Assembly: GCA_035547835.1 (NCBI GenBank)
Contig: DASZTW010000005.1
Span: 434,001 to 498,000 of the forward strand
Source: Acidimicrobiales bacterium
Lineage (GTDB): Bacteria; Actinomycetota; Acidimicrobiia; Acidimicrobiales; Iamiaceae
Direction of reading: 5' to 3'
Length of the DNA: 64,000 nt
Within the stretch, counting starts at the first letter, position 1. The number at the start of each line of letters is the position of its first letter. Shown here piece by piece: positions 1 to 64,000 of this stretch. Under the pieces are notes generated by a model. The model had not been told where the DNA came from and did no database searches. It saw only the letters and a program-made list of their open reading frames with translations. The translations under genes and the position numbers were made by a program.

Positions 1-133
1 TGGAAGGACCCGGTGTGCGACCCCCCGTCCCGGCGTCGGGGTGAGGTGCGCGGTGACCGGCTCGACGACGGACTCGACGACATGGTGGTGCTCATCCTCC
101 CATGCCTGTCCGCCCCACCCCAGCCGGGACCCG

Positions 134-160
134 GGTCACCAAGCGACGAAATGGGTGACC
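134..160. promoter_or_regulatory. inverted repeat, possible operator of the ABC exporter operon
   Basis: GGTCACC at 134-140 and its exact reverse complement GGTGACC at 154-160 are separated by 13 bp, so the half-sites are 20 bp apart centre to centre. The dyad ends 7 bp before the GTG start of the ABC ATPase gene. Its position fits a repressor site; which protein binds it is unknown. No convincing coding sequence is seen in bases 1-167. Confidence 0.35.
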
Positions 161-167
161 GGAACCC

Positions 168-1145
168 GTGACGCGGTCGTTAGTGTCGTGCGCCGTGTCG
201 GGGTCGAGTGCCGTGCCGGGGGCACCTCTGTTGATCGAAGCCCGCGGGCTCACCAAGAGGTTCGGGTCGTTCGTCGCGGTCGACGCGATCGACTTCGGCG
301 TCCGGCCCGGCGAAGCGTTCGGGTTCCTCGGCCCGAACGGCGCCGGCAAGTCGTCGACCATGCGAATGCTCGGCACGGTCTCGCCGGTCACCGAGGGCAC
401 GTTGCGGATCCTCGGCCTCGATCCAGCCTCCGACGGCGCCGCCATCCGGGCCCGGCTCGGCGTCGTGCCCCAAGAGGACACCCTCGACATGGAGCTCACG
501 GTCGAGGACAACCTCTACATCTACGGCCGCTACTTCGGGCTGGCGAAAGCGCGCATCCGCGAGCGCACCGACGAGTTGCTCGACTTCGTGCAGCTCACCG
601 AGCGGCGCGACTCCAAGGTCGACCCGCTGTCGGGAGGCATGAAGCGCCGACTCACGATCGCCCGCGCGCTGATCAACGATCCCGAGATCGTGTTGCTCGA
701 CGAACCGACCACCGGCCTCGACCCGCAGGCCCGGCATCTCGTGTGGGACCGGCTCTACCGGCTCAAGCAGCAGGGCGTCACGCTCGTGCTCACCACCCAC
801 TACATGGACGAGGCCGAACAGCTCTGTGACCGGCTGGTGGTGATGGACCAGGCCAAGATCGTGGCCGAAGGGTCGCCGCGAGGGCTGATCGAGCAGTGGT
901 GTGAGCGCGAAGTCGTCGAGCTGCGCTTCGCCATCGACACCAACGAAGCCGCGGCCGACAAGCTCGAGGGGGTGGCCGCCCGCATCGAGGTGCTGCCCGA
1001 CCGCGTGCTCCTGTCCGCCGACGACGGCGACGCCACCCTCGCAGAAGTCGAACGGCGCGGGTTGCAGCCGCTCGGCGCGGTGGTGCGCCGGTCGTCGCTC
1101 GAAGACGTGTTCCTCCGGCTGACCGGCCGGACGCTGGTCGACTGA
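168..1145 (+). CDS. ABC exporter ATP-binding protein (DrrA/NodI-like)
   Basis: Cytoplasmic ATPase that should power the two ABC-2 membrane proteins encoded directly downstream. It has 325 residues. The Walker A motif GPNGAGKS lies at residues 55-62, the signature LSGGM at 154-158, Walker B IVLLDEP at 174-180 and the switch histidine at 211. The C-terminal 100 residues form the extra domain seen in DrrA-type exporters, ending with the usual SSLEDVFLRLTGR block. The GTG start is the furthest upstream one in frame; the first 20 residues look unconserved, so a later start is possible. Substrate is not shown by the sequence; homologues export antibiotics, lipids or oligosaccharides. First gene of a three-gene operon, 7 bp before the next start. 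Confidence 0.9.
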   Translation: MTRSLVSCAVSGSSAVPGAPLLIEARGLTKRFGSFVAVDAIDFGVRPGEAFGFLGPNGAGKSSTMRMLGTVSPVTEGTLRILGLDPASDGAAIRARLGVVPQEDTLDMELTVEDNLYIYGRYFGLAKARIRERTDELLDFVQLTERRDSKVDPLSGGMKRRLTIARALINDPEIVLLDEPTTGLDPQARHLVWDRLYRLKQQGVTLVLTTHYMDEAEQLCDRLVVMDQAKIVAEGSPRGLIEQWCEREVVELRFAIDTNEAAADKLEGVAARIEVLPDRVLLSADDGDATLAEVERRGLQPLGAVVRRSSLEDVFLRLTGRTLVD

Positions 1146-1152
1146 AGCCCAC

Positions 1153-2013
1153 ATGGCTGCCGTCGCTGCCCCCGTCCCGGCCGGAGACGCCGCACCCTCC
1201 GGCGAGCTGCGACCGCTCGCCGCTCCCGCCCGCCCCTGGCGAGGCGTGTTCGGTTACTACCTCGTCGCCTACAAGCGCACGTGGCGGGCGTCGCTGTTCA
1301 GCAGCTTCGGCAACCCGATCCTGTACCTGCTGGCGCTCGGCTACGGGTTGGGCGACCTGGTCGACAAGGGCCACGCCACCGGCGCGTCGGCATCACTCCC
1401 CCATGGGGTGGGCTATCTCGCCTACCTGGCGCCGGGGCTGCTGGCCGCCACGATGATGCAGACCGCGGCGAACGAGTGCACGTATCCCGTGTTCGCCGCC
1501 ATCAAGTGGCTCCACATCTATGACGGCATGCTGGCGAGCCCGATCGGTGTCCGGGCGGTGGTCACGGGCGAGCAGCTCTGGGTGGCGGCCCGCCTCACCA
1601 TGAACAGCGCGGTGTTCGTGGCCGTGATGGCGGCGTTCGGCGCGGCCCACTCACCGTGGTTGCTCGCCGCGCTCCCCGCGTCGGTGCTGACCGGTCTCGC
1701 CTTCACGTCGCCGATCGCGGCGTTCAGCGCGGCGCAGGAGAACGACTCGAACTTCTCGGCCCTGTTCCGCTTCGGCGTCATGCCGATGTTCTTGTTCTCC
1801 GGCACGTTCTTCCCGGTCGACCAGTTGCCCGCCGCGCTCCGGCCACTCGCCTGGATCACGCCGCTGTGGCATGGCGTCGACCTCTGTCGCACACTCGCGC
1901 TCGGCACCGCACACCTCGGCATGACCGCGTTGCACGTCGCCTACTTGCTGGCCTGGTTCGCCGCCGGGTTCGCCATGGCGTTGCGCACGTTCCGCAAGCG
2001 GTTGGCCGAATGA
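1153..2013 (+). CDS. ABC-2 type transporter permease (first)
   Basis: Integral membrane subunit of 286 residues, partner of the ATPase just upstream. After a proline- and alanine-rich cytoplasmic stretch of about 35 residues there are six hydrophobic segments typical of ABC-2 permeases, and the family-typical FLFSGTFFPVDQLP loop at roughly residues 214-227. The last codon overlaps the start of the second permease (ATGA), so the two are translationally coupled. The two permeases are homologous to each other (both have FKRTW- or YKRTW-type N-terminal motifs and the FLFSxTF loop), so the exporter probably works as a heterodimeric channel. Confidence 0.85.
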   Translation: MAAVAAPVPAGDAAPSGELRPLAAPARPWRGVFGYYLVAYKRTWRASLFSSFGNPILYLLALGYGLGDLVDKGHATGASASLPHGVGYLAYLAPGLLAATMMQTAANECTYPVFAAIKWLHIYDGMLASPIGVRAVVTGEQLWVAARLTMNSAVFVAVMAAFGAAHSPWLLAALPASVLTGLAFTSPIAAFSAAQENDSNFSALFRFGVMPMFLFSGTFFPVDQLPAALRPLAWITPLWHGVDLCRTLALGTAHLGMTALHVAYLLAWFAAGFAMALRTFRKRLAE

Positions 2014-2852
2014 CCGCCGTCGACCAGCAGCAGGCACCGCCGCCCGGGTCGGCTTCGATGGTGGCCCGCATCGTGCCGCCGTTCCTGCTCGGCCGGCGCC
2101 GCGCCGCACTGCTGATCGAGCGCAACCTGCTGGTGTTCAAACGCACGTGGGTCGTGATCGTGGGCGGATTGTTCGAGCCGCTGTTCTTCCTCGGCTCCAT
2201 CGGCGTGGGCATCGGCGCGCTGGTCGGACACCTGGGAGGCGGTGGCCACGAGCTCACCTACACGCAGTTCGTCGCGCCGGGCCTGATGGGCGCCGCCGCG
2301 ATGAACGGTGCCGTGTACGAATCGACGTTCAACATCTTCTTCAAGCTCAAGTACGCCAAGACGTACGACGCCGTGCTGGCCACCCCCTTGAACGTCGCCG
2401 ACGTCGCAGTGGGCGAGATCGGTTGGGCGTTGCTGCGCGGCGGGGCGTACGCAGTGGTGTTTCTCGCGGTGATGGCGGTGATGGGGTTGCCGACGTCGTG
2501 GTGGGCGCTCGTCGCCGTGCCCGCCGCGGTGCTGATCGGCTTCGCGTTCGCCGCCGCGGGCATGGCAGCAACGTCGTACATGACCACGTGGCAGGACTTC
2601 GACCTCGTCCAGATGGCCATCGTGCCGATGTTCTTGTTCTCGGCCACGTTCTCGCCGCTGGCCACGTACCCGCCCGCGGTGCAGTGGATCGTCCGGCTCA
2701 CGCCGCTGTACCACGGCGTGGTGCTGTTGCGTGACCTGACGTTCGGCGCGCTCGGCTGGTCGACGCTCGGCCATGCCGTGTACCTCGCGATCATGGGCGT
2801 GCTGTGCCTCCAGATCGCCATCCGCCGCCTCGGCCGCCTCCTCTGCGTGTAG
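2010..2852 (+). CDS. ABC-2 type transporter permease (second)
   Basis: 280-residue membrane protein, third gene of the exporter operon. The ATG at 2010 overlaps the TGA of the first permease, which fixes the start. Six hydrophobic segments follow an N-terminal cytoplasmic region of about 45 residues. MFLFSATFSPLATYP near residues 207-221 matches the ABC-2 loop of the first permease. With the upstream ATPase it should form a complete exporter with one ATPase gene and two different membrane subunits, the DrrABC-like arrangement. Substrate unknown. Confidence 0.85.
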   Translation: MTAVDQQQAPPPGSASMVARIVPPFLLGRRRAALLIERNLLVFKRTWVVIVGGLFEPLFFLGSIGVGIGALVGHLGGGGHELTYTQFVAPGLMGAAAMNGAVYESTFNIFFKLKYAKTYDAVLATPLNVADVAVGEIGWALLRGGAYAVVFLAVMAVMGLPTSWWALVAVPAAVLIGFAFAAAGMAATSYMTTWQDFDLVQMAIVPMFLFSATFSPLATYPPAVQWIVRLTPLYHGVVLLRDLTFGALGWSTLGHAVYLAIMGVLCLQIAIRRLGRLLCV

Positions 2853-2879
2853 CACGGCCGCGTCACCGCGGCCCGGTGC
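2852..2879. terminator. hairpin between convergent genes
   Basis: GGCCGC (2856-2861) and GCGGCC (2868-2873) form a perfect 6-bp stem with a 6-nt loop; GCAC/GTGC extends it across a 2-nt bulge. It sits directly behind the stop of the second permease and in front of the end of the convergent zinc-finger gene, so it could stop transcription in both directions. There is no T tract. Confidence 0.4.
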
Positions 2880-2900
2880 GCCCGCGGCCGGTCGACGACC

Positions 2901-3323
2901 TCAGAGCTGCGGAGCGAAGCGCTCCCAGGCCGACTGGCGGGTCATGCCGAGGGCGGACCCGATCCGCGCCCACGACACGCCGCGTTCGCGCAGCTGGCCG
3001 ACCCACGCCACCAGGCTGGTCTCGACCCGGTCGACCGACGCTGCCAGGCCGGGCAGCGCGGCCAACAACTCGTCGTCAGAGAGCGATGCCCACGGCGGCA
3101 CCCATTCGGCCGGCGCGCTGCCGCCCGACGAACCCGCGTGTGCGGCCAGCACGTCATGGCACAGGCCGATGCAGACGTCACAGATGTACACGCCGGGCCC
3201 GGCCACGAGCTTGGCCACCTCCGCGCTCGACTTGGTGCAGAACGAGCACCGGAAGACTCGATCGCGCTCGGTCGAGCGGCTCGTGGTGGCAGTGGACGAC
3301 GTGGTCGTGGATGCCGATGGCAT
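2901..3323 (-). CDS. ClpX-type C4 zinc-finger protein with C-terminal helix-turn-helix
   Basis: 140-residue cytoplasmic protein. Residues 20-60 form a ClpX-like zinc-binding domain with C26-x2-C29 and C48-x2-C51 and the family sequence AGPGVYICD. The C-terminus (about 115-140, containing [19 protein letters not shown]) looks like a helix-turn-helix. There is no AAA+ ATPase domain, so this is not ClpX. Such proteins are scattered in actinobacteria without a defined role; a DNA-binding regulator is my inference. The ATG at 3323 has a good ribosome site (AGGGGGA). A canonical promoter overlaid by two 19-bp palindromes lies 44-83 bp upstream, so the gene is tightly controlled and possibly autoregulated. 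Confidence 0.75.
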
Positions 3324-3366
3324 GGTGATCCCCCTGATCAGTCCGGCCGCCCTGCAGCAGCCGATG

Positions 3367-3406
3367 TGTCAGGGTGAACCTTACAATGTCAGGTTGCACC
3401 TGACAA
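3367..3406 (-). promoter_or_regulatory. promoter with two tandem 19-bp palindromic operators
   Basis: Operator 1 (3387-3405) is TGTCAGGTTGCACCTGACA, perfect 8-bp arms around TGC. Operator 2 (3367-3385) is TGTCAGGGTGAACCTTACA, identical at 16 of 19 positions, one base away, so the sites repeat every 20 bp. On the minus strand TTGTCA (3406-3401) and TAAGGT (3383-3378) are 17 bp apart and make a standard -35/-10 pair inside the operators. Binding would block the promoter of the ClpX-type zinc-finger gene. Confidence 0.7.
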
Positions 3407-3424
3407 GCGCCGGTCGGTGGCGGT

Positions 3425-3943
3425 TCAGCCGGCAGGTGTGGGCTGGCGGAGCTGCAAGTTGTTGCACGCCTCGCACACCGATTCGGGGACGATCCCAGCC
3501 GCCATCAACTTGGCGAAGATCGCGCAGCCGAGGCAGAACGCGAACACCGACTCGAGCGCGGCGGCGGCGGTGATCAGGGCGACCAACACCCACGCCACGA
3601 TCGGCACACCAGCGAAGTACGCGATGACCGCGCCGACCGACAACGTGGCGCCGATCCCCTGCGCAAACCGCTTCGGCGGGCCGGGGACGAGCTTGGGGCG
3701 TGCGAGGCCCGACCGGTCGAGTCCGGGCGCGACCACGCGGGTGGCCACTTGGCCGAGCGGGCTGAGGGTGGGGCCGGTGAGCACACGGGCGACGAAGCCC
3801 GCTGCCAACACCGCCAGCAACCACGGCGACCGGGTGATCAGGGTGGCCACCGTCAACAGCACCACGCCGCCGGCCACCGTGCGCGCCGCGACCTCGTTGA
3901 CCGGGTCGGGAAACGAGAACAGGCGAGACGAGAGTTGGCGCAT
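3425..3943 (-). CDS. DUF4395 family membrane protein
   Basis: 172-residue integral membrane protein with four hydrophobic segments (about residues 24-37, 41-56, 99-120 and 118-145). It carries two cysteine pairs, C137-x2-C140 within the last membrane segment and C157-x2-C160 near the C-terminus. The family has no established function; members often sit beside thioredoxin or sulfurtransferase genes, hinting at thiol chemistry. Here the neighbour is a zinc-cysteine protein 101 bp downstream on the same strand. TAGGGT (3955-3950) stands 6 nt before the ATG, so the mRNA is probably leaderless. Confidence 0.75.
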   Translation of the reverse strand: MRQLSSRLFSFPDPVNEVAARTVAGGVVLLTVATLITRSPWLLAVLAAGFVARVLTGPTLSPLGQVATRVVAPGLDRSGLARPKLVPGPPKRFAQGIGATLSVGAVIAYFAGVPIVAWVLVALITAAAALESVFAFCLGCAIFAKLMAAGIVPESVCEACNNLQLRQPTPAG

Positions 3944-3949
3944 GCCAAA

Positions 3950-3955
3950 ACCCTA
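3950..3955 (-). promoter_or_regulatory. -10 box of a leaderless promoter (DUF4395 gene)
   Basis: TAGGGT on the minus strand, 6 nt before the ATG at 3943. It matches the actinobacterial TAnnnT -10, and the spacing places the transcription start at or next to the start codon. Confidence 0.5.
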
Positions 3956-4006
3956 CCGATCCGGTCGGGATTTGCACCAGCGCGCAGCCGGCAGCCCGCC
4001 GGTGAC

Positions 4007-6526
4007 TCAGAACGCGGGGTCGTCGACGTCGGGCGCGCCGGCGCCGTCGCCGAGGTCGCCGCCTGTGCCGCCGTCGAGCTCCTCGGGGCGCATCAACACC
4101 GCCCGGGCCTTCGAGCCTTCTGACGGGCCGACGACACCGCGCTGCTCGAGCAGGTCCATCAAGCGGCCGGCCCGGGCGAACCCGACCCGGAGCTTGCGCT
4201 GCAGCATCGACGTGGAGCCGAGTTGCGAGCGGACCACCAGCTCCATCGCCTGGGCGAGCAGCTCGTCGTCATCATCGTCGCTGCCGCCGCCGAGCCCGCC
4301 ACCGCTCGGCGGGCCCTCGTCCGTGCCTTGGACCTCGTCGTCGTACGCGACATCGGGCGCTTGGCGCTTCCAGTGCGCGACCGCCGCGCGGACTTCGTCT
4401 TCGGTGACCCACGACCCTTGGATGCGCCGCGGCACCGACGACGCCGGACCCAACAACAACATGTCGCCCTTGCCGAGCAAGCGCTCTGCGCCGGGCTGGT
4501 CGAGGATGACCCGGGAGTCCTGCAACGACGACACCGCGAAGGCCCAGCGAGCCGGGATGTTGGCCTTGATCACGCCGGTGATCACGTTGACCGAAGGGCG
4601 TTGGGTGGCGATCACGAGGTGCACACCGACGGCCCGCGCCATCTGCGCGATGCGGGTGATCGACGCTTCGACGTCGCGGGCGGCGACCATCATCAGGTCG
4701 TTCAGCTCGTCGACCACCACCACGATGAACGGCAGACGCTCGTACGTGCGACCGGTGCCGAAGTCGGGTGGTGGGCTGCCGTCGGGGCCCGGCTCGGTGA
4801 GATCGCCACGGTCGTACGCCGCGTTGTACCCGGCGATGTCACGGACGCCGACCTCGGCCAGCAGGTCGTAGCGCCGCTCCATCTCGCGCACGGCCCAGGC
4901 CAGTGCGTTGGCAGCCTTCTTGGGATTGGTGACGACTTCGGTGAGCAAGTGCGGCAGCCCGTTGTACTGGCCGAGCTCGACCCGCTTCGGGTCGACCAGG
5001 ATCATGCGGACCTGGTCGGGGGTCGTCCGCATCAGCAGCGAGGTCATGATCGAGTTGATGCATGACGACTTGCCCGCGCCGGTGGCACCGGCGATGAGCA
5101 CGTGGGGCATCGACGCCAAGTTCGCGAGCACCGGCTTGCCGGCGATGTCGCGGCCGACGGCGACTTCGAGGGGGTGCTTCGCCTTTGCCGCTTCGTCGGA
5201 CGCGAGGATGTCGCCGACGGTGACCAGCTGCTTGCGGGCATTGGGGACCTCGACCCCGATGGCCTGGCGCCCGGGGATGGGGGCGAGGATCCGGACATCG
5301 GGGGTGGCCATCGCGTACGCGATGTCGCGGTTGAGACTGGTGACCCGGGCGACTTTCACGCCGGGGCCCAACTCCAGCTCGAAACGGGTCACGGTGGGGC
5401 CGACCGTCATGCCGACCAGGCGGGTCTCCACACCGTGCTCGGCCAGCGCGTTCTCCAGCGTGCGGCCGGTCTCCTCGAGGCTCTTGCGGTCGACCTGCAA
5501 CGTGCCGGTGCGCTGGAGGAGCTTGGCCGGCGGCAGCTTCCACGACGACGGGCGCGCGCCCGGACCCAGCGGGATCTCGAGCTGCTCCGTGGGGCCGTCG
5601 GGGGCCTTAGCCCCGCGCCGGCCCTTCTTGGCGATGGTCGCGCTGTCCTGGTCGAACGGCGTCTCGGCCCCCGCAGGCACCGCCTCGGCGGGCTGGTCGG
5701 CAACGGTGTCGAGGTCGCCTGCCGGGTCGAGCGCGCCCGGCCCGTCGCTCGCTGGCGCGTCAGCCTCGCCGGGGCGCTCGGTTCTGGCTGGCCCGACTCG
5801 GAACAACGACCCGAGTCGCCTGCGGGCCGCGGAGCCTGCCGGTCGCATGCCGCCCGCGGCCGCCTCCGTGGCCGTCCGCAAGCTGACACCGGTGATCAGC
5901 ACGACCGCGAGCACACCGATGAGCACCAGCACGAGCACCGCGCCCCACGTGGCGGCCACGGCGCGCAGCGGGTTGCCGATGACCGCGCCGATGAGGCCCG
6001 CGGCGTGGGAGAGCTCGTGGAGCGGCGCGTCGAAGTGGGGTGCACCGCGGCCGAGGTGGAGCAAACCCATGAGGGCCACGGCACCGAGCGCCGCACCGAG
6101 CCCCCGGCGCAGTCCGGCGTGCGGGCTCGGGAGCGGCCGGGTCACCTCGTCGGAGCTCGAGGCCGGGGCTCGTTTCGCTTCCTCGTCGCCGCCCCGCCGA
6201 CCCCGGATGAGCAGCACGCCGATGACGAGCAGCGCGGGCGGCACGAGGATGCGCACCACCCCCACCAGGGCACCGAACGCCGTGTTGAGACCCCGGCCGA
6301 TCGGGCCGGCCTGGTGTGCGTAGATGCCGAACCCGGCGAGCAACCCGACGCCCAGGCACACCAGGCCGAGTAGGTCGGCGCGGTGGCCTTCGGTGGCGTG
6401 CACCAACAAGCGCAGCCCGCGACGGTACGACGGCTCGCGGCGCTGCTTGCGAGCCGGCGAGCCGCGGCGGGCGTTCTTGCCTCGGCGCGGAGCGGAACGG
6501 GACCGGCTCCGTTTGGTCGCGGTCAC
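4007..6526 (-). CDS. ftsK: DNA translocase FtsK/SpoIIIE
   Basis: Septal DNA pump that moves chromosome ends during division. 839 residues from the chosen GTG at 6526. The order is: basic N-terminus (residues 1-45), four membrane segments (about 56-70, 85-107, 145-158, 178-213), a charged linker, then the motor with Walker A GATGAGKS at 480-487 and Walker B ILVDPKR at 509-515, and a C-terminal gamma winged-helix (about 757-817) that reads polar sequences. The reading frame stays open upstream to 6835, but that extension is arginine/proline-rich and unlike FtsK. A TACCGT box lies 9 nt before the GTG. In mycobacteria ftsK is also near rnj and dapA, as here. Confidence 0.93.
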   Translation of the reverse strand: MTATKRSRSRSAPRRGKNARRGSPARKQRREPSYRRGLRLLVHATEGHRADLLGLVCLGVGLLAGFGIYAHQAGPIGRGLNTAFGALVGVVRILVPPALLVIGVLLIRGRRGGDEEAKRAPASSSDEVTRPLPSPHAGLRRGLGAALGAVALMGLLHLGRGAPHFDAPLHELSHAAGLIGAVIGNPLRAVAATWGAVLVLVLIGVLAVVLITGVSLRTATEAAAGGMRPAGSAARRRLGSLFRVGPARTERPGEADAPASDGPGALDPAGDLDTVADQPAEAVPAGAETPFDQDSATIAKKGRRGAKAPDGPTEQLEIPLGPGARPSSWKLPPAKLLQRTGTLQVDRKSLEETGRTLENALAEHGVETRLVGMTVGPTVTRFELELGPGVKVARVTSLNRDIAYAMATPDVRILAPIPGRQAIGVEVPNARKQLVTVGDILASDEAAKAKHPLEVAVGRDIAGKPVLANLASMPHVLIAGATGAGKSSCINSIMTSLLMRTTPDQVRMILVDPKRVELGQYNGLPHLLTEVVTNPKKAANALAWAVREMERRYDLLAEVGVRDIAGYNAAYDRGDLTEPGPDGSPPPDFGTGRTYERLPFIVVVVDELNDLMMVAARDVEASITRIAQMARAVGVHLVIATQRPSVNVITGVIKANIPARWAFAVSSLQDSRVILDQPGAERLLGKGDMLLLGPASSVPRRIQGSWVTEDEVRAAVAHWKRQAPDVAYDDEVQGTDEGPPSGGGLGGGSDDDDDELLAQAMELVVRSQLGSTSMLQRKLRVGFARAGRLMDLLEQRGVVGPSEGSKARAVLMRPEELDGGTGGDLGDGAGAPDVDDPAF

Positions 6527-6858
6527 AGTGCGGCCACGGTACCAGTGAGGTGTGACCGTGCCGTGGATGCGCCGGGGCGGCGCGGGTGGCCTCGGCGACC
6601 CGCCGAAACACCCGGAACCGGGCGGGGTGCGACACAAATCACACCGAGTCGCCCCGGGAACGCGATGGCCAACTCCCCGCCGCGTCGCCCAGACTCGTGG
6701 GGTCGATCCTGCGACCCGGGGTCGACCCCGAGAAGTCTCGGGGCGAGCTGGGGGAAATTCCCGATGGTGGCGGCCGGCGGGTCCCGCGACGATGTGCATT
6801 GGTCGTGTAACCAGGTGAACCGGTTCTGGGACCACCTCGACCGCAGCCCCCGACCCGA
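6527..6858. other. 332-bp divergent intergenic region between ftsK and an ABC operon
   Basis: No coding sequence with family features is seen. It contains the ftsK -10 box (6541-6536), a perfect hairpin CCCCGAGA-AG-TCTCGGGG at 6726-6743, and an AT-rich GGGAA-A-TTCCC palindrome at 6752-6762. The palindromes lie on the side of the ABC genes and may be regulatory; no known operator family is recognised. Confidence 0.4.
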
Positions 6859-7647
6859 ATGGACGGATCCCCTGTGACGTCAGCTCCTCTCACCGAACCC
6901 GCCGGGCCGCCCACCACCCAACCACCGCTCGCGGCCCGTGCCGTCGACGCGGTCAAGCAGTACGGCTCGGGCCCCACGGCAGTGCGCGCGCTCGATGGCG
7001 TGAGCGTCGACCTGGCCGCTGGCCAGTTCACCGCGGTGATGGGGCCGTCGGGGTCCGGCAAGTCCACCCTGATGCACTGCCTTGCCGGTCTCGAGACGCT
7101 GACGAGCGGCAAGGTGTTCATCGGCAACATCGACCTGTCGACGCTCAACGACAAGCAGCTCACGCGACTGCGACGCGACAAGGTCGGCTTCGTCTTCCAG
7201 TCGTTCAACCTGGTCTCGACGCTGACCGCCGCCGAGAACATGACGCTGCCGCTGACCCTCGCCGGCGAGAAGCCCGACAAGGACTGGTACGACGAGGTGA
7301 TCGCCACCATCGGGCTCGCCGACCGCCTCAAGCACCGGCCGAGCGAACTGTCCGGCGGCCAACAGCAGCGCGTGGCGGTCGCCCGCGCCCTGCTGGCCCG
7401 ACCGGCGATCATCTTCGCCGACGAGCCCACCGGCAACCTCGACTCCCGTTCGGGAGCCGAAGTCCTCGACTTCCTGCGCCGCGCCGTCGACCAGTACGGC
7501 CAGACCATCGTGATGGTCACCCACGATCCACTCGCCGCCGGCCGGGCCGACCGCGCGCTGTTCCTCGCAGATGGCCGGCTCGTCGACGAGATGGCCGACC
7601 CCTCGGCCGACCGAGTGCTCGATCGTATGAAACGACTCGGGGACTGA
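6859..7647 (+). CDS. ABC transporter ATPase, MacB/LolD type
   Basis: 262-residue ATPase partnering the FtsX-type permease 6 bp downstream. Walker A GPSGSGKS is at 62-69, the Q-loop glutamine at 114, signature LSGGQ at 164-168 and Walker B IIFADEP at 184-190 followed by TGNLDS, which is typical of the MacB/LolD subfamily. These pairs are mechanotransmission systems rather than classic importers, moving lipoproteins or peptides or controlling envelope enzymes. An in-frame GTG at 6874 is an alternative start, since the first residues are unconserved. No extracytoplasmic partner gene is adjacent. Confidence 0.88.
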   Translation: MDGSPVTSAPLTEPAGPPTTQPPLAARAVDAVKQYGSGPTAVRALDGVSVDLAAGQFTAVMGPSGSGKSTLMHCLAGLETLTSGKVFIGNIDLSTLNDKQLTRLRRDKVGFVFQSFNLVSTLTAAENMTLPLTLAGEKPDKDWYDEVIATIGLADRLKHRPSELSGGQQQRVAVARALLARPAIIFADEPTGNLDSRSGAEVLDFLRRAVDQYGQTIVMVTHDPLAAGRADRALFLADGRLVDEMADPSADRVLDRMKRLGD

Positions 7648-7653
7648 TCCGCT

Positions 7654-10188
7654 GTGTTCCGCACCGCGCTGAAGGACCTGGCCCACCGCAAGCTGCGACT
7701 CGTCGCCACGGCCGTGGCCGTGGTGCTCGGGGTCGCGTTCGTCGCCGGCACGTACGTCCTCACCGACACCGTCAGCCGGTCGTTCGACGACCTGTTCGCG
7801 AGCGTCGACAAGACCACCGACGTCGTGGTCCGATCTGCCCGCACGGTCGGCGACGACGGCTTCGGCGGCCAAAAGACGCGCGCCCAGATCAGCGACTCGT
7901 TCGTGAAGGCCGTGGCCAGCGTGCCCGGGGTGCGCAGCGCGCAAGGCCACATCCAGGGCTACGCGCAGCTCCTCGACCAGCAGGGTGACCCGATCGGCAA
8001 CCCGCGCAACGGCGCGCCGGTGCTCGGCCTCGCGTGGGACCCCGATCCCACCCTCAACCCCTTCCGATTCGTGGCGGGCGGCCCGCCGCACGCCGACGGC
8101 CAGGTCGTGATCGACAAGCGATCAGCCGACAAGGGCCCCTTCAAGGTCGGTGACCCGATCGGGATCCTAACCCAGGTCGGGCAAGTCAAGGCAACGGTCG
8201 TGGGCATCGCCCGGTTCGGTTCCGCCAACAGCCCCGGCGGCGCATCGGTGGCGCTGTTCAACCCGCCCCAAGCCGCGCGAGTGCTCGGCCAACCGGGCAA
8301 GGTCGACTCGGTGCTGGTGGCTGCCGACCCCGGCATCTCCCAAACGACGCTCGCCAGCCGGATCCAGCACACGTTGCCCGGCAACCTCGAAGCGGTGACC
8401 GGCGCCAAGATCACCAAGGAAGACCAGGATTCGGTCAAGAGCTTCCTCGGCTTCTTCAGCACGTTCCTGCTCGTGTTCGGGATCGTGGCCTTGATCGTGG
8501 GCGCGTTCATCATCGTCAACACGTTCTCGATCATCGTGGGACAGCGAACCCGCGAGCTCGCCTTGATGCGTGCACTGGGTGCCACCTCGCGACAAGTGAT
8601 GGCCTCGGTGCTGGTGGAAGCGCTGGCGGTGGGTGTCATCGCCTCCGCGGCCGGTCTCGGTCTCGGGATCTTGGCCGCGGCCGGCCTGCGGTCGCTGCTC
8701 GCGAGCTTCGGCGTGGAGTTCCCGCCGGCACCGCTCGTCGTCGCGACGCGCACCGTGGTGGTCAGCGTGCTGATCGGCACGGTGATCACGTTGCTCTCTG
8801 CCCTGTTCCCGGCCCGCAAGGCCGCGCGGGTCGCGCCGATCGAGGCGATGCGCGCGGTCGAGGTCGACGACACGGGGCACTCGAAGATGCGGCTGGCCGT
8901 CGGGATCGTGCTCATCGGGATCGCCGCGCTGCTGGTCGGTTCCGGCGTCAGCGGCAGCAACCCGCTGCGGGTGGGGCTCGGCGCCGGCGTCACGCTGCTC
9001 TCGTTCGTGGTCCTCGGCCCAATCCTGTCCAACGTGCTGGGTACCGTGATCGGCACCCCGATCGCCTGGCTCCGCGGCATCTCGGGGCAACTGGCGAAGG
9101 AGAACACGGTCCGCAACCCCCGGCGCACCGCGTCGACCGCGTCGGCGCTGATGATCGGCGTCGCGCTGGTGGCGTTCATCACGGTGTTCGCGTCGTCGGT
9201 GAAGGCGTCGCTCAACGACACCATCACCAACAACTTCCGGGGCGACTTCGTCGTGAGCAGCAAGGCCCTCGTGTTGCCCGACCAACTGGTGACCAAGCTC
9301 GACGCGCTGCCCCAGCTCCAGCACGTCGTGGCGATGGCCGAGGCACAGTTCACCTCCGACGTGGCCAGCCGCGCCATGGCCACCGATCCCGCCGCATTCG
9401 CCGAGATCTTCCACCTCGACATCAAGCAGGGCAGCCTGCGCCACCTCGGTGTGGACGGCATGGCGGTCACGCAGTCCAAAGCCGACCAGCGCCACCTGCA
9501 GATCGGCTCCAAGGTGCACGCCACGTACATCGACGGCTCGCGGCACACCTTCACGGTGCGGGCGATCGTGGCCGACAGCGGCGCGATCCCTTCGGCGATC
9601 ATCGATCAGCGGGCCGCCGTCGGAGCCAACCGCCAGAGCGGGGTCGACCAGATCCTGGTGAAGGACGCGCCAGGGGTCGGGGCCGACCGGGCGCACGCCG
9701 CCATCAAGAAGGTGATCGCCGGCTATCCGGTCGCCGAGGTGCAGACCGCCAAGGAGTTCGCCGACGGCATCGGGAGCCAGCTCAACGGCATGTTGAACAT
9801 GGTGTACGCCTTGCTGGCGCTCGCCGTGCTGATCGCGCTGGTCGGCATCGCCAACACGCTGGGTCTGTCGATCCTCGAACGGACCCGTGAACTCGGTGTG
9901 CTCCGTGCGGTGGGGATGTCCCGGGCGCAGGTGCGCTCGACGATCCGATGGGAAGCGGTGCTCATCGCCGCGGCCGGCACCGTGCTCGGCCTGGCGTTGG
10001 GCCTCGGCGCGTCGATCGCCGTGCTCGAGGCGATCCCGAGCGATCAAGGCCTGACGTCGATCCGCATCCCGTTCCAGCAGCTGATCAACGTCGCCATCAT
10101 CGGCGTGGTGGTCGGGATCATCGCGTCGATCTGGCCAGGCCGCCGCGCGGCAAAGCTCGACGTGCTCCAAGCCATCGCCACCGAGTAG
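7654..10188 (+). CDS. ABC transporter permease with two FtsX domains
   Basis: 844-residue membrane subunit. The order is membrane segment 1 (about residues 17-38), a large extracytoplasmic MacB-like periplasmic-core region, a first FtsX domain (about 265-400) with the RTRELALMRALGATSRQV motif, a further membrane segment near 413-432, a second extracytoplasmic region, and a C-terminal FtsX domain (about 715-840) with RTRELGVLRAVGMSRAQV. This doubled architecture is usual in actinobacteria, where one polypeptide provides both halves of the transporter. Starts with GTG; coupled to the ATPase gene. Substrate not evident. Confidence 0.88.
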   Translation: MFRTALKDLAHRKLRLVATAVAVVLGVAFVAGTYVLTDTVSRSFDDLFASVDKTTDVVVRSARTVGDDGFGGQKTRAQISDSFVKAVASVPGVRSAQGHIQGYAQLLDQQGDPIGNPRNGAPVLGLAWDPDPTLNPFRFVAGGPPHADGQVVIDKRSADKGPFKVGDPIGILTQVGQVKATVVGIARFGSANSPGGASVALFNPPQAARVLGQPGKVDSVLVAADPGISQTTLASRIQHTLPGNLEAVTGAKITKEDQDSVKSFLGFFSTFLLVFGIVALIVGAFIIVNTFSIIVGQRTRELALMRALGATSRQVMASVLVEALAVGVIASAAGLGLGILAAAGLRSLLASFGVEFPPAPLVVATRTVVVSVLIGTVITLLSALFPARKAARVAPIEAMRAVEVDDTGHSKMRLAVGIVLIGIAALLVGSGVSGSNPLRVGLGAGVTLLSFVVLGPILSNVLGTVIGTPIAWLRGISGQLAKENTVRNPRRTASTASALMIGVALVAFITVFASSVKASLNDTITNNFRGDFVVSSKALVLPDQLVTKLDALPQLQHVVAMAEAQFTSDVASRAMATDPAAFAEIFHLDIKQGSLRHLGVDGMAVTQSKADQRHLQIGSKVHATYIDGSRHTFTVRAIVADSGAIPSAIIDQRAAVGANRQSGVDQILVKDAPGVGADRAHAAIKKVIAGYPVAEVQTAKEFADGIGSQLNGMLNMVYALLALAVLIALVGIANTLGLSILERTRELGVLRAVGMSRAQVRSTIRWEAVLIAAAGTVLGLALGLGASIAVLEAIPSDQGLTSIRIPFQQLINVAIIGVVVGIIASIWPGRRAAKLDVLQAIATE

Positions 10189-10204
10189 CGACCCTCCGGC
10201 GGGG

Positions 10205-10218
10205 CCCCGGGCCCGGGG
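10205..10218 (+). terminator. GC palindrome behind the FtsX permease gene
   Basis: CCCCGGG-CCCGGGG is a perfect 14-bp palindrome 17 bp after the permease stop, inside a very GC-rich stretch (10196-10250). It may act as a terminator; there is no T tract, as is common in high-GC actinobacteria. Confidence 0.35.
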
Positions 10219-10263
10219 TCCGGCCCCCGGTCGCGGGCGGGCGGCCTGCGCCACCCCGCGGTG

Positions 10264-10404
10264 CTACCCCCCTGCCGGCTCACCATCGAGCGACGAGCCG
10301 CAACGGGGACACGTCGCCGGTGGCGGGTCGTCGAGCACCGCGTCGCACTTCGGGCACAGCCGCCCCAACCAGCAGGCCGGGTCGCCGGCGTCGGGTTCGT
10401 CCAT
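10264..10404 (-). CDS. 46-residue zinc-ribbon microprotein
   Basis: Short open frame from ATG 10404 to TAG 10264. It encodes an acidic protein with C17-x2-C20 and C32-x2-C35 knuckles (CPKC and CPRC), the pattern of a rubredoxin-like zinc ribbon. The spacing, the conserved PxxC context and the absence of frame interruptions support a real gene, although the ribosome site is weak and a GTG lies immediately before the ATG. It is downstream of and co-directional with the acyl-CoA ligase gene, separated from it by a pentanucleotide repeat tract. Function unknown; small zinc ribbons often mediate protein contacts. Confidence 0.6.
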   Translation of the reverse strand: MDEPDAGDPACWLGRLCPKCDAVLDDPPPATCPRCGSSLDGEPAGG

Positions 10405-10429
10405 CACGTCGAGCTTCGCGCGGCCGGAC

Positions 10430-10489
10430 CCGGCCCGGCCCGACCCGACCCGGCCCGACCCGACCCGACCCGACCCGACCCGACCCGGC
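10430..10489. repeat. CCGAC/CCGGC pentanucleotide tandem repeat, 12 units
   Basis: Twelve contiguous 5-bp units, eight CCGAC and four CCGGC, between the stop of the acyl-CoA ligase gene and the start of the zinc-ribbon gene. Such a tract can change length by strand slippage. It is intergenic, so variation would alter the spacing or leader of the microprotein gene rather than a reading frame. Confidence 0.8.
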
Positions 10490-10501
10490 CCGCACCGTTC
10501 A

Positions 10502-12064
10502 TCAGCCGATGCGGCGGGCCTGGCCCGACCAGTACGGCTCGCGGATCTCGCGCTTCATCAGCTTCCCGCTGGGGTTGCGGGGCAGCTCGCCGACGAAGTC
10601 GACCGACTTGGGAACCTTGAAACCGGCCACGCGGTCGCGGGAGAAGGCGATCAGGTCGTCGGCGCTCACGTCGCCGTCGGCCACTTTGACGACCACGGCT
10701 TTCACGGCCTCACCCCAGCGCTCGTCGGGCACGCCGATCACGGCGACATCGGCCACGGCCGGGTGCTTCGCCAGGACGTTCTCGACTTCGGCCGGGTACA
10801 CGTTCTCACCGCCGGTCACGATCATGTCCTTGACCCGATCGTGGATGTACAAGAAGCCCTCGGCGTCGACATAGCCCGCGTCGCCCGTCTTGAACCAGCC
10901 GTCGGGCGTGATGGCCGCGGCGGTGGCCTCGGGGTTGTTCCAGTAGCCGACCATGTTCTGCGGCGATCGGGTCCAGAACTCGCCCACCTCGCCGACCGCG
11001 GCGTCGGATCCCGTGGAGGAGTCGACCACGCGGAACTCGACCCAGGGATACGGCTTGCCGCACGACCGCAGGAGGTCCGGGCGGTTGACGGGATCGTGGT
11101 CGGCCGGATCGAGCTGCGTGATCGCGCCCGAGGTCTCGGTGGCGCCGTAGACCTGCGCGAAGTCGCACTGGAAGGTCTCGAGCGCCGACTGCAGCGTGGT
11201 GTCGCTGATCGGCGACGCGCCGTAGACGATGAGCTCGAGCGACGAGAAGTCGGTCGTCGCCACGTTCGGCATCTGCAACAGGAACTGGATCACGGCCGGC
11301 ACGAGGAATCCGTGGGTGACCCGGTGCTGTTCGATCACTTCGAGCACCCGCGCCGGATCGACCTCGCGCAAGATCACGGTCGTGCACCCGAAGTACAGGC
11401 CGACGCCGGCCCAACCGAGCCCACCGATGTGGAACAACGGCATGATCGCCAAGTTGACGGACACCCCGGGCTCGAACGCCCACCGCTCGCCGATCGGATC
11501 GAGCAGCGCGAACACGTTGGCGGTGCTGAGCATCACGCCCTTGGGCAGACCTGTGGTGCCCGACGTGTACAGCTGGTACGCGATGTCGGCGGCGGCGGCC
11601 ACCAGACCGGGGTCTTGCGCCGGCGCCGCGTCGACCCACGTGCCGTAGTCGATCCAACCCGCGTGGTCGCCGATCGCGATGATCGTCTTGACCGTCGCAA
11701 GGTCGGCCTGGATCGCCTCGACGTGGCCGAAGAACTCGGCGCCCACGATCACGACCTCTGCTTGCGCGTCGTCGATGATCTGGGCCATCTCCGGTGGAGC
11801 CAGGCGCCAGTTGACGTTGACGGCCACCGCGTTGCACTTGGCGAGGCCGAACACCACCTCGTAGCTCTCGATGCTGTTCTTGTCGATCAGCGCCACCCGG
11901 TCCTGCGGTCCGACGCCCAGCTCGCCCAGCGCTGCCGCGACCTGGCTCGTGCGCCGGTCGAGCTCGCGCCACGACACGCGGACGTCGTCGAGCACCAGCG
12001 CAGTTGCATCGGGCCGTTCGGCGCCGTGCACGCGCACGATGTCGCCAAGGCAGCGGATGTCCAT
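10502..12064 (-). CDS. acyl-CoA synthetase (AMP-forming, FadD type)
   Basis: Cytoplasmic ligase expected to activate a carboxylic acid to its CoA thioester via an acyl-AMP. 520 residues, the usual length. The phosphate-binding motif YTSGTTGLPKG, the YGATETSG motif, TGDAGYVD, the DRVKDMIVTGGENVYPAEVE hinge block and the C-terminal catalytic lysine in PSGKLMKREIR are all intact. Chain length cannot be read from the sequence. The start is a GTG-ATG doublet; ATG at 12064 has better spacing from the GGGGGG ribosome site. Confidence 0.88.
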   Translation of the reverse strand: MDIRCLGDIVRVHGAERPDATALVLDDVRVSWRELDRRTSQVAAALGELGVGPQDRVALIDKNSIESYEVVFGLAKCNAVAVNVNWRLAPPEMAQIIDDAQAEVVIVGAEFFGHVEAIQADLATVKTIIAIGDHAGWIDYGTWVDAAPAQDPGLVAAAADIAYQLYTSGTTGLPKGVMLSTANVFALLDPIGERWAFEPGVSVNLAIMPLFHIGGLGWAGVGLYFGCTTVILREVDPARVLEVIEQHRVTHGFLVPAVIQFLLQMPNVATTDFSSLELIVYGASPISDTTLQSALETFQCDFAQVYGATETSGAITQLDPADHDPVNRPDLLRSCGKPYPWVEFRVVDSSTGSDAAVGEVGEFWTRSPQNMVGYWNNPEATAAAITPDGWFKTGDAGYVDAEGFLYIHDRVKDMIVTGGENVYPAEVENVLAKHPAVADVAVIGVPDERWGEAVKAVVVKVADGDVSADDLIAFSRDRVAGFKVPKSVDFVGELPRNPSGKLMKREIREPYWSGQARRIG

Positions 12065-12195
12065 CACGTCCCCCCAGGGCTCCCGGTCCTTCCCGGCGAC
12101 ACCCGCCGGCCGCGCCCGACGTTACCGGTGACTGCCCCCCCGATCCCACCGGTACCGGTCCCCTCCGCCCCCCCGCCACGGGAACCCGGAGTCGG

Positions 12196-12239
12196 GGGAG
12201 ATCCGGCTGCCCCGGCGACCACATCCCCACCCGGTTCGG
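12196..12239 (+). repeat. 44-bp dispersed repeat, copy A
   Basis: Identical at 40 of 44 positions to the reverse complement of 20730-20773. It begins GGGAGATCCGGCT and ends ATCCCCACCCGGTTCGG; the four differences form two adjacent pairs. It lies between the end of the RNase J gene and the start of the FadD gene. A nearby ACCGGTACCGGT palindrome (12148-12159) is separate from the repeat. Confidence 0.75.
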
Positions 12240-12269
12240 ACCTTTGGGTCGCGGTCGCGGTCGGAGTGC

Positions 12270-13934
12270 TCAGGCCTCCATGACCACAGGGACGATCATG
12301 GGGCGGCGCTTGGTGCGCTCGTTGACGAACCGACCGGCGGCGCGCCGCACGACTTGCTGGAGCCCTTCGACGTCGTTCGTGTCGTTGGCGAACGCCGCTT
12401 TGACCGCGTCGGCCACCACGGACCGACCCTCTTCGAGCAGGTCCTCGGCTTCGGGTGCGTGGACCCAGCCGCGGGTGATGATCTCGGGACCGGTCAACAC
12501 CGACCCGCTCCGCACGTCGACCCCCACGATCACGACCACCACGCCTTCGGCTGCCAGGACTTTGCGGTCCCGCAAGACACCGTGGCCCACATCGCCGACG
12601 ATGCCGTCGACGTAGAGGTAGCCCGCTGGCACCGCCGCCTTGTCGCGACGGATGCCCTCATCGCGCAGCACGAGCTGGTCGCCGTCCTCGCACACCAAGA
12701 TGCGGTCGGCGGCGACCCCCATCTCCTGGCCGAGCCGTGCGTTGGCCACGAGGTGGCGGTACTCGCCGTGCACCGGCGTGAACCAGTCGGGCCGGCACAC
12801 CGACAGCAATGTCTTGAGCTCCTCGGACTTGGCGTGCCCCGTCGCGTGTACGTCGGAGATGCCCGAGTGCACGACTTGCACGCCGAGGCGCACCAGACCG
12901 TCGATCACCTTCGACACGTTCATCTCGTTGCCGGGGATCGGGTGCGAGCTCAAGATGACGGTGTCGTCGGGACCGAGGTCGATCCAGCGGTTCTCGCCGT
13001 TCGCCATCAGCGACAAGGCGGACATCGCCTCGCCCTGCGACCCGGTGGAGATCACGCAGATCTGCCCCGGCGGGAGGTCGCGGACCTCCTCGATGTCGCG
13101 CAGTTTGGCGTCGGGGATGCGCAGCAGGCCCATCTCGCGGGCCAGGCGCACGTTCTTCTTCATGGACAGACCGAGGGTGGCCACGACCCGTCCCGACTCG
13201 ACGGCCGCGTCGGCGATCTGCTGGATGCGGTGGATGTGGCTGGCGAAGCAGGCCGTGACGATGCGCCGTCCTTCGGCCGCCCGGAACAGCTCGTGCAGGA
13301 CTCGCCCGATCGACCGCTCCGATCGGGAGTGGCCCGCCTCCTCCGCATTGGTGGAGTCGGCGAGCAGCAGCCGGATCCCTTCGTCGTGGGCGATCGCGCC
13401 CATGGCGCCGAGATCGGTGGTGCGGCCGTCGACCGGCGTGAGGTCGATCTTGAAGTCGCCGGTATGCAGGATCGTTCCCTGCGGCGTGTGGATCGCGGTG
13501 GCGAACCCGTGCGGCACCGAGTGCGCCACTGGCAGGAACTCACACGTGAACGGGCCGATCTCGCGGCGCTCGTGGTCGGCGACGGCGATCCACTCGGCGC
13601 GGTCGGCGAGGCCGGCCTCCTCGACCCGGTGGCGGGCCAGGCCGAGGGTGAGCGCGGAGCCGTAGATCGGGAACTTCAGCTCCCGCAACAGGAACGTGAG
13701 ACCGCCGACATGGTCCTCGTGGCCGTGCGTGGCGATGCAGCCGATCACCCGGTCGCCGTTCTCGAGCAACCACGTGAAGTCGGGCAGGACGAGGTCGATG
13801 CCGAGCATGTCGGCATCGGGGAACATCAGTCCGCAGTCGAGCAGCAGGATCTGGCCGTCGGACTCGATGGCAGCGCAGTTGCGGCCGATCTCCCCGAGCC
13901 CGCCGAGGAACGTGATGGTGACGTCGTCGGCCAT
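12270..13934 (-). CDS. rnj: ribonuclease J
   Basis: 554-residue metallo-beta-lactamase/beta-CASP ribonuclease for mRNA turnover and rRNA maturation. The metal site H70-G-H72-E-D74-H75 is present, followed by the beta-CASP region and the C-terminal domain typical of RNase J. The ATG at 13934 overlaps the dapA stop (ATGA), which sets the start and shows coupling. The dapA-rnj order is conserved in actinobacteria including Mycobacterium, where rnj also follows dapA. Confidence 0.93.
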   Translation of the reverse strand: MADDVTITFLGGLGEIGRNCAAIESDGQILLLDCGLMFPDADMLGIDLVLPDFTWLLENGDRVIGCIATHGHEDHVGGLTFLLRELKFPIYGSALTLGLARHRVEEAGLADRAEWIAVADHERREIGPFTCEFLPVAHSVPHGFATAIHTPQGTILHTGDFKIDLTPVDGRTTDLGAMGAIAHDEGIRLLLADSTNAEEAGHSRSERSIGRVLHELFRAAEGRRIVTACFASHIHRIQQIADAAVESGRVVATLGLSMKKNVRLAREMGLLRIPDAKLRDIEEVRDLPPGQICVISTGSQGEAMSALSLMANGENRWIDLGPDDTVILSSHPIPGNEMNVSKVIDGLVRLGVQVVHSGISDVHATGHAKSEELKTLLSVCRPDWFTPVHGEYRHLVANARLGQEMGVAADRILVCEDGDQLVLRDEGIRRDKAAVPAGYLYVDGIVGDVGHGVLRDRKVLAAEGVVVVIVGVDVRSGSVLTGPEIITRGWVHAPEAEDLLEEGRSVVADAVKAAFANDTNDVEGLQQVVRRAAGRFVNERTKRRPMIVPVVMEA

Positions 13935-14821
13935 CAGCGGGTGAGGTGCAGGTCGGCGATCAACGCCTGCGCCCGCTGGTCGAGTCCGTCTGGATCGGGC
14001 CCCATCGGCAGCCGGCACGGACCGACGGGCAAGCCGATGGCCCGCAGCAACGCCTTGGTGGGGACCGGGTTCGGGGCGTCGTCGCTGGTCTCATACGCGT
14101 ACGAGGACAGCAACCGGGCGTTGATCTTGCGGGCCTGGGTGACGTCGCCGGCGGCGAACGCCGCGATCAGCTCGCCGGTCTCACGGCCGATCCAGTGGGT
14201 GGCCACACCGACCGCCCCCACCGCCCCGACCGCGAGCAGCGGGAGCGTGAACGAGTCGTCGCCGCTGTAGACGTCGAAGTCGTCGGGCGTCGCGGCGATC
14301 AGCGCGGCCGTCTCGGCGGGGTTGCCCGCCGCGTCCTTCAGGGCCACGACGTTGGGCACCTCGTCGGCCAGGCGCACCAACGTGTCGAAGGCGATCTTGC
14401 GCCCCGCCCGGATCGGGATGTCGTACAACATCACCGGCAGGTCGGTGGCCGCCGCGACCGCGCGGAAGTGTGCCTCCAGGCCGGCTTGGCTCGGGCGGTT
14501 GTAGTACGGCGTGACGGCCAAGATCGCGTCGACGCCGAGCTCGGTGGCCTGACGGGTGAGGCCCACGGAGTGCGCCGTGTCGTTGGTGGTGGTGCCGGCC
14601 ACGATCGGGACGTCGACCGCGGCACGGACCGACTCGAACAGCGCGATCCGCTCGTCGTCGGTGAGCACCGGGCTCTCCCCCGTGGTGCCGGCCAAGACCA
14701 GGCCGTCGTTGCCGTGCGCGACCAGCCATCGGGCGAGGTCGGCAGCAGCGCCGAGATCGAGTGCGCCATCGTCCGCGAACGGCGTGACCATGGCAGTGAG
14801 CACCGCACCGAAGCGGGCCAT
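13934..14821 (-). CDS. dapA: 4-hydroxy-tetrahydrodipicolinate synthase
   Basis: Condenses pyruvate with aspartate semialdehyde, the first committed step of lysine and diaminopimelate synthesis. 295 residues. The Schiff-base lysine is K162 (in VALKDAAGN), the proton-relay tyrosine Y133 (in MLYDIPIRAG), and TTGES at 46-50 binds the substrate carboxylate. Start chosen at ATG 14821, behind the ribosome site AAAGGA. Cotranscribed with rnj by a 1-bp stop/start overlap; the upstream neighbour on the same strand ends in a strong hairpin, so dapA probably has its own promoter. Confidence 0.93.
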   Translation of the reverse strand: MARFGAVLTAMVTPFADDGALDLGAAADLARWLVAHGNDGLVLAGTTGESPVLTDDERIALFESVRAAVDVPIVAGTTTNDTAHSVGLTRQATELGVDAILAVTPYYNRPSQAGLEAHFRAVAAATDLPVMLYDIPIRAGRKIAFDTLVRLADEVPNVVALKDAAGNPAETAALIAATPDDFDVYSGDDSFTLPLLAVGAVGAVGVATHWIGRETGELIAAFAAGDVTQARKINARLLSSYAYETSDDAPNPVPTKALLRAIGLPVGPCRLPMGPDPDGLDQRAQALIADLHLTR

Positions 14822-14935
14822 TGGGCGGATCCTTTCGCCACCGCTCCCCGAGCGTCCGGCCCGGCGGCCGGCGGAGCGGACGCCCGCACGATACCAACCA
14901 CCCCCACCCCACCTTGCGCCGGTTCCCACCCGCCC

Positions 14936-14980
14936 GCTGTGAGCAGTTGACCACCTGGTGGGTGGCCAACTGCTCACAGC
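14936..14980 (-). terminator. 20-bp stem hairpin at the end of the helicase gene
   Basis: Arms at 14936-14955 (GCTGTGAGCAGTTGACCACC) and 14961-14980 pair over 20 bp around a 5-nt loop. The single mismatch becomes a G-U pair in minus-strand RNA. The helicase stop codon (14976-14974) is inside the first arm to be transcribed. There is no T tract, as usual for terminators in GC-rich actinobacteria. Confidence 0.6.
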
Positions 14981-17637
14981 TCGGTATTGAGGGCGTCGAC
15001 GATGGCCAGGATCTCGTCGCCGTAGTTCTCGAGCTTGGTCGGACCGATCCCGTCGCACGCAATCAGCTCGGCCGGGGTGGTCGGGCGGGCGGCGGCGATG
15101 CCGCGCAGGTGCTTGTCGTTCAACACGACGTAGGCCGGCACGCCGTCGGCCTTGGCCCGGGCGCTGCGCCAGGCCTTCAGGCGACCTTCCACCTCGGCGT
15201 CCGCCGCGTCGAGCACCACGCCGGCGCGGGCGATCCGCGCCTGGGCCGGGCGACGGGGCGCCCTTCCCGCCAGCTCGTCGAGGAACGGCGACGGGCGGGT
15301 CTGGTCGACCAGCAGCGTGGCCCGATGCTCGGCCCGGGTGATGGCGACGTGCAGGACCCGGCGCTCCTCTTCGACGTCGCCCGCCAAGCGGTGCGGCACC
15401 ACGCCGTCGGACACGCCGAAGACTGCCACCCTCGGCCATTCCCTCCCCTTCACCCGGTGGATGGTCGACAGCGTCACGCCTTCGGTGTCGGCCTCGCGCC
15501 GGAAGGTGGCGCGCAACCAGTCCTCGAAGCCCGCGACGTCCGGGTGGAGGTCGGCCACTTGCAGGAGGCCTTCGAGGTCGTCGAGGTGGCTGGTGCCCTG
15601 GCCACCGCCGGTCCGGTCGAGCAGCGTCATCGCCGAGCCGAGCCCGACCCCGTCACGCACGGCCACCAGGACGTGGCGGGTGGTTCCCTCACGGCCGGCG
15701 TCGCAGACGATCTCGAGGTCGTCGACCAGCCGGTCGAGCTTGGGGCGCTCCTTGTCGGACAGGGTCGGGCCGATGCCGCGCAGCTCGTGCAGGTGCCACG
15801 CCGACCGGCGGTGGAGCCGGTCGGGAAACCACTGGGGCAGACCACGGGTGGGCCGCCGGAGGATCTCGACGATGTCGGCAGGGTCGATGGACTCGGGCGA
15901 CGCGGCAATCCGCAAGTAGGCCATCGCAGCCCGCAGGCCGGTCCGCTCGAGCACTTCCGGGCCCAGCACCGACTGCACGGGAACGCCGGCCTGGTGGAGC
16001 GCGACGTGCGGCGCGAGCAACAGCGAGTTGACCCGCGCGAGGACCGCCACATGGGCGGGGGCCACCCCCGGCTCGGCCAGCCAGCTCTGCACCACCTCCA
16101 CCGCGGCGCCCGCGCCCCCATCGGCTGGGTGGCGAACGACCGAGAGCGCACCCGGCGTGGGATCGGCCGACGGGCCGGTGTGGATCTCCTTGGGCACGCG
16201 GCGGTGGTTGTAGCCCAGCAGCGTGCGGGCGCCTTCGACCACCTCGACCGGGCACCGGTAGTTGACCGTGAGCGGATGGTCGGCTGCGGCGGGAAAGCGC
16301 GCCGCGTAGTCGATCAGGAACGCAGGGTCCGCCGAGGCGTGCCCGTAGATCACCTGGTCGTCGTCGCCCACACCGAACACGTCGAGCTCCGGCAGCGCGA
16401 GCAGCCGTACGAGCAACAGGTGCGCGGGCGTGAGGTCCTGGAACTCGTCGACCAGGAGGTGGCGACACGTCGATTGCAGCTCGCGCCGGAAGGGCCCGTC
16501 AGCCAGCAACGTCTCGATGGCGGCGTAGACCTGGTCGTCGAAGTCGACCGCGCCCCGGTCGGCGAGCGCCCGGCGATAGGCCGGGAACAGCTCGGCCAGG
16601 CCCGGAACGTCGTCGCGCTCGGCTTCGACCTCGACGGGGTCACGCAAGCCGAGGCGGATCGCCGCGAGCGACTCGACGTACGGGCCGATGGGGTCGGTGT
16701 TCGACCGTCGCTGGCGCCGCACCGGGGCGAGGTCGTCGACCAGCCGGCGCACGTCGCGCTCGTCCAGCAACGGCGGGACCCCGCCGCGGTGGCGGGTGAG
16801 CACCCACAGTCCGAGCGAGTTGAGGGTGCGGACGTGCGGCCGCACGTCGGCCGTGCGGGCCTCGAGCTCGAGCTGCGCGGCCTTGTTGTACGCGACGGCC
16901 ACGACGCCGGCGGGCGCGTACCCGCGATCGCGCAGGAGGTGCCGGAGGCGCTCGGTGAGGACGCGCGTCTTGCCCGAACCGGCCGGTGCGATGACACGAG
17001 CCGGGCCACTGCCGTGCGCGACGGCCGCCAGCTGATCGGGTGCGAGGTCCGCCTCGGGGGCGACCGGCGTGGGTTGGACCGCGAGGACACCGCGGTCGAC
17101 CGCCTCCGACGGCACGACGACCGTGGTGTCGACCCCGTCGCCATCGCCGTCGCCACCGAGCTCGGCGGGGGTCCAGGGCCGGAGTGGCCCGCCGTCGACC
17201 CACGCGGCGCGCCCGTCGGGCAACCTGAGGTCGGCCGGACCGTCCGGCGTCTCGATCCCGCCGAGGCGGGCAGCCTTGCGCCCCCACCACCAGATGACCT
17301 CGCCCCCGCGGGCGTCGTAGCTGTTGGCCCACACGAGAAAGTGCAGGCGGTCAGCCCACGGCTCGTCGGACACGTCGAGCGTCCAGGGCTCGAGCGCCTC
17401 GCTGACCGGGGGCCGGAAGCGGCCGGGGTCGACCGCCAGCCGGATCACTACCGGCTCCCGCGCGGCCCACGCGCGATGCAGCCGGTCGACCACGTCAGGC
17501 GCCCGCCCCACGGGCCGCTCGGCGAGGACCGGCTCGTCGATCACCACCTCGGCGGCGGTCGCCCAGGGCTCGGGCACCCGGTCGCCCACCCCGACCACCA
17601 CCGCGCGACCGAGCGCGACGGGTCCGGAGACGGGCAT
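14974..17637 (-). CDS. UvrD/PcrA-like helicase with HRDC domain and novel N-terminal extension
   Basis: 887-residue superfamily 1 DNA helicase. Walker A is GSGKT at 220-224; DEFQDL, the VNYRCP motif and the C-terminal VAITRAEHRA motif VI are all visible. The last 80 residues form an HRDC domain (KADGVPAYVVLNDKHL...GIGPTKLENYG), as in mycobacterial UvrD2, but the tetracysteine module of UvrD2 is absent. About 195 residues precede the helicase core and resemble no domain I know; they contain a tryptophan-rich stretch (IWWWGRK) and an aspartate/glycine linker. ATG 17637 is favoured over the adjacent GTG because TAGGTT lies exactly 6 nt before it. Confidence 0.85.
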   Translation of the reverse strand: MPVSGPVALGRAVVVGVGDRVPEPWATAAEVVIDEPVLAERPVGRAPDVVDRLHRAWAAREPVVIRLAVDPGRFRPPVSEALEPWTLDVSDEPWADRLHFLVWANSYDARGGEVIWWWGRKAARLGGIETPDGPADLRLPDGRAAWVDGGPLRPWTPAELGGDGDGDGVDTTVVVPSEAVDRGVLAVQPTPVAPEADLAPDQLAAVAHGSGPARVIAPAGSGKTRVLTERLRHLLRDRGYAPAGVVAVAYNKAAQLELEARTADVRPHVRTLNSLGLWVLTRHRGGVPPLLDERDVRRLVDDLAPVRRQRRSNTDPIGPYVESLAAIRLGLRDPVEVEAERDDVPGLAELFPAYRRALADRGAVDFDDQVYAAIETLLADGPFRRELQSTCRHLLVDEFQDLTPAHLLLVRLLALPELDVFGVGDDDQVIYGHASADPAFLIDYAARFPAAADHPLTVNYRCPVEVVEGARTLLGYNHRRVPKEIHTGPSADPTPGALSVVRHPADGGAGAAVEVVQSWLAEPGVAPAHVAVLARVNSLLLAPHVALHQAGVPVQSVLGPEVLERTGLRAAMAYLRIAASPESIDPADIVEILRRPTRGLPQWFPDRLHRRSAWHLHELRGIGPTLSDKERPKLDRLVDDLEIVCDAGREGTTRHVLVAVRDGVGLGSAMTLLDRTGGGQGTSHLDDLEGLLQVADLHPDVAGFEDWLRATFRREADTEGVTLSTIHRVKGREWPRVAVFGVSDGVVPHRLAGDVEEERRVLHVAITRAEHRATLLVDQTRPSPFLDELAGRAPRRPAQARIARAGVVLDAADAEVEGRLKAWRSARAKADGVPAYVVLNDKHLRGIAAARPTTPAELIACDGIGPTKLENYGDEILAIVDALNTEL

Positions 17638-17643
17638 CACCCC

Positions 17644-17649
17644 AACCTA
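17644..17649 (-). promoter_or_regulatory. -10 box of a leaderless promoter (helicase gene)
   Basis: TAGGTT on the minus strand, 6 nt before the ATG at 17637, the same arrangement as at about ten other genes of the window. Confidence 0.45.
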
Positions 17650-17730
17650 CGCCGGGGGTGTGTCACCCCATCTTTTTCTGGGCACCTGACCGTGCCCAGG
17701 GCGGCACCCTGCGGTGCCCCGCACGTGGGA

Positions 17731-18930
17731 TCAGGTGGTCGGGACCGGGTGGTGGACGCGACGGAAGCGCAGGCCGGCGAGGGCCACCACCCCCGTGGCG
17801 GCCGGGCCCACCAACGTGATCCCCCGCCACACCAACGCGACCGCCAGGCCGTCGGCCAGCGGGACGCCGAAGTGGTGCAGCACCAGCGTGAGGGCGGACT
17901 CGGCAACCCCGATGCCGCCGGGCACCAACGGCACCCACGACGCCACGATCGTGAGCGCCGCGGCGAGCAGCGCCTCCTCGATGCTGATCGGCCGACCGGC
18001 CGCTTCGAGGATCGCCCACAACGAGACACCCATGGCGAACGGTCCGACCGTGAGGAACAGCCACGACACGTGACGGCGGGCGCCGCGTCCGAGCAGGTCG
18101 TGAGCCTCGCGGTGGAAGCGGAGCACGGCCTCGCGGACCTGCTCGGGATGAGCCCGGGCCGGCAAGACCCGCACCGCGAACGCACCGACGGCCGCCAGCG
18201 GCCGGGGGTGGCTCGTCAACAGCCAGGTGCCGACCAGGAACAGCCCACCGCCCGCCACCCCGATCCAGGCAATGGTGGCCAGGCGACCGGTCAGCTCGCC
18301 GAACGCGACGGCGGCGATCGCGCTGGCCGCGCCCAACAGGACGAACCCACGTGCTTGCAGCCACTGGCCCCACGCCAAGGCGATGCTCGCCCGGCGCTTG
18401 GGCAGGCCGCGCCGACGGAGCTCGAAGAACGACAACGTGAACCCTTCGACAGGTGCGGCCGGCATGATCGCGCCGAGGCTCAAGTTGACGAGCGACGCGG
18501 CCTGCGCGGCGGTCCGGCCGATCACGGTGGGTCGGCCCTGCAGGCGCCACAGCGCCTCCCCCGCGAAGGCGAGGCCGGCCACCTCGACGGCGCCGGCGAC
18601 ACCCAGCCAACCGGCATGGAACCCGGCCATCGCGGTGATCGAACGGCTGACGTCGCCCACCAGGTGGATCGTGATCCAGATCGCCACGCCGGTCGCCGCG
18701 AGCATGGCGGCGGGATACAGGACCCGGTGTGAACGGAACCGCCGCCCGCTCGCCGCCGACACCCGGACGAGGTCACCGTCGGCTCCGTCAGCGTCAGCAG
18801 GGGCGGCAGGGTCGGCCACGGGGTCAATGGTAGTGCGGTCGCCCGCCCGGCGGCCCTCGGACCAGTCGCCGTGCCGGGGCTGCGGCCCGCGCCGCGGCGC
18901 AGGCACAGTCGGGTCGGGGTCGCGGGCCAT
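17731..18930 (-). CDS. lysylphosphatidylglycerol synthase TM-region family protein (flippase-like, UPF0104)
   Basis: 399-residue integral membrane protein. A charged, proline-rich cytoplasmic N-terminus of about 70 residues is followed by eight or so hydrophobic segments. The family hallmarks are seen: polar residues in LGAIMPAAPVEG (about residues 172-183) and VPLVPGGIGVAESA (about 327-340), the latter typical of MprF-like flippase domains. No aminoacyl-transferase domain is attached, so it is not an MprF synthase; lipid or polyprenol-sugar movement is a guess from the family. ATG 18930 chosen; the open frame upstream is low-complexity. Divergent from the HelD gene. Confidence 0.75.
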   Translation of the reverse strand: MARDPDPTVPAPRRGPQPRHGDWSEGRRAGDRTTIDPVADPAAPADADGADGDLVRVSAASGRRFRSHRVLYPAAMLAATGVAIWITIHLVGDVSRSITAMAGFHAGWLGVAGAVEVAGLAFAGEALWRLQGRPTVIGRTAAQAASLVNLSLGAIMPAAPVEGFTLSFFELRRRGLPKRRASIALAWGQWLQARGFVLLGAASAIAAVAFGELTGRLATIAWIGVAGGGLFLVGTWLLTSHPRPLAAVGAFAVRVLPARAHPEQVREAVLRFHREAHDLLGRGARRHVSWLFLTVGPFAMGVSLWAILEAAGRPISIEEALLAAALTIVASWVPLVPGGIGVAESALTLVLHHFGVPLADGLAVALVWRGITLVGPAATGVVALAGLRFRRVHHPVPTT

Positions 18931-19027
18931 CCGGTGCTCGGTTCGGTAAGTCGCTGGGCAATCCCTCCAGCACGGCGCTACCGTCGTCACCCCCCTCCTG
19001 CCACCGCCGCCGGTCAGGTCCCCACCG

Positions 19028-20701
19028 ATGAGCGACCTTCCTCCTTCACCGCGCCGCGACGCTCCCGTCGCCCTGGCCGCCGAACGGGCCGCGCTCGAAC
19101 GCGCGCGCTCGGCGACGCGCGACAAGCTGGAACGGTTCGCCCGCATCTCCGGCGGTGGCGCCGACGCGCTGGCCGACGAGTACATCGACGCCGTGGTCAG
19201 GGGCACGATCGAGACGTACCAGCGAGAACTGGTCACCTTCGGGCGCGTCGACGACGGCCAGACCTGGCGCATCGGCCTGTACGGCATCGACGAAGGCGGC
19301 GACCAGCTGGTGATCGACTGGCGGGCGCCGTTCGCATCGGCCTTCTACCAGGCCCGCATGACCGAGCCGCTGGGGCTCGACCGCCGCGTCACATACGTCG
19401 GCTGCATCGACGACCTCTTCGTCGAGGACTTCGCCACGGGGGAAGTGTCCGGCTCCTCCCCCCTGCTCCACGAGTTGGCGCGCAGTCGCGGCACCGAGAT
19501 GCGCACTGCGGTGGCCACGCTCCAGTCGGAACAGGACGACCTGGTCCGCCTCGACCCCACCGAACGGCTCGTCCTCCGGGGCGGGCCGGGTACGGGCAAG
19601 ACCGTGGTCGGCCTCCACCGGGCGGCCTGGCTCGTCTACAACGACACCCGGCTCACCGCGGGGCGGATCCTGGTGGTGGGCCCGAGCGACAAGTTCTTGC
19701 GCTTCGTGGCCGCAGTGCTGCCCACCCTCGGCGAGGCTCGCATCACCCAGACCACGTTCGACCGGCTGCTCGGGCCGTCGACGCCTGCGGGCAGCGACGA
19801 GCGTTGGCTCGATCTGCTCGACCGCTTCGAGGCCTCGCTGTACCGGCCGGGTCGGGTTCGGGTCGGGATGCGCCGCGTCGGCGAGGACGAGGTCGTCGAG
19901 CTCGTCGAACGGCTGCGCGCCCGACCGATGTCATGGCGCGACCGGCGCAAGGTGTTCGTGTCGCGCCTCGCCCACCGCTGCGACGCGACGGTCGGCGAGG
20001 CCAGCAGGGCGGCCGCTGAAGTGTGGCCGTCGATGAGCGCCCGCCAAGCCATGAAGCAGCTCCGCAACCGTCGCACCCTCACCGACCTGGGTGCCGACCC
20101 CGACCTCGTCGACGCATGGCTGGCGCCGGCCGGCCACCGAGCCGCGGCGGTGGCGTTCCCCGACGGCGCGCTGGCCGACGAGATCCTGGCCCGGTTCGAG
20201 GGGGTGCCCGCCACGTACGGACACGTGATCGTCGACGAGGCGCAGGACCTCTCCCTGTTGCAGCTGCGCGCCGTGATGCGGCGCTCGTCGGGTCTGACCC
20301 TGGTGGGCGACGACGCCCAGCGATCCAACCCCAACGGCATCGGGCTCACCCGGGCCGCCGCCCTTGTCGACGTGCGGCCCGCGGTCATGGCGACGGCCTA
20401 CCGCATGTCGGCCGAGATCGCCGGGTGGCTCAACGAGCACGCCCGCGCCCACGGCATCGAGGCGGTCGAGCTGCTCGGCATCCGTCCGACGGGGCGCCCG
20501 GTGCGCGTCGCGCCCGATCCGATCTCCGCCGAGGCCGAGCTGCGCGACCGGTGGGAGAACGTGGCGGTGATCCGTGCGGACGAGGTGTGGGTGCACAAGG
20601 GCGTCGAGTACGACGCGGTCGTCGTCGACACCACCGACATGGACCCCGCGCAGGTGTACCTCGCTGCGTCGCGTGCCGCCCACGAGCTCGTCATCTGCTG
20701 A
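19028..20701 (+). CDS. helD: compact HelD-like RNA polymerase-associated helicase
   Basis: 557-residue superfamily 1 ATPase of the HelD group, which pulls stalled RNA polymerase off DNA. The hallmark segment RIGLYGIDE...VIDWRAPFASAFYQA is at 81-109, Walker A GPGTGKT at 186-192, and VDEAQDLSLLQLRAV marks motif II. It is clearly shorter than usual HelD proteins (about 680-780 residues): the N-terminal coiled-coil arm is only about 70 residues and the C-terminal ATPase half is compressed, ending in the motif VI-like AASRAAHELVIC. A TACCGT -10 box at 18979-18984 gives a leader of about 37 nt. Confidence 0.75.
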   Translation: MSDLPPSPRRDAPVALAAERAALERARSATRDKLERFARISGGGADALADEYIDAVVRGTIETYQRELVTFGRVDDGQTWRIGLYGIDEGGDQLVIDWRAPFASAFYQARMTEPLGLDRRVTYVGCIDDLFVEDFATGEVSGSSPLLHELARSRGTEMRTAVATLQSEQDDLVRLDPTERLVLRGGPGTGKTVVGLHRAAWLVYNDTRLTAGRILVVGPSDKFLRFVAAVLPTLGEARITQTTFDRLLGPSTPAGSDERWLDLLDRFEASLYRPGRVRVGMRRVGEDEVVELVERLRARPMSWRDRRKVFVSRLAHRCDATVGEASRAAAEVWPSMSARQAMKQLRNRRTLTDLGADPDLVDAWLAPAGHRAAAVAFPDGALADEILARFEGVPATYGHVIVDEAQDLSLLQLRAVMRRSSGLTLVGDDAQRSNPNGIGLTRAAALVDVRPAVMATAYRMSAEIAGWLNEHARAHGIEAVELLGIRPTGRPVRVAPDPISAEAELRDRWENVAVIRADEVWVHKGVEYDAVVVDTTDMDPAQVYLAASRAAHELVIC

Positions 20702-20729
20702 CCGCTGACCTCCGCCCGCCCTCCACCAC

Positions 20730-20773
20730 CCGAACCGGGTGGGGATCCGGTCGCCGGGAGAGCCGGATCTCCC
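20730..20773 (-). repeat. 44-bp dispersed repeat, copy B
   Basis: Inverted relative to copy A at 12196-12239, 40 of 44 positions identical. In this copy CACCCG-GTT-CGGGTG makes a clean hairpin and GGGAG/CTCCC a second, so it looks like a REP-type element. It lies between the convergent HelD and FadD8-like genes. The rest of the 138-bp gap shows no gene. Confidence 0.75.
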
Positions 20774-20839
20774 GCCGGCGCCGGCCCGGGCCCGCACCAT
20801 CAGCTGAGGGCAACGGCGGGCGGCGGGGCTTGCGGCTCG

Positions 20840-22399
20840 TCAGTTGACCTGGCGGGCCGCGCCGGCCCAGTAGCGCTCGCGCAGGGCCTTCTTGTCGGGC
20901 TTGCCGAGGGCGCTGACCGGGATGTCGTCGACCACGTCGACCGACTTGGGGGCCACGTGGCTGCCCTTGCGGTCCTTCACCAGCGCGATGAGCTCGTCGA
21001 CTTCCACCGTCGCGCCAGGACGCGCCACCACCACTGCCTTGACCGTCTCGCCCCAACGTTCGTCGGGCACGCCGATGACCGCGACTTGCGCGACCGATGG
21101 GTGCTCGCCGATCACGTCCTCGACCTCGCGGGGGAACACGTTGAACCCACCGGTCACGATCATGTCCTTCTTGCGGTCGACGATGTAGAAGAACCCGTCG
21201 TCGTCCTCGCGGGCGATGTCGCCCGTGTGCAGCCACCCGCCGGCGAACGCCTCGGCCGTCTGCTCCGGCTTGTTCCAGTAGCCGAGCATCACGAGGGGGC
21301 CCTGCACACAGATCTCGCCGGGCTGGCCCTTCGGGACCTCGTTCCCGTCGTCGTCGAGCAGCCGGACACGCACCCATGGCGCCGGCCGCCCGCACGACGC
21401 CAGCCGTTCGGGCCTCGACAGGTCGTGGTCGGCGCGGTTCATCACGCAGATCGCCATCGGGCACTCGGCTTGGCCGTAGAACTGCACGAAGATCGGCCCC
21501 ATCTTCTCGATCGCCTCCGTGAGCCGCGTGGGCGACATGGCCGCGGCGCCGTAGTACACGGTCTCGAGGCTCGACAGGTCGGCGTCGGCGAACCCGGGAT
21601 GGTCGAGCAGCACGTACAGCATCGTGGGCACGACCATCGTGGCCGTGATCCGGAACTTCTCGATCGTCTCGAGCACGAGCTCGGGATCGAACCACGGGAT
21701 CACCACGATCGAGCCGCCTTTGAGCAGCGTCGGGATGAAGAACGCGGCGCCGGCATGGCTGAGCGGGGTGGCGATCAGGAAACGGGGCTCGTCGGGCCAA
21801 TCCCACTCGGCGAGCTGGATCTGGGTCATCGTGACGCTGCTGCGCGGCGGCATCATCACGCCCTTTGGCTTGCCGGTGGTGCCACCGGTGTACGCCAGGC
21901 TGCCGACGTCGTCGGGGTCGACGCGGGCCGCCACCAACGGTTGCGGCTCGAACCCGGCCGCCAGCGCCGGCAGTGACTCGCCGAGGTCCGACGGGTCGAA
22001 CGTGAGGATCCGCAGCGACGGGAGCGCCTTGGCGAGCTCGGCGGCTCGCTCGCCGAAGATGGTGGTGTCGACGACCAACGTCTCCGTGCCGGCGTCGGTG
22101 AGGATGTAGACGTGGTCGTCGAGCGACCCCATCGGGTGCAACGGCGTGCCCCGCGCCCCGAGCACCATGCCGGCACCCATGTTGAACAGCACTTCGGGCC
22201 GGTTGAGGGCGAGCACCGCGGTGGGGCTCCCCTGCCCTATCCCGAGCGAAGCCATCGCTTGGGCGTAGCGGCTGACCTCGGCGGCCACTTGCGCACCGGT
22301 GAGCACCTCGTCGCCCAGGTAGACCGCAGGCTTGTCGGGGTTGCGGTTCAAGGCGGCGACGAGGAGATCGCCGTTGGAGACCATGTCGTGGAGCGTCAC
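20840..22399 (-). CDS. acyl-CoA synthetase, FadD8-like
   Basis: 519-residue AMP-forming ligase. It has YTGGTTGKPKG (phosphate loop), YYGAAAMSPTRL, HTGDIARED, DRKKDMIVTGGFNVFPREVE and the C-terminal lysine in ALGKPDKKALR, so it should be active. From memory of the family its sequence pattern (PLHPMGSLDDHVYILTDAG and IQLAEWDWPDEPRFL) resembles mycobacterial FadD8. The GTG at 22399 is preferred because TACGGT lies 6 nt upstream; a later ATG (22384) is possible. A sequence matching the KstR steroid-catabolism operator is just upstream, suggesting a role in sterol or fatty-acid breakdown. Confidence 0.85.
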   Translation of the reverse strand: MTLHDMVSNGDLLVAALNRNPDKPAVYLGDEVLTGAQVAAEVSRYAQAMASLGIGQGSPTAVLALNRPEVLFNMGAGMVLGARGTPLHPMGSLDDHVYILTDAGTETLVVDTTIFGERAAELAKALPSLRILTFDPSDLGESLPALAAGFEPQPLVAARVDPDDVGSLAYTGGTTGKPKGVMMPPRSSVTMTQIQLAEWDWPDEPRFLIATPLSHAGAAFFIPTLLKGGSIVVIPWFDPELVLETIEKFRITATMVVPTMLYVLLDHPGFADADLSSLETVYYGAAAMSPTRLTEAIEKMGPIFVQFYGQAECPMAICVMNRADHDLSRPERLASCGRPAPWVRVRLLDDDGNEVPKGQPGEICVQGPLVMLGYWNKPEQTAEAFAGGWLHTGDIAREDDDGFFYIVDRKKDMIVTGGFNVFPREVEDVIGEHPSVAQVAVIGVPDERWGETVKAVVVARPGATVEVDELIALVKDRKGSHVAPKSVDVVDDIPVSALGKPDKKALRERYWAGAARQVN

Positions 22400-22405
22400 G
22401 AGGTC

Positions 22406-22427
22406 ACCGTAGTTGAAACACGTTCTA
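22406..22427 (-). promoter_or_regulatory. KstR-like box next to a leaderless -10
   Basis: On the minus strand TAGAACGTGTTTCA (22427-22414) fits the KstR operator consensus TNNAACNNGTTNNA at every fixed position. Two bases further on is TACGGT (22411-22406), 6 nt before the GTG start of the FadD8-like gene. The box overlaps the promoter spacer, the place for a repressor. A 14-bp degenerate motif has a real chance rate, so support is moderate. Confidence 0.5.
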
Positions 22428-22433
22428 GTCGGG

Positions 22434-23066
22434 TCAGTAACCCCCGGCACCGCCGCTCGCCGCGGTCGTCGTGGTGGCCGCGCTCGACGAGGTCGCGCCG
22501 CCGTTCGCGGTCGCACCTGCGGGCACCTTCACGACGTGCCACGTGCCGCCGAAGGTGTTGAGTCCGTCGCCGTAGGCATCCCCTGCGTCCTTGTCCCGCA
22601 CGAACGTGTACAGCGGCTTGCCCTCGAAGTCGAGCACGGTCGCACCATTCGGGCCCATGGTGGTGCCGAGCCCGTTCACGCCGGCCGTCGCGCTGGCCGA
22701 CGTGGTGGCCGGCACGGTGGCGGCGGGCCACACCGCGAGGCACGACGCGTCACACGAAGCGGGCGCGGCGCCGTTGGTGAACGTGTACAAGGTGAGGCCG
22801 TGCGCGTCGGCCAGGATCTGGCCGAACTGGTCGTTGACCTTCACCTTGAAGACGCCGGCGCCGCTGGCAGCCGAGCTCCCGGTCGCCGCGGTGGTCGACG
22901 AGCCCGAGGTCCCTCCGGTGCCGGCCGTCGCGGCCTTCGACGACTTCGCTGAGCTGCAGGCGCCGGCCAGCACGAGTGCCGCCAGCGCGCCCAGCAGGAT
23001 CAGCGCCACGCGGCGCGCGGTGATCCCTTCGTGCGCGACGCCCTTGCTCCTTGGTGCGGTCCTCAT
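22434..23066 (-). CDS. secreted-repeat lipoprotein (Lipoprotein_15/COG4315)
   Basis: 210-residue exported lipoprotein. A signal peptide with lipobox LAGAC is followed by a Ser/Thr/Ala/Gly-rich spacer, then two repeats of the family: GLTLYTFTNG...SCLAVWPAA (about residues 89-115) and KPLYTFVRDKDAGDAYGDGL...WHVV. It ends in a second Ser/Thr/Gly tail. The function of the family is unknown. ATG 23066 is preceded by a strong GGAGGAGG ribosome site. The stop is 35 bp before the FadD8-like start on the same strand. A GGGAAAATCC element and CGTAC further upstream (about 23105-23135) could be an ECF-type promoter, weakly supported. Confidence 0.8.
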   Translation of the reverse strand: MRTAPRSKGVAHEGITARRVALILLGALAALVLAGACSSAKSSKAATAGTGGTSGSSTTAATGSSAASGAGVFKVKVNDQFGQILADAHGLTLYTFTNGAAPASCDASCLAVWPAATVPATTSASATAGVNGLGTTMGPNGATVLDFEGKPLYTFVRDKDAGDAYGDGLNTFGGTWHVVKVPAGATANGGATSSSAATTTTAASGGAGGY

Positions 23067-23141
23067 GGTCGGCCTCCTCCGATCGCGGGTCACCTCCCAC
23101 GTACGCCGATCCACCCCGAAGGGATTTTCCCGACCCGACGA

Positions 23142-23762
23142 TCAGGCGCGAATCGCCTCGACCGCCGTCCAGACCGCCAGACCGATCATCAAGACCCCTG
23201 CGACGCGCCGCACCAGCTCGAGGGGCACGACCCGCAGCAGCGCCCGACCGCCGAGCACGGCGATCCCCGCCACCGCCCACAGCCCGAGCAGCGCGCCGAG
23301 GCCCACGGCGATCGGGTCGTGGTAGCGAGCCGCCAAGTTGGCGGTGGTGATCTGGGTGAGGTCACCGAACTCCGCGAGGAGCACCACCGAGAACGCGGTG
23401 GCGATCACCCGGGGCGACGGTGTGGCGACTTGGGTCGCCGCTCCGCCGGTGGTCGTCCCGCCCGCGCCGGCCGCGGCGCCCTCGCGCGCCGCGGCCTCCT
23501 CTCTGCCCAGCAGCAACAGCAGTCCGCCGCCGAGGAACAGCACCGCGACCACGATGTCGACGGCGCGCCGAGGCAACAGCGTGAACGCCTGTCCCACCGC
23601 CACCGCGAGGACCACATGGCAGGCGAACGCGCCCGCGGCGCCGAGGAACACGTCGCGGGGACGAAACCGGGTCCCCAACACCAACGACGCGAACATCGTC
23701 TTGTCGGGCAGCTCGGCGGCGAAGATGACGACGAACGTCGCGCCCAGCGCGGCGAAGTTCAC
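23142..23762 (-). CDS. TMEM165/GDT1 (UPF0016) family cation transporter
   Basis: 206-residue membrane protein with two three-helix halves, each carrying the family cation motif: AAELPDKT at about 15-22 and LAEFGDLT at about 130-137. Characterised relatives move Mn2+ or Ca2+ in exchange for protons. A glycine/alanine/threonine-rich cytoplasmic loop (about residues 88-112) links the halves. It starts within the last codons of the upstream methyltransferase gene (4-bp overlap), so the two are coupled, although no shared function is obvious. Confidence 0.85.
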   Translation of the reverse strand: MNFAALGATFVVIFAAELPDKTMFASLVLGTRFRPRDVFLGAAGAFACHVVLAVAVGQAFTLLPRRAVDIVVAVLFLGGGLLLLLGREEAAAREGAAAGAGGTTTGGAATQVATPSPRVIATAFSVVLLAEFGDLTQITTANLAARYHDPIAVGLGALLGLWAVAGIAVLGGRALLRVVPLELVRRVAGVLMIGLAVWTAVEAIRA

Positions 23763-25027
23763 GAGGCGGCCGCTCCCCTGCCGCGCGGCGCCGTGAACGA
23801 GCTGACCGCCTCGACATGCCAGGTCTGCGGGAACAGCTCGATCAGCTCGGTCTGCTGGTGTTGATAGCCCGCCTGTCCCAACAGCGCGGTGTCCCGACCG
23901 AGCGACGCCGGGTCACAGCTGACCAACACCACCAACGCCGCGCCGGTGCCCGCCACCGCCTGCACCGCCCGGCGGCCGAGGCCGGTGCGAGGTGGGTCGG
24001 CGACCACGATGTCGGCCGGTGCAGGGTGCCACTGGTCGATCGCCGCGCGCACCACACGCACGTCGAGATCGGCCAAGTTGTGCCTCGCGTCGGACACGGC
24101 CGGCGCGTGCTGCTCGACCGCGATGACCCGCCACGGCCGGTCGGGCAGCGCGGTCGCCAGCCCACCGGCGAACAGGCCGACGCCTGCGCACAAGTCGACC
24201 AGCGTCGACGCCGCCGGCGCCCACCGCTCGACGGCGGCCGCCACGGCGGCGACCAGCGCGTCGGCGCCGTCGGGTCGGGTCTGGAAGAACGAGGCCGCCG
24301 AGATGCGCCACCGCCGCCCGGCCGCCTCCTCGTGGAACCAGGCGCGCCGACCCTCGGCGAGCTCATCGGCTCCGACCACCACGACGTCGCCCGGCAGGTC
24401 CAGGCCCGCAGCGCTCGGCGCTGCGAGCACGAGCCGTTCACCGGTGCGCGCCCCGACACGGAACGTCACCTCGTCGACGCCGGGGTACCGCGCGTCGAAC
24501 AAGTCCGCCATGGCCGGGTGGGCGACCAAGCAGGCGTCGACCGGCAGGACCTCGTGGCTGGCCGGGCGCCGGAACCCCGGCCTCTTTCCGACGACTGCGG
24601 CCCGCACCGTGGTGCGGTGGCCGGTCACGTCCAGGACGGGACCGTCGATCAGCCGCGGGTCGTCGTCGGCGAGGTCGCGCAGACGACCCTGACGGCGCAG
24701 CGCGTCGGCGACGATCTGGCGCTTGAGGAGCCGTTGTGCCGCCGGCTCGATGTGCTGCCAGGTGCACCCGCCGCAGCCCGCGGCCACATACCGGCACGGG
24801 GGCTCGCGACGCGCGTCGGACGGCTCGAGCACGTCGACCACGACCGCCTGCGACCAGGAGCGGTGCTCGGCCAGCACCTGCGCTCGCACCCGCTCCCCCG
24901 GGAGCGCCCCTTCGACCAGCATCACCTTCCCGTCGCGATCGCGTGCCAAGGCGTCGCCCCCGGCCACCACCCGCGACGGCGTGACCTCGACGCCGCGCGC
25001 CAACTCAGCGGCGGGCGGTCGAGGCAT
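23759..25027 (-). CDS. RNA m5U methyltransferase, TrmA/RlmD family
   Basis: 422-residue S-adenosylmethionine-dependent enzyme expected to make 5-methyluridine in rRNA or tRNA. The N-terminal part (about 15-70) is a TRAM RNA-binding domain. Cysteines C78, C85, C88 and C166 match the Fe4S4 ligands of RlmD. The methyltransferase core has DLCAGVGLF near 278-286, DPPRTGLG near 344-351 and the catalytic nucleophile C371 in VSCDPASLGRD. Whether the target is 23S rRNA or tRNA cannot be decided here. Divergent from rpe, with 47 bp between them. Confidence 0.88.
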   Translation of the reverse strand: MPRPPAAELARGVEVTPSRVVAGGDALARDRDGKVMLVEGALPGERVRAQVLAEHRSWSQAVVVDVLEPSDARREPPCRYVAAGCGGCTWQHIEPAAQRLLKRQIVADALRRQGRLRDLADDDPRLIDGPVLDVTGHRTTVRAAVVGKRPGFRRPASHEVLPVDACLVAHPAMADLFDARYPGVDEVTFRVGARTGERLVLAAPSAAGLDLPGDVVVVGADELAEGRRAWFHEEAAGRRWRISAASFFQTRPDGADALVAAVAAAVERWAPAASTLVDLCAGVGLFAGGLATALPDRPWRVIAVEQHAPAVSDARHNLADLDVRVVRAAIDQWHPAPADIVVADPPRTGLGRRAVQAVAGTGAALVVLVSCDPASLGRDTALLGQAGYQHQQTELIELFPQTWHVEAVSSFTAPRGRGAAAS

Positions 25028-25074
25028 TGGCCGAGACTATCCACGAGGCCGGCGCGATCAGGCAGGATGCGGGG

Positions 25075-25779
25075 GTGACTCCACCGCCACCTGCCACGGC
25101 TCCGGCCCGGCCCGTCGAGATCGTCCCGTCCGTCCTCCCGGCCGACTTCGCTGCGCTCGGCGAGGAGTGCCGACGCCTCGAGGCCGCCGGCGTCGACCGG
25201 ATCCAGTGGGACGTCATGGACGGCCGCTTCGTGCCCAACCTCACCGTCGGACCCGACGTGATCGCGGCCTGCCGTCGCCATGTCGACGTGCCGTTCGAGG
25301 CCCATTTGATGGTGCAAGAACCACAAGAGCTCGCATCGCGCTACGTCGACGCCGGATGCCGCCTGCTCATCCTCCACGTCGAGTCGACCGTCCATCTCCA
25401 CCGTGCACTCGGCCACGTCCACGATCTCGGCGCCCGGGCAGCCGTGGCGCTCAACCCGTCGACCCCCGCCGTGATGGTGGCCGACGTCCTCGATCTGGTG
25501 GAGATGGTGCTGGTGATGACCGTCAACCCGGGTTTCGGTGGCCAGTCGTACCTGGCGACCATGGAGTCCAAGATCGCCGAAGTGCGCGCGATGGTGGTCG
25601 GGCGCGGGCTCGACGTCGACGTGGAGGTCGACGGCGGCATCAGCACGAGCACGGTCGCCGGCGCAGTCGCAGCGGGTGCCAACGTCTTGGTGGCGGGCAG
25701 CGCCCTGTTCCGCGACGACCAGGGCCTCGAACACGCCGTGGCGGAACTGCGCATGACGGCCGAATCCGCGCAAAGCTGA
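25075..25779 (+). CDS. rpe: ribulose-phosphate 3-epimerase
   Basis: Interconverts ribulose 5-phosphate and xylulose 5-phosphate in the pentose phosphate pathway. 234 residues from the GTG at 25075. The metal- and catalytic-site motifs are intact: QWDVMDGRFVPN, FEAHLMVQ, MTVNPGFGGQ and DVEVDGGI, plus the phosphate-binding GSALF near the C-terminus. The frame is open 16 codons further upstream, but that part overlaps the promoter of the divergent methyltransferase and is not conserved. CAGGAT 6 nt before the GTG suggests a leaderless start. First gene of a three-gene operon. Confidence 0.93.
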   Translation: MTPPPPATAPARPVEIVPSVLPADFAALGEECRRLEAAGVDRIQWDVMDGRFVPNLTVGPDVIAACRRHVDVPFEAHLMVQEPQELASRYVDAGCRLLILHVESTVHLHRALGHVHDLGARAAVALNPSTPAVMVADVLDLVEMVLVMTVNPGFGGQSYLATMESKIAEVRAMVVGRGLDVDVEVDGGISTSTVAGAVAAGANVLVAGSALFRDDQGLEHAVAELRMTAESAQS

Positions 25780-25784
25780 CAAGA

Positions 25785-26561
25785 GTGATCCAGATCGACG
25801 ACCAGGACCGGGTCCGCCTGGTGACGCTCGACCGCCCCGACGCGCTCAACGCCATGAACGGCGAGCTGTACCGGGCCACGGGCGACGCGCTGAACGACGC
25901 CGCACGTGACCCCGGCACCTCCGTGGTGGTCATCACCGGCAACGGCCGCGCGTTCTGCGCCGGCCAGGACATCGCCGAGCTCGGTCAGATCGCCGGCGAC
26001 GACGGCGCGGCAGCCGGCTCCGGCTTCCCGTACCTCGCCGCCGCGCTCACGTCGTTCCCGAAACCCCTCATCGCGGCCGTCAACGGGATCGCCGTGGGCA
26101 TCGGGTTCACCATGCTCCCCCACTGCGACCTCGTGTACGTGGCCGAGTCGGCCCGGTTCCGCACACCGTTCGCCGCGCTCGGCGTGTCACCCGAAGCCGC
26201 CAGCAGCGCGCTGTTCCCGATGGTCATGGGCTGGCAGGCCGCCGCCCACACGCTGCTGACCGGCGCGTGGCTGTCAGCCGACGAAGCCGTGACGGCCGGC
26301 TTCGCGCTGGCCAAGGTGGCCGACGACGCGCTGCTCGACACCGCCCTCGCGGCCGCACGCACCATGGCCGCACTTCCCCTGGTGTCGCTGGTGACCACGA
26401 AACGGCTGATGCGGACCGAGCGTGACGCGCTGGTCGCGCGGGCCACCGATGCCGAGAACGCCGCCTTCGCCGAACTGCTCGGCGGACCCGCCAACCAGGA
26501 AGCGATCGCGGCGTTCCTCGACAAGCGCGAACCCGACTTCTCGAAGGTGACCGACGCGTGA
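25785..26561 (+). CDS. enoyl-CoA hydratase/isomerase family protein
   Basis: 258-residue crotonase-fold enzyme, probably acting on a 2-enoyl-CoA in beta-oxidation. The oxyanion-hole segments GRAFCAGQDIAELG and AAVNGIAVGIGF are present, with one conserved glutamate in GVSPEAASS at the second catalytic position; the first glutamate is less clear, so an isomerase or other crotonase activity is possible. Starts with GTG 5 bp after rpe and ends with a GTGA overlap into the next gene, so all three are one transcription unit and the lipid context is given by the fusion protein that follows. Confidence 0.85.
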   Translation: MIQIDDQDRVRLVTLDRPDALNAMNGELYRATGDALNDAARDPGTSVVVITGNGRAFCAGQDIAELGQIAGDDGAAAGSGFPYLAAALTSFPKPLIAAVNGIAVGIGFTMLPHCDLVYVAESARFRTPFAALGVSPEAASSALFPMVMGWQAAAHTLLTGAWLSADEAVTAGFALAKVADDALLDTALAAARTMAALPLVSLVTTKRLMRTERDALVARATDAENAAFAELLGGPANQEAIAAFLDKREPDFSKVTDA

Positions 26562-29422
26562 CCCCCTACGAGGTGGTGCACCGGGGCGAGATCTACCGCC
26601 TCCGTCGCTACCTCGCCGCCGGCGCCGCAGCGCCAGCCGGCGGAGCACCCCCGGCGATCTTGCTCGTGCCGCCGATGATGTTGAGCGCCGAGGTGTGGGA
26701 CGTCAGCCATGCCACCAGCGCGGTCCGACTCCTCGCGGGAGCGGGCATCGACCCGTGGGTCATCGACTTCGGCGCACCCGAGCACGAGGTCGGCGGCCTC
26801 GAACGCACGCTCACCGACCACGTGCTGGCGATCGACGACGCGCTCGACCGGATCCGCGACATCCGCGGCGTCGACCCCCACATGGGTGGCTACTCGCAAG
26901 GCGGCATGTTCTGCTACCAGACCGCCGCCTACCGACGGGGCAAGGGCATCGCCAGCCTTGTCACGTTCGGCAGCCCGGTCGACACGCTCGGCATGTTGCC
27001 GTTCGGGATCCCCGGTGAGCTGGCCAGCGACGCGATCGGGTTCCTCGCCGACCATGTCCCGGCCAGCTTGTACCTGCCGGCGTGGGCGAGCCGCACGGGC
27101 TTCCGGCTCCTCGACCCGGTCAAAGCGATCCGCCAGCGGGTCGCCTACGTCCGCGACCTGCGCCACCGCGACGTCGACAGCCCGCGCGAGGAGCAGCGCA
27201 GGTTTCTCATGCGGGAGGGCTGGGTGGCCTGGCCCGGTCCCGCCTTGGCCGAGCTGGCGCTGCAGATGGTGGCCCACAACCGGATGCTGTCCGGCGGCTT
27301 CGTGATCGAGGGGCGCAGCGCCACCTTGGCCGACATCGTCTGCCCCGTGCTGTGCTTCGTCGGCGACCGCGACGAGATCGCCTCGCCCGACGTGGTGCGA
27401 GCGGTCCGCCAGGCCGTGCCACGCGCCGAGATCTGGGAGCGATCGCTCCCGACCGGTCACTTCGGGTTGGTGGTCGGCACCCAGGCGGTCGAACAGACCT
27501 GGCCGGTCGTCGCGGGTTGGCTGCATTGGCGCGACGGCGACGGCCCGCAACCCGACATCAAGCCGCTCGAGGAAGTCGATCTCACCGGGTCGGGCGCCGG
27601 CAACCCGGTCACCGACACAGTGTCGCTCGCAGCAGCCCTCGGTTCGCTGGCGGTGCGCAACACCACCCGCACCATCCGACGTGCCGGTCGGTCGATCGAC
27701 GAGCTCCGCCACGACCTCGCCCAGTCGCTCCCCCGCGTGGCACGCCTCGAACGGGTCGGCCCACAGTCACGGGTGTCGCTCGGCTCGCTGCTCGACGAAC
27801 AGGCCGGTACGGCACCCGACGCGACCTTCTTCTTGTTCGAGGGGCGCGGCCACACGTACCGCGACGCCAAGCGACGGATCGACAACATCGTCCGCGGCCT
27901 GATCTCCGTCGGGGTGCGCCAAGGCGAGCACGTCGGGATCCTGATGGACACCCGTCCCAGCGCCGTTGCCGTGCTCGCTGCGCTCAGCCGGCTCGGCGCA
28001 GTGGCAGTGCTCTTGCGCCCCGATGGCTCGCCCGTGCGCGAGGCCGAGCTCGGCAGCATCAGCCGGCTGATCACCGACCCGGAGCACGTGGTGCTGGCCC
28101 GCGAGATCAGCCACATCACGCCGCTCGTCCTCGGTGGTGGCGGCGAGCCACGAGAGCTCGGCTTCGGCCTCACCGACATGGAGCGCATCGACCCCGACGA
28201 AGTTCGGGTGCCGTCGTGGTATCGACCGAACCCCGGCCGCGGTCGCGACCTCGCGTACATCTGCTTCACCGGCTCGGGGGCGTCGACTCGGCCCAATCGG
28301 ATCACCAACCGTCGCTGGGCCTTGTCGGCGTTCGGTACCGCGTCGGCGGCCAACTTGTCCGATGCCGACACCGTCTACGGCGTGACGCCGATCCATCACC
28401 CGTCGACCCTCCTCACCAGCATCGGGGGCGCGGTGGCCGGCGGCGCCCGCCTCGCCCTCGCCACCCGCTTCGAGCCCGAGACGTTCTGGAACGAGGTCCG
28501 CCGCTACGGCGTCACCGTGGTCTCCTACACGTGGACCCTCACGCACGAGCTGCTCGCCGCGCCGGTGTCGCCGCTCGAACGTCACCACCCGGTGCGACTG
28601 TTCATGGGGTCCGGCATGCCGCTCGGCTTGTGGCAACGGATCCTCGACCGCTTCGCGCCCGCCAAGGTCCTCGAGTTCTACGCCTCGACGGAAGGTCGAG
28701 CCGTGCTCGTCAACGTCGGGGGCGACAAGCCCGGCTCGAAAGGGCGACGGCTGCCGGGCAGCGCCCTGGTCCGGGTGGCCAAGTACGACCTCGAGGCCGG
28801 CCGCCTCGTCGAGGCCGACGACGGCTTCGCGGTGCCGTGCCGACCCGGCGAGGTCGGCATGCTCCTCGCCCGCGCCGACGCCGAAGCGGCCACCAGCAAC
28901 GCCGTCCCGCTCCGCGGGGTGTTCGGCCGCGACGACGCCTGGCTGCTCACCGGCGACTTGTTCGAGGTGGACCGCGACGGCGACTTCTGGCTCGTCGGCG
29001 CCGCCAACGAGATGATCCGCACGCCGTACGGGACGTTCGGGCCGCGCCCGATCGAGCGGGCGATGGCCGGCGTCCCCGCCGTCGACTTGGCCTGCGCGTA
29101 CGGCCTGCCGGGCCTCGCCGCGGTGGCGGTCACCTTGCGGCCAGGTGCCTCGCTCGACCCGGCCACCCTGTCGGCCGCGCTCGGCTCACGTCCCGACCAC
29201 GAACGCCCCGACATCGTGCGGGTGGTGCGGGCGATCCCCACCACGACCTGGTTCCGGCTGCGTCACCAACCCCTTCAGGCCGCGGGCGTGGTGCCCGCCC
29301 GGCGCGGCGCGCCGGTGTGGATCCTCGATCGGGCGAGCGGCCGCTACTCGCGGCTGACGGCCTCAGCAGCCGAGTCGATGGCCGCGTCGGTCGCCGGCTC
29401 GTTGGCCACCTCGTCGTCGTGA
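26558..29422 (+). CDS. alpha/beta-hydrolase fused to a degenerate FATP-like AMP-binding domain
   Basis: 954-residue two-domain protein. Residues 1-325 are a PhaC-like alpha/beta hydrolase with nucleophile elbow GYSQGG (111-116; Ser113 where PHA synthases have Cys), an acid near D270/D272 and H301. Residues 405-930 resemble long-chain acyl-CoA synthetases: EFYASTEG and LLTGDLFEVDRDGDFWLVG are recognisable. The phosphate loop reads CFTGSGASTRPN instead of TSGTTGxPK, and the C-terminal catalytic lysine is missing (IPTTTWFRLRH). The second domain may therefore bind acyl-CoA or acyl-AMP without normal ligase chemistry. Coupled by a 4-bp overlap to the enoyl-CoA hydratase. The 3' end overlaps the convergent gene by 79 bp. 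Confidence 0.8.
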   Translation: MTPYEVVHRGEIYRLRRYLAAGAAAPAGGAPPAILLVPPMMLSAEVWDVSHATSAVRLLAGAGIDPWVIDFGAPEHEVGGLERTLTDHVLAIDDALDRIRDIRGVDPHMGGYSQGGMFCYQTAAYRRGKGIASLVTFGSPVDTLGMLPFGIPGELASDAIGFLADHVPASLYLPAWASRTGFRLLDPVKAIRQRVAYVRDLRHRDVDSPREEQRRFLMREGWVAWPGPALAELALQMVAHNRMLSGGFVIEGRSATLADIVCPVLCFVGDRDEIASPDVVRAVRQAVPRAEIWERSLPTGHFGLVVGTQAVEQTWPVVAGWLHWRDGDGPQPDIKPLEEVDLTGSGAGNPVTDTVSLAAALGSLAVRNTTRTIRRAGRSIDELRHDLAQSLPRVARLERVGPQSRVSLGSLLDEQAGTAPDATFFLFEGRGHTYRDAKRRIDNIVRGLISVGVRQGEHVGILMDTRPSAVAVLAALSRLGAVAVLLRPDGSPVREAELGSISRLITDPEHVVLAREISHITPLVLGGGGEPRELGFGLTDMERIDPDEVRVPSWYRPNPGRGRDLAYICFTGSGASTRPNRITNRRWALSAFGTASAANLSDADTVYGVTPIHHPSTLLTSIGGAVAGGARLALATRFEPETFWNEVRRYGVTVVSYTWTLTHELLAAPVSPLERHHPVRLFMGSGMPLGLWQRILDRFAPAKVLEFYASTEGRAVLVNVGGDKPGSKGRRLPGSALVRVAKYDLEAGRLVEADDGFAVPCRPGEVGMLLARADAEAATSNAVPLRGVFGRDDAWLLTGDLFEVDRDGDFWLVGAANEMIRTPYGTFGPRPIERAMAGVPAVDLACAYGLPGLAAVAVTLRPGASLDPATLSAALGSRPDHERPDIVRVVRAIPTTTWFRLRHQPLQAAGVVPARRGAPVWILDRASGRYSRLTASAAESMAASVAGSLATSSS

Positions 29423-30840
29423 ACGACGTGCAGCCTCGGCGGTGACGCCGGCGCTTCGGCCGGGGCGGGTACTTGTTCGACGACGTCGACGTACGCGTCG
29501 GTGCGGAAGCCGAACCAGGTGAGCCGCACTTGCTGCAGCGCCAACGACAAGCGGTAGCGACCGGCCGCGGGCGCGTTCAGCACGACCTCTACCGTGCCGG
29601 TTCGTCCCGGGTCGATCCGCACCGGGAAGGCGGCGAGCGGCCCGACTTCGGGGTCGCCTTCTTGACCGTCTGCATCGACCGGGTACCACCGCGCCGCCAC
29701 GCCGATCACGTTCGGCGGCACCGTGGTCAGCGGGAACGGGCACCGGTTGGTGACCTGCACAGGAAGCACTTGCATCGTGCCGGCGACGAACGTCTCCGGC
29801 GGCTGTGCACGGACTTCACCGTCGAGCGACTCGGGCGGGTGCGCTTCGCCCGCCGCCGCGACCGCGGCCGCTTCGGCCGGTGCGGCCAGCGCGATCTGGC
29901 GGTCGTCGGGCGCCGGCTGACGGTCAGCCCCCCGGGTGGCACGCAAGTGCTGCTCGGTCGTGCGCGACGGGTTGGTCGCGAAGCCGCGCCACAGCCCGAC
30001 CACCAGCTCGGGTGGCGTCGGCAGGATCTCGTAGATCTCGAGGCACGGCAGTGTGAGCCGGTCGACCTCCTCACCCGCGGCCAGGTCGACCACGACCACT
30101 TCGGCCCGCCGCTCGTCGGTCTCACGGTGCGCGCTCACGCCCACGAACGCCCAACCGTCGACGATCGCGAGCCCCCGCGCGTAGTGGCCGATCGGGAGCT
30201 GACGCAGCCGTTCACCGGCCGGCGACAGCTCGGTCAGCATCCCCACCGACGACTCGCACACGTACCAGCGGCCGTCGACGAACCGCGGATCGTGCGGCGC
30301 GTCGAGGTTGGCGAGCACGTCGGCGCCAGTGGCCAGGTTGACGACCACGCCCTTGCCACGGTGCTGGTCGCTGCGCCACGCCTTGTGCCGGTCGAAGCGG
30401 CCGAACGCGCACACGTGCAGCTGGCCGTCGACGACCGTCAGTGAGTTCGGGTGCCACGCGTCGGGCACGGTCGACCCCCGCCACACGAGCGAGGGGTCGC
30501 CGTCGGAGGTGAGCCGGAGCACCGCGTTGTACCAGCTCGACGTGAGGTGGACGGCATTGTCGAAGATCCGGATGTCGTGCGGGTCGCGTACGCCGTCGAG
30601 ACGCACATAGGACCGCACACCGGTCGGGTCGTAGCTCAAGATCTCGCACGACCCCGTGTACTCGCCCGGCGCACGCAGCAGCCGCCACAACCGCCCGCCG
30701 CCGATGTCGAGTCCCACCGTCGACAAGTCGTCGATCGGCTGCACCACGCCGTCGGCGATGTCGTAGATCCCGCCGCCGGTCAGCCCGAAGCCCGTCACCA
30801 AGAGACGCTGGCCCGCCAGCGCCGTCTGCCACCCGCTCAT
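29344..30840 (-). CDS. DUF4915/TIGR03032-type beta-propeller with C-terminal Ig-like domain
   Basis: 498-residue protein without signal peptide. Residues 1-300 have the repetitive pattern of the DUF4915 propeller, including PHDPRFVDGRWYVCESSVG and HYARGLAIVDGWAFVGVS. An alanine/proline-rich linker leads to an Ig-like beta-sandwich (about 360-450, with VQVTNRCPFPLTT and GRYRLSLALQQ) of the kind attached to polysaccharide-processing enzymes, then an acidic tail. Function unknown; a link to surface glycans is an inference from domain company. ATG 30840 is chosen because TAGCGT lies 7 nt upstream. Confidence 0.65.
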   Translation of the reverse strand: MSGWQTALAGQRLLVTGFGLTGGGIYDIADGVVQPIDDLSTVGLDIGGGRLWRLLRAPGEYTGSCEILSYDPTGVRSYVRLDGVRDPHDIRIFDNAVHLTSSWYNAVLRLTSDGDPSLVWRGSTVPDAWHPNSLTVVDGQLHVCAFGRFDRHKAWRSDQHRGKGVVVNLATGADVLANLDAPHDPRFVDGRWYVCESSVGMLTELSPAGERLRQLPIGHYARGLAIVDGWAFVGVSAHRETDERRAEVVVVDLAAGEEVDRLTLPCLEIYEILPTPPELVVGLWRGFATNPSRTTEQHLRATRGADRQPAPDDRQIALAAPAEAAAVAAAGEAHPPESLDGEVRAQPPETFVAGTMQVLPVQVTNRCPFPLTTVPPNVIGVAARWYPVDADGQEGDPEVGPLAAFPVRIDPGRTGTVEVVLNAPAAGRYRLSLALQQVRLTWFGFRTDAYVDVVEQVPAPAEAPASPPRLHVVHDDEVANEPATDAAIDSAAEAVSRE

Positions 30841-30847
30841 CTCACCC

Positions 30848-30853
30848 ACGCTA
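30848..30853 (-). promoter_or_regulatory. -10 box of a leaderless promoter (DUF4915 gene)
   Basis: TAGCGT on the minus strand, 7 nt (GGGTGAG) before the ATG at 30840. The GGGTGAG could also serve as a ribosome site if a longer transcript exists. Confidence 0.45.
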
Positions 30854-30894
30854 CTGCTGCCCCGCCGGCCCATCTCAACGGGCAGGCCACCGGC

Positions 30895-31977
30895 TCACGA
30901 CGTACTTCTCGCGTTCGACGGCGTCCGGACGGCACCTTTCGCGCGGTTGTGGGGGCCGCACAGGCGTTGGAGGTTGTGCAGCACGGTCAGGCCGTCGGGC
31001 CCGTAGGGCCGGATGTGGTCGTATTGCAAGAAGTCGTGTGCCGTGCAGCCGGGGTGTTGGCATTCGGTCTGGCGTTCGTCGATGACGCGGCGCTGTCGCC
31101 GCGACGGGTGGCGACGGCGAGGGCTGGCGTCGATCGGCATGCCCTCCATGTCGTGCACGAGCAGCGACACGAAGGCAGTTGGCAGCGTCTTCGTGACGGC
31201 GTGGTCGGCGAGTGGGGTGCCGTCGGCGAGGGTGTTGCCGTCGGGCCGCACGTGGATGACGACTTCGGTGTCGACGTTGCCGCCGCCGTTGGTGACGGCA
31301 CCCACCAGGGCGTCGGCTCGTTGTTGGCCGAGCGACGCGCCCGCGGGCGCACGGTCGGCCATCACCGCCTGGTCGACCACGGCGATCATGTTGCCGGCGG
31401 CCTCGGGCGTGAGCCGTGCGGTGATGGTGATCATCCCGTCGGGGTCGGTGCGCCAGCTCACGCACCGCTCGTCGTGTTGCCGCGCGGCGATCACGGCGGG
31501 GTCTTCGTTGCGTTGCGCCCACGCGGCGATGGCTTTGCCGAGGTGCGCTGCTGGCGTGCGGGCGGCGATCTCGACCAATGCCGACGCGTTGTCGGCGGTG
31601 AGGTGCGCGACGAGCACGCGCGCCTTCGCATACGACACGTCGCCGTCACGCATGGCCTCATCGAGGAGTGGGTGGCAGCGCATGGCCTTGGCGACTCCGA
31701 GTTGGCGGCGGGCGGTGGAGGGGTCGATGTCGCAGGCTTCGGCGAGCCATGCGGCGCATGACAGGGCGCCCCAGGCGGCCCAGCTGCCGCGAGCATCGAG
31801 CTCGCCGATGAGCACCAACAGTTCGTAGGTGCCGGCGGCGAGGTGGCTGGTGAGCCCGATGATCTCGGCGCCGAGCTGTTTGGGCTCGAGGTCGGCGGCG
31901 CGCCCGCGGGCGCGGCCTGGTAACGAGGCATCTGGTGCGGAGGGTGGTGGGGAAGCGACGGTTGCTTGGGTGGGCAT
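30895..31977 (-). CDS. DUF222/13E12-family HNH endonuclease
   Basis: 360-residue protein. The N-terminal two thirds are a DUF222 domain; the C-terminus has an HNH nuclease motif (CQHPGC...YDHIRPYG...LHNLQRLCGPHNRAKG). The family (13E12 repeats in mycobacteria) is multi-copy in many actinobacteria and often mobile-element-like; its role is unknown, and some mycobacterial members are LexA-regulated. Here GGAGGTG gives a strong ribosome site, and a perfect 12-bp-arm palindrome containing GAAC-GCT-GTTC lies directly upstream. The next gene codes for DNA repair (AddAB), divergent. Confidence 0.85.
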   Translation of the reverse strand: MPTQATVASPPPSAPDASLPGRARGRAADLEPKQLGAEIIGLTSHLAAGTYELLVLIGELDARGSWAAWGALSCAAWLAEACDIDPSTARRQLGVAKAMRCHPLLDEAMRDGDVSYAKARVLVAHLTADNASALVEIAARTPAAHLGKAIAAWAQRNEDPAVIAARQHDERCVSWRTDPDGMITITARLTPEAAGNMIAVVDQAVMADRAPAGASLGQQRADALVGAVTNGGGNVDTEVVIHVRPDGNTLADGTPLADHAVTKTLPTAFVSLLVHDMEGMPIDASPRRRHPSRRQRRVIDERQTECQHPGCTAHDFLQYDHIRPYGPDGLTVLHNLQRLCGPHNRAKGAVRTPSNARSTS

Positions 31978-31992
31978 TGCTGCACCTCCGGG

Positions 31993-32019
31993 GGCTGATC
32001 GAACGCTGTTCGATCAGCC
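31993..32019. promoter_or_regulatory. perfect 12-bp palindrome, SOS-box-like, upstream of the HNH gene
   Basis: GGCTGATCGAAC (31993-32004), GCT, GTTCGATCAGCC (32008-32019). It abuts the ribosome site of the DUF222/HNH gene. The core TCGAAC-n3-GTTCGA resembles the actinobacterial LexA box TCGAAC-n4-GTTCGA but has one base too few in the centre. Confidence 0.5.
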
Positions 32020-32094
32020 TAAAGAGGGGGTGTGACAGTGAAAGTGATCCGCTAGGCGTGAACCGACGAGAAACTCCAAGAAATTCAGCAGAGG

Positions 32095-32108
32095 GCGCCC
32101 GCGGGCGC
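32095..32108. repeat. 14-bp palindrome, third local copy
   Basis: GCGCCCGCGGGCGC occurs here and inside the adjacent HNH gene at 31336-31349 and 31900-31913. The copies at 31900 and 32095 share 18 identical bases. The surrounding 31978-32262 region (285 bp) otherwise holds only promoter elements. Confidence 0.4.
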
Positions 32109-32249
32109 GGCCGGGGGAGGCGATCCCTGCCGATGCCTGCGCCGCCCTGGCACACCAGCAAGTCGCCGAGCCTGACCCGGTAGCCCGGACCCCGTCTCCG
32201 CCATGCCCGTCTCCTCGTGTGCCCGCCCGAGCCTGTCACACCGTGGGCC

Positions 32250-32255
32250 TACGCT
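32250..32255 (+). promoter_or_regulatory. -10 box of a leaderless promoter (addB)
   Basis: TACGCT, 7 nt before the ATG at 32263. No Shine-Dalgarno sequence is visible, which fits leaderless translation. Confidence 0.5.
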
Positions 32256-32262
32256 CGCCGTG

Positions 32263-35256
32263 ATGGGTTCGATCACCGTGCCGGCGGGTCCGGCAGCTGT
32301 CGCGGCCCTCGCCGAGCGGGTCCGGGCCGCGCAGGCGGGCGACCCGCTGGCACCGGTCACGGTGGTCACGCCGTCGCGACGCAGCGCGCTGGCGCTCCGG
32401 CGTGAGCTGGCGAGCGGCCGCGTGGGCGGGACCGCCGGCATCGTGAACGTGCGGTTCGAGATCGTCGACCGCCTGGTGGAGCTGCTGGTCGAGGGATTGG
32501 GCAACCAGCGTCGACTGCGCCCACCCGTCCTGCGCGAAGCCGTGCGGCAGGTGCTGGCGATGCATCCGGGTCACTTGGGTTCGGCGGCGTCACACCCCGC
32601 CACGATCGAGCGCGTCGCGCAGGGCTACGAGGAAGTGCGCCGCCACGGCCCGGCTGCCCGGGACGGCCTGGCGAAGGCGGGCACCCGCGGCCGAGCCCTC
32701 GCCGAGCTGTACGCCCGGGTCGATGAGCGACTGGTGGGCTGGGCCGACGACGCGGCGCTCGCGGCACGGGCCGCCGCCACGTTGCGAAAGGGTGGCGGCG
32801 CGGCCACCGAGCTCGGCGAGCTGATCTGGTTCTCGCCCGACCTGTCCGACCCCGCGATCGCGGCGCTGGTGACCGCCACACCCGATGCCACCGTCCTCAC
32901 GCTGGCGCCGCCGCCCCTCGACGAGCTGGCGGAGGGCACGACCATCGTGTCGCTCTCCGACCCCGACGACGAAGCGCGCCACTCTGCCCGCGCCGTGGCG
33001 GCGTTGGCCGAACAGGGCGTTCCGTTGCATCGCATCGCGGTCCTGCACCCGGGTCAGCGCTACGCCCGGTTGGTGCACCAACACCTCGAGCGGGCGGGCA
33101 TCCCCCACCACGGTCCGGCCGTGCGCACCTTGGCGCAGACACCCGCCGGCCTGGCGCTGCAGGGCCTGTTGGAGCTGGCGGCCGACGACTTGTCGCGCGA
33201 CCACGTGTTCCAGTGGCTGGTCAGCGCGCCGATCGTCGACCCGGCCACGGGCGAGGCGCCGCCCCGGTCGTTGTGGGACGTCGAGTCGCGCCGCGCGGGC
33301 GTCCTCGGAGGGCTCGACCAGTGGCAGACGCGGCTGCAGCACCGCATCGACCGCCTCGAGGAGGCGACCGACCCCGACCACCACGACCCTCGGGTCGACG
33401 CCGACCTGGCGTTGCAGACGTTCGTGCAGCAGCTCGCCGAAGTTGTCGGCGGCGCGGTCACGCAGCCCTGGCCGGCGTGGTCGGCGTGGGCCACCGACGC
33501 GCTCCGCACCTACTTGCGGCCCCGCGCGCCGCGTGGTCATTGGGCCGACGACCAGGTCGACGCGTACGAGCACGTTCTCGAAGTGGTCGACCAGCTCGCC
33601 GCGCTCGACGCCATCGAGCCCGGCGCCCGCATCGACCCCGCCCGCTTTGCCGCGGCCCTTGCCGCGCAGCTCGACGTGCCTGCGGGCCGCACCGGCACGT
33701 TCGGCGACGGTGTGTATCTCGGGTCGATCCTCTCGATGGCCGGCCTGTGCGCCGACGCAGTGATCGTGGTCGGCGCGGCCGAAGGCCTGCTCCCTCGCGG
33801 GACCGCGGTCGACCCGCTGCTCGGCGACCTGGGCCGCGAGCGCGCCGGCCTCCCGCCGCTCGGGGGCACGGCCGACGACCAGCAACGCGACTTCGCCCTG
33901 GCGCTCGCCACCGCCGACCAACGGGTGGTCACATGGCCGCGGGGCGACTTGCGGGCCAGCGCGGCGTACCTGCCGTCGCGGTGGGTGGTCGACCTCGCCG
34001 GCGCGCTGGCCGGCGAACCGGTGAGCGGCGAAGCGCTGATCGAAGGGTCGATCGAGCATCCGGCCATCCGGCACGTGGCGTCGTTCGCCGACGGGCTCGC
34101 CCACTTCCCGTCGCCCGCCGATGCCGGCGACCGTCGGCTCGCGGAGCTGTGGCACGGAGGTACCGGTGCGGTGCTCGGTCCAGCCGTGCTCGCCGACCCG
34201 TTGCTGCGCGCCGCGTTCGGTGCGGAGCAGGCACGCGCGCTTGGTGGGTTCTCCGAATTCGACGGCCGCCTCGATCCAGCGGGCACCGAGTTGCTCGCCG
34301 AAGCGCGCACCCAGTCGGCCACGAGCCTCCAGACCTATGCCCGCTGTCCCCGGCAGTACCTGTTCTCGCGGGTGTTGGGCTTGCGCCAGATCGACCGTCC
34401 TGAGGCCATCGACGACATCAGCCCCCTCGAGCGCGGATCGCTCGTCCACCTCGTGCTCGAGCGGTGGGTCCGCGACCGGATCGACGGCGTGCCGGGCGCC
34501 GACACCGACGAGCACCTCATGACCATCGCCGATGAGGCGTTCGCGGAGGCAGAGGAGCTCGGCATCACCGGCCGGCCGCTGCAATGGGCGTCACGCAAGC
34601 GCACCATGCGCCGCGAGCTGCTCCACGTCGCCCACGTCGACCGCAAGGGTGCAATGCCCGCCGGCAACCAGCCCTTGGCCGTCGAGATGACCTTCGGGCG
34701 CGACGACGAACCGCCGTTGGTGATCGACCTCCCCACCCAAGGACCCATCAAGTTCGCCGGATCGGTCGACCGCGTGGCACGCACCACGGACGGCGCGCTC
34801 GTGGTGGCCGACTACAAGACCGGCAAGGCTTCGGACTACGCGAATCTCGAAAAGGCGCCGGTGAAGGAGGGGCAGCTCCTCCAACTCCCCCTCTACGCGC
34901 GAGCCGCACGTGAGCGCTTCGGCACGCCGGACACGCGGGTGAGCGCCCACTACTGGTTCATCACCGACGGGGCGAAGTTCGTCACGAGGGGCTACGACCT
35001 CACCCCCGAGATCGACCGCATCTTCACCGACACGGTCGATGTGATCGTCGACGGCATCCGCGCCGGCCGCTTCCCCGGTCATCCGGGGGCCTACGACTAC
35101 TGGCACGACGAACACCGCAACTGCCACTGGTGCGAGTTCGACAAGATCTGCCCCACCGGCCGCGGCGGGCAGTGGGAGCGCAGCTCGAGTGACCCGGCGC
35201 TCGAGACGTACGTCGAGCTCACCACCGGCGCACGCGCCGACGGGGCCGAGCCGTGA
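32263..35256 (+). CDS. addB: AddB-like Fe-S PD-(D/E)XK nuclease subunit
   Basis: 997-residue partner of the AddA-type helicase downstream, for processing double-strand breaks. The N-terminus (TVVTPSRRSALALRREL) corresponds to the vestigial helicase Walker region of AddB and lacks GKT. The C-terminal RecB-like nuclease has the D...DYKTG motif near residues 825-850. C695 and C954-x2-C957-x5-C963 match the split Fe4S4 staple of AddB nucleases. This separates it from AdnA/AdnB, in which both subunits have active motors. ATG 32263 chosen; a GTG lies just before it. It ends with a GTGA overlap into addA. Confidence 0.8.
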   Translation: MGSITVPAGPAAVAALAERVRAAQAGDPLAPVTVVTPSRRSALALRRELASGRVGGTAGIVNVRFEIVDRLVELLVEGLGNQRRLRPPVLREAVRQVLAMHPGHLGSAASHPATIERVAQGYEEVRRHGPAARDGLAKAGTRGRALAELYARVDERLVGWADDAALAARAAATLRKGGGAATELGELIWFSPDLSDPAIAALVTATPDATVLTLAPPPLDELAEGTTIVSLSDPDDEARHSARAVAALAEQGVPLHRIAVLHPGQRYARLVHQHLERAGIPHHGPAVRTLAQTPAGLALQGLLELAADDLSRDHVFQWLVSAPIVDPATGEAPPRSLWDVESRRAGVLGGLDQWQTRLQHRIDRLEEATDPDHHDPRVDADLALQTFVQQLAEVVGGAVTQPWPAWSAWATDALRTYLRPRAPRGHWADDQVDAYEHVLEVVDQLAALDAIEPGARIDPARFAAALAAQLDVPAGRTGTFGDGVYLGSILSMAGLCADAVIVVGAAEGLLPRGTAVDPLLGDLGRERAGLPPLGGTADDQQRDFALALATADQRVVTWPRGDLRASAAYLPSRWVVDLAGALAGEPVSGEALIEGSIEHPAIRHVASFADGLAHFPSPADAGDRRLAELWHGGTGAVLGPAVLADPLLRAAFGAEQARALGGFSEFDGRLDPAGTELLAEARTQSATSLQTYARCPRQYLFSRVLGLRQIDRPEAIDDISPLERGSLVHLVLERWVRDRIDGVPGADTDEHLMTIADEAFAEAEELGITGRPLQWASRKRTMRRELLHVAHVDRKGAMPAGNQPLAVEMTFGRDDEPPLVIDLPTQGPIKFAGSVDRVARTTDGALVVADYKTGKASDYANLEKAPVKEGQLLQLPLYARAARERFGTPDTRVSAHYWFITDGAKFVTRGYDLTPEIDRIFTDTVDVIVDGIRAGRFPGHPGAYDYWHDEHRNCHWCEFDKICPTGRGGQWERSSSDPALETYVELTTGARADGAEP

Positions 35257-38200
35257 CCGCCCCGATCTCCCCGGCACCGGTCGACCAACGAGCGCGCGAC
35301 GACATCCGCGAGCAGCTCGATCGCACGGTCTTCGTCACGGCAGGGGCCGGTACCGGCAAGACCAGCGCGCTGGTGGGCCGGGTGGCGCAGCTCGTCGCGA
35401 ACGACACGCCGCTGCGCAACATCGCGGCCATCACGTTCACCGACGCGGCGGCCGCCGAGCTGCGCGGCCGCCTCCGCCACCGGCTGGTGGCCGACGAGCG
35501 GGAGGGCAAGGTGGCGCCCGGCACCGTGCACGACCTCGACGACGCGGCCATCTGCACGTTGCACGCGTTCGCGCAGCGGATGTTGAGCCAGTACCCCATC
35601 GAGGCGGGGCTCCCGCCGGCGTTCGAGGTGCTCGACGAAATCGAGTCCACGATGGAGCTGCACGACCGCTTTGGCGTGTTCCTCGACGAGCTCCTCGCCC
35701 GTCCCGATCTCGAACCGCTGTGGATGCGGGCCTTCGCGCTCGACTTCAAGCTCGAACGTCTGGAGGAGCTCGCCGAGGCGCTGCACGACCACCGCGATCG
35801 GCTTCCCACCCAACCGCTCACGATCCCACCGGCGCCGAGCCTCGACCCCGCGCCGCTGATCGCCGCGATCGACGCCGCGCTGGCGCACGCCGGCCACTGC
35901 ACCGATCCGACCGACAACTTGCTGGTGAGGCTCACCGGCGAAGGGTCGTTCGCGTCGGCGCGGGCACGCCTGGCCGAAGCCGGCGACGACGAGCCCGCCG
36001 TGCTGGCGGTGCTCACGGCCGGTCCACCCAGGACCGACGGTGGCGGCCAGACAGCCTGGGGCGGCAAAGAGGGCAAGGACGTCGTCGCCTCGGCGATGAA
36101 GGCCGCCGCTGCCACATGGAACGAGCTGCTCGCTGCCACCCGCACGCACTTGGCCACGGTCTTCATCGAGGAAGTCCGCCGCTTCACGCACGAGTCCGCA
36201 GCGGCGCGCCTCACCAACGGGCGATTGGTGTTCCACGACTTGTTGGTCCAGGCGCGCGACCTGCTTCGCCAGCACCCCGAAGTGCGCGACCAGCTCGCCG
36301 CCCGCTGGACCCACCTGTTGATCGACGAGTTCCAAGACACCGATCCCCTGCAGCTCGAGATCGCGGTGCGGCTCGCCGCCGACCCGGCGTCGGGCAACCC
36401 GTCGAGCGATCCGATCGAGTCCCTCGAGCTGCAGCCGGGGCGGTTGTTCTTCGTGGGCGACGCTAAGCAGTCGATCTACCGGTTCCGGCGGGCCGACGTC
36501 ACCGCGTTCATGCGGATCCTGGACACGTTCGAGGCCGACGAGGTGCGGCTCACCACCAACTTCCGCTCGGTGCCAGGCGTGATCGAGTGGGTGAACGAGA
36601 TCTTCGAGCACCTGCTCGTCGACCAGCACGGTCAGGCGCCCCACCAGGCGCTGGACGCGTTCCGCCAGCCGACCGCCGACGGTCCCCGGGTACACGTCGT
36701 CGGCGAGCAGCACGAGGGCGTGAAGACGGCCGAAGTCCGCACCCAGGAAGCCGCCGACGTCGCGACGATCATCTCTGGCGCGATCGGGTCCTGGCCCGTC
36801 GCCGGCCAAGACGGCGAGCGCCGCCCGGCCGACCGGTCCGACGTGGCGGTGCTGATCCCGAGCCGCAGCGCGCTCCCCCACCTGGAAGCTGCGTTCGTCG
36901 CTGCGGGTCTGCCGTACCGGGTCGAGAGCGCGTCGCTGGTGTGGGGTACGCAGGTCGTGCGCGACTTGCTGGCCGTGCTCCGGGCGATCGACCAGCCGGG
37001 TTCGGAGATCGACGTCGTCGGCGCGCTCCGCACCTCAGTCCTCGCGTGCTCCGACCAGGACCTGCTCGACTGGCACGAAGCACGCGGTCGGTGGCGGCTG
37101 CACGCGCCGGACCCGGCGGGTGTCGACGCCGATCACCCCGTCGCCCGCGCCATGGCACAGCTCAGAGCGCTCGCCCGCGGCCACTGGTTCCGGGGCGTGT
37201 CCGACCTCGCGGACCGGGTCACCCACGATCTCCCGTTCTTCGAGTTGGCGCTCGCCGACGACAAGGCCCGCGACCACTGGCGTCGCCTCCGGTTCGTCCT
37301 CGAGCAGGCGAGGGCCTTCGACGAGCGGCCCGATGCCACGTTGCGGCGGTTCCTCCAGTGGGCGGAGCTCCAAGCATCTGACCACGCCCGGGTCCGCGAG
37401 CCCGCGCTGCCCGAGAGCGACCACCAGGCGATCCGGATCATGACCATCCACGGCGCCAAAGGCCTCGAGTTCCCGGTCACGGTGGTGTGCGGTCTGAACG
37501 TCGCGCCGTCGACGAGCGCGGCCACCCAAGTCGTGTGGGAGGGCGACCACTTCCGCGCGCGGCTCGGCGCGCCGTTCCCGATGGACGGCTTCGCGGAGGC
37601 GAGCGACGCCGACAAGGAGCTGGCGAAACTCGAACGCGCTCGCTTGTTGTACGTGGCCACCACACGCGCCCGCGACCACCTCGTGCTGTCATTGCACCGC
37701 CCGAGCCGCACGACCACCGACGCCGACATGCTCGAGGAGGCCTGGCGCCAGGCCGACCCCGGCCAGACGCTCGCGGAGGTCCTCGAGGGTGCCGACCCCG
37801 CACCCGGGCCGGACAACGGCGTCGCAACCGGCGACGGCGGCGAGCCCGCGACACCGCCGGCCAGCCGCACCCCCGGCACCGCGGGGGACGAAGTCGACCG
37901 CTGGCGGGCCGAGCAAGCCGCTTGGGTCGACGCCAGAGCTGAGTTGCTCACCCGCACCCGGCGCGCGCCCGTCGTCGCCGCAACTGCCGTCGCGCACGTC
38001 GACGACGAAGCCGAGGCACCGCTGGGCTCGCCGGTCCAGCGCCTCGGCCGTGCCGGAACCGCCATCGGCCGCGCCGTCCACGCGGTGCTCCAGACGATCG
38101 ACTTGGCCGACCCGTCGAACGTCGAGGAGCTCGCGATCCGCCACGCCGACAACGAGCGGGTGGCCGACCACGCGACCGGCATCGCCCGCATGGTCCGCGC

Positions 38201-38612
38201 CGCCATCGCGTCGGACGTGGTGGCCACCGCGGTCGCCCACCGGCACTGGCGCGAGCTCTACGTGGCCGCACCGCTCGGCGGCGTCGCTCCCCGAGACGAG
38301 GTCGTAGCCGAAGGGTTCGTCGACTTGCTGTACGAAGACGACGGCGGTCGCCTCGTGATCGTCGACTACAAGACCGACCGGCTCGCAGGCCACGACGCCG
38401 ATGGGTTGGTGGCCCGCTACCGCCTCCAGCTGGCGACGTACGCCGTCGCGCTCGAGGCGACGACAGGCAAGGAGGTTGCCGGCGCGGCGCTCCTGTTCGT
38501 GGCCGGGACCGAAGCGCGCACCGAGTGGATCGCCGGACTCCGCGAAGCGATGGACGAGGTGCGCTCGATCGTCAGCTCGTCGATCCGCCCGTCATCTCAC
38601 CCTGGTGGGTGA
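35253..38612 (+). CDS. addA: AddA-like UvrD-family helicase-nuclease
   Basis: 1119-residue ATP-dependent helicase-exonuclease subunit. Walker A GAGTGKT is at 31-37, followed by [50 protein letters not shown] and [12 protein letters not shown], so all helicase motifs are intact. The C-terminal RecB-type nuclease has EGFVDLLYE and VDYKTD near residues 1022-1040. A disordered acidic/proline linker (about 845-885) joins the two parts. With the upstream addB gene it should form a heterodimeric break-resection enzyme. Its 3' end overlaps the convergent clpP gene by 41 bp. Confidence 0.88.
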
Positions 38613-39186
38613 CCACGCGGTCGACGATCCCGTAGTCCTTGGCCTGCTCGGCCGTGAACCATCGGTCGCGATCGGAGTCGGCCTCGATCTGTTCGACGGT
38701 CTGACCGGTGTGCTGGGCGATGCGCTCGTTGAGCAGCTTCTTCGTGTAGGCCATCTGCTCGGCCTGGATGGCGATGTCGGCCGCTTGACCCTGAAAGCCG
38801 CCGGAGGGCTGGTGCATCATGATCCGCGCGTGCGGGAGGGCGTAGCGCTTCCCCTTCGCGCCGGCACACAACAAGAACTGGCCCATCGAGGCGCCGAGCC
38901 CCAGGCACACCGTTCCGACGTCGGGAGTCACGAACTGCATCGTGTCGTAGATCGCCATGCCGGCCGTCACCGACCCGCCGGGCGAGTTGATGTAGAGCCA
39001 GATGTCGCGGTCAGGATCCTGACCGGCGAGGTACACGAGCTGCGCCGACAGGAGGTTGGCGATCGTGTCGTTCACCTCGGACCCGAGGAACAGGATTCGC
39101 TCCTGGACGAGCCGGTGGTAGATCTCCGACGTCGGGTCGGTCATCGGGAATTGGTCGGTCGGCCGGATCAGCGGCGGTGTACCCAT
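38572..39186 (-). CDS. clpP: ATP-dependent Clp protease proteolytic subunit
   Basis: 204-residue ClpP peptidase, which forms the two-ring chamber used with ClpX or ClpC. The catalytic triad is S100 (GLGASMG), H125 (IMMHQPSGG) and an Asp in DSDRD (170-174). The N-terminus is short, as in ClpP2 of actinobacteria, which usually have two clpP genes in tandem; here only one is seen and clpX is not adjacent, so other copies are likely elsewhere. TAGCCT lies 8 nt before the ATG. The stop codon is inside the 3' end of the convergent addA gene. Confidence 0.93.
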
Positions 39187-39194
39187 GGCCCGGC

Positions 39195-39200
39195 AGGCTA
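39195..39200 (-). promoter_or_regulatory. -10 box of a near-leaderless promoter (clpP)
   Basis: TAGCCT on the minus strand, 8 nt before the clpP ATG at 39186. Confidence 0.4.
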
Positions 39201-39240
39201 GCGGGGCTTTCGAGCCATCCCGCGCGGCCGCCGGTTGGGA

Positions 39241-39795
39241 CTACGAGGTCGTGCGGCTGCGCCGCAACGCCCAGCCCGCCAACACCAACAGCAGGGCCGC
39301 CAGCACCAACAGCCCGATGCCGAGACCGGTGTGGGCGAGCAACCCTGACGGGCTCGTGGCGACCGACGCGCTGACCGCGGCGTCCACGAACGGGTCGCAC
39401 GCGGCACTGAAGTCCGCGCCCGCCACCACGACCTGGTACGTGCCGGTCTTGCCCGCGGGGAGCTGGAAGTGGAGGACGACGTGGCCGTGCGGGTCGGCCA
39501 CACCGGTGCCGTACGTGACGCCGTTGAACACGATCGATGCGTCGGCCCCCGGCGGCACGCCGTCGACCACGGCGGTCTGGGGGCTCCCCGGGCTGCCGCT
39601 GAACGTCGCGGTGCAGTGCACCGTCAGCCGGGTGGTCGGTGTCGAGGTCGTCGTGCAGCCGTACGTGGGGTCACACGTCTGGCGGGTGGATGCGGAGGAC
39701 GGGCGCGCGGCGGTCGACAAACCCACCGCCACCGCCAAAAGCAGGAACACCACGACCGTCAGCCGCGTGCCTGCTCGCCCACTCACCCCTGTCAT
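39241..39795 (-). CDS. secreted protein with LAHTG sortase-E-type sorting signal
   Basis: 184-residue exported protein. It has an N-terminal signal peptide (basic GRAGTR, then a hydrophobic stretch to about residue 29), an extracellular beta-rich part with four or five cysteines, and a C-terminal wall-sorting signal: LAHTG, a 20-residue hydrophobic segment and the basic tail RRSRTTS. LAxTG is the motif used by class E sortases in actinobacteria. No sortase is encoded in the window. ATG 39795 has a GGGAG ribosome site; a GTG 12 bases upstream is the alternative. It is not similar to any protein I recognise outside the sorting signal. Confidence 0.65.
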   Translation of the reverse strand: MTGVSGRAGTRLTVVVFLLLAVAVGLSTAARPSSASTRQTCDPTYGCTTTSTPTTRLTVHCTATFSGSPGSPQTAVVDGVPPGADASIVFNGVTYGTGVADPHGHVVLHFQLPAGKTGTYQVVVAGADFSAACDPFVDAAVSASVATSPSGLLAHTGLGIGLLVLAALLLVLAGWALRRSRTTS

Positions 39796-39874
39796 CTCGT
39801 CTCCCACTCGGCACCTGCCGCCCGTTGGCCGCGCCTCGCTTTGGGGAGAGTTTCTACACCAAGTGGGTGATTTC

Positions 39875-39888
39875 CCCCCACACGGGGG
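39875..39888 (-). terminator. hairpin downstream of the tRNA gene
   Basis: CCCCC-GTGT-GGGGG on the minus strand, 12 nt after the tRNA 3' end and before the LAHTG protein gene. A plausible terminator of the tRNA transcript; it lacks a T tract. Confidence 0.45.
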
Positions 39889-39899
39889 CAGAAGAACGG

Positions 39900-39973
39900 T
39901 GCCGACGGAGGGAGTCGAACCCTCACTGGCGCGGACCTAAACCGCGTGCCTCTGCCGGTTGGGCTACGTCGGC
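39900..39973 (-). tRNA. tRNA-Leu (anticodon UAG) with short variable loop
   Basis: 74-nt cloverleaf on the minus strand. The acceptor stem GCCGACG/CGTCGGC is perfect with discriminator A. The anticodon stem CGCGG/CCGCG holds loop TTTAGGT, anticodon UAG, which reads leucine codon CUA. The T arm GAGGG-TTCGACT-CCCTC is perfect. The D stem has one mismatch. The variable region is only CCAGT, whereas bacterial leucine tRNAs normally have a long variable arm. The 3' CCA is not encoded. It lies just downstream of rdgB. Confidence 0.85.
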
Positions 39974-39986
39974 GACGGACCCGATC

Positions 39987-40619
39987 CTACGGATGCTCCG
40001 GAGGGCGACCGGCAGGCACGGCAAGCTCGGCGGCCAATGCACGGGCGGCGCGCCCGCGGTGGCTGATGGCGTGCTTGGCTTCGGCGCTCAGCTCGGCGAA
40101 CGTCAGGCCGCCATCGCCATCCGGCACGAACACCGGGTCATACCCAAAGCCGCCTGCGCCGCGCGGCTGCTCCGCGATCGACCCGTCCACGACTCCTTCG
40201 ACCACGACCTCGCGCCCATCGGGCCACAAGGCCACGATCACGGTACGGAACCGGGCCGCGCGTTCGGCGGGCGATGCGGCATCGGCGGCCCGCAGTTCGT
40301 CGAGCAGCTTGGCGACGTTGGCCACCGCGTCGCTGTCGGACCCTGCGTACCGGGCCGAATGGACGCCCGGACGACCGCCCAGCGCATCGACCTCGAGCCC
40401 GGTGTCGTCCGCGATCGCCGCCTCCCCAGTGGCCGCGACAAGGGCCTGGGCCTTGAGGCGGGCGTTGCCTTCCAGCGTCGAGGCCGTCTCGTCGACCTCG
40501 GCCACGTCCGGCGGACGCGGCAACAACACCACGTCGTCGCCCAGGATCTCGGCCAGCTCACGCGCTTTGTGCGCGTTGGCGGTCGCCAGGACGAAACGCG
40601 CCAAGGCACGATCTGGCAT
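39987..40619 (-). CDS. rdgB: XTP/dITP pyrophosphatase (RdgB/HAM1)
   Basis: Removes non-canonical purine nucleoside triphosphates from the precursor pool. 210 residues. The family motifs are present: VLATANAHKARELAEIL at the N-terminus, ADDTGLEVDALGG near 70-82 with metal-binding Asp, and GFGYDPVF near 157-164. It follows rph by 29 bp, the same rph-rdgB order as in mycobacteria and streptomycetes, so the two are probably cotranscribed with murI. Confidence 0.92.
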   Translation of the reverse strand: MPDRALARFVLATANAHKARELAEILGDDVVLLPRPPDVAEVDETASTLEGNARLKAQALVAATGEAAIADDTGLEVDALGGRPGVHSARYAGSDSDAVANVAKLLDELRAADAASPAERAARFRTVIVALWPDGREVVVEGVVDGSIAEQPRGAGGFGYDPVFVPDGDGGLTFAELSAEAKHAISHRGRAARALAAELAVPAGRPPEHP

Positions 40620-40648
40620 CGTTCCGCTCGCCGCTCAGGCTCCGTCGA

Positions 40649-41374
40649 TCACGCCGGCGCTTGCGCCAGCACGGCCGACTGCGCGGCCACGATCTCGCCG
40701 ATGCCGGCCTGCGCCAAGCTCAGGAGGTCATCGAGCTCGCCACGGGTGAAGGCCATGCCTTCGGCCGTGCCTTGGACCTCGACGTAACGGCCGGCGCCGG
40801 TCATCACCACGTTCATGTCGACCTCGGCCCGGGAGTCCTCCTCGTACGGCAAGTCGAGCACCGCGGTGCCTTCGACGATGCCGACCGACACCGCGGCGAG
40901 CCGATCGGTCAGCGGGTGCTCGGCAAGGTCGCCGCGCTGCACGAGTCGCGACAGCGCGTCGTGGAGGGCCACATAGCCGCCGGAGATGGCCGCAGTGCGG
41001 GTGCCGCCGTCCGCCTGCAACACGTCGCAGTCCACGATGACCTGCCGTTCGCCGAGCAAGGTCATGTCGCACACCGCCCGCAGCGAGCGCGCGATGAGTC
41101 GTTGGATCTCCTGCGTGCGACCCGACGGCTTGCCGTCTTTGACCTCGCGCCGGATGCGCTCCGACGACGCGCCCGGCAACATCGCGTACTCGGCGGTCAC
41201 CCACCCCTGACCGCGTCCACGCATCCAACGGGGTACGTCGAGGTCGATCGAAGCGGTGCACAGCACGCGGGTGCGCCCGAAGCTGACCAACACCGATCCG
41301 GGGGTCTGATCGGTGAAGTCACGCTCGAAGCCGAGCGGTCGGAGCTGGTCGGGGGCACGGCCGTCGTTTCGCAT
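40649..41374 (-). CDS. rph: ribonuclease PH
   Basis: Phosphate-dependent 3'-5' exoribonuclease that trims tRNA 3' ends. 241 residues from ATG 41374, the usual length. Diagnostic segments include [22 protein letters not shown] at the N-terminus (start chosen here because this block begins the family), [10 protein letters not shown] and the catalytic-site Asp pair in [11 protein letters not shown]. The frame continues upstream for about 99 codons of low-complexity sequence overlapping murI, which is rejected. It lies between murI and rdgB. Confidence 0.93.
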
Positions 41375-41400
41375 CACGCCAGCATCGCAGCCCCGCGCCG

Positions 41401-42234
41401 TCACCAGCGCACCGGCTCCACCTCGGCCACTTCTGGACCGAGCAAGCGGGCGCCTTGGCGGCGGAACCACTCGATGTCGCCGGACGACAGGAACCGGTGC
41501 CGCCCGGGCCGGTCGCCGGCGCGTCGCGCGACCCGCCCCCCTACCGCCTCGTGCACCCCGTCGAGGACGGCCCGCACCTCGAACGCGGTCTCGTCGGCAG
41601 AGGACACCAGCACCACGTCGCGTCCCATCACGCCACCGATCGTGCGTGCCAGGAACGGGTAGTGCGTGCAACCGAGCAGCAGGCTGTCGACCTCGGCGTC
41701 GACCAGCGGCGCCAGCAGACGTTCGGCGAGCACGCGCACCTGGTCGCTGTCGGTGTCACCGCGCTCCACGAACTCCACGAAGCCGGGACAAGCGGCACAC
41801 GTGAGGTCGACCCCCGGGTCGATCTCGGCCACCAAGCGTTGGTACGCGCCGGACCGGACGGTGCCGACGGTCGCGATCACGCCCACCCGCTTGGTGCCGG
41901 TCGCGGCCAGCAGGGAGCGGACGCCCGGGTCGATGACCCCGATCACTGGCACCGCGACGGCGGCCCGGAGGTCGTCGAGGGCGGCGGCGGCCGCGGTGTT
42001 GCAAGCGACGATCAGCGCCTTGGCGTGGTGCTCGGCCACCAGCAGGCGGCCGATCTCCAGCGCGAACTCGCGGACCTCGGCCGCGGGGCGGCTGCCGTAG
42101 GGGTACCGACCGGTGTCGCCGAGGTAGACGAGGTCCTCGTCGGGCAGCAGGTCGATGACGGCCCGGGCGACGGTGAGCCCGCCGAACCCGCTGTCGAACA
42201 TGGCGATCGGGCGGGGATCGTCGCCATCGGCCAT
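41401..42234 (-). CDS. murI: glutamate racemase
   Basis: Makes D-glutamate for peptidoglycan. 277 residues with the two catalytic cysteines C78 (VACNTA) and C189 (GCTHYPF), the N-terminal [10 protein letters not shown] loop and [10 protein letters not shown]. It sits between cysM and rph, the order also found in Mycobacterium, although the rhomboid and metallo-hydrolase genes that lie there in M. tuberculosis are absent. TAGGAT stands 9 nt before the ATG. Confidence 0.93.
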
Positions 42235-42243
42235 CGGACCCGG

Positions 42244-42249
42244 ATCCTA
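42244..42249 (-). promoter_or_regulatory. -10 box of a near-leaderless promoter (murI)
   Basis: TAGGAT on the minus strand, 9 nt before the murI ATG at 42234. Confidence 0.4.
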
Positions 42250-42302
42250 CGGCCTTCCCTTTCGCCCCTTCGTGACCGGCTGATCGGACCGGTACGGCTG
42301 CG

Positions 42303-43253
42303 TCAGAAGTAGATGACCTTGCTGGCCTGTTCCTCGGCGGCGTCGAGGTCGTCGGTGTAAGCCCCGGTCGACAAGTACTTCCACCCGGCGTCGGCCACCA
42401 CGAACACGATCACGCCGCGCTCGATCTGGGCGGCCAGCTTGGCGGCGCCGGCCAGGGCGGCGCCGGCGGACAGGCCCGCGAAGACACCGCATTCGTGTAC
42501 CAGCCGACGCGTCCACTCGATCGACTCGCGCGGCCGCACGATGCGCTTGCCGTCGAGCAGTTCGAGCCCGCCCCACTTCTCGAACACCGGCGGGATATAG
42601 CCGTCGTCGAGGCTGCGCAGCCCTTCGACCAGCTCACCTGACGGCGGCTCGACCGCGTACACCTTGACGCCGGGCTTGTGCTCTTTGAGATACCGGCCGA
42701 CGCCCATCAGCGTGCCGGACGTGCCGAGCCCGGCCACGAAATGCGTGATGTCGGGGACGTCGGCCAGGATCTCGGGACCGGTCGTGTCGTAGTGCGCCTG
42801 CGGGTTGGCCTCGTTGCCGTACTGGTAGAGGAACGCCCACTCGGGGTGCTCGTCAGCCATCTGCTGGGCGCGCCGCACCGCGCCGTTCGACCCTTCGGCT
42901 CCGGGCGTGAGGATGATGTCGGCCCCGAACGTCTCGAGCAGTTGGCGTCGCTCCACCGACACGTTCTCGGGCAACACGATCGTGATCGGATAGCCCTTGC
43001 GTCCGGCGATCATCGCCAAGGCGATGCCCGTGTTTCCCGAGCTCGGCTCGATGATCCGCTGCCCCGGTCGCAGTGATCCATCGGCTTCCGCCGCCTCGAT
43101 CATCGCTCGGGCGATGCGGTCCTTGACCGAGCCGGCCGGGTTGTTGCCCTCGAGCTTGGCCAGTATGCGGACGTGGGCGTTGGGGCTCAGCTCGCTGACA
43201 TCGATGACCGGCGTGTTGCCGATGAGCTCTTCGACCGAGCGGTACACGGCCAC
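42303..43253 (-). CDS. cysM: cysteine synthase CysM-type (PLP-dependent)
   Basis: 316-residue fold-type II PLP enzyme. The PLP lysine is K44 (GSVKDRIA), the phosphate-binding loop is GLGTSGT, and SSGNTG (75-80) binds the acceptor substrate. Its neighbourhood (mec upstream, murI downstream) is that of mycobacterial CysM, which uses O-phosphoserine and the protein thiocarboxylate CysO as sulfur donor, and the C-terminal VADAGWKYLSTGAY is CysM-like. The cysO gene normally between mec and cysM is absent here (gap 43 bp). GTG start with GAGGAG ribosome site. Confidence 0.88.
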   Translation of the reverse strand: MAVYRSVEELIGNTPVIDVSELSPNAHVRILAKLEGNNPAGSVKDRIARAMIEAAEADGSLRPGQRIIEPSSGNTGIALAMIAGRKGYPITIVLPENVSVERRQLLETFGADIILTPGAEGSNGAVRRAQQMADEHPEWAFLYQYGNEANPQAHYDTTGPEILADVPDITHFVAGLGTSGTLMGVGRYLKEHKPGVKVYAVEPPSGELVEGLRSLDDGYIPPVFEKWGGLELLDGKRIVRPRESIEWTRRLVHECGVFAGLSAGAALAGAAKLAAQIERGVIVFVVADAGWKYLSTGAYTDDLDAAEEQASKVIYF

Positions 43254-43296
43254 GAGACGGGCTCCTCAACAAAAGGTGACTGTTCGACTCGGGATT

Positions 43297-43713
43297 CTAC
43301 CCGGCCGCCAGCTCCACTCCCTCTTCGACGATCCGACCCTCGTCGAGCAGCCAGCAGCGCAGCGACGGCACCTCGTCGCGCAACGACACGATGATGTAGT
43401 GCCAGCCGACCAGCAGCGGGTTGTCAGCTTGGGCCACGTCGGTTGGCGACGGGTACGGATCGGTGTGCGTGTGCGAGTGCATCACGCCCACGATCTCGAT
43501 GCCGAGCGGACCGAACGCCTCGTCGGCTGCCTGCCAGCCGTCCGGCCCGATCGAATAGGTCTTGGCCGACTCGTCGGCGTTGCGGCACGGCACGAACGCT
43601 TCGATCACGGCGCCACCCGGGGCGCCGCCGAGCAGCCCGCACGCCTCGTCGGGATAGCCGTCGTACGCGTGCGCGAGCATCTGGCGGTACGCGATCGGGT
43701 CGAGGCGGATCAC
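43297..43713 (-). CDS. mec: JAMM/Mov34-family metalloprotease Mec
   Basis: 138-residue zinc peptidase. The JAMM motif is complete: E in DEACGLLGG and HSHTHTDPYPSPTD (H-x-H-x(7-8)-S-x2-D). In mycobacteria Mec(+) releases cysteine from the CysO-cysteine adduct made by CysM; gene adjacency to cysM supports the same role here. GTG at 43713 is chosen because TACCCT lies exactly 7 nt upstream, and the frame further upstream runs antisense into the SIMPL lipoprotein region. Confidence 0.82.
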   Translation of the reverse strand: MIRLDPIAYRQMLAHAYDGYPDEACGLLGGAPGGAVIEAFVPCRNADESAKTYSIGPDGWQAADEAFGPLGIEIVGVMHSHTHTDPYPSPTDVAQADNPLLVGWHYIIVSLRDEVPSLRCWLLDEGRIVEEGVELAAG

Positions 43714-43720
43714 CGTGCCG

Positions 43721-43726
43721 AGGGTA
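43721..43726 (-). promoter_or_regulatory. -10 box of a leaderless promoter (mec)
   Basis: TACCCT on the minus strand, 7 nt before the GTG start at 43713. Confidence 0.5.
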
Positions 43727-43754
43727 GCGGCGGTCGGCCCGGCGGCCCCGGACC

Positions 43755-44537
43755 TCAGCCTGCCAGCGCGTACACGACCGTCACGTTGCTGTCGGCCTCG
43801 ACCGAGCCGGGTGCCAGGGGCACCGCGGACGCCGCCCCCGAGGACGGAGCCGCCCGCAGCGCGTCGAACTGCCCGTTGGACATCGTGTTCACCTGGTCGT
43901 CGCGAATCGAGCAGATCCGTCCCAGCCGCTGACCGGCCGCCTTGGCCGTGGCAGTCGCCTGGCCCACAACCGAGCGGACGGCGTTGGCGCGCGCCAAGTC
44001 GTGCAAGCCACTCGGGTCTTCCATCGAGAACGTCAGCGAGCTGATGCGGATCGCATCGCCTGCTGCGTCGGCCACCGCGTCGATCAGCACACCGGCCTTG
44101 TCGAGGTTGCGGAGCTTGGCCGTCACCGTGTCGGTGACGTGGTAGCCGGTCAACCTCGGTGGCTTGCCAGCGGGATAGGCGTATTGAGGCTCGATCGTGA
44201 GGCCCGACGTCTGCACGTCCTTGGCGGCCACGCCGCCGAACGTGAAGGTCTGGTGCAACTTGGTGGTCCTGGCGTTGTTGTCCGCCAATGCCGCCTTCGC
44301 CGTCGCGCCGGTCACGTCGACGCTCACCACCACCGTGAGCAGGTCGGGCGTCGCTTGCGCCTGGCCGCTTCCGTGCAACGTCATCTTGGAAGCCGACGCG
44401 CCGCACGATCCACCGGCGCCGGCCGCGCTGGCGCCGGATGAGCCCGACGAGCTGCAGCCGGCCGCGGCACCCATCACGATCAGCGCCGCCGTCACGATGC
44501 CGAGCCGCCGCAAGTTCGTCGTCTTGTCGAATCGCAT
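43755..44537 (-). CDS. SIMPL (DUF541) domain lipoprotein
   Basis: 260-residue exported lipoprotein. The signal peptide ends in lipobox GAAAGC, followed by a Ser/Gly linker. The remainder is a SIMPL domain: GSGQAQATPDLLTVVVSVDV opens it, then an Asn/Ala-rich helix, NVTVVYALAG closes it. SIMPL proteins are periplasmic or surface proteins of unclear function (some relatives assemble into oligomers). Good ribosome site GGAGGG before ATG 44537. Divergent from smpB with 102 bp between them. Confidence 0.85.
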   Translation of the reverse strand: MRFDKTTNLRRLGIVTAALIVMGAAAGCSSSGSSGASAAGAGGSCGASASKMTLHGSGQAQATPDLLTVVVSVDVTGATAKAALADNNARTTKLHQTFTFGGVAAKDVQTSGLTIEPQYAYPAGKPPRLTGYHVTDTVTAKLRNLDKAGVLIDAVADAAGDAIRISSLTFSMEDPSGLHDLARANAVRSVVGQATATAKAAGQRLGRICSIRDDQVNTMSNGQFDALRAAPSSGAASAVPLAPGSVEADSNVTVVYALAG

Positions 44538-44639
44538 TGTGCACCCTCCACCCGAAGTCCGACCATCGGAAGGTCGATCGTCAACGGGGTATGGACGACG
44601 GGTGCAGCCGATTGGTTCCCCGGTAGCGTTGCCTGCCTC

Positions 44640-45122
44640 ATGAGCGCCCCGGCACGCGACGGCATCAACGTGGTGGCCACCAACCGGCAGGCCCGCCGCA
44701 ACTACGACGTCCTCGACTCGTTCGAGGCCGGCGTGGTGCTGCGCGGCTCGGAGGTGAAGTCACTCCGCGAGTCGAAGGTGTCGCTCACCGACACGTACGC
44801 CCGCATCGTCGGTGGCGAGCTGTGGCTGATCGGCCTGCACGTCTCGCCGTACTCGCACGCCGCCGCCCACAGTGGCCATCAGGCCGACCGCGACCGCAAG
44901 CTCCTCGTGCACCGCAAGGAGCTCGAGCTGCTCGCCCGCCGGGTCGACATCGACCGCCTCCAACTCGTGCCGTTGTCGCTCTACTTCAAAGACGGGCGGG
45001 CCAAGATCGAGATCGCCGTGGCCCGTGGCCGCAAAGTCCACGACAAGCGCCAGGCGATCGCCGAGCGCGACGCCGACCGTGACACCCAGCGGGCGCTCGC
45101 CGAGCGCCGGCGTCAGGACTGA
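44640..45122 (+). CDS. smpB: SsrA-binding protein SmpB
   Basis: 160-residue partner of tmRNA in trans-translation. Conserved blocks: NRQARRNYDVLDSFEAGVVLRGSEVKSLRESKVSL at the N-terminus, WLIGLHVSPYSHA, and the basic C-terminal tail KVHDKRQAIAERDADRD that enters the ribosome decoding centre. The ssrA gene follows 764 bp downstream, separated by one convergent gene. TAGCGT lies 10 nt before the ATG. The last 10 bp overlap the convergent kinase-like gene. Confidence 0.95.
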   Translation: MSAPARDGINVVATNRQARRNYDVLDSFEAGVVLRGSEVKSLRESKVSLTDTYARIVGGELWLIGLHVSPYSHAAAHSGHQADRDRKLLVHRKELELLARRVDIDRLQLVPLSLYFKDGRAKIEIAVARGRKVHDKRQAIAERDADRDTQRALAERRRQD

Positions 45123-45763
45123 GCTGCGACGGCCTTCAGCTCGCGCGCCCAGAACGCCTCGGCCGCCTGGCGCAACAGCACCACGGCGTCGTCGACGCTC
45201 AGGACCGTCGCGTCGAGCACCAGGTGGTACAGCGCCGGGTCGGAGGTGCGCCGGCCGTACAGCCGGTCGACGTAGCGATCCCGAGCGCGGTCGGTCTCCT
45301 CCAAGTGGCGCTTCGCCGTGGCCGCGTCGATCTGCTCGATCGCCATCCCCCGCCGCAGGCGGCGGTCCGGCGGCCCGTCGAGACGGACGTGGAACACACC
45401 TGGTCGGTCGGCCAAGACCAGGCACCCCGCGCGGCCGAGGATCACCGCGCCTTCGCACGCCAGCTTCCCGACCGACGCCTCGACGGTCTCCCGGAGCGGA
45501 CGGCGGATGTCGTCAGTCGTCACCGGCGCGAGCGTCATGCCGCCGGTCACGATGGCGAGCCGGTCGAGGAACCGGGTCCAGCGACCTTCCTCACGCTCGG
45601 ACTCGCCAACCGCTTGCGCCTCGTCCTCCGCGCCTTCGGCGACGTCGGGCGTCAGCAGGCGGTCGGCGAACTCCAAGCCGAGCGCGGTGGCCAGCCGTGG
45701 CGCGATGAGGCTCCCACCAGCTCCGTAGCTGGCCGAGATCGTGACGACACGGGCGTCTCCCAT
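45113..45763 (-). CDS. cytidylate kinase-like family protein
   Basis: 216-residue P-loop protein of the CMK-like family (AAA_26). The N-terminus VVTISASYGAGGSLIAPRLA carries a modified P-loop (ASYGAGGS) and LVLDATVLSVDDAVVLL is the usual C-terminal block. True CMP kinases have GxxGSGKS, so substrate and activity are uncertain; some relatives are regulatory. An acidic insertion (about residues 44-62) is not typical. It sits between smpB and ssrA on the opposite strand and its end overlaps smpB by 10 bp. Confidence 0.75.
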   Translation of the reverse strand: MGDARVVTISASYGAGGSLIAPRLATALGLEFADRLLTPDVAEGAEDEAQAVGESEREEGRWTRFLDRLAIVTGGMTLAPVTTDDIRRPLRETVEASVGKLACEGAVILGRAGCLVLADRPGVFHVRLDGPPDRRLRRGMAIEQIDAATAKRHLEETDRARDRYVDRLYGRRTSDPALYHLVLDATVLSVDDAVVLLRQAAEAFWARELKAVAAQS

Positions 45764-45886
45764 GTGCCCCAGTGTCGCACGTCACAACGGCTCGGTTGGC
45801 GGCCTGCCTCGCCCGCGTTGGGGCCTGGGTGTCACGGCCAGCCGGTACGATGGTGCGACCGGGTTCGACCGGTGGTTCATTGACAA

Positions 45887-46272
45887 GGGGCTGATCGGTT
45901 TCGACGTTGGGACCGGAAGCCGACATCCGTGCGACCGGAGTTGCTCAGACTCCTAAAACGGGGCACCCAAAAGAAGCGCCGATAGCGACTTCGCTCTCGC
46001 CGCCTGATCTTCAGGTGATCTGAGAGTCATCGCGACCAGCAATGGCACGCGGGGCCTGTCCGCCGCAGCCCGGCAACAGAAGCGGTGGATGACGGTGGGA
46101 AAGACCACTGACGGCGTGAAAGACCGCTGACCTCGGAGAAAGTTCCGGCGGTGGCTCCCTCGGGGGCCGCCCGACCCGGCGGTGCGTCAGCCGTGAAGGC
46201 GCGAACTCGGGAATGGTCGTAGCGCGGGCGGCAACCGCTCGACGGACGCGGGTTCGATTCCCGCCAGCTCCA
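45887..46272 (+). ncRNA. ssrA: transfer-messenger RNA
   Basis: 386-nt tmRNA. The 5' end GGGGCTGATCGGTTTCGAC and the 3' end (GGGTTCGATTCCCGCCAGCTCC-A split over 46250-46272) form the tRNA-like domain, acceptor GGGGCTG/CAGCTCC with one G-U pair. The tag frame runs from GCA at 45963 to TGA at 46005-46007 and encodes APKRSADSDFALAA, ending in the degradation signal ALAA. The 3' CCA is not encoded. TACGAT at 45846-45851 is the likely -10, giving a short 5' precursor removed by RNase P. Confidence 0.95.
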
Positions 46273-46274
46273 CT

Positions 46275-46302
46275 GCGTCACTCGCTGGTCACTTGGTGAC
46301 GC
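46275..46302 (+). terminator. hairpin directly after tmRNA
   Basis: GCGTCAC (46275-46281) and GTGACGC (46296-46302) are exact complements with a 14-nt loop, 3 nt after the tmRNA end. Candidate terminator; no T tract. Confidence 0.35.
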
Positions 46303-46349
46303 TCGCTCCGCCGTGGGCAGTCGCTCCGGCGCACATCGACCCAAAACGG

Positions 46350-46355
46350 TATAAT
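46350..46355 (+). promoter_or_regulatory. perfect TATAAT -10 box and structured leader
   Basis: A consensus TATAAT, rare in this GC-rich window, about 110 bp before the DUF4214 gene. No good -35 is found 16-18 bp upstream. Transcription would start near 46362, giving a leader of about 100 nt. TCCGGA occurs at 46355-46360 and 46367-46372 and can pair around a 6-nt loop at the transcript start. No known riboswitch is recognised. Confidence 0.5.
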
Positions 46356-46464
46356 CCGGACACCTCTCCGGAGGCACTCGGCTGGCGAGCGGGCTTGGAC
46401 TCAAGGGCAACGGCGCTGCGCGCGTCGGTTGGGGTCCCCAGCGTCGAGCCAGACCGAGATCCAG

Positions 46465-48336
46465 GTGTCCCAGCTCACGCGCCGTGGTGGCGTCGCGGTC
46501 GTCGCCGTCGTGGCGCTCCTGCAGTCGTTCGTGCTGCCGCCGGCCTCCGCCGGTGCCGCACCCACCGCCCCGGCAGCCACAGCTGGTCACGAGGTGGCGT
46601 CGTCGGGTCCGTACCTCCCGGCCGGGTTCGCCTGGCTGCGCGACGCACGCTGGACCGCGATGATCGTCCACCGGGTGGCGGGCAGGTCGGCGACGGCCGA
46701 TGAGGTGGAGGCCGTCACGAGCGGGCTTGCCGATCACGACGTCCGCTACGCCGACATCACCCGATGGTACCAGTCGACGGCCGACGGTCGCGCGGTGACG
46801 GTGACCGAGCTGTACGCCAACACCTTGCACCGGGTACCCGATCAGGGCGGGCTCACGTTCTGGTCGAATCGGCTGGCCCAACCGGGCGAGACCATGTCGA
46901 CCATCCGTGCCGACGTCTTCGGGTCCTACGAATGGTTCCTGCAGGCCGGCGGCACCAACGCCGGCTTCATCGATCAGCTCTACCACTACATCATGTTGCG
47001 GGCTCCGGACCCGAGCGGAAGAGCCCTGTGGTTGTGGGTGCTGGACCACGGGGCGTCGCGGCTCGACGTCGCCACGTCGTTCATCGCCTCGAAGGAAGGT
47101 CGACTGCTGCGTACCGCCGACGCGTACCGGCAGGTGTTGCATCGCGATCCCGACCCGGCGGGCGCCGAGTTCTGGTCCGAGCAGCTCCGCACGGTCGACG
47201 ACCTCACACTGCGGGCGATCCTCACGGGCGCGGCCGAGGTGCTCGACCAGGCGGCCACCACCGCGTTGCCCGCCGGCCTCACCCCGCCGAACGGTGTGGG
47301 CGACTGCGGGACACCCCCACCGACGGACCCCGCCGCCTGGCGGGCGACCTATCGCCAGCTGCACGGCCGGGCCTGGTCCGGTGGCGACGGCGGCGCGTCC
47401 GCCCCGCTCGACGGCGGCGCGGTGTTGTTCGTCCATGGCGACACCGCACAAGGCGACGTCGACGCCGATGGTCGCCGCTCGCTGACCGGCTTCGTGCACA
47501 ACACGATGGTGGTCGCGGTCGGCGGATGTTTGATCCCGATCACCGGACCCGATTTCGGCGCGGTGATCCCCGACGCGGCGGACGGTCACTACTACTGGCC
47601 GGCGGCCCCCATCGTCGACGGCAACGACATGTGGGTGCCCGTCGCCCGCATGCGCACGACGCACCCCGGCACCTGGGGGTTCGCCCAAGACGGGATCGAC
47701 CTCGCGCACTTCAGCCTGGCGGGCGGGCGCGTTCCCACGTACCTCGGCACCGTCTCCACACCGATGTCGAACGACACCGTCGTCGCGTGGGGGAACGGCG
47801 AAGTGCGGGTCGCCGGCTGGTGGTACGTGTACGGCGTCGCCGCGGATGGAACGGGCGACGACGTGTTCGCGGCGCGGGTACCGGCCGGCCGGCTCGGCGA
47901 CGCGTCGGCCTGGCAGTTCTGGGGCGCAGGAAGCTGGAGGGCCGATCCATCGGCCATCACCCCGGTGCTGGCGCCGACTGACACTCCGACCCCCCTCTCG
48001 CCGAGCATGGGGTTGTCCGTCGTCCAGCGCCCATCCGGCAAGTTCGTGATGATCACCAAGAACTACAACGTGTTCTCCAACGAGATCGTCGCGTGGGTCG
48101 CGTCGACGCCGCTGGGGCCGTGGACGCCATCGGGAACGCCGACCGAGCTGCCGGTCGAGCACAGCAGCTTCGGGCAGACCCTCAGCCAGTACTCGGTCGC
48201 CGCGCACCCGAGCCTGTCGACCGGCGACGATCTGCTCGTCTCGTGGTTCAACCTCTACTTCGGCGACGACGCGGTCCCCGACGAGGCGTACGCGCCGTAT
48301 GGGCCGTTCTTCACCACCATCCCGGTCCCGGATTGA
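46465..48336 (+). CDS. secreted DUF4214 protein with C-terminal propeller-like domain
   Basis: 623-residue exported protein. The GTG at 46465 gives a good signal peptide (LTRRGG, hydrophobic core, PPASAGAA cleavage region); the frame is also open from a TTG at 46429. Residues 60-270 hold two to three DUF4214 units (LYANTLHRVPDQGGLTFWSNRL; LYHYIMLRAPDPSGRALWLW; AYRQVLHRDPDPAGAEFW), a helical repeat seen in surface-layer and adhesin proteins. The rest is a beta-rich domain with repeated tryptophan/glycine blades resembling DUF5005/glycosidase-type propellers. Likely a cell-surface or carbohydrate-binding protein; no catalytic residues are identified. Confidence 0.7.
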   Translation: MSQLTRRGGVAVVAVVALLQSFVLPPASAGAAPTAPAATAGHEVASSGPYLPAGFAWLRDARWTAMIVHRVAGRSATADEVEAVTSGLADHDVRYADITRWYQSTADGRAVTVTELYANTLHRVPDQGGLTFWSNRLAQPGETMSTIRADVFGSYEWFLQAGGTNAGFIDQLYHYIMLRAPDPSGRALWLWVLDHGASRLDVATSFIASKEGRLLRTADAYRQVLHRDPDPAGAEFWSEQLRTVDDLTLRAILTGAAEVLDQAATTALPAGLTPPNGVGDCGTPPPTDPAAWRATYRQLHGRAWSGGDGGASAPLDGGAVLFVHGDTAQGDVDADGRRSLTGFVHNTMVVAVGGCLIPITGPDFGAVIPDAADGHYYWPAAPIVDGNDMWVPVARMRTTHPGTWGFAQDGIDLAHFSLAGGRVPTYLGTVSTPMSNDTVVAWGNGEVRVAGWWYVYGVAADGTGDDVFAARVPAGRLGDASAWQFWGAGSWRADPSAITPVLAPTDTPTPLSPSMGLSVVQRPSGKFVMITKNYNVFSNEIVAWVASTPLGPWTPSGTPTELPVEHSSFGQTLSQYSVAAHPSLSTGDDLLVSWFNLYFGDDAVPDEAYAPYGPFFTTIPVPD

Positions 48337-48375
48337 CCGGACAGGCAGGCACGAACCGACTCGACGCGGCGCTGG

Positions 48376-50913
48376 TCAGGCCAACAGCTGGTACGTGGGG
48401 TTCAGCAGCGCGAGACGACCCTTGTGGCGGCCGACGGTGCCGGCCACCCGGAGCCGCCGGCCGACCGTGATGCCGGGCACGTCGCGCCGGCCGAGGAAGA
48501 CGACCTGGATCTCGCCATGGGCGTCGGCGAGGGTGACCTGGAGGGAAGCCACGCCGGACCACGGCTGCACCTGCAACGCCCGGACATGGCCGGTCAAGTC
48601 GACGCGCTGGCGGAAACGCACCGCGGCGATGCCCTCGGCGGGCTCGGCCGCCACCAGGTGCAGGTCGACGGGTCGACCCACCCGGCGCACGTCGCGTCCG
48701 AGCTCTTCTTCCTCGTGGCTGTACACGCCCGGCGTTCCGGTGTCGATGGTGGCATCGACGGTCAGTCGCCGCGCGCCGCCGTGATCGAGCTCCGCGGCCT
48801 GCTCGAGCACGTCGGCGGCCGTCAGGTTCGACCGCTTGCGCCCGGCGGTGAGGTGGTAGGGCACGAAGGTCACGTTGACGTGCGGGAGCTCGCTCAGCTC
48901 CTCGGCGATGTGGTCGCCGGTCCGGTCGTGCAACAGCCGGTGCCAGACCCGCCGGTACTCGGTGCGGGGCAACAAGACGGTGAGCTCGGTGTCGCCCGCC
49001 ACGGTCAACTCGGCGGCGAGCTCCATCGCGCCGCGCGTCACTCGTCGGTCGGGGCACTCGATGATCTGGAGCGGAACCCGTGAGAGGCCGAGCTGGCGCC
49101 ACTCCAGCGCGAGCATCTCGGCGCGTGGTTCGTCGATCGCCCAGTGGACGGCGCGGACCTCGTCGGGCATCAACGTCCGTGCATATTGGATCGCCCGAGC
49201 CGTCGGCCGATCCAGCTCGTCGACCAGCACCAACACCACATGGCGCTGCAGGATCGGCATGGTGGCCACCGTCGGCGCCGCCGACTTCAGCTCGACCGCC
49301 TCTTCGACGTACTGGCGGTTCATGCGAACCAACAGCGCGACCAGGACGGGGATCAGCACCAAGATGAACCAGGCGCCTTCGGTGAACTTGGTGACCAGGA
49401 ACACCACGTCGACCACGAGCGACAGCAGCGCCCCCATGCCGTTGACGAAGACGCCGCGCTGCCAGCCCGGCTCCCGCTTGCGGATGTGGTGACGGGTCAT
49501 GCCCGCCTGACTCATCGTGAAGCTGGTGAACACGCCGACCGCGTAGAACGGGATGAGTCGGCTGACGTTCGCGTCGGTCACGATCATCAACGCGATCGCG
49601 CAGCCCGCCAGCAACATGATGCCGTTGGAGAACACGAGGCGGTGGCCGCGCTTCATGAGCTGGCGCGGCATGTACGAGTCGCCGGCGGCGAAGTTGGCCA
49701 AACGGGGGAAGTCGGCGAACGACGTGTTGGCGGCGAGGCACAAGATCAACAGGGTGCTGGCCTGCAGGAACACGTACACCACGAAGCCCGGCCCCGCGTG
49801 GCCGAACACCTCCTTGCCCACCTGCGCGAGCACGGTCGGGCTGCCGCTCTCGTAGGGCGACGGGTGGGTCTTGGTGGCGAGGAACGACAAGCCGAGGAAG
49901 CACGTGCCGAGCGTGACCCCCATGATCACCAACGTGCGTCGCGCGTGGCGCCATTCGGGTTTGTGGAAGGCGCTGACCCCGTTGGAGATCGCCTCGACAC
50001 CCGTGACCGCGGTGCCAGCCGACGCGAACGCCTGCAAGACCTTGAACAGTGCGGCCCCGTAGAAGATCTTGTCGGCCACGCCCATCGATCCGTGCGCCCC
50101 GGCACCGAGCAGCTCCGCGCCGTGCGACAACGACACGTGGGACAGCCCTCCCCCGGCGGCCCGCACGATGCCCGCCACGATCATCGCCGCCATCGCCGCG
50201 ATGAACAGGTACGTGGGGACCATGAAGACACGGCCGGACTCCTTGACCCCCCGCAAGTTCATGTACGCGATGAACACCACCACGAACAACGCCATCTCGA
50301 GGTGGTAGGGGCGCAGCCCGGAGAACAACGACGTCAACGCCGCGATGCCTGCCGACGCGGAGACCGCGACCGTCAAGATGTAGTCGGTCAGCAACGAGAC
50401 GCCGGCCACCAGCGCGGGCTTGTAGCCGAAGTTGTCCCGGGTGACCATGTACGCGCCGCCGGCGGTCGGGTACTCCTTGATCGTCTCCCGGTACGACAGG
50501 ATCAGGAACGTCAGCACGACCAGCATCGCGACCGTCACCGGCACGACCATCGAGAACGCGAACACGCCGATCACCGGGATCAGCACGTGCAGGATCTCTT
50601 CGGTCGCGTACGCCGACGACGAGATGCAGTCAGAGGAGAACACCGCCAGCGCGGTGGGAATCCCCAACCGCTGGTGCTCGAGCTCGTCGGAGTCCAGCGG
50701 CGGGCCCAGCAGCTTCAGCTTGGCTCGGTATCCGAAGCCCTCCGGCAGCACCGGCCGGTTCACCAGGGCATTGGGCTCGAGCGATCCCTCCGAACCGGGT
50801 TCGAGGCCCGGTTCCTGCGGCGCTACGGCAGTCACCACGCCAGTCAAGCCGCCGCGCGGCATGGAGGGAACCGGATCGGGACGGCGCTGGCGGACTCTTG
50901 ACGCGTCCGACAC
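48376..50913 (-). CDS. KimA-like APC potassium transporter fused to an OB-fold domain
   Basis: 845-residue membrane protein. After 75 cytoplasmic residues come about twelve membrane segments of the APC superfamily, with SSDCISSSAYATEEIL at about 93-108 as in KimA potassium/proton symporters. Then comes a cytoplasmic regulatory region (about 550-740) resembling the UspA-like domain of KimA. Residues 750-845 are an OB fold (RVDLTGHVRA...IQVVFLGRRDVPGITVGRRL...NPTYQLL) of a type usually encoded as a separate small protein near APC and TrkA genes in mycobacteria. GTG start behind AAGGATCG. Three CGCGTCAAG repeats surround the start. The gene follows kdpE on the same strand, supporting a potassium role. 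Confidence 0.8.
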   Translation of the reverse strand: MSDASRVRQRRPDPVPSMPRGGLTGVVTAVAPQEPGLEPGSEGSLEPNALVNRPVLPEGFGYRAKLKLLGPPLDSDELEHQRLGIPTALAVFSSDCISSSAYATEEILHVLIPVIGVFAFSMVVPVTVAMLVVLTFLILSYRETIKEYPTAGGAYMVTRDNFGYKPALVAGVSLLTDYILTVAVSASAGIAALTSLFSGLRPYHLEMALFVVVFIAYMNLRGVKESGRVFMVPTYLFIAAMAAMIVAGIVRAAGGGLSHVSLSHGAELLGAGAHGSMGVADKIFYGAALFKVLQAFASAGTAVTGVEAISNGVSAFHKPEWRHARRTLVIMGVTLGTCFLGLSFLATKTHPSPYESGSPTVLAQVGKEVFGHAGPGFVVYVFLQASTLLILCLAANTSFADFPRLANFAAGDSYMPRQLMKRGHRLVFSNGIMLLAGCAIALMIVTDANVSRLIPFYAVGVFTSFTMSQAGMTRHHIRKREPGWQRGVFVNGMGALLSLVVDVVFLVTKFTEGAWFILVLIPVLVALLVRMNRQYVEEAVELKSAAPTVATMPILQRHVVLVLVDELDRPTARAIQYARTLMPDEVRAVHWAIDEPRAEMLALEWRQLGLSRVPLQIIECPDRRVTRGAMELAAELTVAGDTELTVLLPRTEYRRVWHRLLHDRTGDHIAEELSELPHVNVTFVPYHLTAGRKRSNLTAADVLEQAAELDHGGARRLTVDATIDTGTPGVYSHEEEELGRDVRRVGRPVDLHLVAAEPAEGIAAVRFRQRVDLTGHVRALQVQPWSGVASLQVTLADAHGEIQVVFLGRRDVPGITVGRRLRVAGTVGRHKGRLALLNPTYQLLA

Positions 50914-50938
50914 CGATCCTTGACGCGTTCTTGACGCG
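50897..50938 (-). promoter_or_regulatory. three phased CGCGTCAAG direct repeats at the KimA-like gene
   Basis: On the plus strand CTTGACGCG occurs at 50897-50905, 50919-50927 and 50930-50938, i.e. spaced 22 and 11 bp, two and one helical turns. OmpR/PhoB-family regulators bind such direct repeats. The set covers the 27-bp gap after kdpE and the first codons of the transporter gene. Similar repeats occur at 51721-51759. Confidence 0.6.
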
Positions 50939-50940
50939 GT

Positions 50941-51648
50941 TCAGGGCTCGAAGCGGTAACCCATCCCCGGCTCGGTGACGAAGTGCCGCGGGCGGCCCGG
51001 CTCGGGCTCGAGCTTGCGGCGCAGTTGTGCGAGGTACACGCGCAAGTAGTTGGTCTCCCGCTCATATTGCGGGCCCCACACCTGTTGGAGGAGCTGGCGC
51101 TGGCCGATGAGCTTGCCGGGATTGCGGACCAGGACCTCCACCAGCCGCCATTCGGTGGGGGTCAGACGGACTTCTCGGCCGGCCCGCTCCACACGCTTGG
51201 CCACCAGGTCGACCGTGAACGCGTCGGTGACCACCAGTGCTTCCTCAGGTGCTGGCGCGTTGCGGCGCAGCGCGGCACGCATGCGGGCCAGGAGCTCGTT
51301 CATGCCGAACGGCTTCGTGACGTAGTCATCGGCCCCCGCGTCGAGCGCCTCGACCTTGTCGGCCTCGTCGGAGCGGACCGACAGCACGATGACGGGCACG
51401 TCGCTCCAACCGCGGAGCCCGGCCACCACCTCGGTCCCGTCGATGCCGGGCAGGCCGAGGTCGAGGATCACGAGGTCGGGGTGGTGATCGGCGGCCAACC
51501 GCAACGCATCCTCACCGGTCGACGCCAAGTCGACGACGTAGCCCCGAGCCCGCAAGTTGGTCGACAGCGCCCGCTGGATCTGCGGCTCATCGTCGACGAC
51601 CAGGATCCGCGGCGCGGCCCCTTCGAACCCATCCCGCGCGTCGTTCAT
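50941..51648 (-). CDS. kdpE: KdpE-type response regulator
   Basis: 235-residue OmpR-family regulator. The receiver domain has acidic pocket D19/D20, phospho-acceptor D63 (LVILDLGLPGIDG) and K112 region (DYVTKPFGMNELLARMRAALRR); the C-terminal winged helix contains LTPTEWRLVEVLVRNPGKLIGQRQLLQQVWGP and ETNYLRVYLAQLRRKLE split by a short linker, the KdpE pattern. It is transcribed divergently from the kdp operon, while its presumed sensor KdpD lies at the far end of that operon. ATG 51648 is behind GAAGGG; a TACGCT -10 is at 51678-51673. Confidence 0.88.
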   Translation of the reverse strand: MNDARDGFEGAAPRILVVDDEPQIQRALSTNLRARGYVVDLASTGEDALRLAADHHPDLVILDLGLPGIDGTEVVAGLRGWSDVPVIVLSVRSDEADKVEALDAGADDYVTKPFGMNELLARMRAALRRNAPAPEEALVVTDAFTVDLVAKRVERAGREVRLTPTEWRLVEVLVRNPGKLIGQRQLLQQVWGPQYERETNYLRVYLAQLRRKLEPEPGRPRHFVTEPGMGYRFEP

Positions 51649-51720
51649 CGCCGCCGTCCCTTCACCAGCCACAGCGTACGGACCCGCGATGGCGAGTGGG
51701 CGGGCCCGTGGATCGCATCC

Positions 51721-51759
51721 CGTCAAGATCCGCACGCAGCGCGTCAACACGCCGTCAGA
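51721..51759 (+). promoter_or_regulatory. phased CGTCA direct repeats in the kdpE-kdp divergent region
   Basis: CGTCAAG (51721-51727), CGTCAAC (51742-51748) and CGTCAGA (51753-51759) are spaced 21 and 11 bp, mirroring the repeats at 50897-50938. They lie between the kdpE -10 (51678-51673) and a TACAAC element (51787-51792) that could be the -10 of the kdp operon. Probable KdpE binding region. Confidence 0.55.
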
Positions 51760-51835
51760 CCCATTCCACCTGCACCCCGCCAGCGGTACAACGACCGTCA
51801 CCAACGCAACCGGACCCGGAAACGAGGAGGCGTCC

Positions 51836-51946
51836 ATGGCTGATCTGGTGGCGATCATCGGCACCGTGGCGTGCTTCGCGGTTGCCCGCCTGGTGGTCCA
51901 CCTCTGCGACCGCGCCATCGGTCCCGATGACGTGACGGAACCGTGA
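51836..51946 (+). CDS. 36-residue single-pass membrane microprotein heading the kdp operon
   Basis: Starts at ATG 51836 behind a strong GAGGAGG ribosome site and encodes one hydrophobic helix (LVAIIGTVACFAVARLVV) followed by an acidic tail ending DDVTEP. Its stop overlaps the kdpF GTG by 4 bp, so it is translationally coupled to the kdp genes. It differs from KdpF, which follows. Small membrane proteins are seen upstream of kdpF in other kdp operons, but their role is not known to me; a structural or regulatory KdpFABC accessory is an inference. Confidence 0.7.
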   Translation: MADLVAIIGTVACFAVARLVVHLCDRAIGPDDVTEP

Positions 51947-52032
51947 GCGGCGACGACCTCGTCGGGCTCGTGCTCGCCATCGCGTTCGGCATCTACCTCG
52001 TGTTCGCGCTCGTCTTCCCGGAGCGCTTCTGA
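51943..52032 (+). CDS. kdpF: potassium-transporting ATPase KdpF subunit
   Basis: 29-residue membrane peptide (GTG start) with one helix, [24 protein letters not shown] at its C-terminal end split here as [13 protein letters not shown] and [11 protein letters not shown]. This is the typical KdpF length and ending (P-E-x-F). It stabilises the KdpABC complex. The start overlaps the preceding microprotein by 4 bp, and the stop overlaps the kdpA start (TGATG). Confidence 0.88.
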
Positions 52033-53789
52033 TGACGGCTGGGACCGCGTGGACGTTGGTGGTGCTCGTCGTCGCGCTCGTCATCTCGACGAGGGTGCTG
52101 GGGGCGTACCTCGCGTGGGTCCATGCGGACACCGCCGCGATCGGCGGCCGCGACGACGCGACTGCGTCCGGATCGATCCGCCGCCGCGCCGACGGCGTGT
52201 TCTCCGTCGTGGAACGGTCGATCTACCGGGTGTGCGGGATCGACGAGTGCCGGGAGCAACGCTGGACGGCGTACGCCAGTGCGCTGTTGGCGTTCTCCCT
52301 GATGTCCGTCCTGTTCCTCTACGGCCTCCAACGGCTGCAAGGGCACCTTCCGGCCAACCCCACCGGCCGCGGCGCAGTCACCCCCGCGCTCGCGTGGAAC
52401 ACCGCGGTGAGCTTCGTCACCAACACCAACTGGCAGAACTACGCGGGCGAGTCCACGATGTCGCACTTCACCCAGATGACCGGACTCACCGTCCAGAACT
52501 TCGTGTCGGCTGCGGTGGGGCTCTCCGTCGCGGTGGCACTCGTCCGCGGGCTGACGCGCCGCCGCGCCGCCACGATCGGCAACTTCTGGGTCGACTTGGT
52601 GCGCACCACGGTCCGAGTGCTCCTCCCCGTCTCGTTGCTGGCGGCAATCGTCCTCGCGTCACAAGGGGTGATTCAGAACCTGCACGGGGTCCAGCTCATC
52701 CACACGCTCCAACACGGCGTCGTGCAGCACCTCCCGGGCGGCCCGGTGGCGAGCCAGGAGTCGATCAAGCTGCTCGGGACCAACGGAGGCGGCTTCTTCA
52801 ACGCCAACTCCGCCCACCCGTTCGAGAACCCGACCGGGCTCACGAACATCATCGAGATCTTCCTGCTGCTCGTGCTCCCGTTCGCGGTCACGTACCTGTT
52901 CGGCCGGATGGTCCGCGATCGGCGCCAAGGCTGGGTGATCTTCACGGCCATGTTCGTGCTGTGGATCGGCGCAGCGGGCCTCACGGTCGGCCTCGAAGGA
53001 CAGGCCAACCCCCACCTCGCTCGAGCCGGCGTGAGCCAGCACCTCACCGCACATCAGGCGATCGGCAACGGCGAAGGCGAGGAAGTGCGGTTCGGCGCCG
53101 GCGCCAGCGCGCTGTTCGCGTCGTCGACGACGTCCACGTCGACCGGCGCGGTGAACGCCAGCCACGACTCGCTCACACCCGGCGCCGGCGGCGTGGCCCT
53201 GTTCAACATGATGCTGGGCGAGGTGAGCCCTGGCGGCGTCGGCTCCGGCCTCTACACGATGCTCGTGTTCGTCCTGCTCGCCGTGTTCATCGCAGGCTTG
53301 ATGGTGGGGCGAACACCGGAGTACCTCGGCAAGAAGATCCAGGCCACCGAGATGAAGCTCGCGGTGTTGTTCATCGTCGCGGTCCCGCTCGCCGTGCTCA
53401 CACTGTCCGCCATCGCGATTGCGACGCACGCCGGTCGGCACGCGATCGCGAACCCCGGGCCGCATGGGCTCTCCGAGATCGTCTACGCGTACACCTCGTC
53501 GGCCAACAACAACGGCTCCGCCTTCGCCGGCCTGGCCGCCGACACCAGATGGTTCAACACCACCCTCGGGCTGGCCATGTTCGTGGGTCGGTTCCTGCTG
53601 ATCGTGCCCGCGCTCGCGATCGCAGGCTCGCTCGCCCGCAAGCCATCCGTGCCCGCGACGTCCGGCACGTTCCCAACCGGAACGCCGCTCTTCGCGGGCT
53701 TGCTGGTCGGGACCGTCTTGATCGTGGTCGGTCTCACGTACTTCCCGGTGGTCGCCCTCGGACCGGTCGCGGAGCACTTGACGAGATGA
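52032..53789 (+). CDS. kdpA: potassium-transporting ATPase KdpA, channel-like subunit
   Basis: 585-residue membrane subunit that selects and binds K+. It has the expected hydrophobic segments and the filter regions [20 protein letters not shown] (about residues 134-153) and [19 protein letters not shown] (about 249-267); a third filter lies in the [13 protein letters not shown] segment (about 490-502). Full family length. ATG at 52032 overlaps the kdpF stop; the 3' end overlaps kdpB by 4 bp. Confidence 0.95.
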
Positions 53790-55837
53790 AGGACATGACA
53801 CCGAAGCGTGCGCTGTTCCAACGCGACCTCGTCCGCAACGCCGCCAAGGCCTCGCTGCAGAAGCTCGACCCGCGGGCGCTGGCCCACAACCCGGTCATGT
53901 TCCTCGTGGAGATCGGTGCCGCGTACACCACCGTGTTGTTCGTGCGCGACCTGGGTCGCGCCGGTCAGCCTCACCTGTTCGCCGGGCTGGTCTCGGCCTG
54001 GCTCTGGTTCACGGTCCTGTTCGCCAACTTCGCTGAAGCCATGGCCGAGGGTCGCGGCAAGGCCCAGGCCGACGCGCTGCGGACCGCGCAGACAGAGACG
54101 ATCGCCCGGGTCCGACGCGACGGTCGGGTGGTGGACGTGCCGAGCCCCGACCTGGATCTGGGCGACGAGTGCGTGGTGGAGGCAGGAGAGCTCATCCCTG
54201 GCGACGGCGAGGTGATCGAAGGCATCGCGACGGTCGACGAGTCGGCGATCACCGGCGAATCGGCGCCGGTCATCCGCGAGTCCGGCGGTGACCGCTCCGC
54301 CGTCACCGGGGGCACCAAGGTGCTGTCGGACCGGATCGTCGTGCGCATCACCGCGCGGCCTGGCGAGACGTTCCTCGACCGCATGATCGCGCTCGTCGAA
54401 GGCGCCGCACGTCAAAAGACGCCGAACGAGATCGCCCTCAACATCTTGCTGGTGGGCCTGTCGCTGATCTTCTTGCTCGCCGTCGTCACCCTCCAACCGT
54501 TCGCGCAGTACTCGAGCGCCGGCCAGCGCACCACGGTGCTGGTCGCGCTCCTGGTCTGCCTGATCCCGACCACGATCGGCGCCCTGCTCTCCGCGATCGG
54601 CATCGCGGGCATGGACCGCCTCGTGCAGCGCAACGTGTTGGCCATGTCGGGACGCGCGGTGGAAGCGGCCGGCGACTGCTCGACGCTGCTGCTCGACAAG
54701 ACCGGCACGATCACCCTCGGCAACCGGGTGGCCGCCGAGTTCATCCCTGCCGCGGGCATCGAAGCCGACCTCGTCGCCGACGCCGCCCAGATCGCGAGCT
54801 TGGCCGACGAGACCCCCGAAGGTCGCTCAGTGGTCGTGCTCGCCAAAGATCGGTTCGACCTGCGCGGCCGCGAACTGCACGACGCGGCGCTCGTGCCGTT
54901 CACCGCCCAGACGCGGATGAGCGGCGTCGACCTGCCCGACCGCGAGATCCGCAAGGGCGCGGCCGACGCGGTCCGAGCATGGGTCGAGGATCAGCACGGC
55001 ACGTACTCCGGCGAGCTGCGGGCGGTGGTCGACGCCATCAGCCGCAGCGGTGGGACACCGCTGGTCGTCGCCGAGCGCGCCTGCCCTGACGGCATACCGG
55101 TGGCGCTCGGCGTCATCCACCTGAAAGACGTCGTCAAGGCCGGGATCGGCGAGCGCTTCGCCGAGCTTCGACGGATGGGCATCCGCACCGTGATGATCAC
55201 GGGTGACAATCCGCTGACCGCAGCGGCCATCGCCGAAGAGGCCGGCGTCGACGACTTCCTCGCAGAGGCCACACCGGAGGACAAGCTTGCGCTGATCCGC
55301 CGCGAGCAGGAAGGCGGGAAGCTGGTCGCGATGACCGGGGACGGCACCAACGACGCGCCGGCCCTCGCCCAGGCCGACGTCGGCGTCGCGATGAACACGG
55401 GAACCCAGGCAGCCAAGGAAGCCGGGAACATGGTCGACCTCGACTCCGACCCCACGAAGCTGATCGACATCGTCGAGATCGGCAAGCAGTTGCTGATCAC
55501 CCGTGGCTCGCTGACCACGTTCTCCATCGCCAACGACGTCGCCAAGTACTTCGCCATCATCCCGGCGATGTTCAGCGGCGGGTTCCCGGCGCTCGACCGC
55601 CTCAACGTCATGCACCTGCACAACCCGTCCAGCGCGATCCTCTCGGCGGTCATCTTCAACGCGTTGATCATCATCGGCCTGATCCCGCTCGCCCTTCGGG
55701 GTGTGCGCTTCGTCGCCAGCGACGCAACGTCGGTGCTGCGACGGAACTTGCTGGTCTACGGGTTGGGCGGCCTGGTCGCGCCGTTCGTCGGCATCAAGGC
55801 GATCGACCTGCTCCTCCAAGGACTGGGGTTCCGGTGA
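53786..55837 (+). CDS. kdpB: potassium-transporting ATPase KdpB, P-type ATPase subunit
   Basis: 683-residue catalytic subunit that hydrolyses ATP for K+ uptake. The phosphorylated aspartate is D304 in LLLDKTGT; the actuator TGES is at 157-160, whose serine region is the site of inhibitory phosphorylation in E. coli. [21 protein letters not shown] marks the hinge. Membrane helices flank the cytoplasmic domains as usual. ATG 53786 overlaps the kdpA stop; a second ATG at 53795 is possible. Confidence 0.96.
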
Positions 55838-56418
55838 CTCGACGTCAACTGCTGCCGGCCGTGCGGATGATCGTCGCCCTGACGCTCCTGTGCGGTCTCG
55901 TGTACCCCGCCGCCGTCTTGGGGGTGGTCCAGGCCGCGTTCCCCCACCAGGCCGACGGATCCCTCGCCCGCAACGCCTCGGGCCAGGTGGTCGGCTCCGA
56001 GTTGATCGGCCAACCGTTCTCGGATGCGAGGTACTTCCAGCCACGGCCCTCCGTGGCGGGGTCCGGCTACGACGCCCAGGCGTCCGCTGCCTCGAACCTC
56101 GGCCCGTCCAATCCCGAGCTGTGGGCGACCGTGCGCCAGCGGGTGACGGCGTACCGAGCGCAGAACGACCTCACGCCCGGAACGAAAGTGCCCGCCGACG
56201 CGGTGACCGCGTCGGCGTCGGGCCTCGACCCGGACATCTCCCTGACGAACGCCACGATCCAAGCCGCCCGCGTCGCCCGGGCACGGCACGTGCCGGTCGG
56301 GACCGTGCTGCGACTCGTCCACCAACACGAGGACGGGGCGATGTTCGGCATCTTCGGCGTCCCGGGCGTCAACGTCCTCGAGGTCAACCTCGCGCTCGAC
56401 GAACGTGTGGCGCGGTGA
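55834..56418 (+). CDS. kdpC: potassium-transporting ATPase KdpC subunit
   Basis: 194-residue single-pass subunit. One N-terminal membrane helix ([23 protein letters not shown] area, about residues 10-30) is followed by an extracytoplasmic domain with the family blocks [20 protein letters not shown] and [13 protein letters not shown]. It is thought to assist K+ delivery or complex stability. GTG start overlaps the kdpB stop by 4 bp. Last gene of the kdpFABC unit; kdpD follows after 37 bp. Confidence 0.95.
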
Positions 56419-56443
56419 GGTTCCGCGCCAGCGGCGCGGTCCG

Positions 56444-56449
56444 TACGAT
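56444..56449 (+). promoter_or_regulatory. -10 box of a leaderless promoter (kdpD)
   Basis: TACGAT, 6 nt (GCGGGG) before the GTG start of kdpD. It suggests that the sensor is transcribed on its own as well as by readthrough from kdpFABC. Confidence 0.5.
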
Positions 56450-56455
56450 GCGGGG

Positions 56456-58993
56456 GTGAGCGACGCCGGCTCGCTGCGGATCTACCTCGGGGCGGCCCCT
56501 GGGGTGGGGAAGACCTTCGCCATGCTCAATGAGGGCCGGCGGCGCCGCGAGCGGGGCACCGATGTGGTGGTCGGGTACGTCGAGACACACGGGCGGGCCC
56601 GCACCGCGGCCCAGGTCGCCGACTTGCCGATCGTCGCCCGCGCCAGCCTCGAACACCGCGGCGCGACCTTCGAAGAGATGGACATCGATGCCGTACTGGC
56701 CCGCCACCCCGGAGTGGCGCTGGTCGACGAGCTCGCGCACACCAACGCGCCGGGCAGCCGTAACACCAAGCGCTGGCAGGACGTCCAAGAGCTCCTTGAC
56801 GCCGGGATCGACGTCATCACCACGCTCAACATCCAGCATCTCGAATCGCTCAACGACCTCGTCGAGCGGATCACGGGCGTCCACCAGCGCGAGACCGTGC
56901 CCGACCAGGTCGTCCGGGTCGCCGACCAGATCGAGATCGTCGACATGGCACCCGAGGCGCTGCGCCGGCGCTTGGCGCACGGCAACATCTACGCGCCCGA
57001 CAAGGTCGACGCGGCGCTGGCCAACTACTTCCGGCCCGGCAACCTCGCCGCACTCCGCGAGCTCGCGCTGCTCTGGGTGGCCGACCGCGTCGACGAGGGC
57101 CTGCAGTCCTACATGCAGCTGCACGGGATCGACGCGGTCTGGGAGACGCGCGAGCGCGTGGTGGTCGCGATCACGGGCGCACCCGGTGGCGAGCAGCTCA
57201 TCCGCCGCGCCGCCCGGATCGCGAGCCGGAGCAAGGCCGAGCTCCTGGCCGTGCACGTACGGGCCGACGATGGTCTGGTGGCGACCGATGACGGCACCTC
57301 CGAACGGCTCGAGCAGTGCAAGGCTCTCGTGGCCGACCTCGACGGCACGTGGCATGACCTGGTCCACGACCACGTGGCCGAGGCGCTCACGCAGTTCGCG
57401 AAGCGCCAACAGGCCACGCAGCTGATCATCGGCGCGACCCGACGCTCCCGGGTCGCCGAGCTCATGCAAGGCTCGGTCGTCGGCGCGGTGCTGCGCAACA
57501 CCGAGATCGACGTGCACGTCATCGTCACCGACGAACACACCCGAGCCGCAGCCCGCGCCCGGGGCATCCGACCCCGGTGGACAGCTCGCTCGCTGACGCG
57601 TCGAAGGGTGATCGCCGGTTGGGCCATCACCGTGTTGGGTTTGGTGTTGCTGACGCTGTTGCTGGTGCCACTTCGGACGAGCTACCCGCTACCAGGCGAC
57701 CTGATGGCCTACCTGCTGTTGGTGGTGGCCGCGGCGAGCGTCGGCGGTCTGGGCCCCGGACTGACGTGCGCGGCGGGCGCGGCGATCACCACGAACTGGT
57801 TCTTCGCCTCGCCGCTGCACACGCTCGCCGTCGCCAACGCGTCCGACGTGACGTCGCTGGTGGCGTTCGTCGTGGTCGGCGGGGTCGTCGCCACCCTCGT
57901 GAGCATCGCGGCGAGGCGACGGCAGGAGGCCACACGAGCGCGAGCCGAGGCCACGTTGCTCGCCGAGGCGGCCGCCGGGCTGGTCGGCGACGAGGACGCC
58001 GTCGGCAGCCTGCTCCGCTACCTGTGCGACGCGTTCGGGATCGACGCTGCCGCCGTCGTCCGCCGCGGGGAGCCGACCGGAGCGCCGACGATCGAGGCCG
58101 CGTACGGGAGCGATCCGCCTCGCGACCCGACGACGGCGGACCATGTCATCGATCTCGACCCGGCCACGTACCTGGCGGTCCGCGGGCCCGACCTCGGCGC
58201 CGACGACCTTCGGGTCCTCACCACCTTCTGCGCGCAGCTCGCCGACGCCCGCGATCGGCACCAGCTCCGCGTCGATGCCGCCAACGCCGAAGTGCTCGCC
58301 CGGACTGATGCGCTCCGGACGGCCCTGCTGCGGGCGGTCTCCCACGACCTCCGCACCCCGCTCGCGTCGATCAAGGCCTCGGTGTCGAGCTTGCTGCAGT
58401 CCGATGTGGCGTGGAGCGCGACCGACACGGATGCATTTCTGAGCACCATCGACGAGGAGACCGACCGGCTCGACCGGCTGGTCGGCAACTTGCTCGACAT
58501 GAGCCGGCTCGAAGCGGGCGTGCTCCACCCGTCGCGTGAACCGGTCGACCTCGACGACGCCGTCGGCCGGGCCCTGTCGTCGCTCTCGACGCATCCGGCA
58601 CAGATCTTGGTCGACCTTGCCGACGGCCTTCCTGCCGCGATGGCGGATCCGGTGTTGCTCGAGCGAGTGGTGGCGAACGTGGTCGACAACGCCCGGCGCC
58701 ACGCCGGGCGCAGCGCCATCACGGTGACCGGCGGTGCCATCGGCGACCGGGTGCACCTGCGTGTGGTCGACCAGGGCCCCGGACTGCGAGCGGCCGACCG
58801 CAGCCGAGTCGTCGAGCCGTTCCAGCGCCTGGGCGACCGCGCAACCGGCGTGGGCCTCGGGCTCGCGGTCGCGACCGGTTTCATGGACGCCATGGACGGG
58901 GCGGTCGTGCTCGACGACACGCCCGGCGGTGGCCTGACCGTCGTGCTCGACCTGCCCGCGGAGCCGGCGCACTCACATCGAACTCACATCTGA
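56456..58993 (+). CDS. kdpD: sensor histidine kinase KdpD
   Basis: 845-residue membrane sensor of K+ status. The KdpD N-terminal domain has Walker A GAAPGVGKT (12-20), followed by a UspA-like domain (about 230-360), four membrane helices of the DUF4118 type (about 385-485), a GAF-like region (about 505-605), the phospho-acceptor H630 in RAVSHDLRTPLASIKA and a C-terminal ATPase domain (NVVDNARRHAG; GVGLGLAVATGFMDAMDG). The cognate regulator KdpE is encoded beyond the start of the operon, not next to it. GTG 56456 chosen from the leaderless -10. CTCACATC repeats for the next gene's promoter lie in its last codons. Confidence 0.95.
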   Translation: MSDAGSLRIYLGAAPGVGKTFAMLNEGRRRRERGTDVVVGYVETHGRARTAAQVADLPIVARASLEHRGATFEEMDIDAVLARHPGVALVDELAHTNAPGSRNTKRWQDVQELLDAGIDVITTLNIQHLESLNDLVERITGVHQRETVPDQVVRVADQIEIVDMAPEALRRRLAHGNIYAPDKVDAALANYFRPGNLAALRELALLWVADRVDEGLQSYMQLHGIDAVWETRERVVVAITGAPGGEQLIRRAARIASRSKAELLAVHVRADDGLVATDDGTSERLEQCKALVADLDGTWHDLVHDHVAEALTQFAKRQQATQLIIGATRRSRVAELMQGSVVGAVLRNTEIDVHVIVTDEHTRAAARARGIRPRWTARSLTRRRVIAGWAITVLGLVLLTLLLVPLRTSYPLPGDLMAYLLLVVAAASVGGLGPGLTCAAGAAITTNWFFASPLHTLAVANASDVTSLVAFVVVGGVVATLVSIAARRRQEATRARAEATLLAEAAAGLVGDEDAVGSLLRYLCDAFGIDAAAVVRRGEPTGAPTIEAAYGSDPPRDPTTADHVIDLDPATYLAVRGPDLGADDLRVLTTFCAQLADARDRHQLRVDAANAEVLARTDALRTALLRAVSHDLRTPLASIKASVSSLLQSDVAWSATDTDAFLSTIDEETDRLDRLVGNLLDMSRLEAGVLHPSREPVDLDDAVGRALSSLSTHPAQILVDLADGLPAAMADPVLLERVVANVVDNARRHAGRSAITVTGGAIGDRVHLRVVDQGPGLRAADRSRVVEPFQRLGDRATGVGLGLAVATGFMDAMDGAVVLDDTPGGGLTVVLDLPAEPAHSHRTHI

Positions 58994-59005
58994 CCGCCGT
59001 AGGGT
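58972..59005 (+). promoter_or_regulatory. CTCACATC direct repeats and leaderless -10 of the OmpR-type regulator
   Basis: CTCACATC at 58972-58979 and 58983-58990 is exactly repeated at 11-bp spacing, the OmpR/PhoB-type arrangement. TAGGGT (59000-59005) follows and is 7 nt before the GTG at 59013, so the repeats sit at about -41 to -23, where an activator would touch the polymerase. An exact CTCACATC is also at 61113. Confidence 0.6.
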
Positions 59006-59012
59006 CGGCGTC

Positions 59013-59693
59013 GTGCGTGTGCTCGTGGTCGAAGACGAAGTGCGCATGGCCTCGCTGCTCGAGCGCGGCCTCGAGGAGGAGGGCTACGCCGTGGAGGTCT
59101 CCGCCGACGGCGTCGACGGCCTCTGGTGCGCAAGCGAGCACGAGTTCGACGCCGTGGTCCTCGACGTGTCGCTCCCCGGCATCGACGGGTTCGAGGTGTG
59201 TCGGCAGCTGCGCGAACGCGGCCGGTGGATGCCGGTGATCATGTTGACCGCGCGCGGAGAGGTGACGGACCGCATCCGCGGGCTCGACGTCGGCGCCGAT
59301 GACTACTTGATGAAGCCGTTCAGCTTCGGCGAGCTCGCGGCGCGCTTGCGGGCGTTGATCCGCCGCGGGGCGTCGCCGCGCCCGGTCGCGCTGCAAGTCG
59401 GTGACCTCCGGGTCGACCCCATCGCACGCCGCGCCTGGAGGGGCACCGTCGAGCTCGACCTGAGCCCGAAGGAGTTCACGCTGCTCGAGTTCTTCGTCCG
59501 CCATCCGGGCGAGCTGTTGACGCGCACGCGGATCCTCGAGCACGCGTGGGACTTCGCGTACGACGGCGTGTCGAACGTCGTCGACCAGTACGTCGCCTAC
59601 TTGCGTCGCAAGATCGACAAGCCGTTCGGACGCAACGACCTCGAGACCGTCCGCGGCGCGGGCTACCGCCTCCGCATCGAACCCGGCGCGTGA
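59013..59693 (+). CDS. OmpR/PhoB-family response regulator
   Basis: 226-residue two-component regulator. The receiver has phospho-acceptor D51 (VVLDVSLPGIDGF) and K101 (YLMKPFSF); the winged-helix DNA-binding domain includes DLSPKEFTLLEFFVRHPGEL and SNVVDQYVAYLRRKID, the MprA/CutR-like pattern. Its kinase is encoded 4 bp downstream. It probably autoregulates through the CTCACATC repeats upstream. Stimulus is unknown; the next target-like gene encodes envelope enzymes. It could also receive signals from KdpD, but a dedicated kinase makes this unlikely. Confidence 0.9.
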   Translation: MRVLVVEDEVRMASLLERGLEEEGYAVEVSADGVDGLWCASEHEFDAVVLDVSLPGIDGFEVCRQLRERGRWMPVIMLTARGEVTDRIRGLDVGADDYLMKPFSFGELAARLRALIRRGASPRPVALQVGDLRVDPIARRAWRGTVELDLSPKEFTLLEFFVRHPGELLTRTRILEHAWDFAYDGVSNVVDQYVAYLRRKIDKPFGRNDLETVRGAGYRLRIEPGA

Positions 59694-59697
59694 CCTC

Positions 59698-61053
59698 TTG
59701 CCGCTGAGGCTCCGACTCGCAGCGATCTTCGCACTGGCCACCGCCGCGGTGCTGGCAGTGGGTGGCTACTTCTTCGTGCACCAGTTGCAGAAGGGGTTGG
59801 TGGACTCGACCGACTCCACGTTGCAGACCCGCGCGGCGGGGATCGCCGACGCCCTCGCGCAGCCGGCGGCAAAGCCAGTGGGTCTGCTCGAAGCCGACCG
59901 CGCCGCACCCTTGCCGCTCGGCGGTTCCGAAGCGCAGATCCTCGACGCGACCGGCCGAGTCGTGTCGTCGACCAGCGCGAGCCACCGTCCAATGGTCTCG
60001 CGCGCCCGAGTCGAGCGCGTGACGGGTCACTCGACCTTCTTCACTGGCGGCGGCGAGGCCCAGCGCTACATCCTGCTCCGGGTGACGTACACCGGGCAGC
60101 CGCTGACCGTGGTGGTCCGCTCGTCGCTGGAAGGGACCGACGAGGCCTCCGACCGGGCCGAACGCCAGCTGGTCTTCGGGGCCATCCCGCTCACGCTGCT
60201 CGCGGGGCTCGCCGGCTGGCTCCTCGCGGGTGCGGCGCTGCATCCCGTCGAGCGGATGCGCCGCCAGGTCGCCAGCCTGAGCGAGGACGAACTCGGTCCG
60301 ACGCTCGACGTGCCACGCACTCGCGACGAGCTCGCGTCACTGGCCGGCACGATGAACGACCTCCTCGACCGGGTGCGCCGCGCCCGCCGGCGCGAGCGGC
60401 ACTTCATCGCAGAGGCGGGACACGAGCTGCGGACACCGCTCGCCATCTTGCAAGGCGAGCTCGAACTCGCCTTGCGGCCCGGCCGTGAACCCGAGGAGCT
60501 CCGCAGCGCGCTTTCCATCGCGTCGGGCGAGACGCAGCGACTCCATCGCCTGGCCGAAGACCTCCTGCTGCTCGCGCGAGGCGACGTCGGCGAGTTGCAC
60601 CTCCATCTGCAACCGACCCATGTGGCCGACGCGGCGCGCCACGCCGTCACCGCGGCGGCCAGTCACGCCCAGGACCTCGGTGTCGAGCTCGTCGTGCGCG
60701 ACGAGGGAGGCCGCGTCGCCAACCTCGATCCCGACCGCTACCGCCAGGCGCTCGACAACCTCATCGACAACGCGCTCCGGCACAGCCCTCGCGGCTCGAC
60801 CGTCACCGTCGAGCTCCGCCAGGTAGGTGGTCGGGCGGTGTGCACGGTCACCGACGAGGGCCCCGGGTTTCCACCGGCGTTCCTCAGCCAGGCCATGGAC
60901 CGCTTCTCGAAGGCGCAGGGTGAGCGTGGGACGGGCGCCGGTCTCGGCTTGGCGATCGTGCGGAGCGTCGCGACGGCCCACGGCGGCGAGGCGTGGGTCG
61001 ACAACCACCCGATCCGCGGCGCGCAGGCCCACATCGCGGTTCCATCGGGCTGA
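59698..61053 (+). CDS. sensor histidine kinase (HAMP-type)
   Basis: 451-residue membrane kinase, partner of the regulator upstream. TTG start (no ATG or GTG in frame between the upstream stop and the first membrane helix). Helix 1 is at about 6-26, an extracytoplasmic sensor of about 130 residues follows, helix 2 at about 160-180, then HAMP, the phospho-acceptor H242 in AEAGHELRTPLAILQGE, and the ATPase domain with DNLIDNALRHSP and GTGAGLGLAIVRSVATAHGG split by a loop. The sensor part shows no recognised ligand domain. Confidence 0.9.
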   Translation: MPLRLRLAAIFALATAAVLAVGGYFFVHQLQKGLVDSTDSTLQTRAAGIADALAQPAAKPVGLLEADRAAPLPLGGSEAQILDATGRVVSSTSASHRPMVSRARVERVTGHSTFFTGGGEAQRYILLRVTYTGQPLTVVVRSSLEGTDEASDRAERQLVFGAIPLTLLAGLAGWLLAGAALHPVERMRRQVASLSEDELGPTLDVPRTRDELASLAGTMNDLLDRVRRARRRERHFIAEAGHELRTPLAILQGELELALRPGREPEELRSALSIASGETQRLHRLAEDLLLLARGDVGELHLHLQPTHVADAARHAVTAAASHAQDLGVELVVRDEGGRVANLDPDRYRQALDNLIDNALRHSPRGSTVTVELRQVGGRAVCTVTDEGPGFPPAFLSQAMDRFSKAQGERGTGAGLGLAIVRSVATAHGGEAWVDNHPIRGAQAHIAVPSG

Positions 61054-61112
61054 CCCCGGCGACCGCCGGCGCCCGGAAGACCAGCGCGCGCCCCGAGCGG
61101 ATCATGTGCGGC

Positions 61113-61145
61113 CTCACATCTTGCTCTCACGATCGCCTCACGACC
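61113..61145 (+). promoter_or_regulatory. CTCAC direct repeats upstream of the PAP2 fusion gene
   Basis: CTCACATC (61113-61120), CTCACGATC (61126-61134) and CTCACGACC (61137-61145) are spaced 13 and 11 bp. The first is identical to the repeats in the regulator's own promoter. They lie 26-58 bp before the ATG at 61171 and suggest control by that regulator. Confidence 0.45.
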
Positions 61146-61170
61146 GTCGCTGCATCGTGAGGACGTGCAC

Positions 61171-63009
61171 ATGCGTGGACGGCCCGGCGCGGCGGCCGAG
61201 GCAACGGCCGCTGCCAAGCGGACCCTGCTGGCAGCCGCCACCTGGGCGCTCATCGTGCTCGCCGGTCTGGTGGCCGGCTACCTCGTCGTCGGGCCGGCAG
61301 GTCACGGAGCGAGCAGGGGAACCGACCTTTCGATCGCCCGTTGGCTCGGAACCCACCGGCCGGTCGGCGCGGCGGGGGCTGCAGGCGTGCTGCCCGACGC
61401 GTTGCTCCTGGTCGCAGGCATCGGCGTCGCGCTCCTGGTCGCCCGGGCAGTGCGCCGGCACCGGTCCGTGGCCCCGATCGCCGCCGACGTGGCGTCACTC
61501 GGACTGGCCGCGGTCGGTTCGTACGCCTTGGTCGAGGTGCTGAAAGTCGTGTTCGCCCGCCCACGCCCGCCCCGCGCGCTCGCCGCGGTGCGCGACACGG
61601 GCTTCGCGTTCCCGTCGGCCCACACCACCGTCGGCGCGGCGCTGATCGTGACCGCGGCGATCGTGGCGTGCCGCCACCTCCCGCGACGGGTCCACCGGTC
61701 GGTGGTCGCCGCGAGTGGCGCGCTGTTGGTGCTCGTCCCCCTGTCACGCCTCGCGCTCGGGGTCCACTGGATGACGGACGTGGTGATCGGCAGCATGCTC
61801 GGAATCGGTTGGGGTCTCGCGAGCTGCCGCCTGGCCCTGCGACCGTTGGACGCGGCCCGGCGCACTTCCTCCGTGCTCCGTCGCCGCCTCGTCTGCGCGG
61901 GCGTGGCGGTGGTGGTACTGCTCTTCGTGCCCGTCGGTTGGTCCTATTCGCGGGCGCTGAGCTACCCGGGCAGTGCGGACGTCGGGACCCGGACGACCGA
62001 CTGGCTCCGGTCCGAGGGCGCCGGCTCCCTCGTCGATTGGATCGAGAACTTCTGGTACGCACGGACCACCATCGGCCCGGCCAAGGCGTCCGAGGCGTCA
62101 CATCCGTTCCGCGCCGGGGTGGCGCGGCCGGCGACCCGCAACCAACCGCGCCCTGTCGCGGTGCCGCCAGCCACCGCAGTCGGACTCCGCGCCCAAGGGC
62201 GGAACCTCGCTTCGGCGTTCGACGGCAAGTGGGCCCCGGTGGTCCGGCCCGGCGGTCTGCCGACCGCGCTGTACACGACGTACTGGCGGCCGGACCCGAC
62301 CCAGCCCGACATCGTCGTGGCCGGCATGTGGATCGACAGGAGCCAGACACACCCCAAGCTGGTCGCCGGTACCAAGGAGCCCGGCGGATCCGGGTGGCCG
62401 TGGGGTGCCGAGATCCCTCCCCAACTCCGCACCCAGGTGTTGGCCGCGTTCAACGGCGGCTTCCGCATGAAGGACGCCAACGGCGGGTTCGAGGTCGACG
62501 GAAGGGTGGCCGTCCCGCTGCGGGTCGGGGCCGCGTCGCTCGTCATCTCGCGGGACGGCACGGCGCGCATCGGCCGGTGGGGCATCGACGTGGGCCGGGA
62601 TCCGACGGTCGTGGGGGTCCGCCAGAACCTGCAGCTCATCGTCGATGGCGGGCACCCCGTGCCTGGGCTCGACCAGAACGCCGACGGTGCATGGGGCACC
62701 TCCCACGTGCAGCTCGAGCACACGTGGCGCTCCGCGCTCGGCGTCGACGCCCACGGCAACCTCGTCTACGTGGCCGGCGCGGGGCTGAACTTGCAGACCC
62801 TCGCAACCGCCATCACCCAGGCCGGGGCGGTGCGGGCGATGGAGTTGGACATCCACGATCCGGTCGTGACCTGCAACTTGTACGAGCCCGACCCTGCGCA
62901 CCCAGGGTCCGTCATCGCCCGGAAGCTGATACCCACCATGCAGCGTCCCGCGACCCGCTACCTCCAGCCCGACCAACGGGACTTCATCGCGATCGTCGCC
63001 GACCGATGA
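61171..63009 (+). CDS. PAP2 phosphatase fused to a phosphodiester-glycosidase-like domain
   Basis: 612-residue membrane protein. Residues 1-230 are a PAP2 lipid phosphatase with six hydrophobic segments and the motifs KVVFARPRP (about 124-132), PSAHT (about 147-151) and SRLALGVHWMTD (about 191-202). One more membrane helix (about 233-252) leads to an extracytoplasmic part whose residues 340-612 resemble the NAGPA phosphodiester glycosidase family (AAFNGGFRMKDANGGFEVDG; LIVDGGHP; MELDIHDP). A role in removing or editing lipid-linked or wall glycan phosphates is inferred. ATG 61171 has GAGGA at good spacing. The stop overlaps the next start (ATGA). Confidence 0.75.
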   Translation: MRGRPGAAAEATAAAKRTLLAAATWALIVLAGLVAGYLVVGPAGHGASRGTDLSIARWLGTHRPVGAAGAAGVLPDALLLVAGIGVALLVARAVRRHRSVAPIAADVASLGLAAVGSYALVEVLKVVFARPRPPRALAAVRDTGFAFPSAHTTVGAALIVTAAIVACRHLPRRVHRSVVAASGALLVLVPLSRLALGVHWMTDVVIGSMLGIGWGLASCRLALRPLDAARRTSSVLRRRLVCAGVAVVVLLFVPVGWSYSRALSYPGSADVGTRTTDWLRSEGAGSLVDWIENFWYARTTIGPAKASEASHPFRAGVARPATRNQPRPVAVPPATAVGLRAQGRNLASAFDGKWAPVVRPGGLPTALYTTYWRPDPTQPDIVVAGMWIDRSQTHPKLVAGTKEPGGSGWPWGAEIPPQLRTQVLAAFNGGFRMKDANGGFEVDGRVAVPLRVGAASLVISRDGTARIGRWGIDVGRDPTVVGVRQNLQLIVDGGHPVPGLDQNADGAWGTSHVQLEHTWRSALGVDAHGNLVYVAGAGLNLQTLATAITQAGAVRAMELDIHDPVVTCNLYEPDPAHPGSVIARKLIPTMQRPATRYLQPDQRDFIAIVADR

Positions 63010-64000
63010 CGCTGGCGGCGATCACCGCGTGGCCCTTCGGTCCACACGATCCGATCGGTCGCTTGTCGATCGTCGCCCACGACACCTTGTGGGTTGCCAC
63101 CGTGCTGGCGGCGCTTGTCGCCCTCGTCGCCCTGCGGCGCCTGAACCGCCGAGGCGCCACGCGGGTGGTCGTGGCCGCGGTCGGGTCGTATGCCGCGTCG
63201 GAAGGGGCCTGGCGGCTGCTGCGGGCAACCAGGACGTTCGACCCTCAGCCGCCGCACTTCCTTGTCGGGTGGGTCGCTACCGGCGTGTTCGGCATCGCCG
63301 CCACGTCCCTCACGTGGCAGGTGGGCTCCCGCGTCGATCGCCTGCTTCGCGCGGGGTGCGCGGTGGTGGCCGCGGTGCTCGCCGCCGCGTCGATCAACGC
63401 GTACTACGGCTACTACCCCACCGTCTCGGCGCTGCTCGGCCACCAAGCCCGTAACCAGATCTCCCAGGCCGAGCTCGGACAGCGCGTCCGCGCGACGGCC
63501 ACGGCGAGCACCGCCACGCCCAGCACGTCGGTCGGACAGCTCGGCGTGTCGGTACCGATCACGATCCCGCCGACCCGATCCGGCTTCCACGCACGCGGCG
63601 CGTGGATCTACCTGCCGCCGGCGTGGTTCCACAGCCCACGGCCGACACTCCCGGCCATCATGGTCCTGCACGGCACGCCCGGGTCGCCGGCCGACATGCT
63701 GCGCGCCGGCGAGGTCGATGCGGTGAGCGACCACTTCGAGGAGCTCAACGGGGGTCGCAGCCCGATCCTCGTGATGCCGGACATCAACGGCTCCTTCGGC
63801 GCCGACACCGAGTGCGTCGACACGCCGAAGGTCCACGCCGAGACGTACCTGGTCGACGACGTCCGCAACTACGTGATCAACCGCTTCGGCGCCGACCCGA
63901 CCCCGGATGGGTGGGGAGTGGTCGGCTACTCCGAGGGTGGGACGTGTGCCGTCGAGTTGGCCTTGCGACACTCCGACCGCTTCCACACGTTCGTCGATGC
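63006..64000 (+). CDS. membrane-anchored esterase-family protein (partial, cut by window end)
   Basis: Open from ATG 63006 to the last base, 331 codons without stop. The N-terminal 145 residues carry four membrane segments and the rest is an extracytoplasmic alpha/beta-hydrolase of the esterase D/antigen 85 type: VLHGTPGSPADM (about 221-232), DINGSFGADTECVDTP and the nucleophile elbow GYSEGG (about 307-312). Such proteins in actinobacteria act as mycolyl- or acyl-transferases or esterases at the cell surface. It is coupled by an ATGA overlap to the PAP2 fusion gene, so the two probably act in one envelope pathway. The catalytic Asp/His lie beyond the window. Confidence 0.75.
   Translation, partial: MTLAAITAWPFGPHDPIGRLSIVAHDTLWVATVLAALVALVALRRLNRRGATRVVVAAVGSYAASEGAWRLLRATRTFDPQPPHFLVGWVATGVFGIAATSLTWQVGSRVDRLLRAGCAVVAAVLAAASINAYYGYYPTVSALLGHQARNQISQAELGQRVRATATASTATPSTSVGQLGVSVPITIPPTRSGFHARGAWIYLPPAWFHSPRPTLPAIMVLHGTPGSPADMLRAGEVDAVSDHFEELNGGRSPILVMPDINGSFGADTECVDTPKVHAETYLVDDVRNYVINRFGADPTPDGWGVVGYSEGGTCAVELALRHSDRFHTFVD

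Follow-up and report, generated by a model that had tools for sequence, protein, structure and literature searches.

ClpC2 (Rv2667), which combines an N-terminal HTH/dimerisation region with a domain resembling the ClpC1 NTD, is a proven self-repressor. Its operator, CGTCAAC-n5-GTTGACG, is doubled over its own -35 and -10 boxes, and ClpC2 is released from it by a ligand (PMC10030653). Cyclomarin A pulls ClpC2 off the operator, and the ClpC2 that then accumulates soaks up the drug (PMC10030653). According to this precedent, bacteria sense and soak up ClpC1 poisons by means of a self-repressed copy of the target domain. A second described relative is the antitoxin RelI (Rv2664, PDB 9SDC), a short protein of the same HTH family that is paired with the toxin RelS; the paper describing it names ClpC2 and also fusions to DUF3887 and DUF2812, and the word ClpX is absent from its main text (PMC13284704).

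In this study, we describe a locus within a window of 64,000 nucleotides (the whole stretch of DNA analysed, from an Acidimicrobiales bacterium), in which an HTH module homologous to that of ClpC2 is joined to the zinc-binding domain of ClpX in a protein of 140 aa. We read the twin palindrome upstream of this gene as an autoregulatory operator pair and the protein as a ClpX-zinc/HTH self-repressor that senses or soaks up a ligand of the ClpX zinc domain, and we assign this reading as a whole a probability of about 0.8. The literature searched (without subscription journals and preprints) contained no description of HTH proteins with a ClpX zinc domain or of the operator, and querying it with the operator half-sites yielded unrelated papers only. 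The family looks like an undescribed ClpX counterpart of ClpC2.

The gene and its predicted product

The gene lies on the minus strand at 2901..3323 and is supported by the ORF reading, Pfam, AlphaFold2 and HTH homology. Its upstream neighbor is a DUF4395 gene (3425-3943), and downstream is a convergent gene that encodes, from a reading of the translation, an ABC transporter component; therefore, the 140-aa gene is probably transcribed alone, as a monocistronic unit. When the neighborhoods of homologous loci were clustered, no neighbor gene was conserved beyond small clades, and the gene therefore probably matters through its own protein.

The protein consists of a C4 zinc-binding domain (about residues 25-62), a linker, a long helix (83-113) and a C-terminal HTH (118-139). 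In the AlphaFold2 model, which has a mean pLDDT of 85.5, the helices of the HTH span residues 118-124 and 129-139. Over residues 25-60 the protein matches Pfam zf-C4_ClpX (5.6e-16), and no other Pfam family, including the Clp_N domain, scored above the cut-off. Searches of Pfam and NCBIfam also found neither a TetR nor a MerR domain in the protein. The likeness to the ClpX zinc-binding domain (PF06689; PDB 1OVX, 2DS5-2DS8) covers the sequence of the domain, its predicted fold and its four zinc cysteines; unlike ClpX, however, the protein lacks the AAA+ ATPase module and carries the zinc domain fused to a DNA-binding domain. The NCBIfam clpX model scores it at 42 bits, far below the cut-off of 371, and it is not a ClpX unfoldase. 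The zinc domain aligns without gaps to the ClpX of its own genome and keeps the AGPGVYICD stretch. All four zinc cysteines are kept in 38 of 38 aligned homologues, and most homologues also retain the non-cysteine surface of ClpX (A, G, P, G, V, Y/F). In the Micrococcales homologues the cysteines are retained and the GPGVY stretch has diverged; thus, the putative ligand surface is not kept uniformly.

Homology of the C-terminal half to the RelI/ClpC2 family rests on sequence profiles, the only confident Foldseek match of the AlphaFold2 model being to the ClpX zinc domain. In a profile search (hmmsearch) of solved structures, this half aligned to RelI (E 1.2e-13) and, at 1.2e-4, to the ClpC2 N-terminal domain (8ADA). 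A profile-profile comparison (hhalign) with ClpC2 sequences gave a probability of 97.4 and an E value of 9e-12 for an HTH region outside of which ClpC2 makes part of its DNA contacts, through R185 and R189 of the C-terminal domain according to its authors (PMC10030653). The 140-aa protein thus shares with ClpC2 an HTH module joined to the substrate-recognition domain of a Clp unfoldase. It differs in that this domain is the ClpX zinc domain and not the ClpC1 NTD, and in that the domain order is reversed, with the HTH at the C-terminus. From RelI it differs in carrying the ClpX domain, and no RelS toxin was found beside the gene, the neighbors being the DUF4395 and ABC transporter component genes. 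The HTH genes of M. luteus competence were considered as further relatives and rejected, because they belong to a different HTH type.

The operator pair and its embedded promoter

Upstream of the gene, two 19-bp palindromes follow each other with a period of 20 bp. Operator 1 (3387..3405) has perfect 8-bp arms and a 3-bp loop and reads TGTCAGGTTGCACCTGACA on the plus strand and TGTCAGGTGCAACCTGACA on the minus strand, which is that of the gene. Operator 2 (3367..3385) reads TGTCAGGGTGAACCTTACA and TGTAAGGTTCACCCTGACA, respectively, and departs from the palindrome at two positions. Read together on the minus strand, the pair is TTGTCAGGTGCAACCTGACATTGTAAGGTTCACCCTGACA, or two copies of the consensus TGTCAGG-n5-CCTGACA. 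A putative promoter of the form TTGTCA-N17-TAAGGT is contained in the pair on the same strand: the -35 hexamer (TTGTCA, 3401..3406) opens operator 1, which covers it, and the -10 hexamer (TAAGGT, 3378..3383) is located 17 nt further on, inside operator 2, some 55 nt upstream of the start codon (ATG at 3323). Operator 2 covers the sequence from the -10 box to about +5, and it leaves the palindrome exactly where TAAGGT is embedded. A generic sigma-70 scan did not flag this promoter because it has only 8 of the 12 consensus bases, and we relied instead on conservation among orthologues.

We compared 80 loci homologous to this one, drawn from Acidimicrobiia, mycobacteria, Pseudonocardiales, Streptosporangiales, Streptomyces, Micrococcales and other groups. 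The core GTCAGG-n5-CCTGAC, with no more than one mismatch, occurred within the 270 bases around the start of the gene at 79 of the 80 loci, at 72 of them in two or more copies, and not once in the remaining 417,617 bp of these loci. When spacer lengths from 0 to 12 were tried, only 5 worked; every other length was found at 9 loci or fewer. One seed peptide of the homologue search was MTRQSAWE, so that a search bias accounts in part for the constancy of the recognition helix. The conservation of the operator is unaffected, since the operator was not a criterion of that search.

Across 157 operator copies, positions G2, T3, A5, G6, G7, C13, C14, T15, A17 and C18 are nearly invariant, and the spacer is close to random. 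At position 4, 31 copies have A for C. In 29 of these 31, a T at position 8 completes a -10 hexamer (exactly TAAGGT in 26), compared with T at position 8 in 32 of the other 126 copies (p 1.7e-12). At 23 of the 31, a -35 position coincides with the first bases of the upstream operator, as it does in the window; it is usually TTGTCA, at a spacing of 17-18 nt. The second copy is thus imperfect because a -10 box is held within it.

These data bear on several statements of the first-pass annotation. The tandem 19-bp palindromes with a 20-bp period are as it described them, and none of 100 dinucleotide-preserving shuffles of the window contained two palindrome matches (mean 0.13 matches). The embedded promoter that it proposed is borne out on the minus strand by the orthologous operator copies, and the palindrome that it suggested looking for upstream of orthologues is present at 79 of 80. 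Its view that two dimers would cooperate on the same face of the DNA did not hold as a conserved feature. In homologues the copies are mostly 20-26 bp apart, clustering at 20-22 and at 25-26, and some pairs are 37-39 bp apart; strict same-face stacking is therefore not conserved.

Two peculiarities were observed among the homologous loci. At Nonomuraea loci (L003-L006 and others), the second operator holds the start codon ATG in its spacer, GTCAGGCCATGCCTGAC, some 30-55 nt 5' of the match, an arrangement that suggests leaderless transcripts such as those reported for clpC2. In L064, the sole homologue without an operator, the matched frame has lost the leading cysteines of the zinc domain, and the copy is possibly decayed or mis-assembled.

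The probable regulator and its target

Three independent lines point to the encoded HTH as the protein that would read the operator: its homology to ClpC2, the co-variation of recognition helix and operator, and a scan of viral contigs with DNA alone. Regarding homology, the operator is doubled at both genes over the gene's own -35 and -10 boxes and has the same outer half-site, GTCA-n2, and the same 5-bp spacer (PMC10030653), whereas the inner bases are GG/CC at the 140-aa gene and AC/GT at ClpC2. The first-pass annotation had not recognised the operator; it is not the published one, but it is a sister of it. Our procedure for finding operators, applied to ClpC2 genes, recovered CGTCAAC-n5-GTTGACG, which is the published ClpC2 operator. 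The two inner bases change together with the recognition helix: helices of the TRQSA type accompany GTCAGG, and V[TS][KR]QAAQKRF accompanies GTCAAC. Under the same filter, weaker members of the HTH family (VTKQAVH-type and others) had no such palindromes, and the operator is therefore not common to the whole HTH superfamily. If these pairs hold, they represent a readable recognition code for an HTH family common to Clp decoys, an antitoxin and actinophages, from which binding partners could be predicted by sequence.

When viral contigs were scanned with the palindrome as DNA alone, 13 of the 80 loci retrieved encoded the HTH family; with a permuted palindrome none of 80 did (Fisher p 1.4e-4), the control having hit contigs of lower G+C (0.50 vs. 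0.55). The viral genes mostly encode TRQSA-type helices and mostly lie within about 360 bp of the site. In their helix type, and in having exact TGTCAGG-n5-CCTGACA copies near the gene in several contigs, these phage proteins of the PHROG 686 type resemble the 140-aa protein; they differ from it in that 12 of the 13 have no zinc domain.

Several observations were made on individual members. The genome of the window also has a ClpC2-like HTH gene (L216, G000:C8:263800-266800; open frame of 263 aa), whose start is preceded, at about 20 nt, by one CGTCAATCTAAAGTTGACG site only. Among the viral loci L256-L335, PHROG 686-like proteins with the exact palindrome near their start occur in L276 (2037 and 2078), L313 (3136), L284 and L279, and are probably self-regulated phage regulators. 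A second paralogue in Sphaerisporangium fuscum (L146, 1501-1947) has the recognition helix IARESAWERF and unchanged TGTCAGG operators.

The pair in the window comprises the only strong operator copies in its own 3.70-Mb genome, where matches with 2 or 3 mismatches occurred elsewhere at control level only. In 35 other genomes bearing the gene, the sites lie at the gene's own promoter except at three loci. One of these is the home of the S. fuscum paralogue, which has its own operator pair; the other two (L133 and L141) have single sites with no family member found adjoining, and we take these sites as chance. Like ClpC2, the 140-aa protein thus appears to control itself alone, with no regulon seen. 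A repressor of this kind therefore presumably works as a protein and not as a regulator of other genes.

The comparative evidence, read from sequences, covers the operator, its overlap with the promoter, its linkage to the gene, the absence of a regulon, the HTH homology and the co-variation of helix and operator. Together, these observations strongly support the view that the 140-aa gene is self-repressed. The first-pass annotation had likewise proposed tight repression through paired dimer operators over the promoter of a small zinc-finger/HTH protein, a proposal that finds its support in this comparative evidence. From the same data we infer that the 140-aa protein binds as a dimer and represses.

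Mechanism, competing explanations and origin

According to the proposed mechanism, a dimer of the fusion between the ClpX zinc domain and the ClpC2/RelI-type HTH would bind TGTCAGG-n5-CCTGACA at both sites and block the -35 and -10 boxes, so that its own expression stays low. By analogy with ClpC2, a ligand bound to the ClpX-like domain would weaken the protein's hold on DNA and thereby trigger a burst of its synthesis, the surplus of which would soak up the ligand and spare ClpX. Candidate ligands that would attack or occupy ClpX include antibiotics, phage proteins and adaptors. We know of no ClpX zinc-domain ligand with antibiotic action, and we consider the odds of a sensor or sponge role, which is drawn from the ClpC2 analogy, to be about even.

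Self-repression would also be compatible with other uses of the zinc domain. As an adaptor or competitor of ClpXP, the protein would pair its free zinc domain with that of ClpX and tune the choice of substrate, and self-repression would merely set its dose. In ClpX, the zinc domain forms dimers and binds the tails of adaptors (PMC12373786, PDB 2DS8/1OVX), and the gap-free alignment to the genome's own ClpX fits such pairing. However, only 2 of 247 sampled species in the phylum are carriers, which is odd for a housekeeping adaptor, and twin operators suggest a state that is off by default. We therefore regard this role as possible but unlikely. The invariance of the four cysteines in 38 of 38 aligned proteins, and their retention in Micrococcales members that have lost the ClpX-like GPGVY surface, would be expected if the Cys4 site itself were the sensor. 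Zinc loss or thiol oxidation would then open the domain, break the dimer and derepress the gene, and the likeness to ClpX would reflect a borrowed zinc module. This explanation is doubtful, because a zinc or redox sensor is expected to control other genes and no regulon was found in its own genome or in the 35 others, and because most members keep the A, G, P, G, V, Y/F surface, for which a pure zinc sensor would have no use.

The affinities of the HTH raise a further explanation, namely an orphan antitoxin-like or phage-derived repressor serving defence or superinfection immunity, which would repress itself and incoming phages that bear the operator. The closest HTH is that of RelI, an antitoxin; the HTH tree groups the family with phage HTH proteins that have the same palindrome; and a viral contig (L326) carries one of the fusions. 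Nevertheless, no toxin adjoins the gene, which stands alone without a conserved neighbor, and the ClpX domain would be left without explanation, so that we find this role improbable. The first-pass annotation had looked to a TetR- or MerR-type repressor with a regulon. That an unlinked regulator of such a kind happens to control the 140-aa gene agrees with a palindromic dimer site over a promoter, as is found for many of these regulators. However, a distant regulator would have its own copy of the site or a regulon; the genome-wide search gave essentially own-promoter sites only, with neither seen in this genome or the 35 others, and the site follows the HTH gene even in phages. This possibility is highly improbable, and the evidence points instead to the encoded HTH.

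In a tree of the HTH domain, which has few columns and moderate support, the ClpX fusions group with the phage HTH proteins and apart from the ClpC2 clade. This separation makes it probable that the ClpC1 and ClpX domains were acquired in two independent captures. The distribution of the family is scattered: of the 247 species in the phylum-wide sample, 2 had a full-length match, only full-length matches being counted because the profile of the whole protein mostly retrieves ClpX itself through the zinc domain. A self-repressing ClpX version would make the decoy trick of ClpC2 general and would point to undiscovered natural ligands of the ClpX zinc domain. More tentatively, and at somewhat less than even odds, one self-repressing HTH module, probably derived from a phage or antitoxin, may have been joined independently in actinobacteria to the substrate-recognition domains of both essential Clp unfoldases, the ClpC1 NTD and the ClpX zinc domain. 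Such fusions would make up a general class of inducible decoys, directed against inhibitors of ClpC1P and of ClpXP. If this is true, one would expect natural antibiotics or phage proteins with the ClpX zinc domain as their target. The fusion on the viral contig, which is 37.6 kb long, is located around 10375-10830 of L326 together with two operators, and this contig is a possible phage or prophage carrier of the fusion.
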